DNA of 64,000 nt from Vibrio agarivorans (GTDB taxonomy: Bacteria; Pseudomonadota; Gammaproteobacteria; Enterobacterales; Vibrionaceae), in the NCBI RefSeq assembly GCF_030409635.1, contig NZ_JAUFQF010000004.1, forward strand, positions 1,336,241 through 1,400,240. Reading direction: 5' to 3'. Positions 1-64,000 of the stretch are shown piece by piece; position 1 is the first letter of the stretch, and each line of letters begins with the position of its first letter. The translations under genes and the position numbers were made by a program. Under the pieces are notes generated by a model. The model had not been told where the DNA came from, ran no database searches, and saw nothing but the letters and a program-made list of their open reading frames with translations.

Positions 1-1
1 G

Positions 2-490
2 GCAGCGCTTCCACGTTTTCTTGATATTACAGAAGAAGCGAAAAAAGCGAGTATTGAAGGTGTGGCTGGCGGTTACGCAACAGGTGTACTTTCTGCTCGA
101 GCTCAGTGGGAAGCGTTAGCGAGACCAAATGACAGTGGCAATAATTATGTTGATTATGATGGCACAGAGTTTTGGCTGACTCGCTCAAAAAACACCGATG
201 GAAGCGATACTGGTTTTAGAGATGGTTATCCATACGCGTTAAAAGAAGAAGCGAATATGCCATCGCAAGGAACCTCAGAACAAAACTGTATCGACTTAAT
301 GGAGAACCTATTACAAAGCGCTCCTAAGGTGGGTACTGAATCAGAAGCGGATGCAGATACAAGCTATAAGTTCGCAGCTTCCGCCAATGAGAGTGACAAT
401 ACATGTATTTATGTGCAGCGCGAAGGAACAAGCCGACATGAATTTGTGTATGAATTAGAAACTGGTCGCGTGACCGTAACTTTGCAGTAA
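2..490 (+). CDS. mshB: MSHA minor pilin MshB, C-terminal part
   Basis: The reading frame is open from the first bases of the window to a stop at 490, so the 5' end, with the prepilin peptidase site and most of the N-terminal helix, lies outside. The visible part starts at AALPRFLDITEEAKKASIEG, the end of a type IV pilin alpha-1 helix, followed by a globular domain with two cysteines near the C-terminus (NTCIYVQREG region). It lies 45 bp upstream of mshA, the usual place of mshB in Vibrio MSHA clusters, where it acts as a minor pilin of the mannose-sensitive haemagglutinin pilus. A GTG at 62 could be read as a start, but the pilin-like upstream residues show it is internal. The name rests mainly on position and pilin character. 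Confidence 0.8.
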   Translation, partial: AALPRFLDITEEAKKASIEGVAGGYATGVLSARAQWEALARPNDSGNNYVDYDGTEFWLTRSKNTDGSDTGFRDGYPYALKEEANMPSQGTSEQNCIDLMENLLQSAPKVGTESEADADTSYKFAASANESDNTCIYVQREGTSRHEFVYELETGRVTVTLQ

Positions 491-535
491 CTCTGCAGTC
501 TTATTTAAATTTATCTTTATAAAGAGAGAGTAATC

Positions 536-1009
536 ATGAAAAAACAAGGCGGTTTCACGCTAATCGAATTAGTGGTAGTCATCGTTATTCTAGGTATTCT
601 TGCAGTAACTGCAGCGCCTAAGTTTCTTAACCTGCAGTCAGATGCGCGTGCTTCTTCACTTCAAGGTCTGAAAGGTGCAATGGCTGGTGCTGCTGGTATT
701 ACTTATGGTAAAGCGGCTATTGATGGTGTTGAAACAATTCCATCTGTTACAGCAGTCTCAAGAGCTAATGGTATTGAACTTACTTACGGCTACCCAGCGG
801 CAACAACAACGGGTATTGGTAATGCTGTGGATGGTTTGTCATCAACAGATGGTGATTGGGAAGTAGTTAGTGGCCATGCAAGTGCAGCTACGGGTATCGT
901 GTACTCTTTTGTTGGAACTGATAATACCTCTAACTGTGTTGTAGTTTATTCGACAAATGCCTCTGCTGGTGCACCAACAATTACATCGCCAACAGCTGAT
1001 GATTGCTAA
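536..1009 (+). CDS. mshA: MSHA major pilin MshA
   Basis: A type IVa prepilin of 157 residues. The short leader MKKQGG precedes the mature N-terminus [18 protein letters not shown], with the invariant Gly(-1), Phe(+1) and Glu(+5) needed for PilD processing and pilus assembly. The alpha-1 helix is followed by a Gly/Ala/Thr-rich globular domain and a C-terminal cysteine pair (NCVVVY and ADDC) that should close the D-region loop. A GA-rich ribosome binding site lies just upstream (AAAGAGAGAG). It is the main subunit of the MSHA pilus used for surface attachment and as a vibriophage receptor. A terminator follows directly, so this transcript may be made in excess over the downstream genes. Confidence 0.92.
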
Positions 1010-1026
1010 TTTTTAACTCATAACGA

Positions 1027-1051
1027 AAGGCCAGCATTGCTGGCCTTTTTT
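1027..1051 (+). terminator. Rho-independent terminator after mshA
   Basis: A perfect 9-bp stem (AAGGCCAGC / GCTGGCCTT) with a 3-nt loop is followed by a T-run. It lies between mshA and the second pilin gene and should limit read-through from the highly expressed pilin gene. Confidence 0.85.
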
Positions 1052-1063
1052 AAAGGACTATTT

Positions 1064-1555
1064 ATGAAAAACAAAGGCTTCACTTTGATTGAGCTTGTCG
1101 TTGTAATTGTCATACTTGCCATCCTTGCAGTCACAGCGGCTCCTCGATTCTTAAATCTGCAGGAAGATGCTCGAAAATCAGCTCTTCAAGGCTTAAAAGG
1201 AGCAATGGATGGTGCTGCAGGTATTACCTACGGTAAGGCCGCCATTGAGAATCAAGAGCGTTCTTCTTCAGCAGTTGATGTAGCTGGTATAGAAACGAAA
1301 TGGGGATTCCCAACAGCAAGCTCTGCCGGTATTGAGCTAGCTGTAACTGGATTGGATAGTAACGACTGGGCTATTGCGCATACTGGGAATGACAGCAACA
1401 CCATAGCGTACACTGTCGCTACCTTTTATTCGCAAGAGTTGGACGACAACGTTCAAAAAATAGAAGACACTCAATGCTATGTTAAATATCAACAAGCGGA
1501 AGGTGTAGAAATTGATGAAATTGCCTTTGCCTCAGTAGTTGATGATAACTGTTAA
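1064..1555 (+). CDS. second MshA-like type IV pilin
   Basis: Prepilin of 163 residues with leader MKNKG and mature N-terminus [18 protein letters not shown]. The first 60 mature residues are nearly the same as in the adjacent MshA, including the shared [18 protein letters not shown] stretch, while the C-terminal domain has diverged and keeps two cysteines (TQCYVKY and DDNC). The ATG at 1064 is chosen over an earlier in-frame ATG at 1037 because it has AAGGA six bases upstream, gives the correct leader, and the earlier start lies inside the terminator stem. It is a tandem duplicate of mshA and may be an alternative major pilin or a minor subunit of the same filament. Confidence 0.88.
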   Translation: MKNKGFTLIELVVVIVILAILAVTAAPRFLNLQEDARKSALQGLKGAMDGAAGITYGKAAIENQERSSSAVDVAGIETKWGFPTASSAGIELAVTGLDSNDWAIAHTGNDSNTIAYTVATFYSQELDDNVQKIEDTQCYVKYQQAEGVEIDEIAFASVVDDNC

Positions 1556-1563
1556 TTGAGTTC

Positions 1564-1598
1564 TGTCAGACCTGAAATAAGTTGTTTTAGGTCTGACA
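1564..1598. repeat. strong hairpin between pilin genes
   Basis: A 14-bp inverted repeat with one G-T pair (TGTCAGACCTGAAA / TTTTAGGTCTGACA) and a 7-nt loop lies just after the second pilin stop. No T-run follows, so it is not a standard terminator; it could stabilise the upstream pilin mRNA 3' end or act with Rho. Confidence 0.6.
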
Positions 1599-1693
1599 TA
1601 CAGCCATTACTTTTGAATCTTCAAATGCGATCTCATTACTAATTTATTGAAAGAGCTATACTTTATCCTAATTGCTTCCACCAAGTCCTTTAT

Positions 1694-2209
1694 ATGAACA
1701 AGAAAAACGGATTTACCTTAGTCGAATTGATCGTTGTGATTCTTTTGGTCGCAATTGTGTCTACCTATGCTGCCAGCCGATACCTAGGCAAATCCTCTTT
1801 TTCTGCTTATACCTATCAAGAAGCGGTTATTTCGGTTATTCGCCAAGTGCAAGTGAATCGGATGCAGTCGAATTTGCATGATGAGTCTGGAGATTTAACG
1901 CCATTTGTTCTGACATTTAAAGATCAATGCCTTGGTTCACAGTATTCGTGTACTCAAAGTGAGCTTAACGCATTACAGCGTAGTGATTTTGTTGTAGTAG
2001 ATTCAGGTAGCTTCTCTGGAGAACAAGTGTGTGCTGCGAATAAATCACTTGATTCAGTGAGTTTTGATTTATTGGGTAACCCCATTCTCGACAAAGGGCA
2101 AGCGCTCTCTGAACCTAACGTTGAAATCACAATCAACGACGGTGATGTCACAGCATCACTGTGCATTAACTCTCAAGGCTATGTCTCTAAAGGGGAGTGC
2201 TTGTGCTAA
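1694..2209 (+). CDS. mshC: MSHA minor pilin MshC
   Basis: Prepilin-like protein of 171 residues with leader MNKKNG and mature N-terminus FTLVELIVVILLVAIVSTYA. The globular part carries six cysteines (QCLGSQYSC, QVCAA, SLCINS, and the terminal ECLC). It is the third pilin in the cluster and its stop overlaps the mshD start. MshC is a minor pseudopilin thought to help start pilus assembly. The order mshA-C-D-O-P-Q matches the V. cholerae cluster, which supports the name more than the sequence alone. Confidence 0.85.
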   Translation: MNKKNGFTLVELIVVILLVAIVSTYAASRYLGKSSFSAYTYQEAVISVIRQVQVNRMQSNLHDESGDLTPFVLTFKDQCLGSQYSCTQSELNALQRSDFVVVDSGSFSGEQVCAANKSLDSVSFDLLGNPILDKGQALSEPNVEITINDGDVTASLCINSQGYVSKGECLC

Positions 2210-2781
2210 TTAAAACGAGAGGCTTTACCTTAATTGAGAGCGTCATTGCTATTGTGATTTTGGCTATAGCGATGTTGACTATCACTACTATGCTAGTGCC
2301 GAATGTCCAGCGTTCTGCTGAACCACAATATCAGGTGCGAGCAGCGGCTTTGGCCGAAACCCTGTTTAATCACATACTCTCACGCTCTTTTGATGAAAAT
2401 AGTGCTCATGATGGTGGGCTAGAACGTTGTGGAGAAACGGGTACCCAGGCTTGTGCCTCTATCAGTGACTTTGGCCCAGATGGTGCTGAAAGTACCCCTG
2501 CAACGGACCCAGTTAGTGGGTTGCTCTATTATAATTTTAATGATGTCGATGACTATGGCGCAGCGGATGGTAACTCAGTTGTGTACCGACCTAACTGTAG
2601 CGGTGGGAGTTGCAGAGAGCTCAATTATTTAGTTTCAGATCCAGATGGCACTTATCAAAACTTTACAGTTGCGATAACAGTGACATACGAGCAAGAGAAT
2701 GTACTGAAAAAAATCCAACTTGAAATAGCCGCAGCGGGTCACGGTCCATACGTGTTCAGTGCATTTAGAGGGAATTACTGA
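2203..2781 (+). CDS. mshD: MSHA minor pilin MshD
   Basis: Prepilin-like protein of 192 residues with N-terminus MLIKTRG-FTLIESVIAIVILAIAM. The GTG at 2203 is taken as start because an AGGGGAG ribosome binding site lies just upstream; another in-frame GTG at 2197 overlaps that site. The gene overlaps the end of mshC, indicating translational coupling. A cluster of cysteines is present in the middle (RCGETGTQAC, NCSGGSC). Expected role: minor pilin of the MSHA tip or initiation complex. Confidence 0.85.
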   Translation: MLIKTRGFTLIESVIAIVILAIAMLTITTMLVPNVQRSAEPQYQVRAAALAETLFNHILSRSFDENSAHDGGLERCGETGTQACASISDFGPDGAESTPATDPVSGLLYYNFNDVDDYGAADGNSVVYRPNCSGGSCRELNYLVSDPDGTYQNFTVAITVTYEQENVLKKIQLEIAAAGHGPYVFSAFRGNY

Positions 2782-3560
2782 TGAAAAATCGTGGTTTTAC
2801 TCTAATTGAGATGATCGTTACCTTGATTATTGTCGCCATCATTGCACTGGGCATTGCTGGCTTCGTTCAGTATGGCACGCAGGGTTTTGCTCAAACAGTA
2901 GAGAGGCAGAAACTGCATACTCAAGCACAGTTTGTTTTGCAAAAAATGACAAGAGAGATTCGTCACGCTGTGCCGAATAGTTTCAGCCAGCCATTCTCGA
3001 CAACTGCACGCCAATGTTTGTCATTTTACCCAATAAAGTTTTCTGGTTTTTACGCCCTTAGTGGCGACAATGACACCACGATGGACTTTATTGTTGGGCA
3101 GGACTCGTGGGCTGACTGGATTGATATTGGGCCTGAAAACTCTACTGAACTTAGAATGGTGATAAACCCTACTAGTAGTCAATCTCTACAAGACAATAGC
3201 TTTGTTGTTAATACATTGGAAAGTATATCCGGAGACTCGTGCCTATTTGATTCTGATGATGGCTCTGGAGCGGCGAGCGATGGGGTTGAGTGTCAGATTG
3301 ATGTTTTAAGTGAAGAGTCAGTCGCCAATCGTTTTTATATGTACGAACCCAGTCAACAAATCACCTACTGTTTTGATAGTTCGAGCGAGATGCTGTACCG
3401 CAATGATATTCCATTAGCAGACTCGGTAACTTTTTCTTACCTCGCGTATGAACCTCCAAGCTTAAATCAAAATGCTTTAGTGCATATTGAAATGAAAATG
3501 TATTACCAAGAAGAACAGTCGACCTACCAACAAGAAGTACAGGTGCTAAATGTTCCCTAA
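2781..3560 (+). CDS. mshO: MSHA minor pilin MshO
   Basis: Prepilin-like protein of 259 residues, leader MKNRG and N-terminus FTLIEMIVTLIIVAIIALGI, followed by a PulJ/GspJ-like region (HTQAQFVLQKMTREIRHAVP). The first base overlaps the last base of the mshD stop, and the end overlaps mshP by 11 bases, so the minor pilin genes form a tightly coupled unit. It is expected to work as a larger minor pilin together with MshB, C, D and P at the filament tip. Confidence 0.85.
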   Translation: MKNRGFTLIEMIVTLIIVAIIALGIAGFVQYGTQGFAQTVERQKLHTQAQFVLQKMTREIRHAVPNSFSQPFSTTARQCLSFYPIKFSGFYALSGDNDTTMDFIVGQDSWADWIDIGPENSTELRMVINPTSSQSLQDNSFVVNTLESISGDSCLFDSDDGSGAASDGVECQIDVLSEESVANRFYMYEPSQQITYCFDSSSEMLYRNDIPLADSVTFSYLAYEPPSLNQNALVHIEMKMYYQEEQSTYQQEVQVLNVP

Positions 3561-3954
3561 CCCAAGAAAACAACAAGGCAGTGTGTTAATTGTCGCTATC
3601 TTTGTCATTGTGGTGATGGGCATGATGGCAGCGATGCTCAATAGAACCCAATGGTCAAATCAAGATAGCCATGTGCGTGAAGTGAATGGCACGCATGCGT
3701 GGTTAGCGGCTACGTCCTCAACAGAGGAGGTGCTGACACGGATATATCCACTCAATAGTTCAGGTGCTGTGACCAGCATTTGTGGCGGGCAGAATATCGC
3801 TTCACTTTCATTTGATAGATGTACTGTTGAGTCCATGTGTGTGGAAATGGGTGAGTTAGGCGAGCGCAGTTACTTTAAGGTAGAGAGCATGGCTACGTGT
3901 GGCACGGGAATACACCAAGTAGAAAGACGTCATGAAGTATGGGGTAGGGAATGA
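3550..3954 (+). CDS. mshP: MSHA biogenesis protein MshP
   Basis: Protein of 134 residues starting with a short positively charged N-terminus (PRKQQGSVLIVAIFVIVVMG) and one transmembrane helix, in the style of PilX/GspK-type pseudopilins that lack the strict FTLIE motif. Four or more cysteines follow in the soluble part. It overlaps both mshO upstream and mshQ downstream (4 bases, ATGA), so all three are probably co-translated. Assigned as MshP by position between mshO and mshQ. Confidence 0.85.
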   Translation: MFPNPRKQQGSVLIVAIFVIVVMGMMAAMLNRTQWSNQDSHVREVNGTHAWLAATSSTEEVLTRIYPLNSSGAVTSICGGQNIASLSFDRCTVESMCVEMGELGERSYFKVESMATCGTGIHQVERRHEVWGRE

Positions 3955-6900
3955 TTAAGCATTTTTGGGTTGCATTAGCCTTGATGGTCTCATCTTCGTT
4001 TGTTCATGCAAATGACTTTGCGCCCGGTACTTGTAATGCGTTGCGTTCCGATAGTGACTTTTCTGTAAGCTTCTCAATTACTAATGCACAGTATCAAGAA
4101 ACAGTGTGGGCGGATAAAGGTGTTGGTGGCGGTAACCAAGATGCATTAGCGCTTTGGACGGACAACCCAGCTATCGGTCCTGAGGGTTCTGTCGTGACTA
4201 TGAGAGCTGGTGACGAGATTCAGAGTAATCAAGATTACCAGATACTGCTAACTTTTGATTCTAGTGTCTCGGGCAATAAACAAGGATTGCTGCAGTATTA
4301 CCTTTTACAGGGTGATCAGTGGCTTGAAGTTGATGACGTGATCGCAGACTTCTCATCGCTAAACTCAGTTCATATTGATGTGGAGGGTGAAAGTGTTGAC
4401 GACTTGGAGTGTGCAAGTGGAATTGTCACACCTCCGCCTCCAGAATTTTCTGATGATGCTCAATATGAGTTTGGTGTTGTGGATTGTAGTTCGGGTAACT
4501 GTACGATTCGTTTTAGTAAATCTTATGACTTCGTGCCGCTTGTATTTGTGATGCCAACTATTTCTACAGTAGAGCCGGATAATCACAGGCCAGCAACGCT
4601 GAACATTTCTTCTGTGTCACGGACAGAAGCTCAAGTGTCTTACAAGTCAGTAAATGTTCTAGGTGCCAACAGAGACACTGAGATGAGCAGTGTGAGCTAT
4701 CTTGTTGTAGAACCTGGTATAGCCAATTTTGGTGGCCATACTGTGCTAGCGGGTTACCTTGATACCGCTCGTTATAAATCGAAGAATGGCTCTCAATCTT
4801 CTGAACGTGTTGATTTCATTGATTTTGGCTTAGATTCCCCTTTTTCAACCAACCCCGTTGTACTGCATCAGATTCAATCTAATAACAATGGTGATAAATG
4901 GCTGACATCAGGAAAGGCAAGGACGAATCAAGACCAGGTATCAGCCTCTCTATTTTTGGAGGCTTCAGCCTCAAAAAGTACGCCTTACAATACAGAGCGT
5001 GTAGGGTTTCTTGCGACAGAGAGTATCCGCAACTTAAATGTTGGAGAGTATATTGTTGAGTTTGCTCGAGGAACGGACACGAGCTCTCAAGGTTACCCTG
5101 GTTCAATGTCAGACGGCTGCGAAAACTCGTGGGTTGAAACTCAACTTAATCAAGTTGACGGGATTATAGCCAACAAACAAGAGCGAGCTGGCGGGCATGG
5201 TGGTTGGTTGCGTCGCTGTGAAATTACTGATGATGCTCAAGTGAGCTTTGTTGTTGATGAGGACTACTTCAATAGAGGCCATATTCCCGAGGAAGTAGGA
5301 CACTTTGCATTTGAGCTTGTAGAGCCAGAAATTCCAGATATCTGTCCTTATTTTCCTGCTGTTGCACAGAGTTGGGTAGGCTCATCCAAGTCTCACTTTA
5401 ATTTCCCAGCAGATTCAAATGGGAAACTTATTGGGACAGTTAATTTACTCGGAGAGGTTGGCTTTAATAGAGTTAGTAAAGGTTGGGACTCTCAGACTGC
5501 ATGTGATAGCAAAGAGTGCCGTCCAAATAGTGATTTACTATTGACTAATGAGCCACCTATCTTGGACTTAAATATAATTGGAGATGAACTGAGCCTTGGT
5601 CATAACAGTACGCCTCAAGAAGTTCCCGGTACTAACTTTTCGAAGTTAACTATTCGGAATGCCGGACAGTACACTATGTCAGCTTCTGTTTATGAAATTG
5701 GTGAACTAGTTATTGAAGGTAGTGCAAAAGTAACCTTTCCAAATTCGACATTATTGAAAGTTAATAAAATTCGATTGAGCGACAATGCCATTTTACAAGT
5801 CGAGAGTGCTCCATTAATTATTTGGGCTGAAAACTTAGGCAATACTAATGCACTTATTGACCTTCAGGATACTGGTCCTGCAATTGAAGCCTATTTGTTT
5901 AGCCGAGATACAATCAGGCTGGAAGGAGGCATGAGTGTTTTCGGGGCAGCCACTGCTGATGAACTTCTTATTAACGGCAGCGCAAAGCTAGAATACATGG
6001 ATCTAGGTTGTGGGCTTCCTCCTCAAGATTACCGCATCGAACTCACCCCAATATCCGACATTGCACTGACCTGTGAAGACATAGACCTCACTGCAACCGT
6101 CTACAACGGAGATAGCGTATATACCGCATTCAATGGCAGTGTCACACTCGATGGCAATAGTTTTACGCCACAAACAAGCCAAGCGAATGCGGGTGTTGCC
6201 ACCTTTACATTGAGTTCTGGAGGCGTGGCGCATACCAAGTCGGGTTTGTATGCTGAAGCGCAAATTCAAGGCAGCACCTATCGAAGTAATACTTCTGAAG
6301 ATTATAAGTTTGTTCCTTATAAATTCGACATTGCTGATGTTTACGCAATTGCCGGTAAGCCAACTGCAACCAATGCAAGAGTATTAGCATGTGATACATC
6401 AGATAAGCCAATAGAGGTAAGTTACAACGGGACTCCAACAGTCACTCAAGCGCTCAAAGTGCCTACAGCTCAACAAGGCGGGATTGGTTTGGGTACGTTT
6501 AGCTATGCGCCTACATTTGCTCAGGGGATTGCCACCAACAACCTTCAATTTGATGAGTCAGGGAAGGTAGGGGTTATCCTGACTGACAACAACTTCAATT
6601 GTGAAGGCTTTGATGATTGTCCTATCGAGGGCTCCGATAAGCTAGAGGGGAGATTCGATGTGTACTCTAGACCGTGGTCGTTTGCGATTTGTGGCGATCA
6701 CCTAAAGTCGGGTGACCTAGTTAGTGGTGATGCATTTATTGAGGCTGGAGCGGACTTCTCGGTCAACGTGTTGCCGATACGCTGGCGAGGAGGGAGTGAA
6801 AGTGGTGAGGTTGAGACCAGCGGCTATTGTGATACTGCCTACGTGACTAAAAACTTCAGTAATAGTGCGTCACCAAGCCTATCAATAAACCTGTCTGAAA

Positions 6901-8063
6901 TAATACCGGGGCCACAATACCCTGGTGCTTTTGTTCGACAAGAGGTTCGTTATGACGCCGCTAATAATGATGGCAGTGGCACGTACACAGTATCTGGCCT
7001 TAATTGGAGCGAAGTCGGTTATTTGAAACTGAATGCGGCTTCTAGCGAGCAATATTACTTTGGTATTCAAGATCCACTGTTGGAAATTAATACTGGCTAT
7101 CGTTTGATTGGGCGATTTTATCCTGCCTATTTCGTTATTGAGAAGACGAATTGGAACGCACCAGTCAATCAGGGTGGTGTCGCTTATTTAAGTCAGCCCT
7201 ATGATTCATTGGAAGTAGACATCTACCCGTACAATAGAGCTAAAAAAGAAGTCAGGAACTACTCACTGGTGAAATCTGATTATCGTGCTGAGTTCGCTTT
7301 ATATGGGACTTACTGGGACAGACTTGAAGGTTGGGTCAATGATAACGCAGACCTCTGGGTCGATGATGGCTCTAGCAGTGCTATCTGGCGTTCTGCTTTC
7401 TCAAATATGGTATTTAATCGTAAAGGTGAGGGCAGTGCTATAACGTCGGTTGATGGGCCGTTCAATACTAGCGATTCATCGTCGATTGGGACTGATTTTG
7501 GACTGGAGATCTCAGGCTCAGATCCTGTTACTTTTGAATTGGATAAACCGAGTGAGATTCGCTCTTCGCTGTTGAGCCAACCGCCAGCTCGCTATGGGCG
7601 TATGGCTTTAGCTGATGTTTCAGGCTCAACAAGCGGTAGTATTCGTGTGCCGTTGCGAGTGGAGTATTTTGATGGTAGTAGTTTCGTTGTGAACAACGAC
7701 GATGATGCTTCGGGGTTTGACCACAACAAGTATTGTGCTCTGGATGGTGTGACCACTGACGCGAGATTTTCGTTTGATGGCACCGATAGCTCAGTAAGTA
7801 GTGGTACCAATAACAACTTGCTAGCTTCACGTTCAGGAACCAATACCGATAGAGAAACCGTACGGTTGTTTTTGCGTCAGGGAGAGGTGGGAGATAATCC
7901 ATCGGATATTGATTGTGGAGCGCGACACTTCACCCAACCTTGGCTTCAATATAACTGGCGAAACAAAGGCGATGAAGATCCATCCACATTAGTCACCTTT
8001 GGTGTCTACCGCGGCAATGATCGCATTATCTTCCGTGGAGAACCGGGCTTAACCGGACAATAA
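3951..8063 (+). CDS. mshQ: MSHA biogenesis protein MshQ, large exported adhesin-like protein
   Basis: Protein of 1370 residues with a Sec signal peptide (MIKHFWVALALMVSSSFVHA). The N-terminal half contains two beta-rich modules, one beginning near residue 165 (YEFGVVDCSSGNCTIRF, lectin- or adhesin-like in appearance), then a stretch resembling polymer-like beta structure (residues 500-680), and the C-terminal half (from about residue 690, RIELTPISDIALTCEDI onward) matches the conserved MshQ C-terminal region, now called DUF6701. Many paired cysteines suggest extracellular folding. It is the last msh gene; its start overlaps mshP. By family knowledge MshQ is needed for or decorates the MSHA pilus, and a tip-adhesin role is plausible but not shown here. 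Confidence 0.85.
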   Translation: MIKHFWVALALMVSSSFVHANDFAPGTCNALRSDSDFSVSFSITNAQYQETVWADKGVGGGNQDALALWTDNPAIGPEGSVVTMRAGDEIQSNQDYQILLTFDSSVSGNKQGLLQYYLLQGDQWLEVDDVIADFSSLNSVHIDVEGESVDDLECASGIVTPPPPEFSDDAQYEFGVVDCSSGNCTIRFSKSYDFVPLVFVMPTISTVEPDNHRPATLNISSVSRTEAQVSYKSVNVLGANRDTEMSSVSYLVVEPGIANFGGHTVLAGYLDTARYKSKNGSQSSERVDFIDFGLDSPFSTNPVVLHQIQSNNNGDKWLTSGKARTNQDQVSASLFLEASASKSTPYNTERVGFLATESIRNLNVGEYIVEFARGTDTSSQGYPGSMSDGCENSWVETQLNQVDGIIANKQERAGGHGGWLRRCEITDDAQVSFVVDEDYFNRGHIPEEVGHFAFELVEPEIPDICPYFPAVAQSWVGSSKSHFNFPADSNGKLIGTVNLLGEVGFNRVSKGWDSQTACDSKECRPNSDLLLTNEPPILDLNIIGDELSLGHNSTPQEVPGTNFSKLTIRNAGQYTMSASVYEIGELVIEGSAKVTFPNSTLLKVNKIRLSDNAILQVESAPLIIWAENLGNTNALIDLQDTGPAIEAYLFSRDTIRLEGGMSVFGAATADELLINGSAKLEYMDLGCGLPPQDYRIELTPISDIALTCEDIDLTATVYNGDSVYTAFNGSVTLDGNSFTPQTSQANAGVATFTLSSGGVAHTKSGLYAEAQIQGSTYRSNTSEDYKFVPYKFDIADVYAIAGKPTATNARVLACDTSDKPIEVSYNGTPTVTQALKVPTAQQGGIGLGTFSYAPTFAQGIATNNLQFDESGKVGVILTDNNFNCEGFDDCPIEGSDKLEGRFDVYSRPWSFAICGDHLKSGDLVSGDAFIEAGADFSVNVLPIRWRGGSESGEVETSGYCDTAYVTKNFSNSASPSLSINLSEIIPGPQYPGAFVRQEVRYDAANNDGSGTYTVSGLNWSEVGYLKLNAASSEQYYFGIQDPLLEINTGYRLIGRFYPAYFVIEKTNWNAPVNQGGVAYLSQPYDSLEVDIYPYNRAKKEVRNYSLVKSDYRAEFALYGTYWDRLEGWVNDNADLWVDDGSSSAIWRSAFSNMVFNRKGEGSAITSVDGPFNTSDSSSIGTDFGLEISGSDPVTFELDKPSEIRSSLLSQPPARYGRMALADVSGSTSGSIRVPLRVEYFDGSSFVVNNDDDASGFDHNKYCALDGVTTDARFSFDGTDSSVSSGTNNNLLASRSGTNTDRETVRLFLRQGEVGDNPSDIDCGARHFTQPWLQYNWRNKGDEDPSTLVTFGVYRGNDRIIFRGEPGLTGQ

Positions 8064-8130
8064 ACTCGATAAATTTTTACTTAGGTTAAGAATCTGTCAG
8101 AAATTGCGGGTTTTCCTCCATGTTTACTCA

Positions 8131-9257
<1,127 letters not shown>

Positions 9258-9328
9258 TTGTTACCGTAATACACAGCAGAGAGTAGCGTTATGATTGCGC
9301 TACTTGATGATCAAGGAACTCTATCCCT

Positions 9329-10201
9329 ATGAAGCCGATTTTTGGCAGAGGACCTTCACTTCAATTACGCCTGCTAATAGCGGTTACTTTATCAGCCAGC
9401 CTTATGCTGGCTGATAGTCGTTTAGATGCGTTTTCAAGTGTCCGTTATTTTCTCAACACCTTAGTTTCACCACTGCACTATGTGGCGGATACGCCGCGCC
9501 GTATGTTTGATGGTTTTTATGACCGTTTCCATACACGTGGTCAGTTGCGCAGCTCCAACTTGGCGATGCGTCAAGAGGTGCAAGTGCTCAAGAGTGAACT
9601 TCTGCTGTTGCAGCAATACAAAGAAGAAAACCAACGCCTACGTGAGTTACTTGGCTCTCCGTTTGTTCGTGACGAGCGTAAGGTCGTGACTGAAGTGATG
9701 GCTGTCGATACCACGCCTTACAGTCGCCAAGTGGTGATTGATAAGGGCTCACTCGATGGCGTATTTGAAGGCCAGCCGGTGATCAATGAAAGTGGTGTTG
9801 TTGGACAGGTGACATTCGTTGGTGCCAATAACAGTCGCGTTCTGCTTCTTGGTGATAGTAACAGCGCGATACCGGTGCAAGTGCTGCGTAATGATATCCG
9901 CGTGATTGCTGCAGGCTCGGGCAAGATTGACACGATCGATCTCGAGCACATTCCTACCAGCACCGATATTCAAGAAGGCGATCTTCTTGTGAGCTCAGGC
10001 TTAGGCGGTGTTTACCCAGAAGGGTACCCAGTCGCGGTAGTCAGCTCGGTGAACAAGGATACACGACGTGAGTTTGCCTCGATTCAAGCCGACCCGACGG
10101 TTGACTTTGAACGCCTGCGTTACCTGCTGTTAGTGTGGCCAAACGATGAGCGTGTTGAGAAGGTAATGAATACGGTTGAGGAGAGCACCGATGAGGAGTA
10201 G
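9329..10201 (+). CDS. mreC: rod shape-determining protein MreC
   Basis: Protein of 290 residues with one N-terminal membrane helix (about 11-27, LRLLIAVTLSASLMLA), a coiled coil (about 70-107, RSSNLAMRQEVQVLKSELLL) and a periplasmic beta-domain containing the conserved VIDKGSLDGVFEGQPVI and DLLVSSGLGGVYPEGYPVA segments. MreC is the periplasmic scaffold of the elongasome that links MreB and MreD to PBP2/RodA. The length is normal; a mildly acidic tail (ESTDEE) ends it. It overlaps mreD by 11 bases. Confidence 0.97.
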   Translation: MKPIFGRGPSLQLRLLIAVTLSASLMLADSRLDAFSSVRYFLNTLVSPLHYVADTPRRMFDGFYDRFHTRGQLRSSNLAMRQEVQVLKSELLLLQQYKEENQRLRELLGSPFVRDERKVVTEVMAVDTTPYSRQVVIDKGSLDGVFEGQPVINESGVVGQVTFVGANNSRVLLLGDSNSAIPVQVLRNDIRVIAAGSGKIDTIDLEHIPTSTDIQEGDLLVSSGLGGVYPEGYPVAVVSSVNKDTRREFASIQADPTVDFERLRYLLLVWPNDERVEKVMNTVEESTDEE

Positions 10202-10679
10202 TCCATTAGGTGGTCGTCTGATCATATATATCACATTTGTGATTGCGCTAGTGCTGCAAACCCTGCCTTGGCCGGGTAGCTTTGATGTATTTCGTCCTGC
10301 ATGGCTATTACTGGTAGTGTGCTACTGGGTAATGGCATTGCCACATCGAGTGAATGTAGGCACGGCGCTAATCCTTGGTCTGTTGTGGGATATACTGCTC
10401 GGTTCTACGTTAGGGATCCGAGGTATGATGTTTTCCATCATTGTGTATTTGGTTGCTCTAAACTTCTTAGTATTACGTAACATGGCGCTTTGGCAGCAGG
10501 CGTTAATTATCGCCTTGTTCTCCATGCTGTTTGAGGTGATGGTATTCCTTGGGGAATACCTGATTCAAGATATTGTGTTCAATCCAGCTTCGTTATGGAG
10601 CGGATTAGTGACCTGTATTTTATGGCCGTGGATGTTCCTTTTACTGCGCCGTGTTCGTCGCCATTGGCATATTAAGTAA
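10191..10679 (+). CDS. mreD: rod shape-determining protein MreD
   Basis: Integral membrane protein of 162 residues with about five hydrophobic helices and the family segment ALILGLLWDILLGSTLGIRGM. The ATG at 10191 is preferred over an upstream TTG at 10176 because AGGAGA sits six bases before it. The gene overlaps the end of mreC, so translation is coupled. MreD is the inner membrane part of the MreBCD elongation complex. Confidence 0.95.
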   Translation: MRSSPLGGRLIIYITFVIALVLQTLPWPGSFDVFRPAWLLLVVCYWVMALPHRVNVGTALILGLLWDILLGSTLGIRGMMFSIIVYLVALNFLVLRNMALWQQALIIALFSMLFEVMVFLGEYLIQDIVFNPASLWSGLVTCILWPWMFLLLRRVRRHWHIK

Positions 10680-10702
10680 TCTTAAAAGTTAGGTAGAAAT
10701 CG

Positions 10703-11275
10703 ATGTGCGATAAGCCCTTAGTTTTAGCGTCAGGCTCACCAAGACGCTTTGAGTTACTTACCCAACTTGGCTACCGTTTTTCGGTTGTAAAGCCAGATGT
10801 TGAAGAAGCTCAACAAGCGGGTGAGACACCAGAGCAATATGTGGCTCGCTTGTCTCAAGACAAAGCTAGAGCAGGGTTTATGCTGGTCAATAATGACCAA
10901 GCGGTCGTGATCGGCTCCGATACGATTGTGGTGTGCGGGGATCAGGTACTGGAAAAGCCAGACAATCTTGCACACTCAACACAGATGTTGCGCCAACTTT
11001 CAGGTAGCCAACATCAAGTGATGACCGCAGTGAGTGTTATTTCACAACAAAGAATAGAAACATCGGTGGTGATCACCGACGTATGGTTTAAGCCACTTAG
11101 TGACCAAGAAATAGAACAATATTGGCAGTCAGGCGAACCATGCGATAAAGCTGGAAGCTACGGGATCCAAGGATTAGGTGGACGCTTTGTGACTCGTATC
11201 GAGGGCAGCTACTACGCAGTAGTCGGCTTGCCACTCTATGAAACTGACCAGCTGTTGCGCAAATTTTTAGATTAA
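10703..11275 (+). CDS. maf: Maf-family nucleotide pyrophosphatase (YhdE type)
   Basis: Protein of 190 residues with the Maf signature near the start (LVLASGSPRRFELLTQLG), the conserved aspartate loop (VVIGSDTIVVCGDQVLEKP) and the KAGSYGIQGLGGRFV segment. The variant belongs with YhdE (Maf), which hydrolyses dTTP, UTP and modified pyrimidine nucleotides and has been linked to septum inhibition and house-cleaning of the nucleotide pool. It sits between mreD and rng, the same order as in Escherichia coli (mreBCD-yhdE-rng), and is likely co-transcribed with them. Confidence 0.93.
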   Translation: MCDKPLVLASGSPRRFELLTQLGYRFSVVKPDVEEAQQAGETPEQYVARLSQDKARAGFMLVNNDQAVVIGSDTIVVCGDQVLEKPDNLAHSTQMLRQLSGSQHQVMTAVSVISQQRIETSVVITDVWFKPLSDQEIEQYWQSGEPCDKAGSYGIQGLGGRFVTRIEGSYYAVVGLPLYETDQLLRKFLD

Positions 11276-11290
11276 GATTGGGGTGCGCAC

Positions 11291-12760
11291 ATGAGCGTAG
11301 AGTTACTGATTAACGTAACGCCGAGTGAAACTCGAGTTGCGATGATTGAAGGGGGAGCCCTTCAAGAAGTCCACGTGGAGCGAGAGGCAAAACGTGGCAT
11401 CGTTGGCAATATTTATAAGGGCAAAGTGAGTCGAGTGCTACCAGGCATGCAGGCTGCTTTTGTTGATATTGGCTTGGACAAAGCGGCATTTTTGCATGCA
11501 TCTGATATCGTTCCACATACTGAATGTGTGGCCGAGAATGAGAAGAAGCAGTTTCAAGTGCGTGATATCTCTGAGCTGGTTCGCCAAGGCCAAGATATTG
11601 TTGTGCAAGTGGTGAAAGATCCACTAGGCACTAAAGGCGCACGCCTAACGACCGACATTACTCTACCTTCGCGCTACCTGGTGTTTATGCCGGGCGCAAG
11701 CCACGTTGGGGTTTCTCAGCGTATCGAGAGCGAGAACGAACGCCATCGATTGAAGAAAGTTGTTTCTCAATACTGTGATGAAGATGGTGGTTTCATTATT
11801 CGTACTGCCGCAGAAGGGGCCGATTGCAAGGAGTTGGCGCAAGATGCCAAGTTCTTGAAGCGCCTATGGGGCAAAGTGAAAGAGCGCCGCAGCAAGTACA
11901 TTACGCGTTCCACGCTTTACGGGGAGCTTGGTCTTTCTCATCGTGTGTTGCGTGATTTTGTCGGCACTGAACTCACCAAAATCTTGGTGGACTCGCGCCT
12001 TGAGTATGAAAACCTCAAAGAGTTTTGCTGTGAATACGTTCCTGAGCTTGCAGACAAGCTAGAGCTGTATGAAGGCCAAAAGCCCATCTTTGACATGTAC
12101 GATACCGAGAATGAGATTCAGCGTTCACTTGAGCGTAAAGTTGAGCTCAAGTCTGGTGGCTACTTGATCATTGACCAGACAGAAGCGATGACGACGGTTG
12201 ATATCAATACCGGCGCTTTCGTTGGTCGTCGTAATCTTGAAGAGACGATTTTCAACACGAACGTTGAAGCGACTCAGGCGATTGCCCGTCAGCTCCGCCT
12301 GCGTAACCTGGGCGGTATCATCATTATCGACTTTATCGATATGGCATCTGAAGAGCATCGTAAGCGAGTACTTACCTCATTAGAGTTGGCGTTAAGTGGC
12401 GACCGAGTTAAAACCAACATCAATGGCTTTACTCAGTTGGGTTTAGTCGAGATGACGCGTAAACGTACCCGTGAGAGTATTGAGCACGTGCTTTGTAGCG
12501 GCTGCCCAACCTGTGAAGGTCGAGGTAGTGTGAAAACCGTTGAAACGGTGTGCTATGAAATCTTGCGTGAAATCACCCGTGTTAACCGTGCGTATGATGC
12601 CGACAACTTTGTAGTCTACGCCGCGCCTGCGGTTGCTGAGGCCCTCGAGGGTGAAGAGTCGCATGCACTGGCTGAGCTGGAAGTCTTTATTGGCAAACAG
12701 GTGCGTATTCAAGCCGAGCCGCTCTACATTCAAGAGCAATTTGACGTTGTCATGATGTAG
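11291..12760 (+). CDS. rng: ribonuclease G
   Basis: Protein of 489 residues, the length of RNase G. It has an N-terminal S1-like RNA-binding region (GNIYKGKVSRVLPGMQAAFVD), the catalytic DNase I-like part with the metal-binding aspartates (TTVDINTGAFVG and IIIIDFIDM, near residues 301 and 345), and the zinc-link CPTCEGRG near residue 400. It lacks the long C-terminal scaffold of RNase E. RNase G matures the 5' end of 16S rRNA and degrades some glycolytic mRNAs. Fifteen bases separate it from maf and eight bases from yhdP. Confidence 0.97.
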   Translation: MSVELLINVTPSETRVAMIEGGALQEVHVEREAKRGIVGNIYKGKVSRVLPGMQAAFVDIGLDKAAFLHASDIVPHTECVAENEKKQFQVRDISELVRQGQDIVVQVVKDPLGTKGARLTTDITLPSRYLVFMPGASHVGVSQRIESENERHRLKKVVSQYCDEDGGFIIRTAAEGADCKELAQDAKFLKRLWGKVKERRSKYITRSTLYGELGLSHRVLRDFVGTELTKILVDSRLEYENLKEFCCEYVPELADKLELYEGQKPIFDMYDTENEIQRSLERKVELKSGGYLIIDQTEAMTTVDINTGAFVGRRNLEETIFNTNVEATQAIARQLRLRNLGGIIIIDFIDMASEEHRKRVLTSLELALSGDRVKTNINGFTQLGLVEMTRKRTRESIEHVLCSGCPTCEGRGSVKTVETVCYEILREITRVNRAYDADNFVVYAAPAVAEALEGEESHALAELEVFIGKQVRIQAEPLYIQEQFDVVMM

Positions 12761-12768
12761 AGGCTCGA

Positions 12769-15700
12769 GTGAGTAAGTCGATGACACGCCTCTGGCACTG
12801 TATTTTGTGGTTATTGGTTACGGCAATGGTGGTTCTCGCTATTGCCGTCACAGCCCTGCGTGTCACTTTACCTAAGCTCAATCAATTCCAAGGTGAAATC
12901 CATCACTTTGTAAACCAATACACCGGACTCGATCTGCAAATTGACGATGTACGTGGGTATTGGCGTAACACCCATCCTTCGATTTCGCTGCAGAGCATCA
13001 GTGTTGATTTACCCGCAGCCTCTGATATTCATATGTCGGCGCAGCGTTTAGATATCGAGTTTGATTTAATCCGGTCTATGCTGTCACTCAAGCCGATCAT
13101 TGCTGAGCTGAATGTTCATGGCTTAGATATGGACTTACAGTCGGTTGACTTGTTTGGTCGCAATACGCAGGCACAAAAGCCGAGTGATTCGAAAAATAGT
13201 AGCCAGCCACTACGCCAAGTTGAGCAGCTGTTTTTACGCCAATTAGAAGACTTCTCTCTGTATGACTCACAAATTAGCTACATTGCGATAGATGGCGAGC
13301 CGCGCTCTTTAGAAATCAACAAGCTGCGCTGGAATAACAGTGGTAAGCGTCACCGTGGTGAAGGTGTGGTCAGTGTGTCTGATGCATACCTCAATGAGTT
13401 GAAAGTCAGTGCTGATTTTTACGACCATGGATCACTTGCAGATGTGTCTGGTGAGTTCTATGTTCAGGCTGACTCGATGTCGATTGGCCCTTGGATGACG
13501 GAATATTTGCAGGCAGAAACCGGTATTCAAAGCGGTCAGTTGAGTTTTGCGGCTTGGTTAACATTGGCCAATAGCAAGCCAGTGGATGCGTACTTAGAAG
13601 TGATGCCTTCAGACCTGATTTGGATCGAGGGTGAAAAGCACGAATTGCTGGTGGAGTCTGGCGTATTTAAGCTTTTTCCTCTAGATAATGGCCTAAAAGT
13701 AAGTGGTCACTCACTGAATGTTCGCACTGATGATACCGAGTGGCCTGAGTTAGATCTCGCCTTTGATATTACCGATAAAGGCTGGCGTCTTAACTTATCT
13801 GAACTCGATATTGCGGCCGTTTCCCCTTTGGTCAAACTGCTTCCTGATTCGGAAAGTACCTCAGAATTTCTGACTGAGCTAGCGCCAAAAGGGCAGGTGG
13901 AAGACCTGCGTATTTCAATGGCGGGGGGTATTGATTCACTCACCTATTCTGCTGATCTATATAATGTTGGGATGACTCAGTGGGGACTGCTTCCCGGGGT
14001 ACATCATGCCAACGTCGCGGTCGCGGGTGATGCTTATCAAGCGAAGGCGACCCTCTCTCTGTTTGACGACGTACTGCCTTATGGTGATGTTTTTCAAGCG
14101 TCGCTCAATATGCGTCAAGCCCACACCGATATTGTCTGGCAGCGTGATGAACATGGCTGGTCACTATGGTCTGATAAAGTCACCGCGGCGACGCCTGATA
14201 TTCAGGTGCTTGGGGCTTTCCGTTTAGACTTTCCACAAGATCAAAGTCCGTTCTTGTCGTTCTATGCAGAAGCGGATCTATTCAATGCCGGCCAGACTTG
14301 GCGCTACCTGCCAACGTTGGCTCTAGGCCAAGGTCTAACCGACTACTTATCGACTTCTATTCAAGGTGGTCGTGTAGAAACGGCGAAACTGCTTTGGTAT
14401 GGCGAACTCGGTCATTTCCCTTACAAACAAAATAACGGCATATTCCAAGCTTGGGTCGGCTTACAAGACGCAAAATACAGTTTTGAAACATCGTGGCCAC
14501 TGCTTACCGATTTGCAGCTGGATCTGCTGTTTGAAAATGAATCGATGTATCTCGATTCACGCTCTGCAACCCTGATGGATCTTAAAGCGTCACGAGTGAC
14601 AGGGCGTATCCCTTCACTGAGTGGTGACGGTCATATTGAGATTGAGGCGCAGGCTTATGGCCCAGGCCCTGCGGTAAGAGACTATATGACAGCTTCACCC
14701 CTTGTCGATTCTGTGGGTGCAGCGCTGACAGCGATTGATATTCAAGGGGACGTGCAGGCCAGTTTCCAATTAAGCATTCCGTTTAGTGATGAAGGTGAAG
14801 CGCGAGCATGGGGTCAAGCGGATCTTAAAGATAACTTTGTCACCATTGATGCCCCGCCAATGATACTTGAATCTGTTACTGGCTCGATTGAGTTTGATAA
14901 TGATGTTGTGACTGCGAAAGGCTTGAATGCTGATCTACTCAAGCAACCCGTTTCAATCGACTTTGCTGGCGAAAATGCAGGGCGTGGTTACTCGGTAGGT
15001 ATTGATGTGATAGGTGACTGGGAAGTTGAGCCTCTGTTGCCTTATGTTGGAGCGCGTTGGTTGAACCCACTGTCTGGTCATGCCCCTTGGCATATGGGGC
15101 TAGATATTCAGCTTAACGATGTCGGATTTACGTATCAAATCGAAGGTGAAGCTAATCTTAACCAGTTAGCAAGTACTTACCCGTACCCGCTTGATAAGCC
15201 GAAAAACCAAGCTGGTTCGGTTAAGCTGCAAGCGTCTGGCAACCAGCAAATGGTTTCTGCACGACTCGAGTTGCCGAGAGCTAAATATCAGACGGAAATT
15301 GACCTGCGCCCAGATCGCCCAGAGCTTAGTGCGACGCATTTAGTGGTGGGCAATGGCAGTTTTAAAATCAGTCCTATTGCTGGGCATAGTGCTCAAATTA
15401 GATCGCCGCGCTTTAACTTAGATGAATGGATGAGTTTATCGGAGCAGGCAGCGCCGCAAGTTAAAGTGGTGATTGATGAGCTCAATACCCCTGAAGTTCC
15501 AATGCCACAGCGTGTCGACTTAGATGTGAAAACTCTCACCTTCGCCGGTATAGATTGGCACGATGTTAACTTTGGTGCGCGCAATAAAGGCAATGATTGG
15601 ACGTTCAGTTTAGAGAGTCAGCAAGCAACGGGTAAGGCCGATTATCAAAATGGTACTAACCTGACGGTGGCTTTAGAGAATCTGAATATCTATGTGCCAG

Positions 15701-16647
15701 GCCTTGATGAAGCATTAGCAGATGAGCCGACTCTGATAGAAAGCCTTGAGCCGGATCAGCCATTGATTTCTGATGCGGATCGTCAATTACACCAAACCAT
15801 CCCCAACATTGATCTCAAGATTGATGATTTTTGGTTGCAGGGTTACAAGGTGGGTAAGGTCAATGTTGATCTACAAAGAGAAGGTGACACTCTCAATTGG
15901 AAGTCGATCCAGATTGAAAGTGGCAGTAACCAAGTGGATATTTCGTCGCAATGGACATTGACGGAAGATCAAAGCTATACAAAGCTGAAAGTAGACGTGA
16001 AAGGCGATAACAACAGTGATGTGATGGAGCGCTTTGGTATTAGCTCCGGTATTCAACAGGCACCGTTTGAGTTTAAGGGGCAAACCCGCTGGGATGGCGC
16101 GCCTTGGTCGATGAAAGTCGATACTCTACAAGGTGATGCTAGTATCAAGCTTGGCAAGGGCATTATCTCTGATGTGAGTGGTGCTGCGCGCTTGCTTGGC
16201 ATGTTCAGTCTCGATTCGATCATTCGCAAGATGCAGCTTGATTTTACCGATGTATTTGACCGCGGTATGGCGTTTAACTCGATTACGGGTAGTGGCCAAT
16301 TCCGTAACGGAGTGTTCCTCACTAACAACATTAAGATGGACGCTATTGCAGGTGAAATGCGTATTAAAGGCTTAGCAAACCTAAATGATCAAACGGTGGA
16401 TGCTGAAGTCAACTTTACCCCGGATATTACCTCAGGTATTCCGGTCTTAACGGCGTTTGCGGTTACACCACAAACCGCGCTGTACGTTCTGGCTATCACT
16501 ACGGTCGTATCACCTATCGTAGAGGTCTTCACACAGGTTAACTATGAGGTGAAAGGCCCATTTGATGCCCCTACCGTGAGTGAAATGTCACGCAGTCGTG
16601 GCGAGTTTACCTTACCAGAAGAGTTAAGAGCGGAAGCAGACAAATAA
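12769..16647 (+). CDS. yhdP: AsmA-like protein YhdP, phospholipid transport bridge
   Basis: Very long protein (1292 residues from GTG at 12769; an ATG four codons later is an alternative start) with one N-terminal transmembrane helix (LWHCILWLLVTAMVVLAIAV) and a long periplasmic beta-rich body typical of the YhdP/TamB/YdbH group (DUF3971 and AsmA-like C-terminal region ending with the ITTVVSPIVEVFTQVNYEVKGP segment). These proteins form hydrophobic grooves spanning the periplasm that move phospholipids to the outer membrane. Gene order rng-yhdP-nit-tldD is the same as in E. coli. The start is only eight bases after rng. Confidence 0.93.
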   Translation: MSKSMTRLWHCILWLLVTAMVVLAIAVTALRVTLPKLNQFQGEIHHFVNQYTGLDLQIDDVRGYWRNTHPSISLQSISVDLPAASDIHMSAQRLDIEFDLIRSMLSLKPIIAELNVHGLDMDLQSVDLFGRNTQAQKPSDSKNSSQPLRQVEQLFLRQLEDFSLYDSQISYIAIDGEPRSLEINKLRWNNSGKRHRGEGVVSVSDAYLNELKVSADFYDHGSLADVSGEFYVQADSMSIGPWMTEYLQAETGIQSGQLSFAAWLTLANSKPVDAYLEVMPSDLIWIEGEKHELLVESGVFKLFPLDNGLKVSGHSLNVRTDDTEWPELDLAFDITDKGWRLNLSELDIAAVSPLVKLLPDSESTSEFLTELAPKGQVEDLRISMAGGIDSLTYSADLYNVGMTQWGLLPGVHHANVAVAGDAYQAKATLSLFDDVLPYGDVFQASLNMRQAHTDIVWQRDEHGWSLWSDKVTAATPDIQVLGAFRLDFPQDQSPFLSFYAEADLFNAGQTWRYLPTLALGQGLTDYLSTSIQGGRVETAKLLWYGELGHFPYKQNNGIFQAWVGLQDAKYSFETSWPLLTDLQLDLLFENESMYLDSRSATLMDLKASRVTGRIPSLSGDGHIEIEAQAYGPGPAVRDYMTASPLVDSVGAALTAIDIQGDVQASFQLSIPFSDEGEARAWGQADLKDNFVTIDAPPMILESVTGSIEFDNDVVTAKGLNADLLKQPVSIDFAGENAGRGYSVGIDVIGDWEVEPLLPYVGARWLNPLSGHAPWHMGLDIQLNDVGFTYQIEGEANLNQLASTYPYPLDKPKNQAGSVKLQASGNQQMVSARLELPRAKYQTEIDLRPDRPELSATHLVVGNGSFKISPIAGHSAQIRSPRFNLDEWMSLSEQAAPQVKVVIDELNTPEVPMPQRVDLDVKTLTFAGIDWHDVNFGARNKGNDWTFSLESQQATGKADYQNGTNLTVALENLNIYVPGLDEALADEPTLIESLEPDQPLISDADRQLHQTIPNIDLKIDDFWLQGYKVGKVNVDLQREGDTLNWKSIQIESGSNQVDISSQWTLTEDQSYTKLKVDVKGDNNSDVMERFGISSGIQQAPFEFKGQTRWDGAPWSMKVDTLQGDASIKLGKGIISDVSGAARLLGMFSLDSIIRKMQLDFTDVFDRGMAFNSITGSGQFRNGVFLTNNIKMDAIAGEMRIKGLANLNDQTVDAEVNFTPDITSGIPVLTAFAVTPQTALYVLAITTVVSPIVEVFTQVNYEVKGPFDAPTVSEMSRSRGEFTLPEELRAEADK

Positions 16648-16659
16648 GGAACAAAAGAC

Positions 16660-17475
16660 ATGGAACGTGTCGGCATTATCCAGATGACATCCGGGCCAGA
16701 CCCAGATAAGAATCTCGCTTATATTAAAGAGCAGGTCTTCCATTTAGCGAAGCAAGGAGTGAAATGGATCATCACGCCTGAAAACGCATTGGTGTTCGGT
16801 CGCAAAGAAGATTATCACCGAGTCGCCGAGCACCTTGGTATGGGACCACTTCAGCTCGAATTAGGTTTGCTTGCCAAAGAAGCGGGGATCTGGTTGATCA
16901 TTGGTAGTATGCCGATCAAACGCAGCAGTGGGGTTTCTACCACAACCTTGGTGTTTAACGATCAGGGGCTACTGGTTACCCATTACGACAAGCTGCATAT
17001 GTTTGATGTGGAAGTGAATGACACACATCGTAGCTATAGAGAGTCTGAAACCTTTACCCCAGGCAGTAAAATTGAAACCATCCAGACACCTTTCGGCCAT
17101 TTAGGCCTGTCCATTTGCTATGACCTACGCTTCCCGCAGCTTTACTCTGAACTGATTCGTTTAGGCGCCAATATCCTTCTTGTTCCAGCGGCATTTACCG
17201 CCGTGACAGGTCAGGCACACTGGCGTTCACTCTTGATGGCTCGAGCCATCGAAAACCAAGCCTATGTCGTGGCCGTCAATCAAACCGGTGTGCACCCTTG
17301 TGGCAGAGAGACATGGGGACACTCGATGATTATCAGCCCTTGGGGTGAGGTGTTACTCGAATTGGGTCAACGCGCACAAAACGGTGTCGCGGATATAGAC
17401 CTTTCCGTTGTGAATGAGCTCAGGCAGAATATGCCTGTCATACAGCATTCAAGATTTCAAAATCGCTTGATTTAG
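16660..17475 (+). CDS. carbon-nitrogen hydrolase (Nit family)
   Basis: Protein of 271 residues with the complete nitrilase-superfamily catalytic set: Glu in TPENALVF (about 41), Lys in HYDKLHMFDV (about 112) and Cys in LSICYDLRFP (about 154). The DVEVNDTHRSYRESETFTPG insertion fits the Nit1/NitB subgroup, whose known activity is hydrolysis of deaminated glutathione (a metabolite repair reaction); omega-amidase is the other possibility. It is 12 bp after yhdP and 39 bp before tldD, in the usual gammaproteobacterial position between them. Confidence 0.88.
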   Translation: MERVGIIQMTSGPDPDKNLAYIKEQVFHLAKQGVKWIITPENALVFGRKEDYHRVAEHLGMGPLQLELGLLAKEAGIWLIIGSMPIKRSSGVSTTTLVFNDQGLLVTHYDKLHMFDVEVNDTHRSYRESETFTPGSKIETIQTPFGHLGLSICYDLRFPQLYSELIRLGANILLVPAAFTAVTGQAHWRSLLMARAIENQAYVVAVNQTGVHPCGRETWGHSMIISPWGEVLLELGQRAQNGVADIDLSVVNELRQNMPVIQHSRFQNRLI

Positions 17476-17514
17476 TTCAAGATGATTCACTTAGTATTTA
17501 TATAAGAGCGACTT

Positions 17515-18960
17515 ATGAGCATAGACCGCATTGAAGAGGCACTTCTCGCCCCAGCAGGATTAACCGAGCAAGATATCGCCGATACGCTTTCAAGTATCGC
17601 TACTCGTCAGATTGATTACGCTGACATCTATTTCCAATCTAGCTGGCACGAGTCGTTAGTGTTGGAAGACAGCATCATTAAAGATGGCTCCTTCAATATC
17701 GACCGAGGTGTCGGTGTCCGTGCCATCACCGGTGAGAAAACGGGCTTTGCTTATTCGGATCAAATTCAACTTGATAGCCTAAAGCAGAGTGCGATTGCCG
17801 CTCGTGGCATTGCCCAGCAAGGTCAAAATGGCAAGGTAAAAGCATTCAACCGTAGCGATAATCAATCCTTCTACACTGCGGTAAACCCACTGGATTCTTG
17901 GCAGAAAGAGCAAAAGACCAAGCTACTCAAAGAGCTTGATGCCTACATTCGTACCAAAGAGCCACTTATTCAAGAGGTATCAGTGAGCCTAAGCGGCGTG
18001 CATGAGCAGATGCTGGTGGCTGCAACCGATGGCACGTTTGCAGGTGATATTCGTCCGTTAGTTCGTCTGTCTATTAGCGTGCTAGCACAGCGTGGCGGTC
18101 GCCGTGAGCGAGGCAGCGCGGGTGGCGGTGGCCGCATGGGCTACGATTTCTTCCTTGATGATATGGAAGGTCAGCAACGTGCGTATCATTTCGCCGATGA
18201 AGCGATTCGCCAAGCGATGATTAACCTCGAAGCGGACGCGGCACCTGCAGGCACAATGCCTGTGGTCTTAGGCTCTGGCTGGCCGGGTGTATTATTACAT
18301 GAAGCTGTAGGTCATGGCCTTGAAGGGGACTTTAACCGTAAAGAGTCTTCTGTGTTTAGCGGTAAAGTGGGCGAGCAGGTTACTTCAAGCCTTTGTACGG
18401 TTGTCGATGATGGCACGATGCCCGATCGTCGTGGTTCATTGAATGTCGATGATGAAGGTGTGAATGGTCAATACAATACCCTGATTGAAAACGGTGTATT
18501 GAAAGGTTACATGCAAGATAAGCTCAATGCTCGCTTGATGGGGGTTAACCCAACGGGTAACGCACGACGTGAATCATATGCGCATCTACCAATGCCGCGT
18601 ATGACTAATACTTACATGCTACCAGGAGAGCATACCCCAGAAGAGATTATCTCTACGGTTAAGAAAGGCTTATATGCACCTAACTTCGGTGGCGGTCAGG
18701 TAGATATCACTTCAGGTAAGTTTGTGTTCTCAACGTCAGAGGCTTACTTGATTGAAGATGGCAAGATCACTCGACCAGTTAAGGGCGCAACCCTAATCGG
18801 TTCAGGCATTGAAGCTATGCAGCAAGTGTCTATGGTCGGTAACGATTTAGACATCGACCGTGGCGTGGGTGTGTGTGGTAAAGCGGGCCAGAGCGTTCCG
18901 GTTGGGGTTGGTCAACCTACGCTAAAACTCGATGCAATAACGGTGGGTGGTACAGAGTAA
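17515..18960 (+). CDS. tldD: metalloprotease TldD
   Basis: Protein of 481 residues with the TldD HExxxH zinc motif ([17 protein letters not shown], near residue 262) and the downstream glycine-rich conserved parts ([22 protein letters not shown]). TldD works as a heterodimer with TldE/PmbA to degrade unfolded peptides, and it takes part in processing of microcin B17 and CcdA antitoxin in E. coli. It closes the mre-to-tldD gene series and is followed by a clear terminator. Confidence 0.97.
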
Positions 18961-18983
18961 TCTCACCACATAAAGACAAAAGA

Positions 18984-19008
18984 AAAGCAGCGTTAAGCTG
19001 CTTTTTTT
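18984..19008 (+). terminator. terminator after tldD
   Basis: An 8-bp stem (AAAGCAGC / GCTGCTTT) with a 5-nt loop and a T-run. The A-rich left flank could also serve the convergent arcA transcript. Confidence 0.8.
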
Positions 19009-19062
19009 GCATTTGGGTTATGGGGTTGCAAAAGCTTTTGGCCTACCATGATCCTTTTGCTG

Positions 19063-20280
19063 TTATAACCCATCACGCTCAATAGGACAGCTCATACAGC
19101 GAGCGCCACCACGGCCTCGTCCAAGCTCATTACCCGGAATAGGGAGAACAGTGATCCCAGCTTTGTCGTATTTTTCGTTGGTGTAGACGTTACGTTCATA
19201 ACCAATCACAACACCAGGTTTTACGGTAAGGACGTTGTTGGCATCATTCCACTGCTCACGTTCTGCCTCATAGCTATCCCCGCCCGTAGTGATGATTTTG
19301 AGATAGTCCAACCCAAGTGCGAGCTCAATCGCATGAATGAAGTTCGGGACTTGCTCAACTTTTACTGAGCCATTTTTCGGTGAGATTCGCCAAGTGGGCA
19401 AGTCATTACGCATGATCTCTGGGTACATGGAGAAGGTATCGATATCCATGTGGGTCATGACCGTATCAAGATGCATGCATGAGCGATGCTTCGGTAGTTC
19501 AATCGCGATGACTTGTGTCGCTTGGCCATTAGCAAACAACTTAGCGGCGAGGTTCTCAACACCTTGTGGTGTGGTGCGCTCAGACATACCGATGAGCACC
19601 GCACCTTTACCGATAACCAAAACATCACCACCTTCAATATTGGCGTTATCGTAGTGCAAGTCTTCATTACCGAAGTACTTCACAAAGTCTTGGCCAGCAA
19701 ACACTGGGTGCCAGCGATAAATGGCACGTAAATGGTTCGTTTCACGCTGGCGAGCCGGTTTCATCATTGGGTTTAATGAAACACCGCCATAAATCCAGCA
19801 AGAGGTATCACGAGTAAACAGGTGGTTAGGCAGAGGCTCGATGACAAAGTCGAGAGGTCGGTGCATTTTAGGTAGCATCGAGTCCGACTTAAGCTTAAGT
19901 TCAGAGTAGGCCAATCCACCAAGAAGCACGGTGGCTAGGTGGTGGTCATCCATTGAGGCTAAGTATTCTCTTAGGTCATTAGCGAAAGTCGGGCCGTAAC
20001 GAAAATCTGAAATTTGAGTGTTGAGTAGCCAGGCTTTGGCTTCAGGTACCGCCAGTGTCTCTTCGAGAAGGTCGTGCAATAACAGTACTTCGACATCTTG
20101 ATTACGCAATGTATTTGCAAATACATCGTGCTCTTCACCTGCAGCTTCAACAGCCAGTACATCATCAAACAACAGTTCATGACAGTTTGATGGAGTGAGG
20201 TGGGTGAGCGCGCGTTCTGGGCGGTTAAGTAGCACTCGCCTTAATTGTCCAACCTCGGACCCAACGTACAACTTACTCAT
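19063..20280 (-). CDS. arcA: arginine deiminase
   Basis: Protein of 405 residues with the arginine deiminase motifs: [18 protein letters not shown] substrate loop, [12 protein letters not shown], the [10 protein letters not shown] histidine segment and the C-terminal catalytic cysteine in [14 protein letters not shown]. It converts arginine to citrulline and ammonia, giving ATP via the later steps and acid protection. No ornithine carbamoyltransferase or carbamate kinase gene is adjacent in this window, so either the others lie elsewhere or the enzyme works for acid resistance or nitrogen supply. A good ribosome binding site (AAGGA) precedes the ATG. Confidence 0.95.
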
Positions 20281-20312
20281 TTTGTATCCTTACCAATTAT
20301 TCCTAACCCGTA

Positions 20313-20341
20313 TTTATGACAAGCTTGTTATAAAGATGCAA
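20313..20341 (-). promoter_or_regulatory. possible arcA promoter
   Basis: On the reverse strand TTGCAT and CATAAA are 17 bp apart, 33 bp upstream of the arcA ATG. The rest of the 441-bp gap between arcA and rraB holds a short inverted repeat AGTCAA/TTGACT at 20442-20464 but no gene that I can support. Confidence 0.4.
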
Positions 20342-20721
20342 GTCAAAAAGTAGGGCGCTCATACTGTAAAAGCTCACTTAGACAGATAACAATTTTTAGT
20401 TCGGGATGTTTTGTAAGATATTGTTTCAAAAACGGCGTTGTAGTCAATTCGAGCTAATTTGACTGTCTATGCGACTAAGGAGGGTTTATATAGAGCTCTA
20501 TGCGTTCAATTGCCATACTAAAGCAGAACGCTGGGTGCAGATAGGAAATTAGAGCTACCATAAAACACCAAATCCCTTTGTCAGCAACTATTGTTAGTTA
20601 AATGTTGAAAATTGGCCTTAAGCAAGCGATTTATGTGCGAATATCTGGTATTTGATAAAGATCCGTGCCATATTTCCACGAAATCTCAAACCATCACTTA
20701 TTGACCTTGGAGTCCCTTAAT

Positions 20722-21135
20722 ATGTCTCATGAAGATGAATACATGTCTGTTGAAGAATTGATTGAATTTCAGAAGGAAGAGACCCGCGGTATCATTCAAG
20801 CTTTGCTGGAAGATGGTAGCGATCCTGACTCGCTTTACGACATTGAGCACCATCTGTTCGCTGAAGATTTTGACAAGCTAGAAAAAGCCGTTGTTGAAGC
20901 GTTCAAAATGGGCTTTGAAGTATTAGAAGCAGAAGAAACCGAAGATGAAGATGGCAAGAAGCTTCTATGCTGTGATGCAACAATGGAGTCTGCACTTGAT
21001 GCAGAAGCGATTGATGCACAGGTAGAAAAGCTGGTCCATCTTGCAGAGAAGTACGACATCATCTATGACGGGTGGGGTACGTTCTACGAGGGTGAAGACG
21101 CGATTTACCCAGAAGAAGATGACGACGAAGAGTAA
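20722..21135 (+). CDS. rraB: regulator of RNase E activity RraB
   Basis: Acidic protein of 137 residues matching RraB in length and layout: [20 protein letters not shown] at the start, the [18 protein letters not shown] middle and the [14 protein letters not shown] segment before an all-acidic tail (YPEEDDDEE). RraB binds the scaffold part of RNase E and lowers its activity on part of the transcriptome. The ATG at 20722, with GGAG upstream, is used; an upstream in-frame ATG at 20665 adds residues that do not fit the family. Confidence 0.95.
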
Positions 21136-21157
21136 TTCGTTACATCCGATTGGATTA

Positions 21158-21183
21158 GGCCGAGCAATTGCTCGGTCTTTTTG
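21158..21183 (+). terminator. terminator after rraB
   Basis: An 8-bp stem (GGCCGAGC / GCTCGGTC, with a G-T pair) closed by AATT and followed by TTTTT. Confidence 0.8.
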
Positions 21184-21346
21184 TATGTTCTTGAGGGTAA
21201 ACAAAATGCCTCATGGGTCACACGATTGAAAAAATGCGCCAGATCACAAAGCAGATTCGTATAGTGAACTGGGTCTCATTACTTGGGTATAAGAGCGTAT
21301 TGAGTTAGACTTTGCAGCACGAAAAATGACGTGATTGGATAAGGCG

Positions 21347-22381
21347 ATGTTAAGAGTTGCCATTAATGGATTTGGCCGCATTGGGCGCAATGTTCTTAGA
21401 GCGGTTTATGAAAGCGGTAAGCATCAACAGATTCAGGTCGTTGCAGTAAACGAGTTGGCCCAACCGGATGCGATGGCTCACCTGCTTCAATATGATACCA
21501 GTCATGGGCGTTTTCATAAGCGCATCTCCAACGATCAAGAACACATCTACGTTCACCATGAAAGTGGTGAATACGATTCCATCCGTATTCTGCATTTGGC
21601 AGAGGTTGATCTGCTTCCTTGGCGAGACTTAGGGGTCGATATCGTGCTCGACTGCACCGGAGTATTTGGCTCACAGGCAGATGGTCAGGCGCACATTCAA
21701 GCTGGTGCAGACAAAGTGCTGTTTTCTCACCCTGGCAGCAACGATTTAGACAACACAATTATCTATGGTGTTAACCAAGACACTTTGCGCGCAGAGCACA
21801 AGGTGGTCTCAAACGGTTCGTGCACGACTAACTGTATTGTGCCAATCATCCAAGCTCTCGATGATGCGTTTGGGATTGATTCTGGCACCATCACCACGAT
21901 TCACTCTTCAATGAATGACCAGCAAGTCATTGATGCCTATCACACTGATTTACGTCGAACTCGCTCAGCGAGTCAGTCCATCATCCCTGTTGATACAAAA
22001 CTTCATAAAGGGATTGAAAGAATTTTTCCGAAATTTTCTAACAAATTTGAGGCCATTTCTGTGCGTGTACCGACGGTAAATGTGACCGCGATGGACTTAA
22101 GTGTCACAATTAATACAAATGTGAAAGTTAATGACGTAAATCAAACCATTGTGAATGCCTCTCAGTGTACATTACGGGGTATCGTTGACTATACTGAAGC
22201 GCCGCTCGTTTCCATCGATTTTAATCATGATCCCCACAGTGCGATCGTTGATGGAACCCAAACAAGAGTGAGCAATGGGCATCTCGTCAAGATGCTCGTC
22301 TGGTGCGATAACGAATGGGGTTTTGCCAACCGAATGCTGGATACAGCACTGGCAATGCAAGCATCAGACAAGAGCGAATAA
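21347..22381 (+). CDS. epd: D-erythrose-4-phosphate dehydrogenase
   Basis: GapA-like enzyme of 344 residues with the N-terminal NAD-binding fold ([22 protein letters not shown]) and the catalytic cysteine in [12 protein letters not shown] (near residue 159). It oxidises erythrose-4-phosphate to 4-phosphoerythronate for pyridoxal-phosphate synthesis. The gene order epd-pgk-fba is conserved in gammaproteobacteria and is complete here. The ATG at 21347 gives the family N-terminus; its AAGG is closer than usual, and a TTG at 21335 is an alternative. Confidence 0.95.
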
Positions 22382-22399
22382 GGGGATCGAGAGAAATAT

Positions 22400-22420
22400 T
22401 TATTTTTCACTTGAAAATAA
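22400..22420. promoter_or_regulatory. NagC/Mlc-type operator candidate upstream of pgk
   Basis: Palindrome TTATTTT-N7-AAAATAA; the paired arms extend to ATATTTATTTT / AAAATAAATAT around a 7-nt centre. It lies 99 bp upstream of the pgk start. The same 21-bp layout occurs upstream of deoR-glmS, mtlA and nagB in this window. Confidence 0.6.
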
Positions 22421-22519
22421 ATATAAAGTCTCCATATTCGTTAGTAGTTTGAAGGATTAACGAGCTCGGCCGGATGCCGGGCTTAACAAACATTAATTAT
22501 TAAGTTGAGAGGACAAATC

Positions 22520-23680
22520 ATGTCTGTAATCAAGATGACTGACCTGGATCTAGCAGGTAAACGCGTATTCATCCGTGCTGACCTTAACGTTCCAGTAAAA
22601 GACGGCAAAGTAACTTCAGATGCACGTATTCTTGCATCACTTCCTACTATCAAAATGTGTCTAGAAGCTGGCGCTAAAGTGATGGTGACATCTCACCTAG
22701 GCCGTCCAACGGAAGGCGAGTACGCAGAAGAGTTCTCTCTACAACCTGTTGTTAACTACCTAAACGATGCACTTGAGTGTGACGTTAAACTAGCGAAAGA
22801 CTACCTAAACGGTCTAGAGCTTAACGCTGGTGAGCTAGTTGTTCTTGAAAACGTTCGCTTCAACAAAGGCGAGAAGAAGAACGAAGAAGAACTATCTAAA
22901 GCATACGCAGCACTTTGTGACGTATTCGTAATGGATGCATTCGGTACGGCGCACCGTGCACAAGCATCAACTCACGGTGTTGGCATGAACGCTCCTGTAG
23001 CGTGTGCAGGCCCTCTACTAGCTGCTGAACTTGAAGCACTAGGTAAAGCGATGGACAACCCAGAGCGTCCACTAGTGGCTATCGTTGGTGGTTCTAAAGT
23101 ATCTACTAAGCTGACGGTTCTTGAGTCTCTATCTAAAGTTGCTGACCAACTTGTTGTTGGTGGCGGTATCGCGAACACGTTCATCGCTGCTGACGGCCAC
23201 AACGTAGGTAAGTCTCTATACGAAGCTGACCTAGTTGAAACTGCTCAGAAACTAATGAAAGAGTGTTCTATCCCAGTAGCAACTGACGTTGCATGTGCGA
23301 AAGCATTTGACGAGAACGCTGAAGCTGAAATCAAGCATGTTTCAGAAGTTTCTGACGACGACATGATCTTCGACCTAGGTCCAGATTCAACAGCAGCACT
23401 TGCTGAAATCATCGGCAACGCGAAAACTATCCTTTGGAACGGCCCTGTAGGCGTATTCGAATTCAAGAACTTCGAAGCAGGTACAGCTGGTATCTCTAAA
23501 GCAATCGCAGAATCTGCAGGTTTCTCTGTAGCAGGTGGTGGTGACACGCTAGCGGCTATCGACAAGTTCGGTATCAAAGCTGACGTATCTTACATCTCAA
23601 CAGGCGGCGGTGCTTTCCTTGAGTTTGTTGAAGGTAAAGTACTTCCAGCAGTAGCGATGCTAGAAGAGCGCGCTAAGTAA
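22520..23680 (+). CDS. pgk: phosphoglycerate kinase
   Basis: Glycolytic enzyme of 386 residues with canonical segments: [20 protein letters not shown] near the N-terminus, [27 protein letters not shown], the [15 protein letters not shown] hinge region and [13 protein letters not shown] near the C-terminus. It transfers the acyl phosphate of 1,3-bisphosphoglycerate to ADP. The ATG at 22520, with GAGAGGA upstream, gives the family N-terminus [16 protein letters not shown]. Codon use is extremely biased, in line with very high expression. A small hairpin (22463-22483) and a NagC-like palindrome lie upstream. Confidence 0.98.
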
Positions 23681-23686
23681 CTTTGT

Positions 23687-23715
23687 AAAAGCGGGAGAGT
23701 TATTCTCCCGCTTTT
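23687..23715 (+). terminator. terminator after pgk
   Basis: A 12-bp stem including the A/T pairs (AAAAGCGGGAGA / TCTCCCGCTTTT) with a 5-nt loop and T-rich tail; some read-through into fba is likely, because the two genes usually share transcripts. Confidence 0.8.
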
Positions 23716-23832
23716 CTGTTTGCTGCACGCCTAATTGATTTCTGCTAGAATTCGACGTGTTGTGAGCAAACGTTTGCAAAAATTTAAACGTAACAGTTAA
23801 TTTTAAACGACAGAATATATAGGATTAATTCC

Positions 23833-24909
23833 ATGTCTAAGATCTTCGATTTCGTAAAACCAGGTGTTATCTCTGGCGACGACGTACAGAAAGTATTTGA
23901 AGTAGCTAAAGAGAACAAATTTGCTCTTCCTGCAGTAAACGTTGTTGGTACTGACTCTGTAAACGCAGTACTAGAAGCAGCAGCTAAAGTTAAGTCTCCA
24001 GTTGTTGTTCAGTTCTCAAACGGCGGTGCAGCTTTCTTCGCTGGTAAAGGCGTTAAACTTGAAGGTCAAGGTGCACAAATCCTTGGCGCTGTTGCTGGTG
24101 CTAAATACGTTCACGCTGTAGCTGAAGCTTACGGTGTTCCAGTTATCCTGCACACTGACCACGCTGCTAAGAAACTTCTTCCATGGATCGACGGTCTACT
24201 AGACGCGGGTGAAGAGTTCTTCGCGCAAACTGGTAAGCCTCTATTCTCTTCTCACATGCTAGACCTTTCTGAAGAGTCTCTAGAAGAGAACATCGAAACA
24301 TGTGCTAAGTACCTAGAGCGCATGGCTAAAATGAACATGACAATCGAGATCGAACTTGGTTGTACTGGTGGTGAAGAAGACGGCGTTGATAACTCTGATA
24401 TGGACGCATCTGAGCTTTACACTTCTCCAGAAGACGTTGCTTACGCATACGAGAAACTAAGCGCTGTTTCACACCGCTTCACTATCGCGGCTTCTTTCGG
24501 TAACGTACACGGCGTTTACAAGCCAGGTAACGTTGTTCTAACTCCAACTATCCTACGTGACTCTCAAGCATACTGTGCAGAGAAGTTCGGTATCGCACCT
24601 AACGCTCTAAACTTCGTATTCCACGGCGGTTCTGGTTCTACTGAAGCAGAAATCCAAGAGTCTATCGGCTACGGTGTTATCAAAATGAACATCGATACTG
24701 ATACACAGTGGGCTACATGGGACGGCGTTCGTGCATACGAAGCTGAGAACCGTGACTTCCTACAAGGTCAAATCGGTAACCCTACTGGTGAAGACGCGCC
24801 AAACAAGAAGTACTACGATCCACGCGTATGGCTACGTGCTGGTCAAGCTTCAATGGTTGCTCGCCTAGAGAAAGCATTCGCTGACCTAAACGCTGTAGAC
24901 GTACTATAA
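23833..24909 (+). CDS. fba: class II fructose-bisphosphate aldolase
   Basis: Protein of 358 residues, the size of class IIA FbaA. Zinc ligands are visible in VPVILHTDHAAKKLL (His near 110) and in FGNVHGVYKPGNVVL and FVFHGGSGSTEAEI (metal- and substrate-binding loops). It cleaves fructose-1,6-bisphosphate into two triose phosphates and works in the reverse direction in gluconeogenesis. Strong codon bias as in pgk. It ends the epd-pgk-fba block and is followed by a perfect terminator. Confidence 0.98.
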   Translation: MSKIFDFVKPGVISGDDVQKVFEVAKENKFALPAVNVVGTDSVNAVLEAAAKVKSPVVVQFSNGGAAFFAGKGVKLEGQGAQILGAVAGAKYVHAVAEAYGVPVILHTDHAAKKLLPWIDGLLDAGEEFFAQTGKPLFSSHMLDLSEESLEENIETCAKYLERMAKMNMTIEIELGCTGGEEDGVDNSDMDASELYTSPEDVAYAYEKLSAVSHRFTIAASFGNVHGVYKPGNVVLTPTILRDSQAYCAEKFGIAPNALNFVFHGGSGSTEAEIQESIGYGVIKMNIDTDTQWATWDGVRAYEAENRDFLQGQIGNPTGEDAPNKKYYDPRVWLRAGQASMVARLEKAFADLNAVDVL

Positions 24910-24944
24910 TTCGACTGAATTAAATCGTCACATCTAATATATCT

Positions 24945-24970
24945 AACCCGCTCTTTGAGCGGGTTTTTTT
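24945..24970 (+). terminator. terminator after fba
   Basis: Perfect 9-bp stem AACCCGCTC / GAGCGGGTT with a TTT loop and a long T-run. Confidence 0.9.
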
Positions 24971-25239
24971 GTGCCTAAAGATGAATTATTAACGAAATGG
25001 CAACAAAAGTATGGAAAGTCGTCAAAAAGTTGCTTAGGCTGTAAGAAAATAGTGAAAGTTGTTCAATAAAGAGCTGTTTTTTAGGTGGTTGTTGGTAAAA
25101 TGCCGCCGCTCCAAAAGAGTGAGTGTTCTGTTTGGTTTTAATAGAAGTAACAATAGCCAACAGCAGATGCTCGTGTGTGCTCTTATTTTTTATATCTAAG
25201 ACACAGGGACATTTAGGTTAGATATTTTAAGGATTAACT

Positions 25240-26106
25240 ATGTCAACAGAATCAACAGGCATTGAGACTCCACTTGTGGATGGAGTTGCAGAAGCTGAAA
25301 AATGGTTAACGAATAATAGCGATCTATTGATTCAGTACGGAGTGAATATTCTTTCTGCACTACTGATTCTATTTATCGGTAATATCATCGTTAAAGCGGT
25401 AGCGAATAGCGTTTCGAAAGTGCTCGAAAAGAAAAAAATGGATAAAGCGGTCGTTGAGTTTATCCATGGTTTAGTTCGTTACCTGCTATTTGTGATTGTT
25501 CTTATTGCAGCACTAGGCAGAGTCGGCGTACAAACCGCTTCAGTCGTTGCGGTTATTGGTGCTGCCGGTTTAGCAGTCGGTCTTGCTCTTCAAGGCTCAC
25601 TATCGAACTTCGCTGCAGGGGTATTGATTGTGGCTTTCCGCCCATTCAAGTCCGGAGATTACGTTGAAATCGGTGGTGTTGCTGGCTCAGTCGAGTCAAT
25701 TCAGATCTTCCAAACCGTTCTAAAAACACCAGATAACAAGATGGTTGTGGTTCCGAATGCTTCTGTGATCAACGGTGCAATCACTAACTATTCTCGTCAC
25801 GATACACGCCGTGTAGATATGGTAATCGGTGTTTCTTACAATTCAGATCTTCAACTGACGAAGCAAGTGATCCGTGAAACGCTAGAAAAAGACGAGCGTA
25901 TTCTTAAAGATCCTGATATGACGATCGGCGTTTTAGCGTTAGCAGATTCGTCGGTTAACTTCGTAGTTCGTCCATGGTGCAAAACTGCCGACTATTGGGA
26001 CGTATTCTTTGATTCTCAACAAGCAATCAAAGAAGCCTTAGATGCAGCTGGTATTGAAATTCCATTCCCACAAATGGATGTGCATTTAAATAAAGTTGAG
26101 GCGTAA
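25240..26106 (+). CDS. mscS: small-conductance mechanosensitive channel MscS
   Basis: Protein of 288 residues, the size of E. coli MscS. There are three N-terminal transmembrane helices; TM3 is the pore helix with the Gly/Ala pattern (VVAVIGAAGLAVGLALQGSLSNFAAG, residues about 104-129), followed by the beta domain (FRPFKSGDYVEIGGVAGSVESI) and the cytoplasmic cage. It opens under membrane tension and releases solutes after osmotic downshift. It is downstream of fba, as in other Vibrio and Enterobacteria, but has its own 330-bp upstream region. Confidence 0.97.
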   Translation: MSTESTGIETPLVDGVAEAEKWLTNNSDLLIQYGVNILSALLILFIGNIIVKAVANSVSKVLEKKKMDKAVVEFIHGLVRYLLFVIVLIAALGRVGVQTASVVAVIGAAGLAVGLALQGSLSNFAAGVLIVAFRPFKSGDYVEIGGVAGSVESIQIFQTVLKTPDNKMVVVPNASVINGAITNYSRHDTRRVDMVIGVSYNSDLQLTKQVIRETLEKDERILKDPDMTIGVLALADSSVNFVVRPWCKTADYWDVFFDSQQAIKEALDAAGIEIPFPQMDVHLNKVEA

Positions 26107-26156
26107 GCCTCAATAGATTTAAGACATTGAATACCAAGAAACGAAGATAAAGTAAG

Positions 26157-26181
26157 CGAGGCCTATTTGGCCTCGTTTTTT
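26157..26181 (+). terminator. terminator after mscS
   Basis: A 7-bp stem CGAGGCC / GGCCTCG with a 5-nt loop and a six-base T-run, between mscS and the convergent deacylase gene. Confidence 0.85.
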
Positions 26182-26191
26182 GTATCTGGTA

Positions 26192-26701
26192 TTAAAGCAA
26201 GTGAATAGGGTTGCTCAAAGTAGTGAGTAGTTGCTTGAGGCTTGATTGTGATAAACCAAAGGTGATGTCTGGCCTTCCGGGGGTATAGAGCACTTCATTT
26301 GCTTCGAGAAGGCGTTTATCGATGACTAAACTAATCTCATCTTCAAGCCCGAAAGGGCACACTGCACCGGGATAACACCCCAGCTTATCCACCATCTCTT
26401 GATCGGGACAAATCGACACTCGCTTGCCTAGAACCTCTTTTATCGCTTTGCTATCCAGACGCGAGTCTTTATCGGTGAGGTAGACAGCATAGCGCTCTGT
26501 CCCTTTTAGTTTTAAGAACAAGCTTTTGCTGTGGACACCTTGCCAACCAAGCTGCTGCGCGACTTTAACATCGGTGACGAAGTCTAAAATCGGCTCATGT
26601 TGCCATTGAGAAAAGTCGATGCTGTGTTGGGCCAGGTGTTCAAGTGTCCACAAATACAGGTCGTGTGACTTTTGGGCGATATAGTCAGAATTAGCATCCA
26701 T
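26192..26701 (-). CDS. YbaK/ProXp-like aminoacyl-tRNA deacylase domain protein
   Basis: Single-domain protein of 169 residues similar to the YbaK/EbsC/ProX superfamily, with the conserved loop GCYPGAVCPFGLEDEISLVID near the C-terminal third and the Lys-containing LFLKLKGTERYAVYLTDKD strand. Members remove wrongly attached amino acids from tRNA (for example Ala-tRNA(Pro)) as free-standing editing factors. The order of the motifs fits the ProXp-ala/PrdX branch, where the loop reads GAV-PFG. It lies 35 bp downstream of the unknown exported protein on the same strand and may be co-transcribed with it. Confidence 0.8.
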   Translation of the reverse strand: MDANSDYIAQKSHDLYLWTLEHLAQHSIDFSQWQHEPILDFVTDVKVAQQLGWQGVHSKSLFLKLKGTERYAVYLTDKDSRLDSKAIKEVLGKRVSICPDQEMVDKLGCYPGAVCPFGLEDEISLVIDKRLLEANEVLYTPGRPDITFGLSQSSLKQLLTTLSNPIHLL

Positions 26702-26736
26702 GCAAAATGATCTCGTATGGGGGGCGCAGTAGAGGT

Positions 26737-27279
26737 TTAGCTAAAGGCGCGAAAAAGCAATCTATCCAGATTAATCGCTTTTACATGACTTTGCCACAAC
26801 CCAAGTTCCCGCGCCTTGGTGAAGGAAAGGGATTGATTGGCCAAAGCAAAAAGCACCGAAGCATCGCTGACTATAAATGCTTGGTTATTCTCTTTAGGTA
26901 AAAGATGCGCAGTCGCGGTGACGGTTTCACCGTTGCCCGTTAATTGAATAAAATGGTTTCCAGAGATCTCATATAAGCTGACATCAAACACCTCTCCATT
27001 ATATTGTGGTTCAAGCTGCTTTTGCATTTGCCACATGATCATATCTAAGCGTTGGCTGTGCTTAGAAGATATCGTCAGTGTCTCTTTCTGTTTCGCGTCA
27101 TTGATGGCCAATGCGACAGAGAATGTGCCTTGTGGCATGGTCCCTAGGGTTTGAAACAATGCGCCGCCATCAAGAGTACATGACAACGCTGGCAAGGAGA
27201 GTGCAAGAGATAGTAATAGAACAACGAAGTGACGAGATAGTTTCGCTTGATAGCAATTCAATAAGGAAAGAGTGGACAT
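26737..27279 (-). CDS. unknown exported protein
   Basis: Protein of 180 residues that I do not recognise. The ATG at 27279 gives a basic start and a long hydrophobic segment (HFVVLLLSLALSLPALSC), that is, a Sec signal peptide; the Cys just after it makes a weak lipobox (ALSC), so it may be either periplasmic or a lipoprotein. The mature part has a beta-sheet-like composition with no clear catalytic motif. An earlier in-frame ATG (27312) is unlikely, because it would lie close to the alkylsulfatase terminator. It precedes the YbaK-like gene on the same strand. Confidence 0.6.
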   Translation of the reverse strand: MSTLSLLNCYQAKLSRHFVVLLLSLALSLPALSCTLDGGALFQTLGTMPQGTFSVALAINDAKQKETLTISSKHSQRLDMIMWQMQKQLEPQYNGEVFDVSLYEISGNHFIQLTGNGETVTATAHLLPKENNQAFIVSDASVLFALANQSLSFTKARELGLWQSHVKAINLDRLLFRAFS

Positions 27280-27317
27280 ATAGACTCCAGTTCGCACTTT
27301 CCATAGTGTCAAAGAAG

Positions 27318-27351
27318 AAAAAAGACCGTAGCGTTAGCATGCACTACGGTC
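27318..27351 (-). terminator. terminator after the alkylsulfatase gene
   Basis: On the reverse strand GACCGTAG / CTACGGTC forms an 8-bp stem followed by TTTTTTC. It lies between the alkylsulfatase stop and the exported-protein start and separates the two transcripts. Confidence 0.7.
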
Positions 27352-27405
27352 AAAGGAACCGCTCTATGAGTTAGAGCAGGCAGACGCAGTATTACTGAGT
27401 CATTG

Positions 27406-29466
27406 TTATAGGGCGCTTTTCACAGGGCCGTAAAGTTGCGCATCGACTTTCTGCCCCTCTTCAGGGCGAGGTACGATTTCAAACTTATCATCGAAGCGAA
27501 CCGAGACCGATTGCAGCTTGTTCAATACCTCAACATTACCTTCGATGTTGGCTTGACCTGATTTGAGAAGGTCTGCCATGGTGGTTTCACCGAGTAAGAT
27601 CTTCGTCAGGTCGGTTTTGTTGATGCTTAGCATCGCATCGGCTGACTGGCCAAAATCTGATACTTCGATGTTGCTAAGGTTGCCGTTCGACATCTCAACA
27701 AAGTGTTTCTCATCAATATCAGGCACGGCAATGTTCATGGTGAATGGCACTTTATCCGCATCTTTTGCCACGACCTGAACGGCTAAGTAGTCAAGCAGGT
27801 TCGTGACCGTCATTTCACTTAACACATCCGGCGATGCCGTTTTTGGTGCGCCAGGCATGGTACCGATACGTAACTCTTGTGCGCCCGTTAAGAAGATATT
27901 TCGCCAACCCGCTCCTTCGGCTTGATAACCTTGCTGTTCAAAGCTGTCTGCGAGTAGCTTGCGTGCCTCAAGGTGATCTGGCTGTGCAATCACCACTTTG
28001 TTTAGTGCAGTTGACACAAAGCGGTAGTGACCCTCACTGAAGTCTTGTTTGGCTTTTTTCACTACAGCGTCGGCGCCGCCCATGTACTCAACAAATTTTT
28101 CTGCCTCTTCTTTGACTGGCAGTGGGTTGAGGTTCGCCGGGTTCATATCAAAGTACCCTAAGTACATGTTGTAGACCGCACGTGCGTTGTGGCTATATGT
28201 GCCGTGGTAGCCATTGGTGTGCCATGCTTGGCGGATAGACTCAGGAAGTTCATCCGTGATCTTGGCGCCAATATCCTGCATCACCATACCGTTGTTGGCT
28301 AAGCGCAGGGTTTGGTTGTGGACAAAACCATAGTTGTCGCGCTGCAACTTCATAAATTCGTTGATGTTCTCATTACCCCAAATCGGTGATGAATGAGAGC
28401 CGAAGAGGTATTCAATATCGCCACCCCACGCGTTGATCATCGCATTGATGTCTTTTGACCACTTGAGGGCATCACGCACTTTTGCACCACGTAGCGTGTA
28501 GATGTTATGCATACCGTGATACATCATCTCACCTGTCCAGAGCGCATTCATTGAAGGAATATAAGCGGCACTGCCTGATGGCGCTTCAGTGCCAGCGGTA
28601 TCCATAAAGACGATCTCTAGCCCATCAATCGTTGTACTATAGAATTTTTGATCTTCGCTGCTCGGGAAGGTTTCATCTGGTGCGACTAGCGTGATCATGC
28701 CTTGTGACAAGCCATTGGCGAGTGCAGCATCTATTGCGCCCGTTTCAGAGGCTTTGCCTAGGGTACTACCGTATTGATAAGCAGTACGGCGTGACATGGC
28801 ATTGCCTGCTAATACATTTTCATCAACGGTCTCTTTAATGAAGCCATGTGGGGCATAGACCTTAACATCAGGGAAGCGGTCTTTAATGGCTCTTGAGCCA
28901 CCAAAGTGATCCGCATGACTATGAGAGTAGATCATTGCAACCACAGGAAGATCGCCGCCCTCAGGTACGTTATCTAGAAAGAAGTCCAGTGATGCTGCCA
29001 TGGCTTCTTGTGTGAGCAACACATCATAGACAATCCAGCCATTTTCACTGCGGATAAATGAGGCTGATGAGAGGTCGGTGCCTCGCACCTGATAAATACC
29101 TTCACGAACTTGATAGAGCCCATCGGCAGAGTGGTTGAGCTGAGCCTGTCGCCACAGTGATGGGTTGACCGTATCTGGCGCGTTTGCAGCAATAGACTGA
29201 CCCTTATGCAGGTGTGAGAAGCGATCGCTTAAACTCTTACGTGTTTCATTTGTCAGGGGAACGATAAGCCCTTTATCGTTATTGGCAAAGGCGTCCACAT
29301 CAGCAAAATCTAAGCTCTCTGCAAAGGTGTGGTTCGCTTGAATCGTGTGCTCACTCGCTGGCTTACCATAGGCAGTAATGTCACCCACAGGTTTTGAGCC
29401 CCCTGCGGCCAAAACGGGGAGTGAACTGACCATTGAAAGTGCGATTAACGTCTTATTCAGCTTCAT
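27406..29466 (-). CDS. secreted alkylsulfatase of the metallo-beta-lactamase fold (SdsA1-like)
   Basis: Protein of 686 residues with a signal peptide (MKLNKTLIALSMVSSLPVLAA). The binuclear zinc site HSHADH is at about residues 182-187, a further metal-binding part is in MDTAGTEAPSG and LFGSHSSPIWG, and the C-terminal third resembles the SCP2-like alkyl-binding domain of SdsA1 (ISVRFDDKFEI region). This architecture belongs to type III alkylsulfatases that split sulfate esters such as SDS. The ATG at 29466 is used; the frame is open 7 codons further up. A divergent LysR regulator, as in Pseudomonas sdsA/sdsB, supports the call. Natural substrates in a marine vibrio are unknown; algal or detergent-like sulfate esters are possible. 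Confidence 0.88.
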   Translation of the reverse strand: MKLNKTLIALSMVSSLPVLAAGGSKPVGDITAYGKPASEHTIQANHTFAESLDFADVDAFANNDKGLIVPLTNETRKSLSDRFSHLHKGQSIAANAPDTVNPSLWRQAQLNHSADGLYQVREGIYQVRGTDLSSASFIRSENGWIVYDVLLTQEAMAASLDFFLDNVPEGGDLPVVAMIYSHSHADHFGGSRAIKDRFPDVKVYAPHGFIKETVDENVLAGNAMSRRTAYQYGSTLGKASETGAIDAALANGLSQGMITLVAPDETFPSSEDQKFYSTTIDGLEIVFMDTAGTEAPSGSAAYIPSMNALWTGEMMYHGMHNIYTLRGAKVRDALKWSKDINAMINAWGGDIEYLFGSHSSPIWGNENINEFMKLQRDNYGFVHNQTLRLANNGMVMQDIGAKITDELPESIRQAWHTNGYHGTYSHNARAVYNMYLGYFDMNPANLNPLPVKEEAEKFVEYMGGADAVVKKAKQDFSEGHYRFVSTALNKVVIAQPDHLEARKLLADSFEQQGYQAEGAGWRNIFLTGAQELRIGTMPGAPKTASPDVLSEMTVTNLLDYLAVQVVAKDADKVPFTMNIAVPDIDEKHFVEMSNGNLSNIEVSDFGQSADAMLSINKTDLTKILLGETTMADLLKSGQANIEGNVEVLNKLQSVSVRFDDKFEIVPRPEEGQKVDAQLYGPVKSAL

Positions 29467-29565
29467 AGTCTCTCTCGGTTGAATCAAATAGGTTGAGAGA
29501 GATAGTAGGGGAGTGACATATTATAAAAAATAAACTAAATTTTATTTAAACTATTTCAAATTGGA

Positions 29566-30486
29566 ATGTATATGCCTAGCAACGTTAACTGGAACCAGTT
29601 TGCTATTTTTATTGAGGTCTATCGATTGCAGTCGATTTCTCGGGCGGCAGAGGTGTTAAACATGTCCCAGCCAGGAGTCAGCAATGCTTTACGACGCTTA
29701 CAAGCCGGGCTAGGCGTCGACCTGTTTGTGCGTAAAGGGCGAGGTATAGCGCCAACTGTGGCTGCGAATCTACTGGCGGAGCAATTAGAGCAAGCGACAC
29801 AGATGATTGATGTCGCATTAGAGCAAGTTGTTGAGTTTGACCCAGCCAAGCCACATCGTTTTGACGTGACAACCAATGAAGTAATCCAACACCTTTTGTT
29901 ACCCTACATCGACCACCCCATCGTCGGCAACTGTAAGATCAATTTGTCGATGACCCCGAGCTCAGACATTGATATTTCACAAAAGCTGGTGGAGAGCCAA
30001 ACGGATTTAGTGGTGGATATTCAAGATAACTTAATGAACTCATTCAGCTCTCAAGCCGTGCTGAAAGATGAAATTGTCGTGGTTGCTTCTGTGTCTCACC
30101 CTCAGCTGCAGCAGGGGGATGTATTGACGGAAGAGCTCTATTTTAGTCAAAAACACATTGTTCAGAGCTTGCGTCGAGCCAATCAGTTTATAGCGGACTT
30201 CTTTAGCTTAGAGCCACTTAGGCAGAGAGACATCGTGACTCAATCTGATTCCATTCTCTCTGCAATGATGCTGGCTTCACAAACTCATCACTTGACGGTC
30301 GTCTCGCGCTCACTGGCGAATCTATATGCGCAAAAAATGCGTTTGAATATGTTTGAACTGCCTTTTGAGGTTCGCTCTTTCAACCACACCTTATTGTGGC
30401 ATAGGCGCATGGAGCACAGTTCAGGGCATCGATGGTTAAGAGAGACGATTCAACAGCTTTTGACCATGGCAACCCAAAAGCACTGA
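29566..30486 (+). CDS. LysR-family regulator, probably of the alkylsulfatase gene
   Basis: Protein of 306 residues with an N-terminal LysR winged helix (FAIFIEVYRLQSISRAAEVLNMSQPGVSNALRRLQ, about residues 12-46) and a C-terminal periplasmic-binding-like effector domain. It is transcribed divergently from the alkylsulfatase, with 99 bp between the two starts, the standard LysR arrangement for control of the neighbour. The ATG at 29572 is an alternative start. The likely inducer is an alkyl sulfate or its product, by analogy with SdsB. Confidence 0.85.
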   Translation: MYMPSNVNWNQFAIFIEVYRLQSISRAAEVLNMSQPGVSNALRRLQAGLGVDLFVRKGRGIAPTVAANLLAEQLEQATQMIDVALEQVVEFDPAKPHRFDVTTNEVIQHLLLPYIDHPIVGNCKINLSMTPSSDIDISQKLVESQTDLVVDIQDNLMNSFSSQAVLKDEIVVVASVSHPQLQQGDVLTEELYFSQKHIVQSLRRANQFIADFFSLEPLRQRDIVTQSDSILSAMMLASQTHHLTVVSRSLANLYAQKMRLNMFELPFEVRSFNHTLLWHRRMEHSSGHRWLRETIQQLLTMATQKH

Positions 30487-30581
30487 TGTGAATTTTTTGT
30501 CAGTATGGCGGTCAGACTCTGTAGCGATTGCGCTCAATTCTCTATGCTAATCTCGAGGCACTAAATTAAGGAACTCTTGTG

Positions 30582-31286
30582 ATGAAACACTTAACTTCTC
30601 GTTTGACCCTCTCAGCAACCATTGTTCTGGGTGCATTGCTCCCCTTAACTTCCTCGGCTGCAGGCTTAGATTTTCCTCATATCCGCACCAGTGGCTATGG
30701 TGAAATTACCGCAGCCCCAGATAGCGCAGTTGTGTCTATTCGTGTCGAAGAGACTGCGCAAAGTGCTGAAGAAGCCAAGCAGCAAGTTGATAAGGCAGTG
30801 GAGACGTTCTTAACGCAAGCACAAGGCAAAGGGCTCAAGCGCGAAGAGATACAAAGTTCTAATCTGCATATTTCTCCTCAATACCGTTACCCTAAAAATG
30901 CCGAACCAGAGCTGGTGGGATACAGAGCCACACGCACCATTACGGTGACGATTAATGAGTTAGAGTCGTTGAATGCTTATCTGGATCTTGCGATGCAATC
31001 AGGTATCAACCGAGTGGATAACATTCAATTGCAAACAACCGAATACGACAAGTTCAAACAACAGGCATTAGAGCTTGCTATCAAGGACGCCCAGACAAAG
31101 GCACAGTCGTTAGCTCAAGGTTTTGGGCAGCAAGTTGACCAAGTGTGGGAGATTACCTATCAGCAAAACCAGCCACGTGTTATGCGAGCTGTTGCTATGG
31201 ACAGTAATGTCGAATCAGACTCTTATACTGATAAAACTATCGTTATTAGAGATAAAGTCGATGTCGTGTTTAAAATCTCTGACTGA
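30582..31286 (+). CDS. SIMPL-domain (DUF541) periplasmic protein
   Basis: Protein of 234 residues with a signal peptide (MKHLTSRLTLSATIVLGALLPLTSSAA) and the SIMPL domain: HIRTSGYGEITAAPDSAVVSIRVE at the start and KFKQQALELAIKDAQTKAQSLAQ in the middle, ending in IRDKVDVVFKIS. Members form multimeric rings (YggE/Bp26 type) and are linked with oxidative stress protection; no enzymatic role is known. The ATG at 30582 or a GTG at 30579 can serve as start, with AAGGA upstream. Confidence 0.85.
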   Translation: MKHLTSRLTLSATIVLGALLPLTSSAAGLDFPHIRTSGYGEITAAPDSAVVSIRVEETAQSAEEAKQQVDKAVETFLTQAQGKGLKREEIQSSNLHISPQYRYPKNAEPELVGYRATRTITVTINELESLNAYLDLAMQSGINRVDNIQLQTTEYDKFKQQALELAIKDAQTKAQSLAQGFGQQVDQVWEITYQQNQPRVMRAVAMDSNVESDSYTDKTIVIRDKVDVVFKISD

Positions 31287-31440
31287 TGTCCGCTTTTTGC
31301 TGCTATTGCGTAGAGAAGATGTTTTCTCTCTTAAAGTCATTGTTAGTCTAATGTTATAATGGGCTGTTTAGCCTGAATATTAAATAGTCTGCATGAAAGT
31401 ATGTAGGCTGACTTTGACAGAATTACAAGAGAGAGCCTGA

Positions 31441-33324
31441 GTGAAGCCCCTGCGTATTATCGCCTATTCTACTGTTATTCTATTGCTCTTTATCGGTCTG
31501 TTATTTGGTCACTACTACCACCGATATAATGAAAATCGCGCAGATAATATTGAGCGCGCGATTACTGAATCTCAGAGTCAATTGAATTACATCGAACGAG
31601 AGTATTACCTTCTTAACGAGCGCTTGGTTTCGTCTTCACGCCTATTGGCTGAAAACCAGAGTATGTACGACTATATCCTTGAACCTAATCAAGATAATAG
31701 ACGCATTCTGGAGCAAGTTTGGGCATCTGTAGCCGCAGGTCAAAAGTGGTATCGCTCTATCAGAGCTATTTCTCTGACAGGGCAAGAGGTGCTCAAGGTA
31801 AATTACGATCGTGAGAATGATAGAGCAAGCCCGAGTACAGAGTATCGCAATGTCGAAGGGACCGATTTGTTTGATTATCTCCAGTCTCTACAAAACGATC
31901 AGTTTGGCACTTGGCAGATAGAGTTTGAAGAAGCAGCATCCGGTGTTGTGAGCTCGCCAGTGCGCCCTGTGATGAAAATCATGACTCCAGTCTCTGCTCT
32001 AGGCGAGAGAGTCGGCTACTTGGTACTTGATTTTGATGTTACCTATTTAACTAACTTAGTGGTGTTCTCACCAGACCCTACACTTACGGCTGATCTGATC
32101 TCTCACAGTGGCTACTATGTTGCAGGCCAAAAAGAGCATATGTTATTTGGCGAAGTATTTCCAAGTCGTAGCCACTTTAACTTTGCCACAATGAACCCGC
32201 TGATCTGGCAAAAAATGCAAGAGAGCCACCGAGGTTACTATTTTGATGAAGGCACGCTGTACGTGTTTACCTTTGTCGGTATTTTGCCAGAGCGTGCCCT
32301 CTACGCGATGATTGAGATGCCACCGAGTGAGCTTGAGAGTCGTGCGCAGCAGGGGTTTAGTGATCTTCTCCAAGAAGCACTCTTCGTCTTGATGCTGCTG
32401 CTGGTTATTCTGTTACCGATTACTTTCGTTTTGATGTACTACTATCGCCGCGATATGGATGGCAAGTTAGCCCGAGCTGCGCTTAATGGTATGTCTGCGG
32501 TCTTGATTTCCGACAAGCATAATCGTGGTATTTTGGTGAACCAAGAGTTTCAACTACTAACTGGGTACAGTGACGTTGATATCAAGGACAAAAAAATACT
32601 GGATAAGCTACTTGGTCAAGACAGCAATACCATTACTCAAGCGGTGTTGAACGAAATTGATATTAACAAGTCTTGGGAAGGTGAGTTACTTATCTATACT
32701 CGCGATGGTGGTACCGTTTCGGTGATAACACGTATTCAACCCGATTACTCACCCTTAGGGGAGCTTGATTACTACATTATCTCTTTCGTTGATATTAGCG
32801 AGCGTAAGAAGCTAGAAGAACGTTTAAGAGCGCTCAGTGAACTGGATGACCTCACAGGGCTGTGGAATCGTCGTAAATTTGAACATGAGTTAACGCGCTC
32901 AGCTTCCATCGCTGAACGGTACAGTGACAAGCAACCCTCTTGCCTCGCTTTGATCGATATTGATCACTTTAAACGCGTCAATGATGAGAAGGGGCATGAT
33001 GAAGGTGATAGAACGATTCGCGTTGTTGGTCAGATACTGACTGATAGCTTACGTGTAACAGACTTTGTTTCTCGTATTGGTGGAGAAGAGTTTGCACTGC
33101 TGATGCCGCATACCACGCTCGATGAAGCGCAACAGGTGTTAGAGAGAATCTTAGTCGCGGTATCAAGCCATCAAGATATCGACGTGACCATTAGTGCTGG
33201 ATTTACCGATATGACCGGGGATCGAGACCGCTCTTATAAATGGGCTGACATCGCGCTTTATCAATCAAAAGCAAACGGCAGAAATCGAGTATCACGTTGC
33301 TTGAGTCGTGAAGAATATCTCTAG
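31441..33324 (+). CDS. membrane diguanylate cyclase with Cache, PAS and GGDEF domains
   Basis: Protein of 627 residues (GTG start). An N-terminal transmembrane helix (LRIIAYSTVILLLFIGLLFG) and a second one at about 316-338 (LFVLMLLLVILLPITFVLMYYY) enclose a periplasmic sensor of about 280 residues that looks like a double Cache domain. A cytoplasmic PAS (about 345-455) leads into the GGDEF domain. The active site is GGEEF at 547-551, and an inhibitory I-site RVTD lies five residues before it (538-541), so c-di-GMP synthesis with product feedback is expected. The ligand is not predictable. It stands alone between the SIMPL gene and pyk and probably affects biofilm or motility. Confidence 0.92.
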   Translation: MKPLRIIAYSTVILLLFIGLLFGHYYHRYNENRADNIERAITESQSQLNYIEREYYLLNERLVSSSRLLAENQSMYDYILEPNQDNRRILEQVWASVAAGQKWYRSIRAISLTGQEVLKVNYDRENDRASPSTEYRNVEGTDLFDYLQSLQNDQFGTWQIEFEEAASGVVSSPVRPVMKIMTPVSALGERVGYLVLDFDVTYLTNLVVFSPDPTLTADLISHSGYYVAGQKEHMLFGEVFPSRSHFNFATMNPLIWQKMQESHRGYYFDEGTLYVFTFVGILPERALYAMIEMPPSELESRAQQGFSDLLQEALFVLMLLLVILLPITFVLMYYYRRDMDGKLARAALNGMSAVLISDKHNRGILVNQEFQLLTGYSDVDIKDKKILDKLLGQDSNTITQAVLNEIDINKSWEGELLIYTRDGGTVSVITRIQPDYSPLGELDYYIISFVDISERKKLEERLRALSELDDLTGLWNRRKFEHELTRSASIAERYSDKQPSCLALIDIDHFKRVNDEKGHDEGDRTIRVVGQILTDSLRVTDFVSRIGGEEFALLMPHTTLDEAQQVLERILVAVSSHQDIDVTISAGFTDMTGDRDRSYKWADIALYQSKANGRNRVSRCLSREEYL

Positions 33325-33390
33325 AGACTGATAGGATTGAGTTAAAGGGTTTAACGGTAATAGCTTACAAGTGCTATGTTGCAGATATAA

Positions 33391-33415
33391 AAAAAGAGAG
33401 CCGAGGCTCTCTTTT
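33391..33415. terminator. bidirectional terminator between the cyclase gene and pyk
   Basis: Symmetrical hairpin: AAAAAGAGAGCC / GGCTCTCTTTTT around a GA centre, with A- and T-runs on both sides; it can serve both convergent genes. Confidence 0.85.
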
Positions 33416-33437
33416 TCTTTGCTTGTTGTTCGACGAA

Positions 33438-34850
33438 TTATAGTACGTGAACAGAAGCTGTGTTAGTTGTACCAGAAGCTACTAGAGCACCAGATACCAT
33501 CACTACGATGTCGCCTTTCTTACCAAAACCAGACTCAAGAGCGTACTCTTTACCGTTTTTGTAGAACTCATCAGTGCTGTCGATAGAATCAACAAGAACT
33601 GGACGAACACCTTTAGTAAGAACTAGCTGAGCAGCAGTCTTAGCGTTAGTTGTTAGAGCAACGATGCTTGCTGATGGGAAGTACTTACGTACTGAACGTG
33701 CAGACTTACCGCCTTCTGTAGCAACGATGATTAGTGGAGCAGCTAGCTTCTCAGCTGTGTCTACTGCACCTTTACATACTGCTTCAGTGATACGTAGGCG
33801 TGGGCTGTCTAGACGAGAACCTAGTTCAGCTTTAAGCGCGCCGTCTGTACGGTTAGCGATTTGAGCCATGATAGCAACTGACTCTACTGGGTATTTACCT
33901 TTCGCAGTTTCACCAGAAAGCATTACCGCATCAGTACCGTCCATGATTGCGTTCGCAACGTCACCCGCTTCTGCACGAGTTGGACGTGGGTTGTTGATCA
34001 TAGAATCAAGCATTTGAGTTGCTGTGATAACAGTCTTACGTGCACGGTTACACTTCTCGATCATCATCTTCTGAGCGAAGATTACTTCTTCAGCTGGGAT
34101 TTCAACACCTAGGTCGCCACGAGCAACCATGATGCCGTCAGAAAGCTCAAGAATCTCGTCGAAGTTGTCAACGCCTTCTTGGTTTTCGATTTTAGAGATG
34201 ATGTGGATGCTTTCGCCGCCGTTAGCGTCTAGAAGCTCACGGATTTCTTTAACGTCAGCTGCTTTACGGATGAAAGATGCTGCAACGAAGTCAACACCTT
34301 GCTCACAACCAAACTTAAGGTCAGCTTTGTCTTTTTCAGAAAGAGCTGGAAGCTGAACAGATACGCCAGGAAGGTTAACACCTTTGTTTTCGCCTAGAGC
34401 ACCGTTGTTAAGAACTTTACACTTAACTTCAGTTTCAGTTGTTGAGATAACTTCCATTTCGATTAGGCCGTCATCTACAAGGATAGTGTTACCAGCAGAA
34501 AGGTCTTTTGCGAAACCAGCGTAAGTAACTGCTACTACGTCTTTGTTACCAACTACAGCAGCGTCTGTAGTGAAAGTAAATTCTTGACCAGCGACTAGAT
34601 CAACGTCGTTGCCGTCTTCTAGTTTGATAGTACGGATTTCTGGACCTTTAGTATCTAGAAGGATAGCAAGTTGCTTACCAACGTTCGCCATAACTTCGCG
34701 GTAGTTAGTGATACGTGCAGCGTGCTCTTCAAAGTTACCGTGAGAGAAGTTCAGGCGCATTACGTTCATGCCTGCATTTACTAGTTCAGTTAGCTTCTCT
34801 ACAGATTCAGTTTTAGGGCCAATCGTACATACGATTTTGGTCTTTTTCAT
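33438..34850 (-). CDS. pyk: pyruvate kinase I
   Basis: Protein of 470 residues, the size of fructose-1,6-bisphosphate-activated PykF. It has the N-terminal [12 protein letters not shown], the catalytic lysine-acid region ([20 protein letters not shown]), [16 protein letters not shown] and the [18 protein letters not shown] segments, and the C-terminal regulatory domain ([14 protein letters not shown]). It makes pyruvate and ATP from phosphoenolpyruvate. Codon use is highly biased. The 428-bp gap to the divergent DeoR gene holds several palindromes that may control either gene. Confidence 0.97.
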
Positions 34851-34999
34851 GGAAAATACTCTCCGGTAAGTATTGTTACAATTTGAAAGTTAAACAGTCA
34901 GCCTGAATTGTAGGTGATAACAGGAGAAAATGTGCTCATTTCCTCATCAATATCATCTCTGATACCCACAATTTCTAATTGAAAGTCTTTCATCGACTT

Positions 35000-35037
35000 T
35001 AGTCATTTTATGACTATTTCATTTCGATTAAATGAAA
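35000..35037. promoter_or_regulatory. two adjacent palindromes in the pyk/deoR intergenic region
   Basis: TAGTCAT-TTT-ATGACTA (35000-35016) is followed directly by TTTCATTT-CGATT-AAATGAAA (35017-35037). Both are perfect inverted repeats without T-runs, so protein-binding sites are more likely than terminators. They lie about 150 bp upstream of pyk. I cannot name the regulator. Confidence 0.45.
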
Positions 35038-35192
35038 GAATCTTTCTGTTTTTCCCTTAATAATGTCGATAAAAGGGAAAAATCGAGACAAATTCTGTAA
35101 TAAATTTTCTTTTGGTGCGCGAATTCTAACACTGTAAGCGGCAAATTTCACGATCAGAACTTGTCTTAGGACAAGGTTTTGGCCTGATTTTT

Positions 35193-35213
35193 TTATTTTT
35201 TAGATCAAAATAA
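35193..35213. promoter_or_regulatory. NagC/Mlc-type operator candidate upstream of deoR-glmS
   Basis: Palindrome TTATTTT-N7-AAAATAA, 65 bp upstream of the deoR start, with one further matching base pair on each side. In E. coli, NagC activates the glmUS operon, which makes a site in front of a glmS operon meaningful. Confidence 0.65.
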
Positions 35214-35278
35214 ATGGACGGCTAACTTTCGTTTCGACTATACTTGCTTTCGATTTGAAACTTAAAGACACAGAGTAA

Positions 35279-36043
35279 ATGTCGAAACGAAATACACAGA
35301 TGCGTCGCCACGCGATTTCTAACCTAGTTAATGAAAAGGGAGAAGTGAGCGTAGAAGAGCTTTCTGCATTGTTTGAAACGTCAGAGGTCACTATTCGTAA
35401 GGATCTCGCTTCACTAGAAAAAAATGGTCAGTTGTTGCGCCGTTACGGTGGTGCGATTGCTTTACCGAAAGAAGTGGTGACCGAAGAACTGAACAAAAAT
35501 GTTTCGACTCGTAAGGTTTCATTAGCTCAAGCCGCCGCCGGTTTGATTCGTGATCACAATCGCATTTTGATTGATAGCGGCAGCACGACAGGTGCTTTAA
35601 TTGAGCAGTTATCCTCAAAACGCGGCTTAGTTGTGATGACCAACTCGCTGATGGTCGCCAATGCGCTGAATGAGTTAGAAAATGAACCTACACTTCTAAT
35701 GACTGGCGGTACTTGGGATCCTCACTCAGAATCTTTTCAAGGCCAAGTCGCCGAGTCTGTGCTGCGCTCTTATGATTTTGACCAACTCTTTATCGGTGCG
35801 GATGGTATCGATTTAGAGCGCGGTACCACGACCTTTAATGAATTGGTCGGATTAAGTCAAGTCATGGCGGAAGTGGCTCGTGAAGTGATTGTCATGATTG
35901 AGTCTGACAAAATTGGTCGAAAAATCCCAAACTTAGAGCTCGCGTGGGACGATATTGATGTGCTTATCACTGATAAAGACATTGGTTCGGAGCAACGTGA
36001 AGCCATCGAAAACAAAGGCGTAAAGGTTGTTTGCGCTCACTAA
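35279..36043 (+). CDS. DeoR/GlpR-family sugar-phosphate-responsive regulator
   Basis: Protein of 254 residues with the DeoR N-terminal HTH (RRHAISNLVNEKGEVSVEELSALFETSEVTIRKDLASLE) and a C-terminal sugar-phosphate-sensing domain (ILIDSGSTTGALIEQL and LFIGADGIDLERGTTTFNE). The ATG is unusual in having no strong Shine-Dalgarno (AGACACAGAGTAA). It is 71 bp upstream of glmS on the same strand and most likely forms an operon with it, so glucosamine-6-phosphate or another amino-sugar phosphate is the likely effector. The close Vibrio relative sits at the same place next to glmS. Confidence 0.88.
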   Translation: MSKRNTQMRRHAISNLVNEKGEVSVEELSALFETSEVTIRKDLASLEKNGQLLRRYGGAIALPKEVVTEELNKNVSTRKVSLAQAAAGLIRDHNRILIDSGSTTGALIEQLSSKRGLVVMTNSLMVANALNELENEPTLLMTGGTWDPHSESFQGQVAESVLRSYDFDQLFIGADGIDLERGTTTFNELVGLSQVMAEVAREVIVMIESDKIGRKIPNLELAWDDIDVLITDKDIGSEQREAIENKGVKVVCAH

Positions 36044-36114
36044 ATTTTAATTAACTCATTCGTTAGCTTTTGCTTGCTGCCTGTGAATGAGAAAAACTAC
36101 TTTGGAGTAACGTT

Positions 36115-37947
36115 ATGTGTGGAATTGTTGGAGCTGTCGCTCAACGTGATGTCGCTGAGATCTTAGTTGAAGGTCTTCGCCGCCTAGAATACCGTGGTTA
36201 TGACTCGGCAGGTGTGGCTGTGGTTGATGCAGAAAGCAACCTGACTCGCGTTCGTCGTTTAGGCAAGGTACAAGAACTTGCTGACGCCGTTGAAGAAGCG
36301 AAAGTTGTCGGTGGTACTGGTATCGCACACACACGCTGGGCAACACACGGTGAACCTTCAGAAATCAACGCTCACCCACACATGTCAGGTGACATCGCAG
36401 TAGTACACAACGGCATCATTGAAAACCACGAAGAGTTGCGTGAATTGCTGCAAGGTCGTGGCTACGTATTTGAATCTCAAACGGATACAGAAGTGATTGC
36501 TCACCTTGTTGAGTGGGAACTACGCACTTCAGACTCTTTGCTAGAAGCTCTGCAAAAAACAGCAATACAACTAGATGGTGCTTACGGCACTGTAGCGGTT
36601 GACCGTAAAGATCCATCGCGCATTGTTGTCGCTCGTTCAGGCAGCCCAATCGTGATTGGCTTTGGTGTTGGTGAGAACTTCCTAGCATCAGACCAACTTG
36701 CACTTCTTAGCGTAACGCGCCGCTTCATGTACCTAGAAGAAGGCGACGTAGCAGAAATCACTCGCCGTGACGTAAAAGTATTTGACGCGCAAGGCAATGC
36801 GGTTGAGCGTGAAATCGTTGAGTCAAATGCTGAGCACGATGCTGGTGATAAAGGCAAATACCGTCACTTCATGCAAAAAGAGATCTTTGAGCAGCCAACA
36901 GCATTGATCAACACAATGGAAGGTCGTATCTCTGATACATCTGTGATCACCAATGCGATTGGTGTTAATGCTGAAGAGATCCTAAGCAAAGTGGATCACG
37001 TGCAGATCATTGCGTGTGGTACATCATACAACTCAGGCATGGCAGCACGTTACTGGTTCGAATCAATTGCTGGTGTGAGCTGTGATGTAGAGATCGCTTC
37101 AGAGTTCCGTTACCGTGATTTTGTGGTTCGTCCAAACAGCCTACTAGTGACACTTTCTCAGTCAGGTGAAACGGCAGATACACTAGCAGCACTGCGCCTA
37201 GCAAAAGAAAAAGGCTACATGGCAGCAATGACTATCTGTAACGTGGCAGGCTCTTCACTAGTACGTGAGTCAGACTTTGCATTCATGACTCGTGCGGGTA
37301 CAGAGATTGGTGTAGCGTCAACTAAAGCATTCACAACCCAACTTGCAGCCATGCTAATGATGGTGGTTTCTATCGGTCGCCTGCAAGGTCGTGTTGATGA
37401 AGCGCGTGAAGCAGAGATTGTTAAGTCACTGCACAAACTGCCAACAGCGATTGAGCAAGCCCTAGCGTTTGATAAAGAGATTGAAGCACTAGCACCTGAC
37501 TTCGCTGACAAGCACCACACTCTGTTCCTAGGTCGTGGCGAGTACTACCCAATTGCGATGGAAGCGTCTCTTAAGCTTAAAGAGATTTCATACATTCACG
37601 CAGAAGCATACGCTGCGGGCGAATTGAAGCACGGCCCTCTAGCGCTTATCGATGCCGATATGCCAGTTGTGGTTATTGCACCAAGTAACGATCTACTTGA
37701 GAAGCTGAAATCTAACGTTGAAGAAGTTCGTGCGCGCGGTGGCCTACTGTACGTATTTGCAGATGTAGATGCCGGATTCGAAGGCGATGAGAACATGAAG
37801 ATCATCAAGATGCCACATGTAGACGAAATCACTGCGCCAATCTTCTACACCGTCCCAATGCAGCTACTGTCTTATCACGTTGCACTGATTAAAGGCACTG
37901 ATGTTGACCAACCTCGTAACCTAGCTAAGGCTGTTACAGTAGAATAA
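36115..37947 (+). CDS. glmS: glucosamine-6-phosphate synthase (isomerizing)
   Basis: Protein of 610 residues: an N-terminal class II glutamine amidotransferase domain with catalytic Cys2 after Met removal ([20 protein letters not shown]) and two SIS isomerase domains ([16 protein letters not shown] and [19 protein letters not shown]), ending in the family C-terminus [12 protein letters not shown]. It forms GlcN-6-P from fructose-6-phosphate and glutamine, the first step toward UDP-GlcNAc. TTGGAG gives a good ribosome binding site. It is expected to oppose NagB, encoded 8 kb downstream. Confidence 0.98.
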
Positions 37948-37989
37948 TCAACAGGTTGTTCTAAAATTTAGGGCGACAATTTATGTTAT

Positions 37990-38026
37990 AAGCCTCCCAT
38001 GAGCCAAAAGCTCTGGGAGGCTTTTT
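37990..38026 (+). terminator. terminator after glmS
   Basis: Long stem AGCCTCCCA / TGGGAGGCT extended by GAGC / GCTC, with a six-base T-run. Confidence 0.88.
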
Positions 38027-38062
38027 TCATGCAAAATTGCTTACCAAAACCTTATGTCTAAG

Positions 38063-38250
38063 TGTGTTACTTACTTTCACACAAGCTCTGAACATGTGAT
38101 TTATAGTGATAACCTTGGTTAAGACAGGTCATTAGTGTGATTGATATCATTAATTCATAAATTCCATATCAGACTAAAATGTGATCGGGGTCTTTATATC
38201 TGACCGAGAAATGCAGTTGTCGAGTCGCGGTGTGTTACATTTTTTCACAC
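38063..38250. promoter_or_regulatory. paired 20-bp motifs upstream of the IIC-IIA PTS gene
   Basis: TGTGTTACTTACTTTCACAC at 38063-38082 and TGTGTTACATTTTTTCACAC at 38231-38250 share 16 of 20 bases and are 168 bp apart. Each has TGTG...CACA ends, so they may be variant CRP or other regulator sites. The 355-bp gap between glmS and the PTS gene also holds a weak CRP-like TGTGA-N6-TCATT at 38136-38151. Confidence 0.45.
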
Positions 38251-38302
38251 TTACGTTAGTGCTCTAAAAGTACCGACTCCTTATTTCAACGAGGTTGGTT
38301 AG

Positions 38303-39844
38303 ATGTTGTCACCAAATTCGAGATTAAAAGCGCAAGGTTTTGGGCGCTTTCTTTCTAGTATTGTCATGCCCAATTTAAGTGCGTTTATCGCTTGGGGTTT
38401 GATTTCCGCTCTGTTTATACCGTCAGGCTGGATGCCAAATAGTGAACTTGCAGCATTGGTTGAGCCAATGCTGTTTTTTCTATTGCCACTATTGATTGGC
38501 TATACCGGTGGCCGTCTGGTGTCAGGTGAACGAGGTGCCGTTGTTGGTGCAATTGCGGTTATGGGGCTTATTGTTGGTTCTGATGTTCCCATGCTGATGG
38601 GAGCAATGATCGTTGGTCCACTTGCTGGATGGGTGATCAAATGTGTCGATGAGTTTACTCAAAAGCGCACCAAAACAGGCTTTGAGATGCTGGTGAGTAA
38701 CTTTTCAGCAGGCATCGTGGGAATGGGCAGTGCGATTTTTGCCTACTACATCATCGGGCCAATTGTTTTAGTAGTCACTGCAATGCTGATTGCTGGTGTA
38801 GAAGTGCTTATTGATACCAGCACGCTCGCACTCGTTGCGATCTTAGTCGAACCCGCGAAAATCTTCTTTTTAAATAATGCGATCAATCATGGTGTGTTTA
38901 CGCCGGTTGGCCTCTATCAAGTTGAAGAGTTTGGTCAATCTATCTTCTTCATGCTGGAGGCTAACCCTGGGCCTGGTTTGGGTATTCTGTTAGCCCATAT
39001 GGTGTTTTCCAAAGGTCAAGTAAGGCAAACGGCGGCAGGCGCGACGGTGATTCACTTCTTTGGTGGCATCCAAGAGGTCTACTTTCCTTATGTCATGATG
39101 AAACCTCGTTTGTTGGTTGCCCTTGTTCTGGGCAGCATGGCGGGGATTTTTACACTGTCTTTCTTTGATGCTGGCCTAATCTCTCCCGCATCACCGGGCT
39201 CGATAGTGTCGATTCTTCTAATGACACCGAAAGACTCCTACTTGGGGATCATTGCCTGTGTAATGAGTTCCACACTTGTCTCATTTGTTAGTGCGGTGGT
39301 GTTGCTCAAAGTCGAGGCGAATATCAAACCGAGTGGTCAGCGAGTAGAGCATGAAGTGGGGTTTTCCGTTCTAGAAACCATCGAGGTTGAAGATGCCATT
39401 GCACAAGAGCCGATTCTGTTCTCTCGAGAAAATGTGTTTCTTGGCAAAGATATGACTGACAAAAAGCAAGCCATCGAGTTTGCCGGAGAGCAACTGGTTA
39501 AACTTGGGTATGTCGAGCCAGAATACATTCAATGTATGCTTGATAGAGAGCGCTTACTCTCAACGTATCTTGGTGAGTCAATCGCCTTACCGCACGGTGT
39601 GATAGCCGGTAAACAGTATATAAAGAGTGAAGGGGTGGTGGTGTGCCAGTTCCCAAATGGTGTTGTGTGGGATGAAGATGGCGAGGATGTCGCAAAGCTC
39701 GTTGTTGCGATTGCTGCTCGCGGTGAACGTCACATTCAAATGATCTCTTTAGTCAGTGGGGCACTAGATAATGATGAAAGCCTTGAGTTCTTGAAAACGA
39801 CAGCGAGCAAGGAGGAGTTTCTTCGCGTGATCAATCGAATTTAA
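38303..39844 (+). CDS. mannitol-type PTS IIC-IIA fusion lacking IIB
   Basis: Protein of 513 residues closely similar to the MtlA encoded 3 kb downstream. Residues 1-340 form the membrane IIC domain (MLSPNSRLKAQGFGRFLSSI start, NNAINHGVFTP, SPASPGSI), and about 375-513 form the IIA domain with the phospho-histidine in GESIALPHGVI. The IIB domain (CDAGMGSSAMG in MtlA) is absent and replaced by a 30-45 residue linker. The substrate-site GIHE of MtlA is GIQE here. Without its own IIB, transport needs IIB from MtlA or another PTS, or the protein is a regulator. It is followed 73 bp later by an mtlR paralogue. Confidence 0.9.
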   Translation: MLSPNSRLKAQGFGRFLSSIVMPNLSAFIAWGLISALFIPSGWMPNSELAALVEPMLFFLLPLLIGYTGGRLVSGERGAVVGAIAVMGLIVGSDVPMLMGAMIVGPLAGWVIKCVDEFTQKRTKTGFEMLVSNFSAGIVGMGSAIFAYYIIGPIVLVVTAMLIAGVEVLIDTSTLALVAILVEPAKIFFLNNAINHGVFTPVGLYQVEEFGQSIFFMLEANPGPGLGILLAHMVFSKGQVRQTAAGATVIHFFGGIQEVYFPYVMMKPRLLVALVLGSMAGIFTLSFFDAGLISPASPGSIVSILLMTPKDSYLGIIACVMSSTLVSFVSAVVLLKVEANIKPSGQRVEHEVGFSVLETIEVEDAIAQEPILFSRENVFLGKDMTDKKQAIEFAGEQLVKLGYVEPEYIQCMLDRERLLSTYLGESIALPHGVIAGKQYIKSEGVVVCQFPNGVVWDEDGEDVAKLVVAIAARGERHIQMISLVSGALDNDESLEFLKTTASKEEFLRVINRI

Positions 39845-39917
39845 CGATAATGGGACAAACGAACGTTGGCTTGAATGACAATAAGAGAATTAAGGCATAC
39901 TGCATCGGGGCTATGTC

Positions 39918-40517
39918 ATGATTAATCGCACCATCCCGTCTCACAATGAACATTTTATCTCTCAAGAGGATAGAGACTTTCCTAGTGAGGCCGACTTACT
40001 CGAGGTGATATCACAGGCAGACAGCGAAGCATCGGTATTCAGTGCGGTCTACCATGCAATTGATGACGCAATCGCAGCAGTGATGCAAGGGTTATTCGCG
40101 TCTGATGATTACGCTATCAAGAATGTGATAGAGCCGCTTTTAAGTATTCGAGGCCCGCTCGGTGATATGATGATGCGCACCAAAGTGCTATTGGGGTTAC
40201 AGGTGATCCCTAAAGCGCTTTACGAAGACATCGTGCTATTTTGTGAGCTCAAAGAGTTGGCAGAAGTTACCCCTGAAAGCGTTACGTTTACCGATCTTCG
40301 AGTTTTGAACCTACTTCGCTCGATCAAAGCGATCCAACGCAGTATGCCTATTGAGTATGACCCAAGCATGCTCAGCGGTTTATCACAGAGCATGATGGAT
40401 ATGTTTATTGCTCGGCACAATCAAAAAGTAAAATCGACGATCGTTTTAGCCGTGACAGACATCGTCAATAGTTTGCGCACCTGCTTTATCAACAATCCCT
40501 TTAAGTCATTTAGCTAG
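39918..40517 (+). CDS. MtlR-family protein (paralogue)
   Basis: Protein of 199 residues similar to the MtlR at 44888: both contain DDAIAAVMQGLF / EDMVDALLQNIF, the DDYA-K-V--PLL--GPLG--M-R-K-LLGL block, and MF--RH-QKV-STIVLAVT near the end. MtlR proteins repress or otherwise limit mannitol operon expression. Its place right behind the IIC-IIA gene copies the mtlA-(mtlD)-mtlR order, so the pair is a second, partial mannitol-type unit. The last 8 bases overlap the convergent HAD gene. Confidence 0.88.
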   Translation: MINRTIPSHNEHFISQEDRDFPSEADLLEVISQADSEASVFSAVYHAIDDAIAAVMQGLFASDDYAIKNVIEPLLSIRGPLGDMMMRTKVLLGLQVIPKALYEDIVLFCELKELAEVTPESVTFTDLRVLNLLRSIKAIQRSMPIEYDPSMLSGLSQSMMDMFIARHNQKVKSTIVLAVTDIVNSLRTCFINNPFKSFS

Positions 40518-41157
40518 TTAATTTTGGCAAGCGCTTGATGACTTCATTGAGTGACTCGAGCACAATCGTTCGCTCATTGATACCCTCATCAGGCGGCAGC
40601 AGGTCTGGGATCATTATTGATTGGCACCCTGCTGCGAGCGCTGCTTTTATACCATTATTTGAATCCTCTAATACAAGGCAATCTTTTGCTTCAAGCCCTA
40701 GTCTCTCGCAGGCCATAAGATAGCAGTCGGGGTGGGGCTTTCCTTTCTCTACATTTTCTGCAGTGATGATTAAGTCAAACTGCGAGAGGTATGGGGTATT
40801 GGCAAAGTTATGTGCGACTTCAGCGTGATGAGAGGATGTCACAATCGCTGTGGGCAGCGAGCGTTGCTTAATCGCATTAAAAAGTGCATCAAATCCTGGT
40901 TTTATTGCGATACCCTTTGCACGTAAAGTGTGGAAGTGCTGATCTCGATCTCGTTTGTAGCGTGTGATATCAAAACGCTCTGGGAAGTGCTCAACCAACA
41001 TGCGCTCACACTCTGGGTCTTGAACACCGATGAAGTTTCGGTAAAACGCATCAGTGAGCTCTAAGTGTTGCTCGCGTGCAGCATGTTGCCAACTCTGTTT
41101 ATACACGACCTCCGTATCAAATATCAGTCCATCCATATCAAACAGTACTGCTTTCAT
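40510..41157 (-). CDS. HAD-superfamily sugar-phosphate phosphatase or phosphoglucomutase-like
   Basis: Protein of 215 residues with all HAD motifs: motif I DMDGLIFDTE (residues 7-16), motif II Thr/Ser in AIVTSSHH, motif III Lys in EKGKPHPDCY and motif IV LEDSNNGIKAA. The DxDG(L/V)IFDTE and cap type (between motifs I and II) match the beta-phosphoglucomutase/YniC-like group that dephosphorylates sugar phosphates. It lies between the two mannitol-type units and points away from mtlA, so its upstream region is shared with mtlA and contains the HexR-like palindrome 73 bp before its start. Substrate not predictable; mannitol-1-phosphate or 2-deoxyglucose-6-phosphate type substrates are plausible. 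Confidence 0.88.
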   Translation of the reverse strand: MKAVLFDMDGLIFDTEVVYKQSWQHAAREQHLELTDAFYRNFIGVQDPECERMLVEHFPERFDITRYKRDRDQHFHTLRAKGIAIKPGFDALFNAIKQRSLPTAIVTSSHHAEVAHNFANTPYLSQFDLIITAENVEKGKPHPDCYLMACERLGLEAKDCLVLEDSNNGIKAALAAGCQSIMIPDLLPPDEGINERTIVLESLNEVIKRLPKLTS

Positions 41158-41229
41158 TTTTATCCCCTCGATTCAATAGAACTTCCTTATATTTTAAACA
41201 TATTCAGCGTGAAATTAACGTGAGAGAGC

Positions 41230-41246
41230 TTGTAATTAAATTACAA
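41230..41246. promoter_or_regulatory. HexR-type operator candidate
   Basis: Perfect palindrome TTGTAATTAAATTACAA, with 8-bp arms around one base. It equals the TGTAATTWWATTACA-type consensus reported for the glycolytic regulator HexR in gammaproteobacteria. It lies 73 bp upstream of the HAD gene and about 380 bp upstream of mtlA. A weaker related half-site (TGTAATTAAG) is at 41437-41446. Confidence 0.65.
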
Positions 41247-41294
41247 AGGCTTGGTTTTATGTACTAGCTGTATGATACTTGAGCTGTAATTGTT

Positions 41295-41315
41295 TTATTT
41301 CTAAGCGTAAAATAA
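41295..41315. promoter_or_regulatory. NagC/Mlc-type operator candidate upstream of mtlA
   Basis: TTATTTC-N7-AAAATAA; it fits TTATTT-N9-AAATAA exactly and gains one further base pair on each side. It is the third site of this type in the window. Confidence 0.55.
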
Positions 41316-41342
41316 ATAAGAGGGATGAGTAGATCTTTATAG

Positions 41343-41519
41343 TGTGATTTCTATCACTAACTATTTTGGGTATGTGTAGTTAATAAGTGTGATCTAGATC
41401 TGCATTGAATGTTATTCATTATCATCTAAGTTGGTATGTAATTAAGTGACGGCAACAAAATGTGATTTGTATCACTGTGTTTCGTGCTCCCCATCTTATT
41501 GTGTGTGATGTCTATCACA
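41343..41519. promoter_or_regulatory. cluster of four CRP-cAMP sites upstream of mtlA
   Basis: TGTGA-N6-TCACT at 41343-41358, a weaker TGTGA-N6-TCTGC at 41388-41403, TGTGA-N6-TCACT at 41461-41476 and a full consensus TGTGA-N6-TCACA at 41504-41519. E. coli mtlADR also has several CRP sites. The whole 471-bp gap between the HAD gene and mtlA is thus a dense control region. Confidence 0.85.
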
Positions 41520-41628
41520 AAAAGTCTCGGCTTGAGGTGTTTTTGAAATGTTGTGATACATTTTAAGCAACTTTTGAACAAGCACATTTTGGCTTTACTG
41601 CCACCTAATAATAAAATCGAGGTCCCCT

Positions 41629-43524
41629 ATGTTATCACCTGATGCAAAGATCAAAGTGCAAAACTTTGGTCGTTTCCTCTCCAACATGGTTATGCCGAAT
41701 ATCGGCGCATTCATCGCTTGGGGTTTTATCACTGCGCTATTTATCCCAACGGGTTGGTTGCCAAATGAAACATTGGCTGCGCTTGTCGGCCCAATGATCA
41801 CTTACTTGCTGCCACTATTGATTGGTTACACGGGTGGTAAAATGGTCGGCGGCGACCGAGGCGCTGTGGTCGGTGCTATCACAACTATGGGTGTTATCGT
41901 TGGTACTGATATTCCAATGTTCATGGGTGCGATGATTGTTGGTCCATTGGGTGGTATCGCAATCAAGAAATTTGACGAGGCTGTTCACGGTAAAGTGAAG
42001 AGTGGCTTCGAGATGTTGGTCAACAACTTCTCAGCAGGTATCGTCGGTATGATCTGTGCGATCCTTGCTTTTTACCTGGTTGGTCCTGCGGTTAAGGTTC
42101 TCTCAAATGGTCTTGCGGCGGGTGTAAACGCTATGGTTGAAGCGGGTCTGCTTCCACTTGCATCTATCTTCGTTGAACCTGCGAAAATTCTGTTCCTAAA
42201 CAACGCAATTAACCACGGTATCTTCTCACCACTAGGTATTCAACAATCAGAAGAGATTGGTCGCTCAATCTTCTTCCTAATTGAAGCAAACCCAGGTCCT
42301 GGTTTAGGTCTTCTATTGGCTTACATGGTATTTGGTAAAGGCAGCGCAAAACAGTCAGCTGCGGGTGCATCAATCATCCACTTCCTAGGTGGTATCCACG
42401 AGATTTACTTCCCATACGTGTTAATGAACCCACGTCTAATCCTAGCGGTTATCGCTGGTGGCATGGCTGGTGTATTCACAAACGTACTATTTAGCTCTGG
42501 TCTTATCTCGCCAGCTTCACCTGGCTCAATCTTCGCGATTCTGCTTATGACACCAAAAGGTGCATACATGGGCGTTATCCTGTCAGTTATTGCTGCAGCA
42601 GCAACTTCGTTTGTCGTGGCATCAATCCTGCTGAAAACCACTTCTCAAGCAGAAGATGAAGATTCACTTGAGAAAGCATCAGCGCAGATGAAAGATATGA
42701 AATCATCTTCTAAAGGTGCAGTGTCTGGTGCAGAAATCAACCTAGCTGACGTGAAAGCGGTTTATGTTGCTTGTGATGCGGGTATGGGTTCAAGTGCAAT
42801 GGGTGCAGGTTTGCTACGTAAGAAAGTAGAAGCTGCGGGTCTTGATATCTTTGTCACTAACCATGCGATCAACAACCTACCAGCCGATTCACAAATTGTT
42901 ATTACGCATAAAGACCTCACTGACCGTGCTCGAAGCACAGTGCCGGGTGCAATGCACATCTCTTTGAATAACTTCTTAGATGGCTCTGTTTACGACAAAT
43001 TGGTTGCTGAGCTTGTAGAAGCGCAAAAAGGCGGTGCTACTCAAGAGTCTGCTCCAGCAGCTCCAGCGGCAGAAGCTCAAGAAGAAGAGAACACATTATC
43101 TCTAACAAACGACAGCATCTTCCTTGGTCTAACTGCAACGAAGAAAGAAGACGCGATTAAGTTTGCCGGTGAGCAACTGGTCAAACTGGGTAATGTTTCT
43201 CCTGAGTATGTCGACGGCATGTTTGCTCGTGAAGAGTTGGTGTCGACTTACCTTGGCGAATCGATTGCCGTTCCGCACGGTACGATTGAAGCGAAACAGT
43301 ATGTTCAAAAAACCGGCATCGTGTTCTGTCAGTACCCAGAGGGCATCCAATGGGGAGAAGACGAAGACGATATTGCCAAGATGGTTATCGGTATTGCAGC
43401 TCAAGGCGATGAGCACAACATGGTGTTGATGGCGATTACGAATTCACTTGATGATGAAGAAGCAGTTGAGTGCTTACAGAACACGACTAACCCAGAAGAT
43501 GTTCTACGTATTCTCAACGGTTAA
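41629..43524 (+). CDS. mtlA: mannitol PTS permease IICBA
   Basis: Protein of 631 residues with the complete domain order: IIC (1-340, with NNAINHGIFSP and FLGGIHEIYFPYV), IIB (about 372-465, phospho-cysteine at 382 in ACDAGMGSSAMGAG) and IIA (about 485-631, phospho-histidine in ESIAVPHGTI), joined by Ala/Glu-rich linkers. It takes up mannitol while phosphorylating it to mannitol-1-phosphate. Strong codon bias suggests high induction. A terminator lies between it and mtlD. Confidence 0.97.
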   Translation: MLSPDAKIKVQNFGRFLSNMVMPNIGAFIAWGFITALFIPTGWLPNETLAALVGPMITYLLPLLIGYTGGKMVGGDRGAVVGAITTMGVIVGTDIPMFMGAMIVGPLGGIAIKKFDEAVHGKVKSGFEMLVNNFSAGIVGMICAILAFYLVGPAVKVLSNGLAAGVNAMVEAGLLPLASIFVEPAKILFLNNAINHGIFSPLGIQQSEEIGRSIFFLIEANPGPGLGLLLAYMVFGKGSAKQSAAGASIIHFLGGIHEIYFPYVLMNPRLILAVIAGGMAGVFTNVLFSSGLISPASPGSIFAILLMTPKGAYMGVILSVIAAAATSFVVASILLKTTSQAEDEDSLEKASAQMKDMKSSSKGAVSGAEINLADVKAVYVACDAGMGSSAMGAGLLRKKVEAAGLDIFVTNHAINNLPADSQIVITHKDLTDRARSTVPGAMHISLNNFLDGSVYDKLVAELVEAQKGGATQESAPAAPAAEAQEEENTLSLTNDSIFLGLTATKKEDAIKFAGEQLVKLGNVSPEYVDGMFAREELVSTYLGESIAVPHGTIEAKQYVQKTGIVFCQYPEGIQWGEDEDDIAKMVIGIAAQGDEHNMVLMAITNSLDDEEAVECLQNTTNPEDVLRILNG

Positions 43525-43553
43525 TAGGCTTCGAGTCTAGCTCCTGAGTGAAT

Positions 43554-43586
43554 GAGGCCAGTCTTCCCCCCACTGGCCTCCTTTTT
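43554..43586 (+). terminator. terminator or attenuator between mtlA and mtlD
   Basis: A 9-bp stem GAGGCCAGT / ACTGGCCTC followed by CTTTTTC. It could lower expression of mtlD relative to mtlA. Confidence 0.75.
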
Positions 43587-43667
43587 CGATTCAGTCTTTA
43601 TAGGTTACTGCTTTGTGAGATGTCGAGTAGTCAGCTATATAGATTCACACATAAAAGGTTAATAATT

Positions 43668-44816
43668 ATGAAAGCGTTACATTTTGGTGCAGGTAACATC
43701 GGTCGTGGCTTTATTGGTAAACTATTATCGGACGCAGGCATTAAGGTTACGTTCGCTGACGTGAATGAAACGGTTGTTTCTGAGCTACTAAAACGCAATG
43801 AGTACGCTGTGAAAGTGGTTGGTGAGCAGTGTGTGGTTGAAACTGTAAGTAACGTGACTGCTGTTAACTCAGCCACAGATGCGGTTGTTGATTGCATTGC
43901 AGAATCAGACATTGTGACAACAGCGGTTGGTCCAACAGTTCTAAAAATCATTTCTAAGTCAGTGGCGCAAGGTATTGAAAAACGCGCGGCTGCAAATAAC
44001 ACATCACCGCTGAATATCATCGCAGCGGAGAACATGGTACGCGGTACTAGCCAGCTAAAAGAAGCGGTTTTTGAGCACTTAAATGAAGATGTGAAAGCAT
44101 TTGCTGAAGAGAATGTGGGTTTTGTTGACTCAGCGGTAGACCGCATCGTACCACCAGCAGAAGCAGGTGAAACGGATCCACTGGCGGTAACAGTTGAAAC
44201 GTTCAGCGAATGGATTGTCGATCAAACACAATTTAAAGGTGAGATCCCTAATATTCCAGGTATGGAATGCACAGATAATCTAATGGCATTTGTTGAGCGC
44301 AAGCTGTTTACTTTGAATACAGGTCACTTGATCACGGCTTATCTTGGTGTACTCGCGGGTCATGAGACAATCAAAGAGTCTATCGAAGACGATGCAATTC
44401 GTGCAGAAGTCACAGCTGCAATGGAAGAGAGTGGTGCGGTGCTTATCAAGCGCTACGGTTTTGATCCTGAAGCACATGCTGCATACATTCAGAAGATCCT
44501 TGGCCGTTTTGCTAACCCATACCTGCGTGATGAAGTTGACCGTGTTGGTCGTCAGCCAATCCGCAAACTGAGTCCGCAAGATCGTTTGATTAAACCACTC
44601 AATGGCACACTCGAATACGGTTTGCCAAATGGTCACTTGATCAAAGGTATTGCCGCAGCGTTCCATTATAAGAATGACGATGACCCACAAGCGGTTGAAC
44701 TTCAGGCTATGTTCGCAGAAAAAGGTTTTGCAGCAACGTTGGCACATTATTCAGGGCTGAATATTGATGACGAAGTTGTTACACTAGCAGAGCAAGCTTA
44801 TCTTGCGCTGAAGTAA
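43668..44816 (+). CDS. mtlD: mannitol-1-phosphate 5-dehydrogenase
   Basis: Protein of 382 residues, the exact size of E. coli MtlD. It starts with the NAD-binding [20 protein letters not shown] and has the substrate/catalytic Lys-containing segment ([19 protein letters not shown]). It oxidises mannitol-1-phosphate to fructose-6-phosphate, linking mannitol use to glycolysis and to GlmS. The ATG at 43668 is chosen over an open frame 40 codons longer, because the upstream part covers the mtlA terminator and the family N-terminus begins here. Confidence 0.97.
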
Positions 44817-44821
44817 TTTTT

Positions 44822-44858
44822 CGAGAAAGTGCCACAGCAGTGGCACTTTCTCGTTTTT
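44822..44858 (+). terminator. terminator after mtlD
   Basis: Perfect 13-bp stem CGAGAAAGTGCCA / TGGCACTTTCTCG with a 6-nt loop and TTTTT. It lies 30 bp before the mtlR start. Confidence 0.9.
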
Positions 44859-44887
44859 GCCGTAACTTGTTTCCTTGTGAAGTACCC

Positions 44888-45424
44888 ATGCCAATACACA
44901 GTAGCCACGAAGTCGAATTATTAGAAGCGCTCGCCGAATCAAACGATGCCGGTGAGTGCTTGCTATGCGCGTATGATGCCTTAGAAGATATGGTGGATGC
45001 CTTGTTGCAGAATATCTTTCAAAAGGACGACTATGCAGTGAAGTTTGTGGTGGACCCATTGCTGACTTCTGATGGGCCGCTTGGGGAGATCATGATTCGA
45101 GCAAAGCTGCTATTGGGCTTGGGTGTATTGAGTAAAGAGACCTACGACGACATCGAGATTTTTGTCACGTTAAAAGAGTGGGTCAAGGTGCAGGAAGGAC
45201 AGGTGGACTTCTGTGATGAAAACATCCTGTTTGAGCTTAATCGTGTCCAAGCGATTAAGCAGACGATGCCAATCGAGTTCTCTTCGGATTTAGTCGTGGG
45301 TTTGTCTGATGAGATGAAAGAGATGTTCCTGATGCGCCACTTTCAAAAAGTGCGTTCAACCATCGTTCTGGCAGTGACCAGTTTGATTCAAAACCTAGGT
45401 CGAGAAAACGCCCTGACTTCCTAG
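44888..45424 (+). CDS. mtlR: mannitol operon repressor MtlR
   Basis: Protein of 178 residues of the MtlR family (all-helical, YggD/MtlR type), with the DDYAVKFVVDPLLTSDGPLGE and LMRHFQKVRSTIVLAVTSL conserved parts. The ATG at 44888 follows the mtlD terminator; an earlier in-frame ATG at 44840 lies inside the terminator. MtlR lowers mtl expression in the absence of mannitol, apparently not by standard DNA binding. It is the third gene of mtlADR, and a paralogue is at 39918. Confidence 0.93.
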   Translation: MPIHSSHEVELLEALAESNDAGECLLCAYDALEDMVDALLQNIFQKDDYAVKFVVDPLLTSDGPLGEIMIRAKLLLGLGVLSKETYDDIEIFVTLKEWVKVQEGQVDFCDENILFELNRVQAIKQTMPIEFSSDLVVGLSDEMKEMFLMRHFQKVRSTIVLAVTSLIQNLGRENALTS

Positions 45425-45444
45425 CATAGAACTGTTTAGATAAT

Positions 45445-45487
45445 AAAAAACCGCTTCACTGCATATAAAGTAGTGAAGCGGTTTTTT
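45445..45487. terminator. bidirectional terminator between mtlR and nagB
   Basis: A 16-bp stem including A/T pairs (AAAAAACCGCTTCACT / AGTGAAGCGGTTTTTT) with an 11-nt loop, usable from both sides. Confidence 0.9.
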
Positions 45488-45505
45488 TGTATATCAATAA
45501 AGGTG

Positions 45506-46306
45506 TTACAGGCCTTTAATGTTCTCTGCTTCTAGCTCAGTGAAGTATTTTACAGTCTTCACTTTTAGCTCTTGCTGTGCAGGCTCGTCAGCAACGATGA
45601 TGGCTTTCGGATGCATTTGCAGCGCGGTTACCGTCCACATGTGATTGATAGAGCCTTCAATCGCCATTTGCAGAGCTTGTGCTTTGTTATGGCCGAGAGA
45701 CAGGATCATCACTTCTTGTGCATCAAGCAGCGTCGCTACACCAATCGTTAGTGCGAATTTAGGCACTTGGTTGATGTCGTTGTCAAAGAAGCGAGAGTTC
45801 GCAATGCGAGTATCTTCAGTAAGCGTCTTGATACGTGTGCGAGACTGTAGTGAAGAGCCAGGCTCATTGAAAGCGATGTGACCATCAATGCCTACACCAC
45901 CCATGAATAGGTTGATCTTGCCGTAAGACTTGATCTTCTCTTCGTAAGCAGCACAGTGTGCATCGATGTCATCAGCCAAGCCGTCAAGCAGGTTGATGTT
46001 TTCTTCTTGAATATCAACATGGTTGAAGAAGTTGTTGTACATAAATGAACGGTAAGATTCAGGGTGATTAGGATCAATACCCACATACTCGTCCATATTA
46101 AATGTCACCACATGTTTAAAACTAACGTAGCCAGCGTTGTATAGTGAAATCAATTCTTTATATGTGCTCAGAGGCGTGCCACCTGTAGGCAGACCGAGTA
46201 CGAACGGTTTATCTGCAGTTGGGTTGAACTTATTGATTTTATCTGCAATGTGGCGTGCTGCCCATTTGCCCACTTGTTCTGCATTTTGAAGAGGAATCAG
46301 TCTCAT
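45506..46306 (-). CDS. nagB: glucosamine-6-phosphate deaminase
   Basis: Protein of 266 residues, the size of E. coli NagB. Motifs: [17 protein letters not shown] near residue 39, [19 protein letters not shown] (catalytic Asp), [20 protein letters not shown] and the allosteric C-terminus. It deaminates and isomerises GlcN-6-P to fructose-6-phosphate and ammonia, the reverse direction of GlmS. A NagC-type operator lies 39 bp upstream of the start, matching the control of nagB by NagC in E. coli. Confidence 0.97.
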
Positions 46307-46345
46307 CGGTCAATTTCCTATCTGAAGTAGTCGTGCATTCTGTAG

Positions 46346-46366
46346 TTATTTTGCATTGTAAAATAA
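46346..46366. promoter_or_regulatory. NagC-type operator upstream of nagB
   Basis: TTATTTT-GCATTGT-AAAATAA, a perfect palindrome with 7-bp arms, 39 bp before the nagB start. Position and sequence fit NagC repression of nagB. Confidence 0.75.
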
Positions 46367-46554
46367 GAATCTTGGATACGCTAGTATTTTTGGGTTCAAT
46401 TTGAAAGATTGATCACGAAATAATTGTGATGTGGATATAAATAGTTCAAATATAACAAGATATTTTTTAACGATGATAAAGTCTCGTATGCGTTAAATTA
46501 TCTATAAATTAGTAACTTAAATAATTGCTAGGTTTAGTGTAGCTGAGATGTTTT

Positions 46555-46595
46555 CTGTATCTGTATCTGTATCTGTATCTGTATCTGTATCTGTA
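46555..46595. repeat. hexanucleotide tandem repeat (CTGTAT)
   Basis: Six perfect CTGTAT units plus a partial seventh (CTGTA). It lies in the 342-bp space between the acyltransferase stop and the nagB start, about 250 bp upstream of nagB and 54 bp after the acyltransferase gene. It is not within a coding frame. Confidence 0.95.
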
Positions 46596-46648
46596 ACGTT
46601 CTAAAAAGGCGGGTGGCGATAGAGAGAAGCTCCATCGCCTAGTGATGA

Positions 46649-48424
46649 TTAAAAAATCGACGAAGGCTTGGCGCAATGAAGTTCTAAATACGCTTGAGCT
46701 TTATCCATCGTCATGTAACGGCCAAGTGTTTTAACAGATACCGAAGCCAGGTCGACAACGATCAGCCCGTCAAGGGCATTATTGAAATCAGGATCGACAT
46801 TAAAGCTCACTAACTTACCGTTGAGGCCAAGGTATTGTCTTAGTAACACAGGGACACTTTTTCCATCATCTATGCGAGCGATAACCCGTGAGAGAAGTTG
46901 CAAGTCAATTAGAGAGCTCAGTAGTTCGCTCGGCCACTGGTAGTGCTCATTGAGCATAGGGTTGATTGGTTTTACTAGGCTTGCTGACTCTTGGTCATAG
47001 TGATGTAAAGAGAGTGTCTCTGTCAGTAAGTGTTTGGCGGTGTCATTGTATTCGTCACTGATAGAGACAGGACCGAATAGGGTGGTGTACTGAGGGTGAT
47101 GGGAGACAAAAGTAGCGATACCTTTCCAAAGCAGCAATAGGGCACTCATGCTTTTCTGATATTCAGCTGCAACGACGGAGCGTCCCATCTCTATCGCTTT
47201 GTTTTCCCCGATACGAGTGATAAAGGCTTGTTGATAGTCAAACAGGGTTCGAGAGTAGAGCCCTTCAATTCCTTGCTTCGCTATGATTTTATCCACGAGA
47301 CCGAGTCGATATGCCCCCACAAGAGACTGTTTTTCGTTGTCCCAGACGAACAGATGAAGATAGTCGCGATCAAATTGATCGACATCGATCGCTTTCCCTG
47401 TGCCTTCGCCAACTGCTCGGAAGTTGATTTCTCTGACTCGACCAATCTCATGCATAAGATGTGGGATGTCATCGAATGCGGCGCAGTAGACACTGAACTG
47501 CCCACTCGTTAGTAAGTGAGCCGAAGGTTTTAGGGCTTGAATCTCAGCTAAGATCAGCTCTAAAGGCTTGGGTGAGCTTATTGGCTCAACATGCTGAGTT
47601 GTAAGATGAGTGACTTTTCGTTGTCGTGCTTGATGTCGCAATAAATAAGTGTTGAGACGTAAGTAATACACTGCTTGTTGATCATTTAGGTTCGCCAGCT
47701 CTTTACATTTTATTGGCGTGCCAATAGTGAGCTTTATCGGCTGTTGTTTCTTGTTGAGCAGCTCGCGTCCTAGTAACACCGTGCGCAGCATTGGGTGGAT
47801 TTTTCCAGCTGCATAAAAAGGCTTGGAGTTATGACCATGAATAAAGAATGGGACGGTGAGTGCTTTGTGGCGTTTGACTAGGGAGGCAACAGAGCGGTGC
47901 CAAGCTTTGTCTTCTACTCGAGACAGATCTCGCTGGGTAGGGTGTGACACTTCTCCAGCAGGAAAGATAAGCAGTAAGCCATGCTCAGCAAGGTGCTGAT
48001 TGGCCTGCCTTAACGCCTTAGTATTGGTACGTTTAGTGCGATCTTGCTCTAACACATCGACACCAATAAACAGAGAGGCTAACTCAGGAACGAGCGACAG
48101 ATATTGATTAGCTAAAATCTTCACATCAGGTCGGACGGAAAGCAGCAACTCCGCCAAAATAACTCCTTCAATCCCCCCTAGTGGGTGATTGGCTATGACA
48201 ACAGTAGCGCCAGTCTTTGGAACAGAGCTCAATTGACCACCTTCAATTTGATAGCTGATCCCTAATGATTCCAGAGCAAAGCGCAGAAACTCTTCCGTTG
48301 TACAGTTGGCAGGGCGCTGCGCATAGAGCTGGTCTAGTTTGCTTAGGCCTGTCGCCCACTCGGCGACGTTTTCACCGATGCCAAACGGTGTTTTCCTAGG
48401 CAAACGAAAAGGGCTGGTTGTCAT
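46649..48424 (-). CDS. olsF: two-domain acyltransferase, probable ornithine-lipid synthase OlsF
   Basis: Protein of 591 residues. The N-terminal part (about 30-300) is a PlsC-like lysophospholipid acyltransferase with NHPLGGIEGVILAELL and FPAGEVSHPT; the C-terminal part (about 300-590) is an OlsB/hemolysin-type GNAT domain (FSVYCAAFDDIPHLMHEIGRVREINFRAVGEG, YRLGLVDKII). This fusion fits OlsF, which makes ornithine lipids (second acylation by the N-terminal part, first by the C-terminal part); the V. cholerae VC0489 homologue has this role to my knowledge. The ATG at 48424 is used because the longer open frame adds no conserved residues. It borders the mobile element site as in V. cholerae. 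Confidence 0.8.
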   Translation of the reverse strand: MTTSPFRLPRKTPFGIGENVAEWATGLSKLDQLYAQRPANCTTEEFLRFALESLGISYQIEGGQLSSVPKTGATVVIANHPLGGIEGVILAELLLSVRPDVKILANQYLSLVPELASLFIGVDVLEQDRTKRTNTKALRQANQHLAEHGLLLIFPAGEVSHPTQRDLSRVEDKAWHRSVASLVKRHKALTVPFFIHGHNSKPFYAAGKIHPMLRTVLLGRELLNKKQQPIKLTIGTPIKCKELANLNDQQAVYYLRLNTYLLRHQARQRKVTHLTTQHVEPISSPKPLELILAEIQALKPSAHLLTSGQFSVYCAAFDDIPHLMHEIGRVREINFRAVGEGTGKAIDVDQFDRDYLHLFVWDNEKQSLVGAYRLGLVDKIIAKQGIEGLYSRTLFDYQQAFITRIGENKAIEMGRSVVAAEYQKSMSALLLLWKGIATFVSHHPQYTTLFGPVSISDEYNDTAKHLLTETLSLHHYDQESASLVKPINPMLNEHYQWPSELLSSLIDLQLLSRVIARIDDGKSVPVLLRQYLGLNGKLVSFNVDPDFNNALDGLIVVDLASVSVKTLGRYMTMDKAQAYLELHCAKPSSIF

Positions 48425-48563
48425 AGTTAGATTCCATCTAGCGTCACTTATGCCAAAAATAAACAACCTAGGTGACGCTTTGGTGGTAAATAAATGAACA
48501 AAAAATGACGACATAAAAATGTGAACTTGACATGAAAAGACACAAATTTGCCCAGTAAAATAG

Positions 48564-48615
48564 ATTGAGTGAACAAGTGTACGCTGATATTCTAGCGTAC
48601 ACTTGTTCACTCAAT
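48564..48615. promoter_or_regulatory. 22-bp inverted repeat with two FabR/DesT-like operators
   Basis: Perfect 22-bp arms with an 8-nt centre. Each arm contains an 18-bp near-palindrome: AGTGAACAAGTGTACGCT (48568-48585) and its mirror AGCGTACACTTGTTCACT (48594-48611). These resemble sites of the TetR-type regulators FabR/DesT of unsaturated fatty acid genes. The position directly in front of the desaturase gene fits. Confidence 0.7.
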
Positions 48616-48628
48616 GGCGTTTAGGGAA

Positions 48629-49771
48629 ATGACACAGCACACACAAGTTGCTCAAGATAAGCCGCCGCTTATTTGGCTCAATGTTATGATCTTCAGCTTA
48701 ACGGCAATCGTCGCCGTGGTTGGAGTTCCGGTTTATGGTTGGCTCAATGGTTATGGTTGGGAGCACCTATTATGGTTTTTGATTACCTATAGCTTTTGTA
48801 ACCTATCGATTACTGCGGGCTACCATCGATTGTGGTCTCATAAAGCTTATCAAGCCAACACTTGGGTGAGAGCAATTTTTGCTATAGGTGGTGCATTTGC
48901 GTTGCAGAATAGTGCGCTGCATTGGTCTTCTGATCATCGTCCACATCATAAGTTTGTCGACAACAACGACAAAGACCCTTATAGCGCTAAGCGTGGTTTT
49001 TGGTACTCCCACATTGGGTGGATGTTAAGAAACTACAACCAAGACAACTACAACGACTACAGTAACTGCCGAGATCTGCAAAAAGACAAGGTTGTGATGT
49101 CGCAGCATAAATACTATGTACCTCTGGCTATTGCTACCAACGTCGGTATTCCATTGCTATTAGGTGTGGTTTATCAAGATATTATTGGTATGTTGCTCGT
49201 CGTGGGCGTGCTTCGCCTGGTGCTGAGTCATCACTCCACCTTTTTCATTAATTCTCTTGCTCACATATGGGGCTCACAGCCTTACACAACGAAGAACACG
49301 GCGCGTGACAATGGCATATTGGCAATATTTACCTTCGGAGAGGGTTATCATAACTTCCACCATATTTTTGAAGGCGACTATCGCAATGGTGTGCGCTGGT
49401 GGCAGTACGATCCAACCAAATGGTTGATTAAAACACTGTCTTGGTGCGGCTTAGCCAGTCACTTAAGAGTCACTCCTAAGTTTAGAATCGAGAAAGCACG
49501 CGCCCTTGCTAAGCTCAATCAAGCAAAAGATAAGCTACAAGAGCGCCCGAATTGCCAGTTTATTATTTCGCGCCTGCAGACTGAATATGATCAACTGGTA
49601 TCGAATATGAGCGATTACTATGAGATGCAAAAGCAGCTACTCGAAAATAGAAAGCAAAAGCTAACCAAGAAGTATGAGCTTTCAGTAGCGAAGCTCGAAT
49701 GCCAACAGATGAAGCGACGACTTCACGAGCAGCGAGTTCGTTGGAATGAGTTAGTGGCTCAATATGCGTAG
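48629..49771 (+). CDS. membrane fatty acyl-CoA delta-9 desaturase
   Basis: Protein of 380 residues with three histidine boxes: YHRLWSH, SDHRPHHKFVDNNDKDP and GEGYHNFHHIFEGDYR, and four hydrophobic segments (WLNVMIFSLTAIVAVVGVPV first). It is a stearoyl-CoA-desaturase-type enzyme introducing a cis double bond into acyl chains. The C-terminal 80 residues form a charged coiled coil (NRKQKLTKKYELSVAKLECQ region), typical of bacterial members. The ATG at 48629 follows AGGG closely; an in-frame ATG at 48614 lies inside the inverted repeat. It is transcribed away from olsF, so both lipid genes share the control region. Confidence 0.9.
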   Translation: MTQHTQVAQDKPPLIWLNVMIFSLTAIVAVVGVPVYGWLNGYGWEHLLWFLITYSFCNLSITAGYHRLWSHKAYQANTWVRAIFAIGGAFALQNSALHWSSDHRPHHKFVDNNDKDPYSAKRGFWYSHIGWMLRNYNQDNYNDYSNCRDLQKDKVVMSQHKYYVPLAIATNVGIPLLLGVVYQDIIGMLLVVGVLRLVLSHHSTFFINSLAHIWGSQPYTTKNTARDNGILAIFTFGEGYHNFHHIFEGDYRNGVRWWQYDPTKWLIKTLSWCGLASHLRVTPKFRIEKARALAKLNQAKDKLQERPNCQFIISRLQTEYDQLVSNMSDYYEMQKQLLENRKQKLTKKYELSVAKLECQQMKRRLHEQRVRWNELVAQYA

Positions 49772-49804
49772 GTAAAGTACCCTCGAAGTTCAATAGTATA
49801 AGAT

Positions 49805-49834
49805 AGCCCGGTACCCAAACGTACCGGGCTTTTT
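49805..49834 (+). terminator. terminator after the desaturase gene
   Basis: Perfect 10-bp stem AGCCCGGTAC / GTACCGGGCT with a 6-nt loop and TTTT. The next 280 bases, up to the attachment site, hold no gene that I can support. Confidence 0.88.
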
Positions 49835-50112
49835 GTATTTGAGTGCTGCAAAGTTTGAATTGGAGTATTTGATCACTTAGACAGTTACACAGAATTTAGG
49901 ACACTCTCACCCCTTTAGATGGGCAAGACTACTTAAATTGTAATTGGGTACTCATAAGGGCGAACTTAAATCGACTAAATGTGCGCTTTTATGGCTTTCG
50001 AGTTGCTGAACCCCAACACGATGGAACCCCTAACTGGCATTTGCTCCTGTTTGTAGAAAAAAAAAGACGACCAGTTAATGGTAGGTTGTATTGGTTTGCT
50101 ATAAATAACCAC

Positions 50113-50156
50113 AAAAGCAAAAGGCCTGAGAAGTGAAATCATTCTCAGGCCTTTCT
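50113..50156 (-). terminator. tRNA-Ile2 terminator, copy outside the element
   Basis: A 13-bp stem AAAGGCCTGAGAA / TTCTCAGGCCTTT, then, on the reverse strand, TTTTGCTTTTG. A 44-bp segment here is repeated with one difference at 59312-59355. This copy is probably the ancestral one, now cut off from the tRNA by the insertion. Confidence 0.8.
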
Positions 50157-50175
50157 TGTTCTTATAGAACGAATT

Positions 50176-50220
50176 TGGTGGCCCCTCGCAGACTTGAACT
50201 GCGGACCAATCGATTATGAG
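50176..50220. repeat. attachment site attL: 45-bp repeat of the tRNA-Ile2 3' end
   Basis: Exact copy of the CCA end, acceptor 3' strand, T arm, variable region and most of the anticodon arm, identical to 59361-59405. After 50220 the sequence no longer matches the tRNA, so this is the far border left by integration, not a working tRNA gene. Confidence 0.95.
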
Positions 50221-50347
50221 CGCGTTTTTGTATGTTATTAGAGGAATCGCAGTGAACATAGGCAAACAATAGAAGCATATAATAACAATGGCTTAAATTG
50301 AGTTCTGTTTCTTTTTTGTTCACGTTGGTTTATGGTTGTACAATTGT

Positions 50348-50368
50348 TTTGCTACATATTTGCTACAC
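50348..50368. repeat. integrase arm-type repeats, left end
   Basis: Two direct TTTGCTACA units 11 bp apart (TTTGCTACATA then TTTGCTACAC), just upstream of the integrase gene. An almost identical pair is at 59282-59302 near the other end. Confidence 0.7.
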
Positions 50369-50390
50369 GGAAGAAGCGGAGAAATAGTAA

Positions 50391-51626
50391 ATGCCTATCA
50401 AAGCCAAGATTACAGCTAGTGCATTAAAGAATCTCAAAGTAGAAGATAAGCGCCTCAATGACACTGAGGTAGTAGGTTTTCATGTCAGGATTTCTCAGAA
50501 AGGGAGAATGAAGTATTACCTTTTTTATCGCTTGAACGGCAAGCAAGTGAACTACCTGATAGGTTCAACTAGTCAGTTAACACCAGCTCAAGCGAGAGAT
50601 ATAGCTAAAGAAAAGGTAGGTATGGTTGCTCAAGGTGTAGATGTTCAGAGTGAAAAAAAAGCCGCCAAACAAGATTATTTGATTCAGAAAAGCCATAGAC
50701 TTGGTTCATACCTAGAAGAAAAGTATTACCCGTTTCTAGTTTCTAGAAACCCGAAAACAGCTAAGAAAACCTATCAACACTTGGTGAGTCGATTTGATTT
50801 CTTGTTAGATAAGCAGCTTAGTGAAATCTCTGCTTGGGAAGTTCAGAATTGGGTGACTAAAAGAAGAGAGTTAGGAAGAGCACCAGCAACCATCAATTAC
50901 TCGATTAACTCACTCAAAGGCGCTCTATCTCGGGCTGTGGAGTGGGGAATAATAGAATCCCATGAGCTTTCTAAAGTAACGACGATCAAAGAGGATAACA
51001 CTCGTCTTAGATATTTATCATCATATGAGAGGCAGAACTTGCTTAAAGCTATTGATGCTAGGAGCAGGCTCATAAGGGATAAACGCAAAAGTGCTAATGA
51101 ACATCGTGAGAAACGGAATAAGGACTTACTGCCTGACTTATCAAATGTAAGGTTTGTAGATTATTTGGAGCCGATAGTGCTCACAGCCATGAATACCGGA
51201 CTTAGACGAGGGGAGTTACTTTCGTTAAAGTGGAATGATGTATTCTTCGAAAACAGATATTTAGTCGTTAAAGCAAGCAATGCAAAATCAAAAAAAACGA
51301 GAAACATACCACTTAATGACTCGGTGTTTGAAGTTCTAGTTCAGTGGAAAGCTCAAACCCCCAATACCACTTGGGTATTCACATCTGGTGGCAACACCCA
51401 GCTGACAGATATCAAGAAACCTTGGCTGAAAGTCATCGAGGCTTCAGGGATTGAAGACTTTAATTTTCATGACCTTAGACATGATTTTGCCAGTAACTTA
51501 GCAATGGCTGGTGTTGACTTAAATACGATTCGTGAGCTTTTGGGTCACTCCGACCTAAAGATGACACTACGTTACGCACATTTAGCTCCAGAGCATAAAG
51601 CCGCAGCTGTAAACCTAATAGGATAA
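50391..51626 (+). CDS. int: tyrosine site-specific integrase
   Basis: Protein of 411 residues: an N-terminal arm-binding domain (about 1-95), a core-binding SAM-like domain (about 100-195) and a catalytic domain. Catalytic residues can be read: Arg272 in NTGLRRGELLSL, Lys near 301, HDLRH (His360-Arg363), His386 in LLGHSDLKMTLRYAH and the nucleophile Tyr395. It should catalyse integration into and excision from tRNA-Ile2. The gene reads inward from the attL side, away from the intact tRNA. A moderate ribosome binding site (GGAG) precedes the ATG. Confidence 0.97.
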   Translation: MPIKAKITASALKNLKVEDKRLNDTEVVGFHVRISQKGRMKYYLFYRLNGKQVNYLIGSTSQLTPAQARDIAKEKVGMVAQGVDVQSEKKAAKQDYLIQKSHRLGSYLEEKYYPFLVSRNPKTAKKTYQHLVSRFDFLLDKQLSEISAWEVQNWVTKRRELGRAPATINYSINSLKGALSRAVEWGIIESHELSKVTTIKEDNTRLRYLSSYERQNLLKAIDARSRLIRDKRKSANEHREKRNKDLLPDLSNVRFVDYLEPIVLTAMNTGLRRGELLSLKWNDVFFENRYLVVKASNAKSKKTRNIPLNDSVFEVLVQWKAQTPNTTWVFTSGGNTQLTDIKKPWLKVIEASGIEDFNFHDLRHDFASNLAMAGVDLNTIRELLGHSDLKMTLRYAHLAPEHKAAAVNLIG

Positions 51627-51637
51627 CGCAAGCAATC

Positions 51638-52549
51638 ATGGAAGATTCTAGAACCTATATCCACTTTTCTGAAATTGAGAAAAGAACCTCCCTTAACGCA
51701 GAGCAAGTCATTGACGCAATCTATGACGGAAAAATAAATGTTTATTGCTTTGTTCGTGAGCAAGATCTTGGCTTAGTGGTTAATGACACCCTATTAGGTT
51801 TATTTGATTACCAAGGCATGGTTCTTTTACCAGTAAAACTGGCAATTACATTGGCTTGTGACAACAAAGATGTTGAGCTTTCAGAGCTTCATATTGTTGA
51901 ACCCACTGCGATAAAGTTTATTCATGATATCCGAACTAGGTTTAATGGTTTGCCTAGCCGTGTATTTAAAGCTTATGACTACGATGGTGAAGTGCCGGAC
52001 AAACCTTTTATTGCAGTAGGAAGAATTGTTGAGTCTAGCGATTTTGGAGCTGAGTTGCTCACTGTAAGCGAGGAAATGAAAGCTTCTAAGCCAACTTCAT
52101 TCGAAGAATACCTTTCAGGATTCAAATCGATTTTATCAACCGATAGGAAGCTTGTGAAAGTAAGCCCTATAGGCTTGAAACCTTGTGATATCAGGCTAGA
52201 AAGCCAAGAGTTAAGCCAGATTTTTTGCTTAGGTGCTACTGAATCTAAACCGGTTAATCAGCGGTACTCAAACCAAAGTAGTCAGGGCTTAAAGCCTGAA
52301 ATAACCGTACATCCATTGGAGTGCATTATCGAGAGAGTCTTAAACGAATATCCGAAAGCTACATCGAGAGAGGCTTGGAATGCTATTCGAGCTAAGTATC
52401 GGTTGGAGCAAGGAGAATATGATGTCGATTCGATAATCCACGATATGTCTGATGAGAAAATCTATTACAAGAATGGTTCGGATGAAGGGTTGAGCTATAG
52501 AAGCTTTCAAAACTTAATCAGTAGGGCGAGAAAAAAAGTTCACTGTTAG
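51638..52549 (+). CDS. unknown island protein following the integrase
   Basis: Protein of 303 residues that I do not recognise. It starts only 11 bp after int and is probably co-transcribed. The N-terminal third (residues 1-80, beginning YIHFSEIEKRTSLNAEQVID) looks like a helix-rich, perhaps DNA-binding part. The C-terminal third (about 215-303, PLECIIERVLNEYPKATSRE and SYRSFQNLISRARKKV) is basic and helical, a pattern seen in accessory proteins of integrative elements. No catalytic motif, signal peptide or membrane helix is visible. A role in excision, replication or regulation is a guess from position. Confidence 0.7.
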   Translation: MEDSRTYIHFSEIEKRTSLNAEQVIDAIYDGKINVYCFVREQDLGLVVNDTLLGLFDYQGMVLLPVKLAITLACDNKDVELSELHIVEPTAIKFIHDIRTRFNGLPSRVFKAYDYDGEVPDKPFIAVGRIVESSDFGAELLTVSEEMKASKPTSFEEYLSGFKSILSTDRKLVKVSPIGLKPCDIRLESQELSQIFCLGATESKPVNQRYSNQSSQGLKPEITVHPLECIIERVLNEYPKATSREAWNAIRAKYRLEQGEYDVDSIIHDMSDEKIYYKNGSDEGLSYRSFQNLISRARKKVHC

Positions 52550-52623
52550 TTGCACTGATATCTGCACATGCATGCTTTACAGGTTTTTATGTTCTTCAAC
52601 TTAATCAAACGGAGAACTAAATC

Positions 52624-52857
52624 ATGAGCATTCAGTTTTGTGGCAAAGCTGCGCTGACAGAGCAAGAAACAGCAAATTATATAGGAATGAGTCGTTCGTT
52701 TTTGCGTCAAGCGAGAATGGAAGGCCCAAGGAAAAATCGTACGGTAGCCCCTCCTTTTATCAAGATTGGTAGGGCTGTACGTTATATCAAAGAGGACCTA
52801 GATAAATGGCTAGATAGCCATGAAAAGTTAAACCAACTTGTTCATGGAGGTGTGTAA
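52624..52857 (+). CDS. alpA: AlpA/excisionase-like DNA-binding regulator
   Basis: Small protein of 77 residues with a MerR/AlpA-type winged helix: ALTEQETANYIGMSRSFLRQ recognition region, then the wing FIKIGRAVRYIKEDLDKWLD. AlpA-like proteins in P4-type satellites and islands activate the integrase or act as excision directionality factors. The stop is followed directly by the vapE ATG, so the two are translationally coupled. Confidence 0.85.
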   Translation: MSIQFCGKAALTEQETANYIGMSRSFLRQARMEGPRKNRTVAPPFIKIGRAVRYIKEDLDKWLDSHEKLNQLVHGGV

Positions 52858-54096
52858 ATGCCAAATGAAAGTAACCATCCTTGCTTCCCTCATGTGAAGT
52901 ACACTGAATCAGGAAAGGTAATTGCTCTGAATACTGCAGATAACCTAAAGGCCTTACTTGATAGTGTTGGCTATACCGCCAGATTCAACCAAATGACTTT
53001 GGAGACAGACATATTTCGCTCCTCTAGAAGTCTCGGCTCTCCTGAGTTTGTGAGAAGTGAGTTGATTTCATTATCATCTATTCACGGGTTGCCAAAGTCT
53101 GCAATTGACGATCATTTTAGCGCTATAGCAATTGAAAATAGCTATCACCCTGTTGAAGAGTGGTTAAATGGTGAATGGGACGGTGTTCAAAGGGTTGATA
53201 GGGTAATCAGCTGCCTTGACTCAAAGAGCCCAGAAGTGACAGAAATTGTGTTAAAGCGCTGGCTAGTAGGGTGTGTAGCCTCACTCGTAAAAACTAACTT
53301 TAAATCGAAGTTAGTTCCAATCTTGCAAGGAGAGCAATCGTTCCGAAAGACTGCTTTTGTGGAGCGTATTGCTCGTGTCCATGTTGGGGCATTTTTGGAA
53401 GGAGCAGAGCTAAACCCAGATAATAAGGATAGTGTTTTATCTGTTATACGATCTTGGATTGTAGAGTTGGGAGAGTTAGAACGCTCAACCAAAAACTGCC
53501 AAGGCGCACTGAAGGCTTTTATCAGTAGAGGGTGTGACACCGTTCGCCCACCGTATGGTCGAACAGATATTAAGAAAGATCGGCAGACTAACTTAATTGC
53601 AACTGTAAATGGCACTGACTTTCTAAAGGATGAAACTGGTAACACTAGGTATGCTGTAATCGAACTGGTTGGTGAAACCAACATGGACAGATTGAATGAG
53701 GTTTTGGGCTGGGAGTATTTACCTTCAGGAGAGCTAACGTTAGTAAACCCTGATTGTCTGAAGCAATTTTGGTTAGAAGTTAAGTATATGTTGTTGATTG
53801 AGAATCAGGCTTGGATGCTCTCTAGGAGTGAGCAAGAGTTAGTGGCTAATGTGTCGGCTAAGCATGTGGATAAAGGTGTTTGGTACAATACGCTATCTGA
53901 ACATATTGAGCTTTGTGATGGTAAAGCTAGAGAATGGATGACAACAAAGCAGGTTTGTGAATATCTGAGAATTGACGTATCAAAAGGCAACGTGGTGGGT
54001 AAAGCACTATCTTTATTGAGCAAGGAGGGAATATTGGAAAAGAAAGCTCTAAACGGGATAAATCGATATTGTTTCCCTTCTGTCATACCTTTTTGA
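52858..54096 (+). CDS. VapE-family (virulence-associated E) P-loop protein
   Basis: Protein of 412 residues fitting the VapE/VirE domain (about residues 90-330). Landmarks: NGEWDGVQRVDRVI, the P-loop PILQGEQSFRKT (158-165), SWIVELGELERS (199-210, Walker-B-like), ALKAFISRGCDTVRPPYGR and the sensor TVNGTDFLKDETGNTRY. The P-loop has Arg163 where Walker A normally has Gly. The family occurs in phage satellites and islands as a primase/helicase-type replication factor. The usual N-terminal primase domain is missing and the C-terminal 80 residues are winged-helix-like (WMTTKQVCEYLRI). Confidence 0.88.
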   Translation: MPNESNHPCFPHVKYTESGKVIALNTADNLKALLDSVGYTARFNQMTLETDIFRSSRSLGSPEFVRSELISLSSIHGLPKSAIDDHFSAIAIENSYHPVEEWLNGEWDGVQRVDRVISCLDSKSPEVTEIVLKRWLVGCVASLVKTNFKSKLVPILQGEQSFRKTAFVERIARVHVGAFLEGAELNPDNKDSVLSVIRSWIVELGELERSTKNCQGALKAFISRGCDTVRPPYGRTDIKKDRQTNLIATVNGTDFLKDETGNTRYAVIELVGETNMDRLNEVLGWEYLPSGELTLVNPDCLKQFWLEVKYMLLIENQAWMLSRSEQELVANVSAKHVDKGVWYNTLSEHIELCDGKAREWMTTKQVCEYLRIDVSKGNVVGKALSLLSKEGILEKKALNGINRYCFPSVIPF

Positions 54097-54121
54097 ATTG
54101 TGAAGTTAGTAACAATGCTTC

Positions 54122-54166
54122 ACTTACTCCACTTGGTGCGCTCAAGGTGGGGTAAGTGGAGTAAGT
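54122..54166. repeat. 13-bp inverted repeat after vapE
   Basis: ACTTACTCCACTT at 54122-54134 pairs perfectly with AAGTGGAGTAAGT at 54154-54166 around a 19-nt G-rich centre. No T-run follows. It could be a replication-origin-type structure near vapE, a stabilising hairpin, or an operator. Confidence 0.8.
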
Positions 54167-54200
54167 AATTGTCAATTATTACGGGCTATCTATACAATAT

Positions 54201-54323
54201 TTTAGCCTTTGAAACGCTCAATTTTGTAACTGTTAACGAGGTCACTATTTAGCTTTGAAACGTTGAAGTAACGTCAGATTCTAAACAAAAAAGGTGTTTC
54301 TGATTGTCTATACTAGACTAGTA
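54201..54323. promoter_or_regulatory. direct repeats and palindrome upstream of avcI
   Basis: TTTAGCCTTTGAAACG (54201-54216) and TTTAGCTTTGAAACG (54248-54262) are near-identical direct repeats. TACTAG-A-CTAGTA (54311-54323) is a perfect palindrome 36 bp before the predicted -35 box. These make up most of the 320-bp gap between vapE and avcI. Confidence 0.45.
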
Positions 54324-54359
54324 ATGTTATGTTGATTTGGAAATCGAAAGCACGGCATA

Positions 54360-54387
54360 TTGAAAGCAAGGACTGCTTGTGTATAAT
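54360..54387 (+). promoter_or_regulatory. sigma-70 promoter of avcI
   Basis: TTGAAA and TATAAT separated by 16 bp, the latter a perfect -10 box. Transcription should begin near 54394, about 23 bases before the small ORF. Confidence 0.75.
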
Positions 54388-54393
54388 TTGCAC

Positions 54394-54600
54394 GATTTTT
54401 TTTCAAGGTGAATACTATGAGTGTGGTACGAATGGCTTCCCAAAGCATTAAGAACAAACGTGTATCAAACAACGAAATGAAGACCAAGGTGGCATCCGTT
54501 CACTCTTTGACTGATCGAAAAAAACTGATCGCGTTCGAAAATGCTAAAAAAAATATGAAACTAGCTGCTGATAAGCTTGATTGGTAGATTGTTGATTCAC
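54394..54600 (+). ncRNA. avcI: AvcI/DifV-type inhibitory RNA (predicted)
   Basis: In V. cholerae a small RNA encoded directly upstream of the deaminase (DifV, or AvcI) keeps the enzyme inactive, and loss of this unstable RNA during phage-induced transcription shut-off releases it. Here the same place holds a strong promoter, about 200 bases of transcript and no independent terminator that I can see; the 3' end is therefore a guess, set just before the hairpin that covers the deaminase start. RNA identity is inferred from position, not from sequence comparison. Confidence 0.65.
54417..54587 (+). CDS. 56-residue small ORF inside the avcI region
   Basis: ATG with AAGGTG six bases upstream, 56 codons and a TAG stop, ending 50 bp before the deaminase gene. 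The peptide is basic and Lys/Asn/Ser-rich, running from MSVVRMASQSIKNK to KKNMKLAADKLDW, with a probably helical C-terminal half. It overlaps the expected inhibitory RNA. It may be a true small protein (antitoxin-like) or only an accidental frame in a regulatory RNA; the good ribosome binding site and spacing favour translation. Confidence 0.6.
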   Translation: MSVVRMASQSIKNKRVSNNEMKTKVASVHSLTDRKKLIAFENAKKNMKLAADKLDW

Positions 54601-54640
54601 ATAATAGGATCTGGTTAGGTTTCAATCAGGTTCTATTATG
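54600..54640 (+). promoter_or_regulatory. hairpin covering the avcD ribosome binding site and start codon
   Basis: Bases 54600-54613 pair with 54627-54640 over 14 consecutive pairs, two of them G-U. The 3' arm contains AGG (54628-54630) and the ATG (54638-54640) of the deaminase. The 13-nt loop is open. Such a structure should hold back translation unless it is opened. Confidence 0.7.
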
Positions 54641-56230
54641 TCTACAAAACATCAGCAACATACCATAGCCCCCTCCCCATCAGCAGAACAACATACAGCA
54701 CAAAATGACAACTCTTTAAGTAACTCTGCTTCAGAGAACCAGTACAGTAACTCCCTTGAGGCTATTCGTTCAAGACACTCTCAAGAACTCATTATTGGTT
54801 TGTGCGGTGCTGTAGGTGCTGGAATAAAGCGCCTAAAAAATGCTTTAGTCACTGAACTTCGCAAAGCTAACTACCATGTTGAACACATTCGCTTGAGTGA
54901 ATTAATTGCCCATACTCAGCCAAATTCTAAAGAAATACTAGAATTAAGAAAATATAGACGTTATCAGACCTTGCAGGACTTGGGGGATGAGTTGCGTAAA
55001 AAATCCAATACTGCTGTAGCAGACATGGGAATCAGAAGAATCGGTATTGTCCGTAACTCTTTATTCGGTAGTAAGCAAACGCAAGGAAAAGCCGTTAAGG
55101 TCACGAAAAAAGTAGCTTACGTGATTGACCAAATAAAACATCATGAAGAGGTGGAGCTTTTCCAAGAGGTATATAGAAGGAATTTCTATATGTTAGGCCT
55201 TTTGAGGACTCAAGATGAGCGAGAAAAAAACATAAGAGAAGAAGGTATTACCGATTCAACTGAAATCGCAAAGCTTATTGAAAGAGATAGAAAAAGCAGT
55301 GATGGAAATGGCCAGCACGTTGAAAAAGCTATCCAAAAATCAGATTACTTTATTAGAAATCTTGATGAAAAAGAGGAGCTAAATAACTCAATTTCAAGGT
55401 TTATTAATCTAATCCATGGAGTCGGTAGCATTACACCAAAACGAGATGAGCGTGGTTTATATGCTGCTTACTCTGCATCACTGGCTTCAGCTTGTTTATC
55501 TCGTCAAGTTGGTGCTGCCATCATGGATGATAATGGCCAAATTGTAGCTACAGGCTGCAATGATGTTCCAAAGTTCAAAGGTGGTTTGTACGACTCTGAT
55601 GGTGGTCCAGATAAGCGGTGCTATAACAAGTCTGGTTGTCAAAATGATAAACATAAGTCGATCTTAAAAGATGAAATTTTCGAGATACTTAAAGGTGAAG
55701 GTGTCAAAGACCCAGAAAAGGTCGCAGACAAGATTTTTAATAACTCAAAAGCTAAATCATTAATTGAGTATTCAAGAGCGATACACGCAGAGATGGATGC
55801 AATAGTGTCTTTGACAAGGCAATCAAATGCAAACACTGTTGGTAAAACACTCTACTGTACTACATACCCGTGCCATAGTTGCGCTAGACACATTGTAGCA
55901 GCGGGTATAGAAAGAGTTGTTTATATTGAGCCATATGAAAAGAGTTTAGCTATGGATCTGCATGGCGATGCAATTTGCCACATAGACAACACCTCGAAAG
56001 AAAAGCTATTGATGCAAAATTTTGAGGGTACTGCTCCCAATAGATATGCTGAATTCTTCATATATAGTAAAAAGAGAAAAGACAAGAATGGTGATGCAAT
56101 TACTTATGAACTTCCATCCTCCACACAAGTAGATCCTCACCAACTGGATTGTTACGTTGATTACGAATTGAAAATAAAAGAAATTGCAGACATGAATACT
56201 GGTGAGGATAAATTAGTTCCAGAAGAGTAA
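54638..56230 (+). CDS. avcD: anti-phage deoxycytidylate deaminase AvcD/DcdV
   Basis: Protein of 530 residues. N-terminal P-loop (kinase-like) domain: IIGLCGAVGAGIKRLKNAL at about 52-70, with Gly62 and Lys64 in a variant Walker A. C-terminal zinc-dependent cytidine/dCMP deaminase domain from about residue 272: YSASLASACLSRQVGAAI, catalytic His383-Ala-Glu385 and zinc cysteines Cys412 and Cys415 in YPCHSCARH. Length and architecture equal V. cholerae DcdV/AvcD (VSP-I), which on phage infection deaminates dCMP/dCTP and starves phage DNA synthesis. The N-terminal 48 residues are Ser/Asn/Gln-rich and probably disordered. A terminator follows. Confidence 0.9.
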   Translation: MSTKHQQHTIAPSPSAEQHTAQNDNSLSNSASENQYSNSLEAIRSRHSQELIIGLCGAVGAGIKRLKNALVTELRKANYHVEHIRLSELIAHTQPNSKEILELRKYRRYQTLQDLGDELRKKSNTAVADMGIRRIGIVRNSLFGSKQTQGKAVKVTKKVAYVIDQIKHHEEVELFQEVYRRNFYMLGLLRTQDEREKNIREEGITDSTEIAKLIERDRKSSDGNGQHVEKAIQKSDYFIRNLDEKEELNNSISRFINLIHGVGSITPKRDERGLYAAYSASLASACLSRQVGAAIMDDNGQIVATGCNDVPKFKGGLYDSDGGPDKRCYNKSGCQNDKHKSILKDEIFEILKGEGVKDPEKVADKIFNNSKAKSLIEYSRAIHAEMDAIVSLTRQSNANTVGKTLYCTTYPCHSCARHIVAAGIERVVYIEPYEKSLAMDLHGDAICHIDNTSKEKLLMQNFEGTAPNRYAEFFIYSKKRKDKNGDAITYELPSSTQVDPHQLDCYVDYELKIKEIADMNTGEDKLVPEE

Positions 56231-56280
56231 CTTACAAAATGGCACTTTAAGTTGATTGTTACTTCCATGTCTACTTCAAT

Positions 56281-56304
56281 AAAGCCCAGCACATGCTGGG
56301 CTTT
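56281..56304. terminator. bidirectional terminator after avcD
   Basis: Perfect palindrome AAAGCCCAGCA / TGCTGGGCTTT followed by TTT on the plus strand; on the minus strand it can end the convergent lipoprotein transcript. Confidence 0.85.
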
Positions 56305-56395
56305 TTCCTGAATAGTTTTGTCGTCGCATTGTTCGCTATACGATTTGCCTGTAAATATTGCTGGTTATTGACAAATAATCAAAACAAACCCTGAG

Positions 56396-57433
56396 TCAGT
56401 TGAGAGGAAATTCGACAAAAGCCCATAGCTTTCCATTACCAGTAGAAATAGTGTTTATAATTCTAACGTCTTTGCCCTGCGCTACGGTGTTGATTGCTGG
56501 TGCTAATTTGTAAAATGGGAAATCAGGATAGTCAGACCTGACATTCACGTTTGTTCTGGTTTTGAGGGTACCAATGATTTGATTAGCGTCGCTTACAACT
56601 AGGTTTGTTACCCCGAGAGGTTTACCCTTGTCATCAAAATGACCTACATAAATCCACCCTTGACCTGAAGATGTACTATTTTCAAGCGAGCTTCTGTTTT
56701 TAATATCTTGTTGGGGGTAGCTACGTATGGCTACAACTTGCCCCGTAACTTCAATTGACTCGTCGTTGTGCAACAATATCTTGATGTTTTGTATAGACTC
56801 TAATGCTTTAAGTAGGTTTTCAGTGTCCAATTTGGATACTTTGGGTGTATATGTATCTACACCTTTACCGTGAATCCCTTGGATAGTGAATAGCAGACTT
56901 CCAGTAACTTGTTTTCTTTCAGCAGCTGCGGCTACAGCAAATAAATCACCTAAATTTATATCAGCTTCGTTAGTACTAATAGTTGCTACAATTCTTGCTC
57001 CAATACCTACTTTATGATCTTCACCTGCTTTAACTGCACCTTCAGCATCTAAAGGTTTTACGTTCATAAAACGAACCCATTGAGAAACTATTTCATACTT
57101 TCCACCTTTAGCGCTAACACCAGTAGTGCCATACTTTAATTCACCAAAAGAACTAGTATCTGCGATAAAAACGTAATCTTCGCTGTTTGGTAAATTATTT
57201 AACCAACATGTTTTTCTCAGTTTAGAGTTTGTAGTGTTGCTGCAATCGTCAGAGAAGTTTGAAATAGCGTACTTGCTTTTATCAAAGGCGAAAGGCTGAA
57301 CTGGTTGGAAGGAGTTGGTGTAATAGGTGTTTTTAAGTACGTCGTCACCTAATGGGGAGTTACCTGGTTGATTGTTATTAGTACACCCAACTGCGAAAAT
57401 AGCAGTTACAAGGGTGAGAATGTTCTGTTTCAT
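56396..57433 (-). CDS. island lipoprotein with C-terminal SH3-like domain
   Basis: Protein of 345 residues with a lipoprotein signal (MKQNILTLVTAIFAVGC, lipid-modified Cys17, followed by Thr, so outer-membrane sorting is expected). The middle part (about 90-260) is not recognisable to me. The last 60 residues (LKTRTNVNVRSDYPDFPFYK through GKLWAFVEFPLN) resemble a bacterial SH3 domain of the kind that binds peptidoglycan or peptides. It lies downstream of the second lipoprotein on the same strand. A cell-surface role such as phage exclusion is possible but unsupported. Confidence 0.75.
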   Translation of the reverse strand: MKQNILTLVTAIFAVGCTNNNQPGNSPLGDDVLKNTYYTNSFQPVQPFAFDKSKYAISNFSDDCSNTTNSKLRKTCWLNNLPNSEDYVFIADTSSFGELKYGTTGVSAKGGKYEIVSQWVRFMNVKPLDAEGAVKAGEDHKVGIGARIVATISTNEADINLGDLFAVAAAAERKQVTGSLLFTIQGIHGKGVDTYTPKVSKLDTENLLKALESIQNIKILLHNDESIEVTGQVVAIRSYPQQDIKNRSSLENSTSSGQGWIYVGHFDDKGKPLGVTNLVVSDANQIIGTLKTRTNVNVRSDYPDFPFYKLAPAINTVAQGKDVRIINTISTGNGKLWAFVEFPLN

Positions 57434-57537
57434 AATCTATCCCTTAATAAATATACTTACCAAAGGATAGCCTAGTCTAACTGACTATTTTTTTAAATTT
57501 TTTACTGAGCCATTAACTTAGTGAACACTAGACTTTT

Positions 57538-57574
57538 CTTAGCTCTAGAGAATACTAACTAATCTAGAGCTAAG
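57538..57574. repeat. 12-bp inverted repeat between the lipoprotein genes
   Basis: CTTAGCTCTAGA / TCTAGAGCTAAG perfect arms with a 13-nt loop, 11 bp past the stop of the upstream lipoprotein gene. No T-run on either strand; perhaps a processing or stability hairpin. Confidence 0.75.
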
Positions 57575-57584
57575 GGCTACCAAA

Positions 57585-58265
57585 TCAATATGTAATGTCC
57601 GGTCTGATATGCTGCTTCACCACATACTTAATCGACATGTTATCATACTCAAGAACTTCAATTTCTGCTCCTTTGTATTTGATAATGTTAGATTTAGTCA
57701 TGTCGTACTCAACGTTGTTAGTGAATGCGCCTCTAGCTACATCATTCGAAAGCTCGCGATAAGAGATATTGATCTTGTCACCGACTGAGCCGCTGTAAAC
57801 TAGTAACTGTCTGAATGAACTGTTACCTGTCATAGTCTTTTTGCTGATAGTCGCATCACCTTGATAGCAGGATGCTTCTGTTACAAATGGTGTTGATACG
57901 CAGACTTTATCACTAGAGTTGATAGACAACGCTATCGCAGGGTCGCAGAGCGCCGCTTTGATTACTCTTGCACCGTTTACTCCTTCTGAGTGGAAAAACT
58001 GCTTACCTTTACTGTCAGAACCTCTCTCTAAGTAGTCTCCTTTCAGGATATCGAAACAAGTACCTTGAATATGGTTATTTACCGTTAGAACATTGGATGT
58101 AGTGGCTTTACCTTGATCAATCATAGATTCGCCAACGTGCACTTCTACCACAGTGTCTAAATCTGGTAGAGAGTATTCTTCATACTCAGATTGAGCATTC
58201 ATTGGAATACTAGAGCATCCAACCATACCAATAGAAAGTAAGCCTATGAGCGTTGTATTTTTCAC
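57585..58265 (-). CDS. island lipoprotein of unknown function
   Basis: Protein of 226 residues with a lipoprotein signal (MKNTTLIGLLSIGMVGC, Cys17 followed by Ser, outer-membrane type). The mature part has four cysteines (GTCFDI, ALCDPA, KVCVST, ASCYQG) that may form two disulfides, and looks beta-rich. I recognise no family. It stands between the Mrr-like nuclease gene and the other lipoprotein on the same strand, with 73 bp and 151 bp gaps, so the three may be one unit or separately promoted. Confidence 0.7.
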   Translation of the reverse strand: MKNTTLIGLLSIGMVGCSSIPMNAQSEYEEYSLPDLDTVVEVHVGESMIDQGKATTSNVLTVNNHIQGTCFDILKGDYLERGSDSKGKQFFHSEGVNGARVIKAALCDPAIALSINSSDKVCVSTPFVTEASCYQGDATISKKTMTGNSSFRQLLVYSGSVGDKINISYRELSNDVARGAFTNNVEYDMTKSNIIKYKGAEIEVLEYDNMSIKYVVKQHIRPDITY

Positions 58266-58338
58266 TGCTTTAATACCTAAATTGTTGTGATTAATTTGTA
58301 TTCCGTATGGTAACTGTTATGTTGCTGGTTTTGAATGT

Positions 58339-59178
58339 TTAAGTATTAAAATTCTGATGGATGTCTTGGGTAAATCTACAGTCGGGAAAACGTTCACAAC
58401 CATAAAAGTTCTTCCCTTTGTTTTGACCTTTTTTGGCGACTCTGATGACAAGAGTGCTATTACACACAGGACAAGTTAGGTTAGGCTTAGGAGGCGCGGG
58501 AGTGCTACTATTTAGTGACTGCTTACCCGATTCAATCATGTTTACTAACTCATCTTTATCTACTAACCAAAATCTTTTGCCTTTAGCGAATTCTTTAGCT
58601 TCACTAGTGTAGCTACCAGACGTGACGAGAATCATCCTAGCTGCTTGCTGTGATAGCATGACACCGTACATTTCTCTAAGAACTTGAACACCAACTTTTC
58701 TCGTTTTCCAGTGTTTACATTGTACTAAGCTCAGCTCTCCATTTTTGCGTAGTTCAATATCAACACCTCCATCTGGCGAGTGTGATAGATATTGCTTTAC
58801 TTCATATCCATTCTGACGAAAAAACTCCCCGATGAATGCTTCAAACTCAATCCAGCTCATATCGTTGATAACTGCTTTGGAGTTATTAGGCACAGTAATG
58901 ATTTTTGTCACTTTTTTCCTGAACTGGACCCCTCGAGCTACTTGCTTCATGAATGAAATAGGAGCGGGAATAATAAAGAGAATCGCAAAGTAGGGAGCAA
59001 GCTTCTGAAAGATGTCAGCAAATGCTATTGATAGCATGTTATCACTTGGTAGAAGCATATTTGGGGCTATATAAGCCAAGCTTACATATGATGTCGCAGA
59101 TACGAATACACTCATCCACCAAGGTGCATCCATAAGTTGCCATAGAAGGCCTTCATTTTTCCTTGCCATATCAGACAC
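58339..59178 (-). CDS. membrane-anchored Mrr-like restriction endonuclease with zinc ribbon
   Basis: Protein of 279 residues. Two hydrophobic helices come first (about 21-43 and 60-78), then an Mrr-type PD-(D/E)xK domain (about 108-205): FEAFIGEFFRQNGYEVKQY, Asp140 in PDGGVDIELR and Gln153-Cys-Lys155 in LVQCKHW. A topoisomerase-type zinc ribbon closes the protein (Cys236, Cys239, Cys261, Cys267). The start is a GTG at 59178 or an ATG at 59169. The nuclease residues are intact. It is the gene nearest the tRNA end of the element and a probable defence nuclease acting at the inner membrane. Confidence 0.85.
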   Translation of the reverse strand: MSDMARKNEGLLWQLMDAPWWMSVFVSATSYVSLAYIAPNMLLPSDNMLSIAFADIFQKLAPYFAILFIIPAPISFMKQVARGVQFRKKVTKIITVPNNSKAVINDMSWIEFEAFIGEFFRQNGYEVKQYLSHSPDGGVDIELRKNGELSLVQCKHWKTRKVGVQVLREMYGVMLSQQAARMILVTSGSYTSEAKEFAKGKRFWLVDKDELVNMIESGKQSLNSSTPAPPKPNLTCPVCNSTLVIRVAKKGQNKGKNFYGCERFPDCRFTQDIHQNFNT

Positions 59179-59281
59179 TCATCCTGAGTATAAAGTTGTA
59201 TATGCATTTAATCACACACTACCGAAGGCAGCATATTTAATTAATAAACCTGAGAAGGTGGTCGAAAGAGGGAGGAGATAG

Positions 59282-59302
59282 TTTGCTACACATTTGCTAC
59301 AC
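59282..59302. repeat. integrase arm-type repeats, right end
   Basis: Two direct TTTGCTACA units 11 bp apart, differing from the left-end pair (50348-50368) by one base and in the same orientation. Confidence 0.7.
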
Positions 59303-59311
59303 AAACAGCAG

Positions 59312-59355
59312 AAAAGCAAAAGGCCTGAGAAGTGAAATCACTCTCAGGCCTTTCT
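59312..59355 (-). terminator. tRNA-Ile2 terminator, copy carried by the element
   Basis: A 12-bp stem AAAGGCCTGAGA / TCTCAGGCCTTT, 43 of 44 bases identical to the copy at 50113-50156. It ends transcription of the tRNA after integration and so replaces the host copy. Confidence 0.8.
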
Positions 59356-59360
59356 GTATA

Positions 59361-59436
59361 TGGTGGCCCCTCGCAGACTTGAACTGCGGACCAATCGATT
59401 ATGAGTCGACTGCTCTAACCACTGAGCTAAGGGGCC
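59361..59436 (-). tRNA. ileX: tRNA-Ile2 (CAU anticodon, lysidine-modified type)
   Basis: 76 bases including encoded CCA. The acceptor pairs GGCCCCT with AGGGGCC; the anticodon loop reads CTCATAA with CAT anticodon. The sequence corresponds to E. coli ileX/ileY, where C34 is changed to lysidine to read AUA; automatic annotation often calls it tRNA-Met. It lies next to rpoD as in E. coli. The 3' part of the gene is the attachment site of the element (59361-59405) and remains intact. Confidence 0.93.
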
Positions 59437-59533
59437 GATAGGTGGTTGATTATAGGGGATGGGGGTAGTGCTGTCTAGAGAGTGTAGGGGGCAAATGCGC
59501 CTAGTTTTTATCCACTTAGATAGCAGATATAAA

Positions 59534-59559
59534 AAAAGGTGAGCAAGCGCTCACCTTTT
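59534..59559 (-). terminator. terminator after rpoD
   Basis: An 11-bp stem AAAAGGTGAGC / GCTCACCTTTT with an AAGC loop and, on the reverse strand, a T-run of seven. Confidence 0.88.
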
Positions 59560-59579
59560 GTTCGATATTGTTGTTTCGA

Positions 59580-61436
59580 TTACTCGTCTAGGAAGCTGCG
59601 CAGGGTTTCTGAGCGGCTTGGGTGACGAAGTTTACGAAGTGCTTTTGCTTCGATCTGACGGATACGCTCACGCGTTACGTCGAACTGCTTGCCCACTTCT
59701 TCTAGCGTGTGGTCAGTGTTCATGTCGATACCGAAACGCATACGAAGAACTTTCGCTTCACGTGGAGTTAGGCCGCCGAGGACGTCACGTGTTGCACCAC
59801 GTAGGCTAGTTGCTGTTGCTGATTCAACAGGTAGCTCTAGTGTCGTATCTTCGATGAAGTCACCTAGATGCGAATCTTCGTCGTCACCGATAGGTGTCTC
59901 CATTGAGATTGGCTCTTTAGCGATCTTCAGCACTTTACGAATCTTGTCTTCTGGCATCTGCATGCGCTCTGCCAACTCTTCTGGCAGTGGCTCACGGCCC
60001 ATCTCTTGAAGCATTTGACGAGAGATGCGGTTCAGTTTGTTGATCGTCTCGATCATGTGAACCGGAATACGGATTGTACGTGCTTGGTCAGCGATCGAAC
60101 GCGTGATTGCCTGACGGATCCACCACGTTGCGTAAGTCGAGAACTTGTAACCACGGCGGTATTCAAACTTATCAACCGCTTTCATCAGACCGATGTTACC
60201 TTCTTGGATAAGATCCAAGAACTGTAGCCCACGGTTGGTGTATTTCTTCGCGATAGAGATAACAAGACGTAAGTTCGCCTCTACCATCTCTTTCTTCGCA
60301 CGGCGAGCTTTTGCTTCACCGATAGACATGCGGCGGCTGATGTCTTTGATGCTTTGAACTGTCAAAGAAGTCTCTTCTTCGATGATTGAAAGCTTCTGAA
60401 TACAGCGACGGATGTCATCTTCGCTACGACGAATCTTGTCTGCGTATGGTTTGTCTGAAGCTAATACTTCATCTAACCATGCTTCGGTTGATTCATTACC
60501 AGTAAATAGGGCAATGAATGACTTCTTAGGCATTTTGCCGTATTCAACCACAGAACGCATGATGAGGCGCTCTTGAGTGCGAACACGATCCATAGAAGTG
60601 CGTAGCTCGTTCACTAGGTGATCGAACTGCTTCGGAGTTAGACGAAACTCGGCGAATACTTCTTTAACAAGCTCACCTGTTTGTTTCGCTTGCGCGCTGT
60701 CAGGGCCGTGCTCGTTGATAGCAAGTTGACGATTTTGAAAGGTATTGCGTAGCTCTGTGAATTTCTCCAGCGCTAGCTCAGGGTCAATACCTGTATCTTC
60801 TTCTTCATCGTCTTCTGATTCGTCGCCATCTTGTTCGTTGCCTTCATCGTCTTCATCTTCTAGATCAGCTTCAGCAAGCTCAGAACCGATGTGTGTTGCT
60901 GTCGGTGCTGCAGTTCCGTCATCGTTAGGATCAACGAAACCAGAGATGATGTCTGTTAGGCGCAACTCTTCAGCTTGAACTTTGTCAAACTGCTCAAGAA
61001 TATATGGGATAGTACCAGGGTACTCTGTTACCGCACTTTGAACTTGGTTAATGCCGTCTTCGATACGCTTCGCAATATCGATTTCGCCTTCACGCGTCAG
61101 TAGTTCAACTGTACCCATCTCACGCATGTACATACGCACTGGGTCAGTGGTGCGGCCGATTTCGCTCTCAACGCTAGATAGCGCTGCAGCTGCCGCTTCA
61201 GCAGCATCTTCATCGGTGATGTTGTTATCATCATTGATGGCAAGATCATCAGCATCAGGTGCAGTTTCTACTACTTTGATGCCCATGTCGTTGATCATCT
61301 GAATGATGTCTTCTACCTGCTCAGAATCGACGATCTCTGCTGGTAGGTGGTCGTTAACTTCTGCGTAGGTCAGATAGCCTTGCTCTTTGCCTTTAATTAC
61401 AAGGAGTTTTAGCTGTGACTGCGGACTTTGCTCCAT
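59580..61436 (-). CDS. rpoD: RNA polymerase sigma-70 factor RpoD
   Basis: Protein of 618 residues. Region 1.1 at the N-terminus, an acidic non-conserved insert (about 185-215, Asp/Glu-rich), region 2 ([40 protein letters not shown] for -10 recognition), region 3 ([21 protein letters not shown]) and region 4 ([29 protein letters not shown] for -35 recognition). It directs transcription of housekeeping genes. It is the third gene of the macromolecular synthesis operon behind dnaG, with 97 bp between them. Confidence 0.98.
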
Positions 61437-61533
61437 AGACGGTATCCAACTTCGTATCTGGTAAAGAAATTAGTATGCGAATGCAAACCACGAATGATAA
61501 CAAATTTTATCTGTGCTGACTAATTCAACAGGG

Positions 61534-63288
61534 TTACGCTTTTAAATCAAGCATTAACGCTTGCAGCTCCCTTTTTTCTTCGGTTGATAAACCGACGCTT
61601 CTTGCTTTTGCCTGCAGGTTTTCAATTTGTTGTTCTACGCACTGGGCAAGTATTTTGTCCAGTGAGTCGATAAATATGTCTTCTTGATTATCATCGTCGA
61701 GTGGGATATCCCAACTCGCGAGACGAGACAGAAGCGTCTCATTTTGGCGTCCCCGCCACTGTTCCATTAACTGGCCTGTGCTGATATTGGGGCTCGATTG
61801 GCAATATTCAAGCACCTCTATCAATAAACTTAGCCCAGGAAGTGATAAATGTCTCACTGTTGATAAATCCGGCACCATATCAGCATAGCTCGGATTTTGA
61901 ATAAGCAAAGCAATCACAGCACGCATTGGCGTACGTTTGATTTCTTTATGTGGCTGCGGTCGAGTTTCTGGCTGTGCTTTACGCTTTTCTCGATGCCCCA
62001 TAAAACCAGTGAGTTTGTCGAGACGTTCATCAAGCTCTTGTTGCAGCCCCTCATTAGGGATTTTATTGATCAACTCATTAGAGACATTGCGCAGAGTTGA
62101 TTTCCCTTCGCTGGTGCCTAAATTGATACTGTGTGTTTCAACTAAGTTTTGGAACAAGTACTCAGAGAGCGGAATAGCGCTTTGTACCTGCTGTTCAAAG
62201 TTCTCTTTGCCAAACTGGCGAATGTAGCTGTCTGGGTCTTCCCCGTCGGGTAAGAACAAGAATTTCAGTGTGTTGCCAGACTTTAGATATTGCAGGGCGT
62301 TTTCAAGTGCGCGCCAAGCGGCTTCTTTACCTGCTCGGTCACCATCGTAACAACAAACAACCGTATTGGTTTGTCTAAATAGGTTGTGAATGTGCTCACC
62401 GGTGGTTGATGTCCCCAGTGATGCTACTGCATAGTCTACGCCGTACTGCCCAAGTGCAACTACATCCATATAACCTTCCACCACCAAGACTTGTGGTGGT
62501 TCGCGATACGCCTGCATCACTTCATAAAGGCCATAAAGCTCTTTACCTTTATGGAAGATCGGTGTTTCAGGTGAGTTAAGGTACTTTGGTGTACCATCGC
62601 CAATCACACGCCCACCAAAGCCAATTACGCGGCCACGTCGGTCACGAATTGGGAACATGACACGCCCACGAAAACGATCGTAGCGGTTGCCTTTGTCGTT
62701 CTCAATCAGCATGCCACCACTGACAAGCATATCTTGAGTCTGGCGATTTTGGCCGAAGTTCTTGCGTACCAGATCCCACTCATCAGCGACGTAACCAATA
62801 CCAAATTTTTGCACCACGTCTTTCGATAACCCTCGTTGCTTGAGGTAATCAATCGCGACTTTACTGGTGCCGAGTTTGAGTTGCTGACGATAAAACTGCG
62901 CAATACTGCCCATTAAATCGTAGAGGTTACGCTTTTGCTCTGTACTCGCTGTTGGGCCTTGATGCTGCTGATTGTGGCCAGGGCGTTGCTCTCTTGGCAC
63001 TTCTAAACCAAGGAAAGAGGCAAGCTCTTCAATAGCTTCAACGAACTCTAAGCGTTCGTATTCCATTAGAAAGTCAATAGCATTACCGTGAACACCACAA
63101 CCAAAGCAGTGATAGAACTGCTTCTCTTGGCTGACACTGAATGAGGGGGTCTTCTCATTATGGAAAGGGCAGCAAGCGCCGTAGTTTTTGCCTTTTTTCT
63201 TTAGCTTTACACGTGCGTCGATGATGTCGACGATATCAAGCCGAGCAAGTACATCATCAATAAAAGCGCGAGGAATGTGTCCAGCCAT
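61534..63288 (-). CDS. dnaG: DNA primase DnaG
   Basis: Protein of 584 residues. CHC2-type zinc domain at the start (CCPFHNEKTPSFSVSQEKQF, HCFGCG), the RNA polymerase/TOPRIM core (VVEGYMDVVALGQYGVDYAV and CYDGDRAGKEAAWRAL) and a C-terminal helicase-binding domain. It makes RNA primers for replication with DnaB. It lies between yqeY and rpoD on the same strand. Confidence 0.98.
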   Translation of the reverse strand: MAGHIPRAFIDDVLARLDIVDIIDARVKLKKKGKNYGACCPFHNEKTPSFSVSQEKQFYHCFGCGVHGNAIDFLMEYERLEFVEAIEELASFLGLEVPREQRPGHNQQHQGPTASTEQKRNLYDLMGSIAQFYRQQLKLGTSKVAIDYLKQRGLSKDVVQKFGIGYVADEWDLVRKNFGQNRQTQDMLVSGGMLIENDKGNRYDRFRGRVMFPIRDRRGRVIGFGGRVIGDGTPKYLNSPETPIFHKGKELYGLYEVMQAYREPPQVLVVEGYMDVVALGQYGVDYAVASLGTSTTGEHIHNLFRQTNTVVCCYDGDRAGKEAAWRALENALQYLKSGNTLKFLFLPDGEDPDSYIRQFGKENFEQQVQSAIPLSEYLFQNLVETHSINLGTSEGKSTLRNVSNELINKIPNEGLQQELDERLDKLTGFMGHREKRKAQPETRPQPHKEIKRTPMRAVIALLIQNPSYADMVPDLSTVRHLSLPGLSLLIEVLEYCQSSPNISTGQLMEQWRGRQNETLLSRLASWDIPLDDDNQEDIFIDSLDKILAQCVEQQIENLQAKARSVGLSTEEKRELQALMLDLKA

Positions 63289-63355
63289 AGAAGTAAAAAC
63301 AACCCTTTTGAAATGAGAAAATACCTAGCTTATTAGGTATGTGTTTCAGATACAA

Positions 63356-63390
63356 ACAAGCCGTGCACTCCGAAGGATAGCACGGCTTGT
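63356..63390. terminator. hairpin between yqeY and dnaG
   Basis: Perfect 11-bp stem ACAAGCCGTGC / GCACGGCTTGT with a 13-nt loop, without a strong T-run. A partial terminator in front of dnaG is known from the E. coli rpsU-dnaG-rpoD operon, where it keeps primase low. Confidence 0.65.
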
Positions 63391-63408
63391 TGTAATTGGG
63401 ATTTGGGT

Positions 63409-63852
63409 TTAAGCCAGTTTAGCGCGAACTAAACCACTTACTTTACCCATATCTGCACGCCCTTGAATTTGCGGTTTTAAAACGCCCATTACTTTACCCA
63501 TGTCTTGCATGCCCGCTGCACCTGAATCTGCGATTGCACTTTCAATCAGTGCAGCCACTTCTTCATCAGTGAGTGGTTGAGGCATGAAATCCTCAAGTAC
63601 TGTAATTTCTGCTTTTTCCACGTCTGCTAGATCTTGACGATTTGCAGATTCATATTGAGCAACAGAATCGCGACGTTGTTTAACCATTTTGGTCAACACA
63701 GCAAGAATGTCGTCGTCAGACAGAGTAATCTGTTCGTCAACTTCACGTTGCTTAATTGCCGAAAGAGCTAAACGAATAGTGCCAAGGCGCGGTTTGTCCT
63801 TGGCTTTCATCGCTAATTTTTGCTCTTCTTTGAGAGTATCAATAAGAGCCAT
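63409..63852 (-). CDS. yqeY: GatB/YqeY domain protein
   Basis: Protein of 147 residues of the YqeY family: LKEEQKLAMKAKDKPRLGTIRLALSAIK at the N-terminus and EDFMPQPLTDEEVAALIESA, with the GKVMGVLKPQIQGRADMGKVS tRNA-binding-like C-terminus shared with GatB. The function is not established; the GatB similarity suggests a link to tRNA amidation or editing. Its place between rpsU and dnaG is conserved in Vibrio. Confidence 0.93.
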   Translation of the reverse strand: MALIDTLKEEQKLAMKAKDKPRLGTIRLALSAIKQREVDEQITLSDDDILAVLTKMVKQRRDSVAQYESANRQDLADVEKAEITVLEDFMPQPLTDEEVAALIESAIADSGAAGMQDMGKVMGVLKPQIQGRADMGKVSGLVRAKLA

Positions 63853-63880
63853 AACTATAGTCCGTTACCGAGCTTAGTTA

Positions 63881-64000
63881 TTAGTACAGGCGAACGCGAC
63901 GAGCGTTTTCGCGAGCAAGCTTCTTAGCGTGACGCTTTTGAGCTGCTGCTTTAGCGCGTTTGCGAACTGTAGTTGGCTTTTCGTAGTGCTCACGACGACG
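63881..64000 (-). CDS. rpsU: 30S ribosomal protein S21, C-terminal part
   Basis: The last 39 codons read [20 protein letters not shown] and onward to ARRVRLY, the basic C-terminus of S21; the start lies beyond the window. rpsU leads the rpsU-yqeY-dnaG-rpoD cluster. S21 takes part in base pairing at the Shine-Dalgarno region of the 30S subunit. Confidence 0.95.

What the first reader, a model, noticed from the sequence alone, without database searches (positions are those of the whole stretch)
54394..54600. The inhibitory RNA region contains a well-formed 56-codon ORF
The ORF at 54417-54587 has AAGGTG six bases before its ATG, a perfect -10 promoter upstream and a stop 50 bases before avcD. 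The published inhibitor in V. cholerae is described as an RNA. A basic 56-aa peptide with a good ribosome binding site raises the possibility of a peptide antitoxin, a dual-function RNA, or translation-dependent control of the RNA.
Basis: partly seen in the sequence, partly recalled or inferred. Interest (0 to 1): 0.75.

Follow-up and report, generated by a model that had tools for sequence, protein, structure and literature searches.

The report
Conserved small protein inside AvcI RNA
The stretch upstream of the phage-defence enzyme AvcD, described in print as a non-coding inhibitory RNA, carries a conserved gene for a protein of about 56 amino acids, so the control of this defence system needs to be re-examined.

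Summary
ORF 54417-54587 (56 codons, TAG) has AAGGTG six bases before ATG, TTGAAA-N16-TATAAT upstream, and its stop 50 bases before avcD. Comparison shows a real gene. All 27 counted loci (AvcD at least 39% identical) have a same-strand ORF of 51-68 codons there, a V. cholerae VSP-I copy included; 26 of 27 end in Trp before the stop (ETEC: Asp). Shuffled DNA gives such an ORF in about 7%, one ending in Trp in 0.06%. In DNA-level alignments only the true frame is conserved (16 pairs, mean z 3.9 against -0.7 and -0.6); dN/dS is 0.24-0.63 in the 13 of 18 pairs where it is finite. Folding signal lies outside the ORF, in a covarying hairpin over the avcD start. The ORF also has about 30% fewer synonymous changes than expected from avcD, so an added RNA constraint is possible. 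Published rifampicin/spectinomycin results favour RNA as inhibitor. I conclude: a conserved third component of AvcID, probably with both protein and RNA function. Translation and action on AvcD are untested.

The parts
54360..54387 (+). promoter-like TTGAAA-N16-TATAAT; transcription start inferred near 54394
   Evidence: 11 of 12 matches; the same TTGAAA-16-TATAAT 28-29 nt before the start codon in L053, L016, L014, L017, L054. Start site inferred, not measured.
54406..54411 (+). Shine-Dalgarno AAGGTG of the small ORF (contains the in-frame GTG 54408)
   Evidence: SD-like bases before the start in many of the 27 loci (read by eye from the table, not scored)
54417..54587 (+). avcI small ORF, 56 aa, basic, predicted C-terminal helix (residues 31-53), last residue Trp56, stop TAG
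54599..54641 (+). RNA hairpin (18 bp, 7-nt loop) that pairs up the avcD SD (AGG 54628-54630) and start codon
   Evidence: -20.2 kcal/mol, z -5.1, 0 of 200 shuffles as stable; covariation in relatives
54638..56230 (+). avcD, anti-phage dCTP deaminase, 530 aa
   Evidence: NF041025 488 bits, cut-off 400; PADLOC dCTPase E 3e-174; Pfam PF00383

Best explanation
avcI is an mRNA for a conserved protein of about 56 residues, and probably not only that. Shown by sequence: the ORF is under selection as protein across the AvcID loci examined, has a promoter-like site of the same layout in most of them, and is followed (where the gap is 42 nt or more) by a hairpin that hides the avcD ribosome-binding site. 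Inferred: the transcript is dual-function. Ribosomes make the AvcI protein in excess while the hairpin keeps avcD translation low; the protein (a flexible, mostly basic N-terminus and a C-terminal helix ending in Trp) binds AvcD or its own RNA and helps the RNA to hold AvcD inactive. When a phage stops host transcription the labile RNA is lost and AvcD is released. My split: ORF translated and selected as protein 0.95; the protein acts on AvcD or in the AvcD-RNA complex 0.55; RNA also functional as such 0.65.
For: ORF in 27 of 27 counted loci with AvcD >=39% identity, last residue Trp in 26 of 27, with TAA, TAG and TGA all used after it. True-frame BLOSUM excess on DNA-level alignments: 12 of 16 pairs p = 0.001, mean z 3.9; in the other two frames 31 of 32 tests not below 0.05 (pairs share loci and are not independent). 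dN/dS <1 in all 13 pairs with finite dS of 18. Chance of such an ORF about 7% per locus, ending in Trp 0.06%. Peptide profile: strong hits (E < 1e-9) in 4 of 227 Vibrio genomes, exactly the 4 with AvcD of at least 48% identity (three of the four loci are rows of the profile, G175 is not). Peptide and AvcD distances correlate, Spearman 0.60, Mantel p 0.001, 26 loci. Promoter-like best site with a 16-nt spacer in 23 of 27 loci (no shuffle control). Stop-to-avcD stretch folding z mean -2.3 against +0.14 for the ORF, 27 loci; in 6 loci 6 of 10 hairpin pairs covary, 13 compensated cells against 5.4 in shuffles, 0 of 500. Fewer synonymous codon changes than expected from avcD: 76 against 109, 9 pairs. 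Published minimum functional length of AvcI ~171 bases (PMC10511110) equals the window ORF with its stop.
Against: PMC10511110 calls AvcI a non-coding RNA that binds AvcD, and reports that rifampicin but not spectinomycin activates AvcD and depletes AvcI; a short-lived peptide antitoxin should be lost under spectinomycin. The ETEC p58 copy (probably the published ETEC system) has the ORF but no terminal Trp, an acidic peptide (pI 4.3) and no such hairpin; the E. coli C11 peptide is acidic too (pI 4.5). 7 of 27 loci, all with gaps of 11-40 nt, lack the hairpin. The peptide changes faster than AvcD (for example dN 0.03-0.09 against 0.02-0.03 in four close pairs). The deficit of synonymous change is absent in 3 of 9 pairs and could reflect codon bias of a strongly expressed gene. 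No translation data exist here; the fold of peptide joined to AvcD was uninformative.
Confidence: 0.55

Rival explanations
1. The protein alone is the antitoxin (type II-like pair); the RNA activity reported is that of a translated mRNA.
For: Conserved protein, low-confidence N-terminus and confident C-terminal helix, upstream of the toxin on the same strand, no folding signal in the ORF, published minimum of ~171 bases equal to an ORF length. In the V. cholerae locus the annotated GTG start (L004 1138) lies directly behind a -10 box (TAGAAT 1132-1137) and so probably before the transcription start, while the conserved ATG is at 1198: a test aimed at the GTG would leave the protein intact.
Against: Published complex formation in vitro and inhibition ascribed to AvcI RNA, and no activation by spectinomycin; the deficit of synonymous change.
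Confidence: 0.22
2. RNA is the only inhibitor; the ORF product serves another purpose (regulator of its own promoter, partner in phage sensing) or is a leader peptide whose translation controls avcD or RNA decay.
For: Published RNA results; Trp directly before the stop and a hairpin over the avcD start recall attenuator leaders such as TnaC (recalled).
Against: The gap from stop to avcD varies from 11 to 78 nt and 7 of 27 loci lack the hairpin; no DNA-binding domain found for the window peptide in Pfam, NCBIfam, PADLOC or PHROGs; conservation is not confined to the last residues (Vxx[FLI] motif).
Confidence: 0.19
3. The ORF is a chance open frame within a non-coding RNA.
For: One locus alone would not exclude it: 14% of shuffles of the window's upstream DNA give a >=50-codon ORF.
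Against: 27 of 27 counted loci, frame-specific conservation, Trp before the stop in 26 of 27.
Confidence: 0.02

Closest known systems
AvcID of V. cholerae (VSP-I), V. parahaemolyticus and ETEC (PMC10511110, PMC12409362)
   Same: Same layout: small region upstream of avcD, NF041025 deaminase in the window; the V. cholerae-type copy (L004/L045; its neighbour matches solved cyclic AMP-GMP synthases, one named VC0179-like, and its ORF is identical to P0003 of V. cholerae apart from the start residue) has the ORF, 57 codons from the conserved ATG
   Different: The papers read describe AvcI as a small or non-coding RNA antitoxin; here it encodes a conserved protein
Type III toxin-antitoxin, ToxIN
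   Same: Transcript upstream of the toxin, lost when transcription stops (published)
   Different: No tandem repeats, no terminator-like site before the toxin, toxin is a deaminase, RNA is coding
Type II toxin-antitoxin pairs
   Same: Small antitoxin-sized protein upstream of the toxin on the same strand, predicted loose end plus helix
   Different: No known antitoxin or DNA-binding family found; binding to AvcD not shown; RNA role reported
Dual-function RNAs such as SgrS/SgrT and RNAIII (recalled)
   Same: One transcript with a reported RNA activity and a conserved small protein
   Different: Those pair with target mRNAs (recalled); AvcI is reported to bind its protein toxin

Membership tests
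AvcD / anti-phage dCTP deaminase | Score above the curated NF041025 cut-off | tested here: met
   488 bits, cut-off 400; PADLOC dCTPase
AvcD / anti-phage dCTP deaminase | Zinc deaminase motif HAE...PCxxC and a P-loop-like N-terminal stretch (criterion recalled) | tested here: met
   AvcD alignment (HAEMDAI, PCHSCARH, GAVGAGIK in the window); PF00383
Type III toxin-antitoxin | Antitoxin is a non-coding RNA | tested here: not met
   ORF conserved as protein. An additional RNA role is not excluded
Type III toxin-antitoxin | Tandem repeats in the antitoxin RNA (recalled criterion) | tested here: not met
   0 rows in 54300-54700; 0 direct repeats in window and L004, one weak pair in L016
Type III toxin-antitoxin | Intrinsic terminator between antitoxin RNA and toxin gene | tested here: not met
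   0 terminator-like sites in 54100-56400; PMC10511110 also predicted none
Type III toxin-antitoxin | RNA binds and inhibits the toxin protein | not testable with these tools
   Reported in PMC10511110 for AvcID
Type II toxin-antitoxin | Antitoxin is a protein under selection | tested here: met
Type II toxin-antitoxin | Antitoxin protein binds and inhibits the toxin | not testable with these tools
   Fold of peptide joined to AvcD uninformative, peptide blocks at pLDDT 25-35
Dual-function RNA | Translated ORF plus separate RNA activity | tested here: inconclusive
   Protein selection shown; RNA constraint suggested by fewer synonymous changes but no fold in the ORF
Translational-attenuator leader peptide | Constant geometry between leader stop and downstream hairpin (criterion recalled) | tested here: not met
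   Gap stop-to-avcD 11-78 nt, hairpin absent in 7 of 27 loci

The most novel reading that the evidence does not exclude
AvcID is not a type III system but a toxin-antitoxin pair, to my knowledge the first, whose antitoxin is a ribonucleoprotein made from one transcript: the avcI mRNA and the small protein it encodes act together on AvcD, and loss of the RNA during phage shut-off of transcription disarms both.
Probability: 0.3. Interest if true: 0.9.

Novelty: new variant of a known kind. Interest (0 to 1): 0.78.

Why it matters
A published defence system has been classified by a non-coding RNA antitoxin. A conserved protein inside that RNA in all 27 counted loci means the classification, the mapped 'minimal RNA' and any start-codon tests need rereading, and gives a direct two-way test (synonymous recoding against stop insertion). 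It also points to a small-protein family that annotation leaves as 'hypothetical protein' or misses: the window's copy found only itself by single-sequence search of 5.8 billion proteins, whereas a profile found 34 at E <= 1, 26 of them below 1e-3.

Tried and rejected
Chance ORF: rejected. RNA structure in the ORF: mean folding z +0.14, 27 loci, so no support; window transcript 54394-54652 z -0.65. A pairing between the avcI SD region and codons 38-42 appears in the consensus fold of 6 loci, but its pairs hardly vary, so it is no evidence. Single-sequence protein search gave only the window. Rfam at gathering score: only a tRNA. Viral-contig scan with AvcD: no relative. The AlphaFold model of the L015 peptide read through into AvcD was too poor to use. 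Terminator or tandem repeats: none. Protein-guided codon alignments favour protein identity, so the test was repeated on DNA-level alignments; there 3 of 16 pairs have gaps not in threes (L053/L016, L003/L023, L004/L019), which together add up to a net multiple of three, and L003/L023 reads one stop in L023 where misaligned. Four very close pairs are weak or not significant (p 0.019, 0.078, 0.126, 0.168).

Not found in print: searches listed no paper that I recognised as describing an AvcI-encoded protein; I saw listings only, except for passages or sections of four papers (PMC10511110, PMC9934689, PMC9455884, PMC12409362). The 2022 primary paper is not held, nor two related ones, so absence from print is not established.

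From memory only, unverified: I recall that the 2022 primary paper mutated a start codon (possibly a rare GTG) of the V. cholerae ORF and concluded that AvcI acts as RNA. If it was the annotated GTG, one search suggests that codon is not even transcribed. This must be checked in the paper.

Dropped before the count of 27: loci with AvcD identity of 36% or less (L005-L010, L012, L032-L038, L041, L042, L057, L060, L061: 19 scanned, no Trp-ending ORF of 40-110 codons in any), L011 (no AvcD hit), L013 (short dCMP-deaminase-like match), and second fetches of the same places (L002, L022, L027, L028, L045-L052, L058, L059, L062, L064-L067); L068 and L069 are the two marginal peptide hits. Of 61 plasmid records with a match I fetched 7; of 187 phage records 2; of the 10 distinct E. 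coli records from that collection (two others, NZ_CP128792 and NC_017723, are among the 7 plasmids).

Full report
What is there. The window holds avcD at 54638-56230 (NF041025 anti-phage dCTP deaminase, 488 bits against a cut-off of 400). Upstream lie TTGAAA-N16-TATAAT (54360-54387), an AAGGTG and a 56-codon ORF, 54417-54587, whose stop is 50 nt before avcD. The peptide has no hit in Pfam, PADLOC, NCBIfam or PHROGs and, as a single sequence, finds only itself.

Relatives. I collected avcD loci from Vibrio genomes (11 of 227 with any match, 4 of them at 48% identity or more), family, order and class samples, three genera around hits, genome contigs, plasmids, phages and E. coli. In each of the 27 counted loci with AvcD at least 39% identical there is a same-strand ORF of 51-68 codons (from the start I took as conserved) that ends 11-78 nt before avcD (L018 and L044 are nearly the same, so 26 at most are distinct). 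The last residue is Trp in 26 of 27, followed by TAA, TAG or TGA; the exception is ETEC p58, ending in Asp. Shared features are a Vxx[FLI] motif (V in 22 and I in 4 of 26; then F, L or I in 26 of 26) and an A/K-rich stretch before the final Trp. The ORF is annotated as 'hypothetical protein' in the P. damselae, E. coli, Klebsiella and ETEC records fetched but not in the V. coralliilyticus plasmid. A profile found 34 proteins at E <= 1, 26 below 1e-3; 29 of 34 end in Trp. One is a 77-aa V. cholerae protein on 999 contigs. Five do not end in Trp and look frame-shifted, truncated or extended (P0012, P0023, P0030, P0032, P0033, on 1-5 contigs each); P0029 ends in Trp but looks shifted inside.

Distant AvcD (36% identity or less) have no such ORF: 0 of 19 scanned. 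In Vibrio the peptide profile hits strongly in exactly the four genomes with the closer AvcD (three of these loci are in the profile, G175 is not); two marginal hits at E 0.007-0.01 look like chance and were not followed.

Is it coding? On DNA-level pairwise alignments (16 pairs, sharing loci) amino-acid similarity in the ORF frame exceeds permutations in 12 pairs at p = 0.001 and in one more at 0.019; three very close pairs are not significant (0.078, 0.126, 0.168). The other two frames have mean z -0.7 and -0.6 and 1 of 32 tests below 0.05. dN/dS is 0.24-0.63 in the 13 of 18 pairs with finite dS; AvcD itself is more constrained (0.06-0.12 in the four closest pairs). Shuffled upstream DNA gives an ORF of 50 codons or more in 7% and one ending in Trp in 0.06% of cases. 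I regard coding as settled by sequence; translation has not been observed.

Is there also RNA-level constraint? Folding of the ORF is that of shuffled sequence (mean z +0.14, sd 1.0, 27 loci), but the stretch from the ORF stop to avcD folds strongly (mean z -2.3, sd 2.2, all 27). Of the 20 loci with a gap of at least 42 nt, 17 have z of -1.6 or lower; L016 (-0.8), L017 (+0.1) and L030 (-1.4) do not, although their predicted stems also take in the SD region. In the window it is an 18-bp hairpin, z -5.1, that covers the avcD SD and start. In six related loci 6 of 10 pairs show changes on both sides (shuffles 3.6, 15 of 500 as high), 13 compensated cells against 5.4 (0 of 500), and sliding the partners destroys the signal; the structure was derived from these same sequences. 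Seven loci with gaps of 11-40 nt lack it (one of them, L021, has a short local stem, z -2.4). Separately, codons that keep their amino acid change less often in the ORF than in avcD: 76 observed, 109 expected after allowing for amino-acid composition, 9 pairs, lower in 6 and not in 3 (unadjusted z -4.0). Overlapping RNA function would do this; so would stronger codon bias.

Promoter. The best promoter-like site before the conserved start has a 16-nt spacer in 23 of 27 loci, 23-77 nt before the start; in L015, L030, L039 and L040 the best site has another spacing. I ran no shuffle control on that scan.

The published system. I read the outline, three sections and passages of PMC10511110, passages and one section of PMC12409362 and passages of PMC9934689 and PMC9455884. 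They treat AvcI as a small or non-coding RNA; PMC10511110 gives about 280 nt, a minimum functional length of ~171 bases, and loss with rifampicin but not with spectinomycin. Locus L045 is a VSP-I-type island: a neighbouring gene matches solved cyclic AMP-GMP synthases, and its avcI ORF matches the V. cholerae protein P0003, 57 codons from the conserved ATG. The annotated 77-codon version begins at a GTG that directly follows TTGAAG-N16-TAGAAT; TTGANN-N16-TAGAAT is also found in L019, L025 and L026, so that GTG probably lies before the transcription start. 171 bases is the length of the window ORF with its stop and of the V. cholerae ORF without it; this may be coincidence, since the published minimum was defined in work I could not read.

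Mechanism. The rifampicin and spectinomycin results fit a labile RNA better than a labile peptide, yet the protein is conserved in the loci examined. The simplest account of both is a dual-function transcript: protein and RNA together keep AvcD inactive, and the hairpin keeps avcD translation low relative to avcI. The protein model has a confident helix at residues 31-53 and a low-confidence N-terminus, as many protein antitoxins have (recalled), but binding to AvcD was not shown: the joined model was uninformative. Most peptides are basic (25 of 27 at pI above 9), but L043 and ETEC are acidic, so RNA binding cannot be the general rule.

Verdict. Observation confirmed; interpretation partly supported. 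New variant of a known kind: a known defence system with an unrecognised (as far as I could search) conserved protein in its 'non-coding' antitoxin RNA.

Noticed in passing
window 50173-59405: A 9.2-kb island bounded by a 48-bp direct repeat (50173-50220 and 59358-59405, 98% identical), the second copy overlapping a tRNA-Met gene, with integrase, HTH, VapE-like helicase, avcID and an Mrr-type nuclease: looks like a phage-satellite-type element.
   Followed up: partly
L004 1132-1200 (V. cholerae VSP-I type locus): The annotated GTG start of the 77-aa protein lies directly behind a -10 box; the conserved start is an ATG 60 nt downstream.
   Followed up: yes
L005 1015-1320 and L045 4590-4898: Similar small HTH proteins (shared GMDESSAS..MN.YEKG.HTPD) sit beside AvcD genes of both the ORF-less and the ORF-bearing kind.
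   Followed up: no
L018, L044, L020, L021, L043, L040, L039: Loci with a short gap (11-40 nt) between the small ORF and avcD lack the hairpin, suggesting two ways of limiting avcD translation.
   Followed up: partly
window 54400-54411 with 54529-54541: The avcI SD region could pair with codons inside its own ORF; seen in the consensus fold of six loci but almost without variation.
   Followed up: partly
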